Source: Dehalococcoidia bacterium (lineage in GTDB: Bacteria; Chloroflexota; Dehalococcoidia; Plut-88900). From it: a stretch of 6,478 nucleotides of DNA. The notes under the pieces were generated by a model that was not told where the DNA came from, did no database searches, and saw nothing but the letters and a program-made list of their open reading frames with translations. The stretch covers positions 1 to 6,478 of the forward strand of contig JAAXHX010000351.1 in the NCBI GenBank assembly GCA_012270635.1, in the 5' to 3' direction. Every line of letters begins with the position of its first letter. The stretch's first letter is position 1. Positions 1 through 6,478 of this stretch are shown here, piece after piece. Made by a program: the position numbers and the translations under genes.

Positions 1-1019
1 TGTTGGGGTCCAGCGTCCAACACGATTGGCTCGTAGGCACCCTCGGCCGCAGCCAGCGATTCTTCATGGATCATGAAAACGTGACCCCGGGCGTCGGAGA
101 AGATCGCGGTCCAACCGTGACTGTTGACGTAGTGAATTGGCCGCTCTTCCGCGATCTCCAGCGAGTGGCGTGACACGGGCTCACTGACGAGGTCGTAGTG
201 ATCGCCGTGTGGCACGAGGAACACGCCGCCGTCGAAGACGTGGACCCGGTCGTCGCCGTCCTCCGGCCCGCGGGCGAGAACGATGGCGTAGCGATGAGTG
301 GGGCTGGCGTACACGTTCGCGCCGGGTGCGGCGACATCGAACAGTCCACTGTCAACGTCGTCGGTCGATAGATCAATCACGGAGAGGTGCGCTTCTACTC
401 CGTCCGCAACGAGCAGACGCCCAACGGCCATCTTGTCATGGTCGTCGTGGTCGTCGTGGTCGTCATGGTCATCGCCGCCCTCATCCATGTGATCGTCGTG
501 ATCATCGTGATGGCCTTCCTCGGAGAATTCCAGGGGGCCGACACCCTCGCCAAGCGCGACTATCCTTGATGGATCCGCACTAGCGTTGTGCACCAGGTCC
601 TCCAACCAGATAGCCTCAAGGCCAAGACCGATGGACAACACAACGTCCGCGTCCGCAACATTAGAAACGTCGCGAGCCCCTGGCATGATATTGTGCGGAT
701 CGCTGCCCGGCGAATGCAGGCTGAAGACTTCAATCCTGTCCCCACCTACCACCTCGGCCCAGTCGGCTACGATGTTGGAGGTTGTCACCACCTTCAAAGG
801 CGGGCCTGAGGGCGTGGCTGTATCAGCGCCCGTCTGGGTTGGCTGAGCGCTTGTAGACGCAGCGGCAGTTGTGGCAGTTGGCTGTGCTCCTTCCGTTCCC
901 CGTGCGTCCTGGTCATCTGCGCAGGCAGCCAGGAACGCCACACCGAGCACGACAAGACCCACAGCCAAAACCTGCGACGTCTGGCGCAGGTTTTTAATGA
1001 TATTAGATATCATTCTCAT
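1..1019 (-). CDS. Zinc-binding lipoprotein: ZnuA/AztC N-lobe fused at a His-rich loop to an AztD-like propeller (partial, 3' end outside window)
   Basis: This frame is open for 339 codons from ATG 1019 to the window edge, with no stop. Residues 1-33 form a lipoprotein signal: R2/K9/R12, a hydrophobic stretch, then the lipobox LAAC with C33. A Thr/Pro/Ala-rich linker covers about 34-74. Residues 75-163 match the N-terminal lobe of cluster A-I zinc/manganese solute-binding proteins: LKVVTTSNIVADW, VVGGD, SDPH109 (the family's first metal ligand), DADVVLSIGLGLE. A His/Asp-rich loop spans 170-195. The family then continues with DPHxWLDP and a second lobe; here it is replaced by GRLLVAD, LSVIDL, YASPTHRYA and PHGDHYD (271-276), which resemble the periplasmic zinc metallochaperone AztD. 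In aztABCD operons AztD hands zinc to the binding protein AztC, so this would join donor and acceptor. Its likely place is the outer face of the membrane. ATG 1019 is preferred over ATG 1013 because the ribosome binding site lies 9 nt upstream. A recombination or assembly origin of the junction is not excluded. Confidence 0.85.
   Translation of the reverse strand, partial: MRMISNIIKNLRQTSQVLAVGLVVLGVAFLAACADDQDARGTEGAQPTATTAAASTSAQPTQTGADTATPSGPPLKVVTTSNIVADWAEVVGGDRIEVFSLHSPGSDPHNIMPGARDVSNVADADVVLSIGLGLEAIWLEDLVHNASADPSRIVALGEGVGPLEFSEEGHHDDHDDHMDEGGDDHDDHDDHDDHDKMAVGRLLVADGVEAHLSVIDLSTDDVDSGLFDVAAPGANVYASPTHRYAIVLARGPEDGDDRVHVFDGGVFLVPHGDHYDLVSEPVSRHSLEIAEERPIHYVNSHGWTAIFSDARGHVFMIHEESLAAAEGAYEPIVLDAGPQ
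435..512 (-). repeat. His/Asp-rich metal-binding tract (codon repeat GAC-GAC-CAC/CAT)
   Basis: Residues 170-195 are almost only His and Asp with a short DEGG interruption, and the second half is a near-perfect nucleotide repeat of GACGACCAC/T. ZnuA-type proteins carry such a loop before their second zinc ligand, and AztD proteins carry one at the mature N-terminus. This tract is exactly where the protein changes from one family to the other. It would bind zinc with low affinity. At the DNA level it is a plausible recombination or assembly-collapse point. Confidence 0.85.
967..994. repeat. Perfect 10-bp hairpin in the signal-peptide codons
   Basis: AAAACCTGCG (967-976) and CGCAGGTTTT (985-994) are perfect inverted repeats with an 8-nt loop. 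On the plus strand the stem is followed by another T and then AAT, which looks like an intrinsic terminator, but no plus-strand gene precedes it. In the minus-strand mRNA the same stem lies about 25-50 nt after the start codon, inside codons for residues 9-18, and could affect translation or early elongation. Function is unproven. Confidence 0.5.
996..1014. promoter_or_regulatory. 19-bp palindrome, candidate Fur-family (Zur-like) operator over the first codons
   Basis: Read on the minus strand the site is AATGATATCTAATATCATT, with perfect 8-bp arms and a 3-bp centre. Its inner 15 bases match the Fur-family 7-1-7 pattern TGATAAT-N-ATTATCA at 11 of 14 positions by my count. It covers codons 2-8 of the zinc-binding lipoprotein, downstream of the predicted promoter, where a bound repressor could block transcription. 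Because the gene is for zinc handling, Zur is the natural candidate, but the regulator is inferred. The RNA could also fold here and hide the alternative ATG at 1013. Confidence 0.5.
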
Positions 1020-1028
1020 TCCAAATGT

Positions 1029-1037
1029 CCTCTCCTT
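1029..1037 (-). promoter_or_regulatory. Ribosome binding site of the zinc-binding lipoprotein
   Basis: AAGGAGAGG on the minus strand is a strong Shine-Dalgarno sequence. It is followed by nine bases and then ATG at 1019, which fixes that start in preference to ATG 1013, where the spacing would be 15. Confidence 0.8.
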
Positions 1038-1064
1038 ATAACTATGTACGGTTTCTCATGGCAA

Positions 1065-1117
1065 CGAGACATGATATCAGATAAAAATTGCCTTTGTCAA
1101 CATCAATTTTTGTCTCG
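1065..1117. repeat. Interrupted 14-bp inverted repeat surrounding the promoter
   Basis: The right arm, 1104-1117, reads CAATTTTTGTCTCG. Its reverse complement is present on the left in two blocks: CGAGACA (1065-1071) and AAAAATTG (1083-1090), separated by 11 bp that contain the TGATATCA palindrome. The -35 box sits in the loop. The AT-rich inner arms alone (8 bp, 13-bp spacer) could arise by chance; their extension by CGAGAC is less expected. It may be an operator, or an ancestral palindrome split by a small insertion. Confidence 0.4.
1071..1100 (-). promoter_or_regulatory. Sigma-70-like promoter of the zinc-binding lipoprotein
   Basis: On the minus strand a perfect -35 box TTGACA (1095-1100) is separated by 18 bp from a -10 box TATCAT (1071-1076), one mismatch from TATAAT. 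Transcription would begin near 1064, giving a leader of about 45 nt that includes the ribosome binding site. The 8-bp palindrome TGATATCA (1072-1079) overlaps the -10 box and echoes the half-sites of the palindrome at 996-1014, so it may be a second operator. Confidence 0.6.
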
Positions 1118-1223
1118 GAGTCTGCACCTTCTATGCGCCGCCGTAGGGTGGTCGGGGTGACGGGACTTCAAGGCAGGTAAATAGTCTCTCCCGCTGTGGC
1201 AACCTCTTTGATCGGTGGCACGG

Positions 1224-1253
1224 AGGCGCTGCCATCGGCGCCAGGCAGCGCTT
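1224..1253. repeat. GC-rich hairpin in the intergenic region
   Basis: GCGCTGCC (1226-1233) pairs with GGCAGCGC (1244-1251) around a 10-nt loop. A G-U and an A-U pair extend the stem on the plus strand to 1224-1253. No T-tract follows on either strand, so a classical terminator is not supported. Confidence 0.35.
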
Positions 1254-1331
1254 AAACGATGCGTTTGCCGCCTTGGGCAGACGTTCCCTACAGGGAGAAC
1301 ACCCAGCCGAAAGTCCGCGATTCAGTCTTGG

Positions 1332-1363
1332 CGGGCCCACCGGGCCCGTCGTCCAGAGACGAC
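1332..1363 (-). terminator. Two adjacent hairpins 50-80 nt after the protease stop; possible transcript end
   Basis: CGGGCCC (1332-1338) and GGGCCCG (1342-1348) form a very stable 7-bp stem with a 3-nt loop. GTCGTC (1348-1353) and GACGAC (1358-1363) form a second stem sharing one base with it. They follow the stop codon of the large minus-strand gene, a fitting place for a transcript end or RNA-stabilising structure. There is no T-run, so intrinsic termination is uncertain. Confidence 0.35.
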
Positions 1364-1412
1364 CCCAGCGCCCCTCAGTGCAGACGCATGCGGGCCGGCC
1401 TATGGAAATCGC

Positions 1413-4400
1413 TTAGTCCCCGACCGAGAAGCCGGTCTCGGCGACCTTGCGGTCACCGTGGTAGACAAACACCCAGTACCGGCCGGGGGCGAGTCCAAAG
1501 CTGGGAGGAGGAGGGTCCAAGGGGATCCACTCGGCGTGCCAGGTAGAACCGGGGGAGATGGTAAACCGCAGCGTTCGGCGATAGAACGCAAAGCCGTCTT
1601 CGAAATGGCCCACAATGGAAAGCGTGATCTCGCGAGGATCTATGGGGGCGGGGAAGGTGAAGCCGAGCATGAGCACCGGGCCGCCTTGGTCGCTCCGCTT
1701 GGAGAGAACGGACACGGGAGTCCCGTCGGGCAGTACGATCTCCGATGTCACAATGGTTACCTCGGAGTCTTCCAGGTAGGGGGTGACCGGTTGCGTGTCG
1801 CTTGGCATGACGCCGCGTGGGGGCGGGCCGTTGTACCACCGGTCTACGATGGCGTCGATGTCCTCGGCCTGGTCTGGGGCTGCCTCTTTGAACGCCGCAC
1901 GGAAGCCGTCGACGTTGTCGTCAGCAGGGCTTGAGACCTTCAGATAGAGGTTGCCGAGTCCAACCCTGAAAAGTTCCGCGCCCAGGGTACGGTACAAGTC
2001 AGCGAAGATGCGTTTGCCGAAGGCGTACATGCAATCGTAAGACCCGGATACCTCAAACTCAGCGATGGTGTTGGTGAGCGCGCAGGGGTAGTTGTTGGCA
2101 TCGATGGGCCTGCCGGTCCTGGGATAATCGACGATATCCTCAATGATGCCTGCGCCACCCTCGGAAATCCACGACCACCGACTGCCGAAATAGTAGTGGC
2201 CGACCTCGTGAATGATGGCGCCGGAGAACCAGTTGCCTCCCCAGTCGCGTCCCTCAACATAGGCGGGCATGGAGATGTAACGGCCAAAGTGGGCGGCGCG
2301 ACCTTCGAAAGGATCGAAGAGGACCCGGACTATCTCTGCGGGCAACGGCTCTCCCATTAAGGCCTCGGTCCCAAGGACGGCGTACTCCAGGTCATCCATG
2401 CTGCGCGGCGCCCCTTGGCCCTCGCGGATGATGACGAAGGGCGTCGGACCTGAATGCGGCAGGTCGATGATGCGCTCCTCCGCGGTGACGCTAAACTCGG
2501 GGTCGTCAATGGTGCGCAGGGCGGACGCGACGCCGGCGCCGCCCAGGATGCGGCCGAGCATCCAGTTCTCAGCGTCCTCGAGGCCATCCTGTATCCACGC
2601 AGCCTCGGTGACCAGTCGGACTACTTGATGGGCCAGAGTCACGTCGTCGCCGGACACGCGCTGAGCAATTTGCCAGAAAACATCCCACTCTCGGTCCGTC
2701 AGCCCATCCCTGATCCACGGGGTGTCGAGCAGCGCTCTCACCGTTCCGACGGCTATGGTTTCATCCTCGTATGCCGTAAGCCATGCGGTGTCTACCAGCA
2801 GCAGGCGCTCGGGTTCGACAATCCCGTCTTGAAACCAGGGTTCTTCAACAAGGGCGTTGACCAAGCGCAGTCGCGGATCAACGGCATCGACACTTAAAAG
2901 CGGGTGGACGCCCGAAAGGAGTTGCAGTTCCGTCTCATCCAGGCCATCTGCAACCCAAGGCTCTTGTCGCAAGGTCCTGGCGGCAAGAAGAAAAGCGGGA
3001 ACACCCGTCTCGCTGTACGAGCCGGCTCCCCAATGGAGCGCTGAAAGCAAACTGAGTTCAACTTGCCCAATGCCGTCCAGCACCCAAGGTTCCTCGGCCA
3101 AGGCCGCCATGAGCGAGGCTGCCGCCGCGGCGATTTCTTCGCTGTCGATCGCACCCCAGAAGGCAAGGTCGAGAAGCCCTCGCTCCCCATTGGATAGGCC
3201 GTCCAGCACCCAGGGTTCGCCGGCCAAGGCGCCCAGCAGTAGGGCCGCGGCCTCGGCGCTCTCTTGGCTAAGAAGCACTCTCCAAGAGGCTGCCGCAAGA
3301 AGCCCTTGCTCTTCATCGGATAGGCCATCCACCACCCACGGTTCCGCGGTCAGGACCTCTAGCAGCCGGGCCGCATCTGCCGAACTCTTTTCGCTATCCA
3401 CCCCGCCCCACGGCGCGGCCTCGAGAAGCCCTCGCTCCTCATCGGACAGGCCATCCAACACCCAAGACTCATCGACCAGAGCATCCAGCAGCAGGGCCAC
3501 CGACTCGGCCCGCTCTGTATTGTCCACCTCGGCCCACGGCGCAACCCCGAGCAAGCTCCGCTCCCCATCGGATAAGCCGTCCTCCACCCAAGGTTTGTCG
3601 ACCAGAGCGCCCAACAACAGGGTCGTCAACTGGGCCCGCTCTGCGCTGTCCACCTCGCCCCACGGCGCAACCCCGAGCAGCTCTCGCTCCCCATCCGATA
3701 GGCCATCCTCCACCCACGGCTCGTCTGCCAGCGCACCCAGTAGTAAGGCCACCGATTTGGCCCTCTCTTCGTTATCCACTTCGTACCACGGCGTAGCCCC
3801 TATAAGCTCCCGCTCCCCATCCGACAGGCCGTCCAGTACCCACGGTTCCCCGGCAAGGGTGCCCAATAGCCGGGTCACAGCCTCGGACATCTCTTCACCG
3901 TCTACCTCCCCCCACGGCGCGACCCCGAGCAGTTCCCGCTCCCCATCCGATAGGCCGTCCTCCACCCAAGATTCCCCGACCAGTGCGCCCAGGAGCAGGG
4001 CCACGGTAACCGCCCTCTCTTCGCTGTCCACCTCTCCCCACGGCGCAGCCCCGAGCAGCTCTCGCTCCCCTTCCGACACGCCGTCTTCCACCCAAGGTTC
4101 CCTGACCAATGCGCCCAGCAGTAGGGCCGCCGATTTGGCCCTCTCTTCGCTGTCCACCTCGGCCCACGGCGCAGCCCCTATAAGCTCCCACTCCCCTTCC
4201 GATAGGCCATCCTCTACCCACGGCTCGTCGGCCAGAGCGCCCAGGAGCAGAGCCACGGCCTCAGCCCTCTCTTCGTTATCCACCTCGTACCACGGCGCAG
4301 CCCCGAGCAGCTCTCGCTCCCCATCCGATAGGCCATCCTGCACCCAAGGTTCCTCGGTCAGCGCGCCCAGCAGCAGGGTCGTCAACTGGGCCCGCTCTGC

Positions 4401-6461
4401 GCTGTCCACCTCGCCCCACGGCGCAGCCCCGAGCAGCTCTCGCTCCCCATCCGATAGGCCATCCTGCACCCAAGGTTCCTCGGTCAGCGCGCCCAGCAGT
4501 AGGGCCGCCGATTTGGCCCTCTCTTCGCTGTCCACCTCGCCCCACGGCGCAGCCCCGAGCAGCTCTCGCTCCCCATCCGACACGCCGTCTTCCATCCACA
4601 GTTCCCCGACCAATGCACCCAGCAGTAGAGCCGCCGATTTGGCCCTCTCTTCGCTGTCTACCTCGGCCCACGGCGCAGCCCCTATAAGCTCCCGCTCCCC
4701 TTCCGATAGGCCATCCTCTACCCACGGCTCGTCGGCCAGAGCGCCCAGCAGCCGGACCACCGATTCGGCCCTCTCTTCGCTGTCCACCTCCGCCCACGGC
4801 GTAGCCCCTATAAGCCCCCACTCCCCATCCGATAAGCCGTCCTCCACCCACGGCTTGTTGGCTAGGGCGTCCAGCAGCCGGGCCACGGCCTCAGCCCTCT
4901 CTTCGCTGTCCACTTCCTCCCACGGTGCAGCCCCGAGAAGTCCCCACTCCCCTTCCGATAGGCCATCCTCTACCCACGGCTCGTCGGCCAGAGCGCCCAG
5001 CAGCCGGACCACCGATTCGGCCCTCTCTTCGCTGTCCACCTCCGCCCACGGCGCGACCCCAAGCAGTACCCGCTCCCCTTCCGATAGACCATCCAGCACC
5101 CAAGGTTTGTTGGTTAGGGCTTCCAGCAGCCGGGCCAAGGCCTCAGCCCTCTCTTCGCTGTCCACCTCATACCACGGCGCAGCGCTGAGAAGCTCCCGCT
5201 CCCCTTCCGATAGACCATCCAGCACCCACGGCTTGTTGGCTAGGGCGTCCAGCAGCCGGGCCACGGCCTCAGCCCTCTCTTCGCTGTCCACCTCATACCA
5301 CGGCGCAGCCCGGAGCAGCCCTCGCTCCCCATCCGACAGGCCGTCCTCCACCCAAGGTTCGTCGGCCAGAGCGTCCAGCAGTAGGGCCGCCGATTCGGCC
5401 CTCTCTTCGTTATCCACTTCGTACCACGGCGTAGCCCCTATAAGCCCTCGCTCCCCCTCCGATAGACCATCCAGCACCCACGGCTTGTTGGCTAGGGCGT
5501 CCAGCAGCCGGGCCACGGCCTCAGCCCTCTCTTCGCTGTCCACCTCATACCACGGCGCAGCCCCGAGAAGCCCTCGCTCCCCTTCCGATAGACCATCCAG
5601 CACCCACGGCTTGTTGGCTAGGGCACCGAACAGGCGAGTCGCGGCCTCTGCACTTTCCCTATTGTCGACCTCCCCCCACGGCGCAGCCCCGAGAAGCCCC
5701 CGCTCCACATCCGACAGGCCGTCTTCCACCCACGGCTCGTCGGCCAGAGCGCCCAGGAGACGCCAGAGCTGTGGTGCGCCGCCGGGAGAAGTACGGACTA
5801 CTGGGGCGATATCCTCAATCAGAGTGGCTTCGGGAGTGGTGAGGCCGTCGTCAACCCAGGGCTCTTGCAGGAGAGCGTTTAAGGCATGAAGGATACCGTG
5901 CTCATCGGGGAGATCCCCCTCTCCGAGGTGCGAGAGGACAAACTGTTCGTCCTCCGTGAGGCCGTCGATCACCCACGGCTCCTGTATGAGAGCGCCAAAG
6001 GAAGCGGGCTGCCACCGGAGCCTGCCGAGAAGGACAAGGGTGTCGGCGTCTACGCTGTCGACGGTGTCTAGGAAGTCCATGTCGGCGATGCGGAGGGCAT
6101 CAACCGGATTCTGCCCCGCGAGGAGAGTCAAGCCTTCCACCGAGGCAATCTCGGCGGCATCAAGGCCGTCGGCGACCCAGGACTTTACGATGATGGTGTG
6201 GAGGACAGAGATGTCGGCCATGGCCAGGGCCACGAGGCTCTGAGCGGCGTCGAGCTCAGGGTCGTCGATTCCGTCGGCGACCCACGGAAGGGCCGTGATG
6301 GCGTTGGAGGTGTCCGGGTGGCGTGCGTCCAACTGTTCGGCCCCGTCAAGCTCCTGCCAGACGGCAAGGTCTGGTGAAGGGAGGAGGGCCCAGACGGCCA
6401 ACCCGACCCCCAAGGCGACGAGCACGAAGATAACCAGCCCCAGAAAACGCCACCGCATCAT
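1413..6461 (-). CDS. Membrane-anchored giant repeat protein with C-terminal zinc metallopeptidase domain
   Basis: The product has 1682 residues and ends in TAA. A basic start (R3, R5) and hydrophobic residues 6-27 form a signal anchor with no lipobox, so the rest should be outside the cell. Residues 59 to about 1305 hold about 30 helical repeats beginning PWVxDGLS; those at 243-1124 are all exactly 42 long. Residues about 1305-1550 form a metallopeptidase domain: HEVGH at 1418-1422, then WISEGGA with E1434 as likely third zinc ligand, as in gluzincin (MA clan) peptidases with an HExxH...WxxEG signature. The only two cysteines, C1460 and C1477, lie just after it and may form a disulfide. Residues about 1560-1682 are beta-rich and end with GRYWVFVYHGDRKVAETGF, like an Ig-type domain. 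The exact family and substrate are not recognised. ATG 6461 and ATG 6458 are both possible starts; the frame stays open to the window edge, so a start just beyond 6478 is also possible. Confidence 0.9.
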   Translation of the reverse strand: MMRWRFLGLVIFVLVALGVGLAVWALLPSPDLAVWQELDGAEQLDARHPDTSNAITALPWVADGIDDPELDAAQSLVALAMADISVLHTIIVKSWVADGLDAAEIASVEGLTLLAGQNPVDALRIADMDFLDTVDSVDADTLVLLGRLRWQPASFGALIQEPWVIDGLTEDEQFVLSHLGEGDLPDEHGILHALNALLQEPWVDDGLTTPEATLIEDIAPVVRTSPGGAPQLWRLLGALADEPWVEDGLSDVERGLLGAAPWGEVDNRESAEAATRLFGALANKPWVLDGLSEGERGLLGAAPWYEVDSEERAEAVARLLDALANKPWVLDGLSEGERGLIGATPWYEVDNEERAESAALLLDALADEPWVEDGLSDGERGLLRAAPWYEVDSEERAEAVARLLDALANKPWVLDGLSEGERELLSAAPWYEVDSEERAEALARLLEALTNKPWVLDGLSEGERVLLGVAPWAEVDSEERAESVVRLLGALADEPWVEDGLSEGEWGLLGAAPWEEVDSEERAEAVARLLDALANKPWVEDGLSDGEWGLIGATPWAEVDSEERAESVVRLLGALADEPWVEDGLSEGERELIGAAPWAEVDSEERAKSAALLLGALVGELWMEDGVSDGERELLGAAPWGEVDSEERAKSAALLLGALTEEPWVQDGLSDGERELLGAAPWGEVDSAERAQLTTLLLGALTEEPWVQDGLSDGERELLGAAPWYEVDNEERAEAVALLLGALADEPWVEDGLSEGEWELIGAAPWAEVDSEERAKSAALLLGALVREPWVEDGVSEGERELLGAAPWGEVDSEERAVTVALLLGALVGESWVEDGLSDGERELLGVAPWGEVDGEEMSEAVTRLLGTLAGEPWVLDGLSDGERELIGATPWYEVDNEERAKSVALLLGALADEPWVEDGLSDGERELLGVAPWGEVDSAERAQLTTLLLGALVDKPWVEDGLSDGERSLLGVAPWAEVDNTERAESVALLLDALVDESWVLDGLSDEERGLLEAAPWGGVDSEKSSADAARLLEVLTAEPWVVDGLSDEEQGLLAAASWRVLLSQESAEAAALLLGALAGEPWVLDGLSNGERGLLDLAFWGAIDSEEIAAAAASLMAALAEEPWVLDGIGQVELSLLSALHWGAGSYSETGVPAFLLAARTLRQEPWVADGLDETELQLLSGVHPLLSVDAVDPRLRLVNALVEEPWFQDGIVEPERLLLVDTAWLTAYEDETIAVGTVRALLDTPWIRDGLTDREWDVFWQIAQRVSGDDVTLAHQVVRLVTEAAWIQDGLEDAENWMLGRILGGAGVASALRTIDDPEFSVTAEERIIDLPHSGPTPFVIIREGQGAPRSMDDLEYAVLGTEALMGEPLPAEIVRVLFDPFEGRAAHFGRYISMPAYVEGRDWGGNWFSGAIIHEVGHYYFGSRWSWISEGGAGIIEDIVDYPRTGRPIDANNYPCALTNTIAEFEVSGSYDCMYAFGKRIFADLYRTLGAELFRVGLGNLYLKVSSPADDNVDGFRAAFKEAAPDQAEDIDAIVDRWYNGPPPRGVMPSDTQPVTPYLEDSEVTIVTSEIVLPDGTPVSVLSKRSDQGGPVLMLGFTFPAPIDPREITLSIVGHFEDGFAFYRRTLRFTISPGSTWHAEWIPLDPPPPSFGLAPGRYWVFVYHGDRKVAETGFSVGD
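2160..2210 (-). other. Zinc-protease active site (HEVGH ... E)
   Basis: Codons 1418-1434 read HEVGH, then YYFGSRWSWIS, then E. The two histidines and E1434 would bind zinc and E1419 would be the catalytic base. The 11 residues between the second His and E1434 are few for thermolysin-type enzymes, but short spacings occur in MA-like families with a 'P-WLxEG' motif. All key residues are present, so an active enzyme is expected. Confidence 0.75.
2547..3089 (-). repeat. Diverged C-terminal repeat units (about five)
   Basis: Residues 1125 to about 1305 continue the repeat in lengths of 43, 40, 40 and 40, then a final unit running into the peptidase domain. They keep the opening motif (PWVLDG, PWVADG, PWFQDG, PWIRDG, AWIQDG) but little of the rest, unlike the central block. 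Confidence 0.8.
4290..4499 (-). repeat. Recent one-unit duplication inside the array
   Basis: Bases 4290-4373 are identical to 4416-4499 over 84 bases at an offset of exactly 126. Silent positions match too, so the copies are recent or were homogenised by gene conversion. Confidence 0.85.
4695..5053 (-). repeat. Recent two-unit duplication inside the array
   Basis: Bases 4695-4801 are identical to 4947-5053 over 107 bases at an offset of 252, which is two units. The unit lying between them differs, so the copied block was a dimer. Confidence 0.85.
5206..5563 (-). repeat. Second two-unit duplication inside the array
   Basis: Bases 5206-5311 are identical to 5458-5563 over 106 bases, again at an offset of 252. 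Together with the previous block this shows that dimers, not only single units, have been amplified. Confidence 0.85.
5736..6287 (-). repeat. Diverged N-terminal repeat units (four to five)
   Basis: Residues 59-242 contain PWVADG, SWVADG, PWVIDG and PWVDDG openings spaced 35, 68, 39 and 42. The 68-residue gap probably hides an eroded unit beginning near residue 129 (DFLDTVDSVDADTL). These are the oldest-looking copies along with the C-terminal ones. Confidence 0.8.
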
Positions 6462-6469
6462 CCCTCTTC
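6462..6469 (-). promoter_or_regulatory. Purine-rich candidate ribosome binding site of the protease gene
   Basis: GAAGAGGG abuts ATG 6461 directly and leaves three bases before ATG 6458. This spacing is too short for an ordinary Shine-Dalgarno site, so either the second ATG, or a start just outside the window (the frame reads K-N-R-R-G before M1), may be the true one. Confidence 0.3.
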
Positions 6470-6478
6470 GATTCTTCA

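Follow-up and report, generated by a model that had tools for sequence, protein, structure and literature searches.

A predicted AztD-like beta-propeller nested between the lobes of an AztC-like binding lipoprotein from uncultured Chloroflexota

The window, meaning the whole stretch of DNA analysed (6,478 nucleotides of contig JAAXHX010000351.1, Dehalococcoidia bacterium), carries at its left end the 5' part of a nested zinc-binding lipoprotein gene (339 aa; 3..1019, minus strand), a 339-codon open frame in the ORF listing that runs past the left edge and has no end within the window. The protein starts with a signal peptide and a lipobox, LAAC, recognised in the sequence, with Cys33 as the putative lipid-bearing residue (921..1019, minus strand), followed by a low-complexity Thr/Ala/Gln/Pro tether (801..920, minus strand), for which the structural model of a close relative, P0145, gives pLDDT values below 50 at residues 32-66. 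Residues 74-163 (531..800, minus strand) form the N-lobe of a cluster A-I solute-binding protein (SBP) according to PF01297, the AztC model and the fold match of P0145; PF01297 covers residues 77-189 with its profile positions 1-98 (of 263) and scores 77.2 bits (cut-off 29), and the AztC model NF040870 scores 68.1 bits and reaches model position 106 of 277. In the alignment, H109 of a DPH motif (693..695, minus strand) is equivalent to the AztC zinc ligand H61. The sequence, the P0145 model and the linker comparison place a first His/Asp linker (432..530, minus strand) at the position of the AztC D-loop, and the repeat search found there a 9-base tandem repeat of 4.4 copies coding Asp-His-Asp (435..474). 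Beyond the linker, residues 197-339 (3..431, minus strand) correspond to the first third of an AztD-like beta-propeller, as judged from NF038015 (E 1.9e-5, residues 204-325) and from comparisons with P0145; about one third of the propeller thus lies inside the window. This part includes the AztD site 2 motif HGDHYD (192..209, minus strand), whose H271, H274 and D276 align with H99, H102 and D104 of Paracoccus denitrificans AztD in PDB numbering, and H296 (132..134, minus strand), aligned with the site 1 ligand H124. The preliminary description, which had seen a single frame running from a ZnuA/AztC N-lobe into an AztD-like domain, with a lipobox, the ligand H109 and a His/Asp loop, is therefore borne out in these features.

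Upstream of the gene, a motif scan located a sigma-70-type promoter-like site, TTGACA-18-TATCAT (1071..1100, minus strand), matching at 11 of 12 positions and with TG before the second hexamer; two promoter-like sites occur in 980-1450, against 0.2 expected from shuffles. The palindrome search found the 19-base AATGATATtagATATCATT just inside the start codon (996..1014); when the -250..+40 region was shuffled 1000 times, 21 shuffles had an arm as long, and the palindrome is a candidate operator for a Fur/Zur-family regulator. The product of the neighbouring gene (1413-6461, minus strand) has 1682 aa. It has a hydrophobic stretch near its N-terminus, carries some 20 copies of a repeat of 42 residues (126-base period, 3170-5756) and contains, in its C-terminal region, HEVGHYYFG, which we take to be a metallopeptidase-like motif; the Pfam scan gave no clear domain in this protein, its only matches lacking a significant stretch.

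The complete form of the gene is seen in relatives. Aligned with the window protein, P0145 (783 aa, from a 2,812-base contig) has the same residue at 336 of 336 positions; the single gap, of three residues, falls in the repeat at 435..474 and equals one repeat unit. From the N-terminus, P0145 consists of a lipobox, the ZnuA/AztC N-lobe, a first His/Asp linker, a complete AztD-like propeller, a second His/Asp linker and the ZnuA/AztC C-lobe. ZnuA is its only Pfam family (PF01297, 264.4 bits), extending to residue 781 of 783, and its two-lobe fold, residues 73-783, matches AztC; the window itself shows the N-lobe only. Since the window frame is open at its left edge, the second lobe, which had been thought missing, is cut off: in P0145, as in the 108 nested proteins described below, the C-lobe follows the whole propeller. 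The idea that a lone N-lobe serves as an anchor or docking part is not supported either, for the full-length relatives keep a complete binding protein around the propeller. The structure prediction proposed at the outset upheld the match of the two folds with AztC and AztD (36% identity over aligned residues to AztC 5kzj_B and 21% to AztD 6ck1_B in the fold match) and left the arrangement of the domains loose, with a pTM of 0.56 and a docking of the propeller on the cleft that is not fixed by the model.

The first search for relatives, with the window protein as query, limited lengths to 0.55-1.75 times the query; P0024, P0036, P0045 and P0085 are C-terminal pieces that start in the propeller and finish in the ZnuA C-lobe, and a search from P0003 recovered full-length relatives, mostly of 745-997 aa. 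Classification of 237 proteins (window piece included) by HMMs built here for the N-lobe (N), the propeller (D) and the C-lobe (C) gave 108 N-D-C, 49 plain N-C and 44 N-D proteins, the remainder of these last being cut, as well as 12 N, 12 D, 8 D-C, 3 N-D-D and 1 D-D-C. None of the 237 has both lobes with the propeller outside, and among all classified frames none has a propeller appended at an end of the SBP. NCBIfam likewise splits AztC around AztD in seven of ten scanned proteins and in three further nested loci. On these comparisons and the P0145 model, an AztD-like propeller is inserted in the D-loop of an AztC-like protein, between the lobes of the SBP, and the natural in-frame AztC/AztD-type lipoprotein proposed from the window alone recurs, as the search for the same architecture in relatives repeatedly found.

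Many relatives come from metagenome contigs, and several matches look cut or frameshifted at their ends, as would be expected if two separate genes had been wrongly joined by assembly or gene calling. The probability of such an artefact is nevertheless negligible, given that the nested order occurs in 108 of 237 proteins and in many assemblies, among them the 5.4-Mb chromosome record OY282376.1 (L011), that the nested frames are free of internal stops (a stop occurs in one frame, L077, which encodes a lone AztD), and that an empty site with matching flanks exists. Two complete separate genes, the finding named beforehand as contradicting a fusion, did not appear in the matching operons compared, which show one gene, with or without the propeller. 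Canonical systems do have separate aztC and aztD genes, for instance L037, a Pseudarthrobacter plasmid, which also has a second, weaker AztD-like propeller frame (L037:8199-9914, 75.7 bits).

Some proteins depart from these arrangements. P0172, P0186 and L031:9125-12106 have about 990 aa and two tandem AztD-like propellers; the N-lobe label given to them by our own HMM is probably spurious, since NCBIfam finds two AztD stretches and no SBP in the two that were scanned (P0172 and L031). P0122 and P0123 have two propellers in a row beside one SBP lobe (N-D-D and D-D-C), which suggests the existence of a double-cassette form. In P0148 and further nested proteins of roughly 910-997 aa, an extra region of about 170 aa, alpha-helix-like by eye, lies between lipobox and N-lobe. 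In the plain relatives P0047, P0056 and P0059, the D-loop contains a repeat insert, helical by eye, and no propeller; the lobes of P0047 are 91% identical to those of nested P0140.

Apart from the fourth ligand of AztC, almost all zinc ligands known from the separate proteins are conserved in the nested ones. In 150 nested sequences (139 distinct proteins at 99% identity, 125 at 95% and 87 at 90%), every ligand tested of sites 1 and 2 is kept in 147-150 sequences (AztD H408 was not placed), those of site 2 in 148-150, and both Cys of the propeller pair in all 150; each of the three AztC histidines (H61, H138, H204) is kept in 148-150. Both this table and the 42 locus-derived nested frames were de-duplicated by exact core sequence only; the P and L sets may overlap, and five entries (L119, L120, L124, L127 and L134) are second pieces of genes that the counts already include. 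Only 9 of the 150 sequences have Asp at the position of the fourth AztC ligand, D279; Gly stands there in 121 and Gln in 17, and 3 have a gap. P0145 has all four AztC ligands. A single gene, seen as L046:871-3144 and L124, has lost H102, H124, H167 and H218 of the propeller and kept the Cys pair and the SBP histidines, so that its propeller may serve without zinc.

The nested proteins scanned stay under the NCBIfam cut-offs of the related families. P0125 scores 257.5 bits with the AztC equivalog model (cut-off 350), and the AztD model NF038015 (cut-off 400) gives 138 bits for P0125 and 141.2 for L018; the AztD propeller fold is present, as the P0145 comparisons indicate, in a domain nested between SBP lobes and not in a separate secreted protein. 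The AdcA model NF033605 matches only the SBP part of P0125 (136 bits versus 700), and in P0145 the Pfam scan shows no C-terminal ZinT, ZnuA reaching almost to the end; TIGR03772 gives P0125 170.5 bits against a cut-off of 350.45, with an insert that is AztD-like and not choice-of-anchor M; the TIGR03772 controls L039 and L041 score 753.7 and 735.3 bits. The scores also bear on the metal. The Deinococcus-type MntC model reaches 241.1 bits on P0125, close behind AztC, and on L018 it is ahead (181.1 versus 168.2), as might be the case if manganese or iron were transported and not zinc. This is very improbable, because 149 of 150 sequences have His as third ligand, where the manganese protein PsaA has Glu in the alignment, and because the insert is a zinc domain of AztD type.

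Comparison with known systems shows both kinship and difference. With AztC and AztD of the P. denitrificans aztABCD system (PDB 5W57/5KZJ and 6CK1), the nested proteins have in common both folds, the AztD site 1 and 2 ligands, the disulfide Cys pair, the three AztC His ligands and, in the main nested type, a transporter operon; unlike there, where AztC and AztD are separate and meet transiently, the AztD-like part is nested here in the AztC-like D-loop. PMC7858048 describes streptococcal AdcA, a ZnuA-like domain fused to ZinT, which likewise unites a zinc SBP and a second zinc-binding domain in one lipoprotein; its ZinT, however, is C-terminal, attached by an 11-residue linker and not between the lobes, and is unrelated to the propeller. 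The TIGR03772 anchored-repeat ABC transporter SBPs of Actinomycetota (L039, L041) belong to the same fold family and have a domain at the same loop, but that insert is a choice-of-anchor M/TIGR03769 region and not a zinc propeller. ZnuA has a His/Asp-rich loop between its lobes, as do the plain relatives, and no inserted domain. The parts and the logic of their partnership are known; a nested AztD, the recurrence of this topology and the exchange between scaffolds were not found in the open-access literature searched, which also contained no biochemistry on any nested protein.

In relatives with the main nested type, the genes next to the nested gene fit a transporter; those downstream of the window's own gene lie beyond its left edge. 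An ABC ATPase gene lies directly downstream in 15 of the 16 main-type loci with room (among L001-L041), with a permease gene next in 13 of the 15; PF00005 and PF00950 were confirmed by scan for L001 and L015. Of the 14 loci checked, 13 show a four-base overlap between the nested stop and a start codon of the ATPase frame; in L008 the overlap is one base. This fits translational coupling. In L011 the order is plain SBP, ATPase, permease, nested gene, the nested gene not being at the head. Two other scaffold types (L018-L024 and L028-L029) have adjacent transporter genes in none of nine loci (L001-L041). All 15 nested-gene genomes searched for other PF01297 proteins have at least three matching stretches, two of which a nested gene could explain. 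Palindromes shaped like Fur/Zur boxes occur at L012, L015, L017, L035, L036, L072 and the window start, and palindromes of other shapes at L001, L007, L039, L046, L115 and L116, with none at the remaining loci examined; as several of these loci are close kin, the operator signal is weak. Perfect palindromes of 35 (L017) and 33 bases (L035) stand upstream of the nested gene around TGATAATGATTATCA, and a shorter one around TGATAATGATTATCA stands upstream of the plain gene of L036; the three begin some 56-66 bases ahead of the start codon chosen and have the shape of Fur/Zur boxes. Upstream of L001 (nested) and of L115 and L116 (plain) there is a different type, with TTGCAA-like half-sites, possibly the operator of another metal regulator.

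Several observations on the separate proteins bear on function. According to PMC6689063 and PMC7463823, the D-loop and three His of P. denitrificans AztC are needed for taking zinc from AztD; in the docking model presented there, the D-loop threads into the AztD pore and site 2, which is built partly from the N- and C-terminal strands of AztD, is brought into the AztC cleft. Sequence and predicted structure show the nested order, the kept ligands and, in relatives, the operon; zinc binding, hand-off and uptake are what we infer: probably, the product is a lipoprotein-anchored SBP of the AztC/ZnuA kind whose D-loop propeller passes zinc to the cleft within the molecule. The propeller would capture zinc at its two sites, the His/Asp linkers would collect and relay it, site 2 would pass the metal intramolecularly to the three His in the SBP cleft, and the binding protein would deliver it to the ABC-3 permease encoded next door. 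As the AztD part is inserted into the D-loop via its own neighbouring termini, docking to the permease would be kept and site 2 tethered near the rim of the cleft; nesting would turn a slow encounter of two proteins into an intramolecular step.

His, Asp and Glu make up a median 0.70 and 0.73 of the residues in the two linkers (median lengths 34 and 35), and plain relatives keep loops of median 60 residues, likewise rich in these, without any propeller; together with the loose domain arrangement in the P0145 model, this would also suit a zinc store or antenna, in which propeller and linkers raise local zinc and transfer proceeds via solution or between molecules. We regard this as rather unlikely, because the insertion is at the very loop on which associative zinc transfer from AztD to a separate AztC depends (PMC6689063, PMC7463823), and because site 2, modelled beside the AztC cleft, is the site so widely kept. 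Still less probable is that the D-loop is simply a permissive hot spot for insertions and the propeller a bulky surface or adhesion domain with zinc sites serving its own fold only. The choice-of-anchor M region of the TIGR03772 proteins, the helical-looking repeat of P0047-type proteins, the patchy presence of the propeller and the ligand losses of the L046/L124 gene would be in keeping with it, but the insert is specifically of a zinc-chaperone family with its site 1 and 2 ligands kept, and the host is a zinc-type SBP with three His, its main type in a transporter operon. The intramolecular hand-off is retained as the preferred reading, although several observations speak against it: the rarity of the fourth AztC ligand, the propeller scores under the AztD cut-off, the ligand losses of the L046/L124 gene, the two scaffold types with no transporter genes beside them, the place of the nested gene in L011, the loose docking in the model and the many close relatives that lack a propeller.

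The history of the propeller can be followed in pairs of close relatives. L017 (nested, 779-codon frame) and L036 (plain, 385) have 94-95% DNA identity across matching parts, that is about 0.56 kb upstream with the first part of the gene, and the stretch that begins at the second linker and takes in the ATPase and permease genes. The lobes of the two proteins are 97% identical; the difference between the frames is an in-frame stretch of 394 codons located between runs that code His/Asp. The available flanks beyond the operon and the approximately 0.56 kb upstream gave no match, so that the two are matching operons and not proven syntenic neighbourhoods. Among 216 SBPs compared in lobes and loops (143 nested, 73 plain, after removal of short-lobed frames), 30 discordant nested/plain pairs have 84-97% of lobe residues in common, each frame being used once and one gene (L046, L124) twice. 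A mixture-model tree of 56 binding proteins rejects a single nested clade (p-AU 4.7e-13), and its well-supported branches require 13 or more changes, a count that is not a frequency, since the rows were chosen to include discordant pairs; a first tree (FastTree, 95 rows) gave 20 changes, and label shuffles gave change counts as low in 100 of 500 and 117 of 500 cases. The presence of many close relatives without the propeller means that it is not essential.

The propeller and the lobes, judging from their sequences, have separate histories. L024 and L072 have 78% of propeller residues in common and only 36-38% in the lobes, and L018 and P0145 79% and 35-36%; the reverse is seen for L046 and P0145, with 36% in the propeller and 67-68% in the lobes. 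In the propeller tree, scaffold types and lone AztD-like proteins are intermixed. The longest exact DNA words common to both linkers have a mean length of 15.1, against 10.6 in codon-shuffled linkers, and exceed all 50 shuffles in 17 of 42 nested frames, which fits recombination at repeats, short of proof; the His/Asp-coding repeats on either side of the propeller are likely to be the recombination joints. The propeller looks like an exchangeable zinc-delivery module, for which gain and loss are indistinguishable in these data. Whether it is a mobile in-frame zinc-handling cassette, gained, lost and swapped via the D-loop His/Asp repeats and switching the SBP between plain and self-chaperoning forms, we consider evenly poised.

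On present sequence matches, the nested protein occurs in uncultured members of the Chloroflexota and in some Acidimicrobiia; among close relatives, some carry the propeller and others do not. The AztD model matched 13 of 400 sampled Chloroflexota genomes (the phylum of G001), five of them nested and the others weak or partial. In the family of G001, 13 of 46 genomes matched: nine nested, two nested but cut by a contig end, one weak, and one strong lone match, L055. The last is a 925-aa frame (L055:1111-3885) with an AztD-like domain at residues 131-485 (241.6 bits), followed by more than 400 residues that have no Pfam or NCBIfam match at E 0.001. The order of G007 gave 14 of 20 genomes, with all 16 places nested, and that of G009 seven of 38, with two of nine places nested and seven lone (one, L084, starting near a contig end). 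In the class of G005 (Acidimicrobiia by record title), 16 of 296 genomes matched, the matches being five nested, one cut, four lone, one lone with an internal stop and five weak. As a control, 22 of 396 Actinomycetota genomes (the phylum of G011) matched AztD; the longest frame, in G1003 (838 aa), the only one of the 22 inspected, encodes a lone AztD preceded by a long upstream stretch without stops. PF01297 was found in none of the best 120 of 2131 Pseudarthrobacter AztD relatives (389-429 aa), in a search limited to 228-726 aa that a full nested protein would escape. From isolate codes, the hosts are presumably sponge-associated.

The hand-off from a zinc chaperone to the SBP of an importer is unsettled because separate AztC and AztD are in contact only briefly. 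A natural protein joining both partners at the transfer loop would open the geometry of the transfer to direct crystallising and timing, with the near-identical pairs with and without the propeller as a ready-made natural control. The patchy, scaffold-hopping spread of the propeller may, in addition, represent an unusual case of a whole folded domain entering and leaving a loop flanked by simple repeats.
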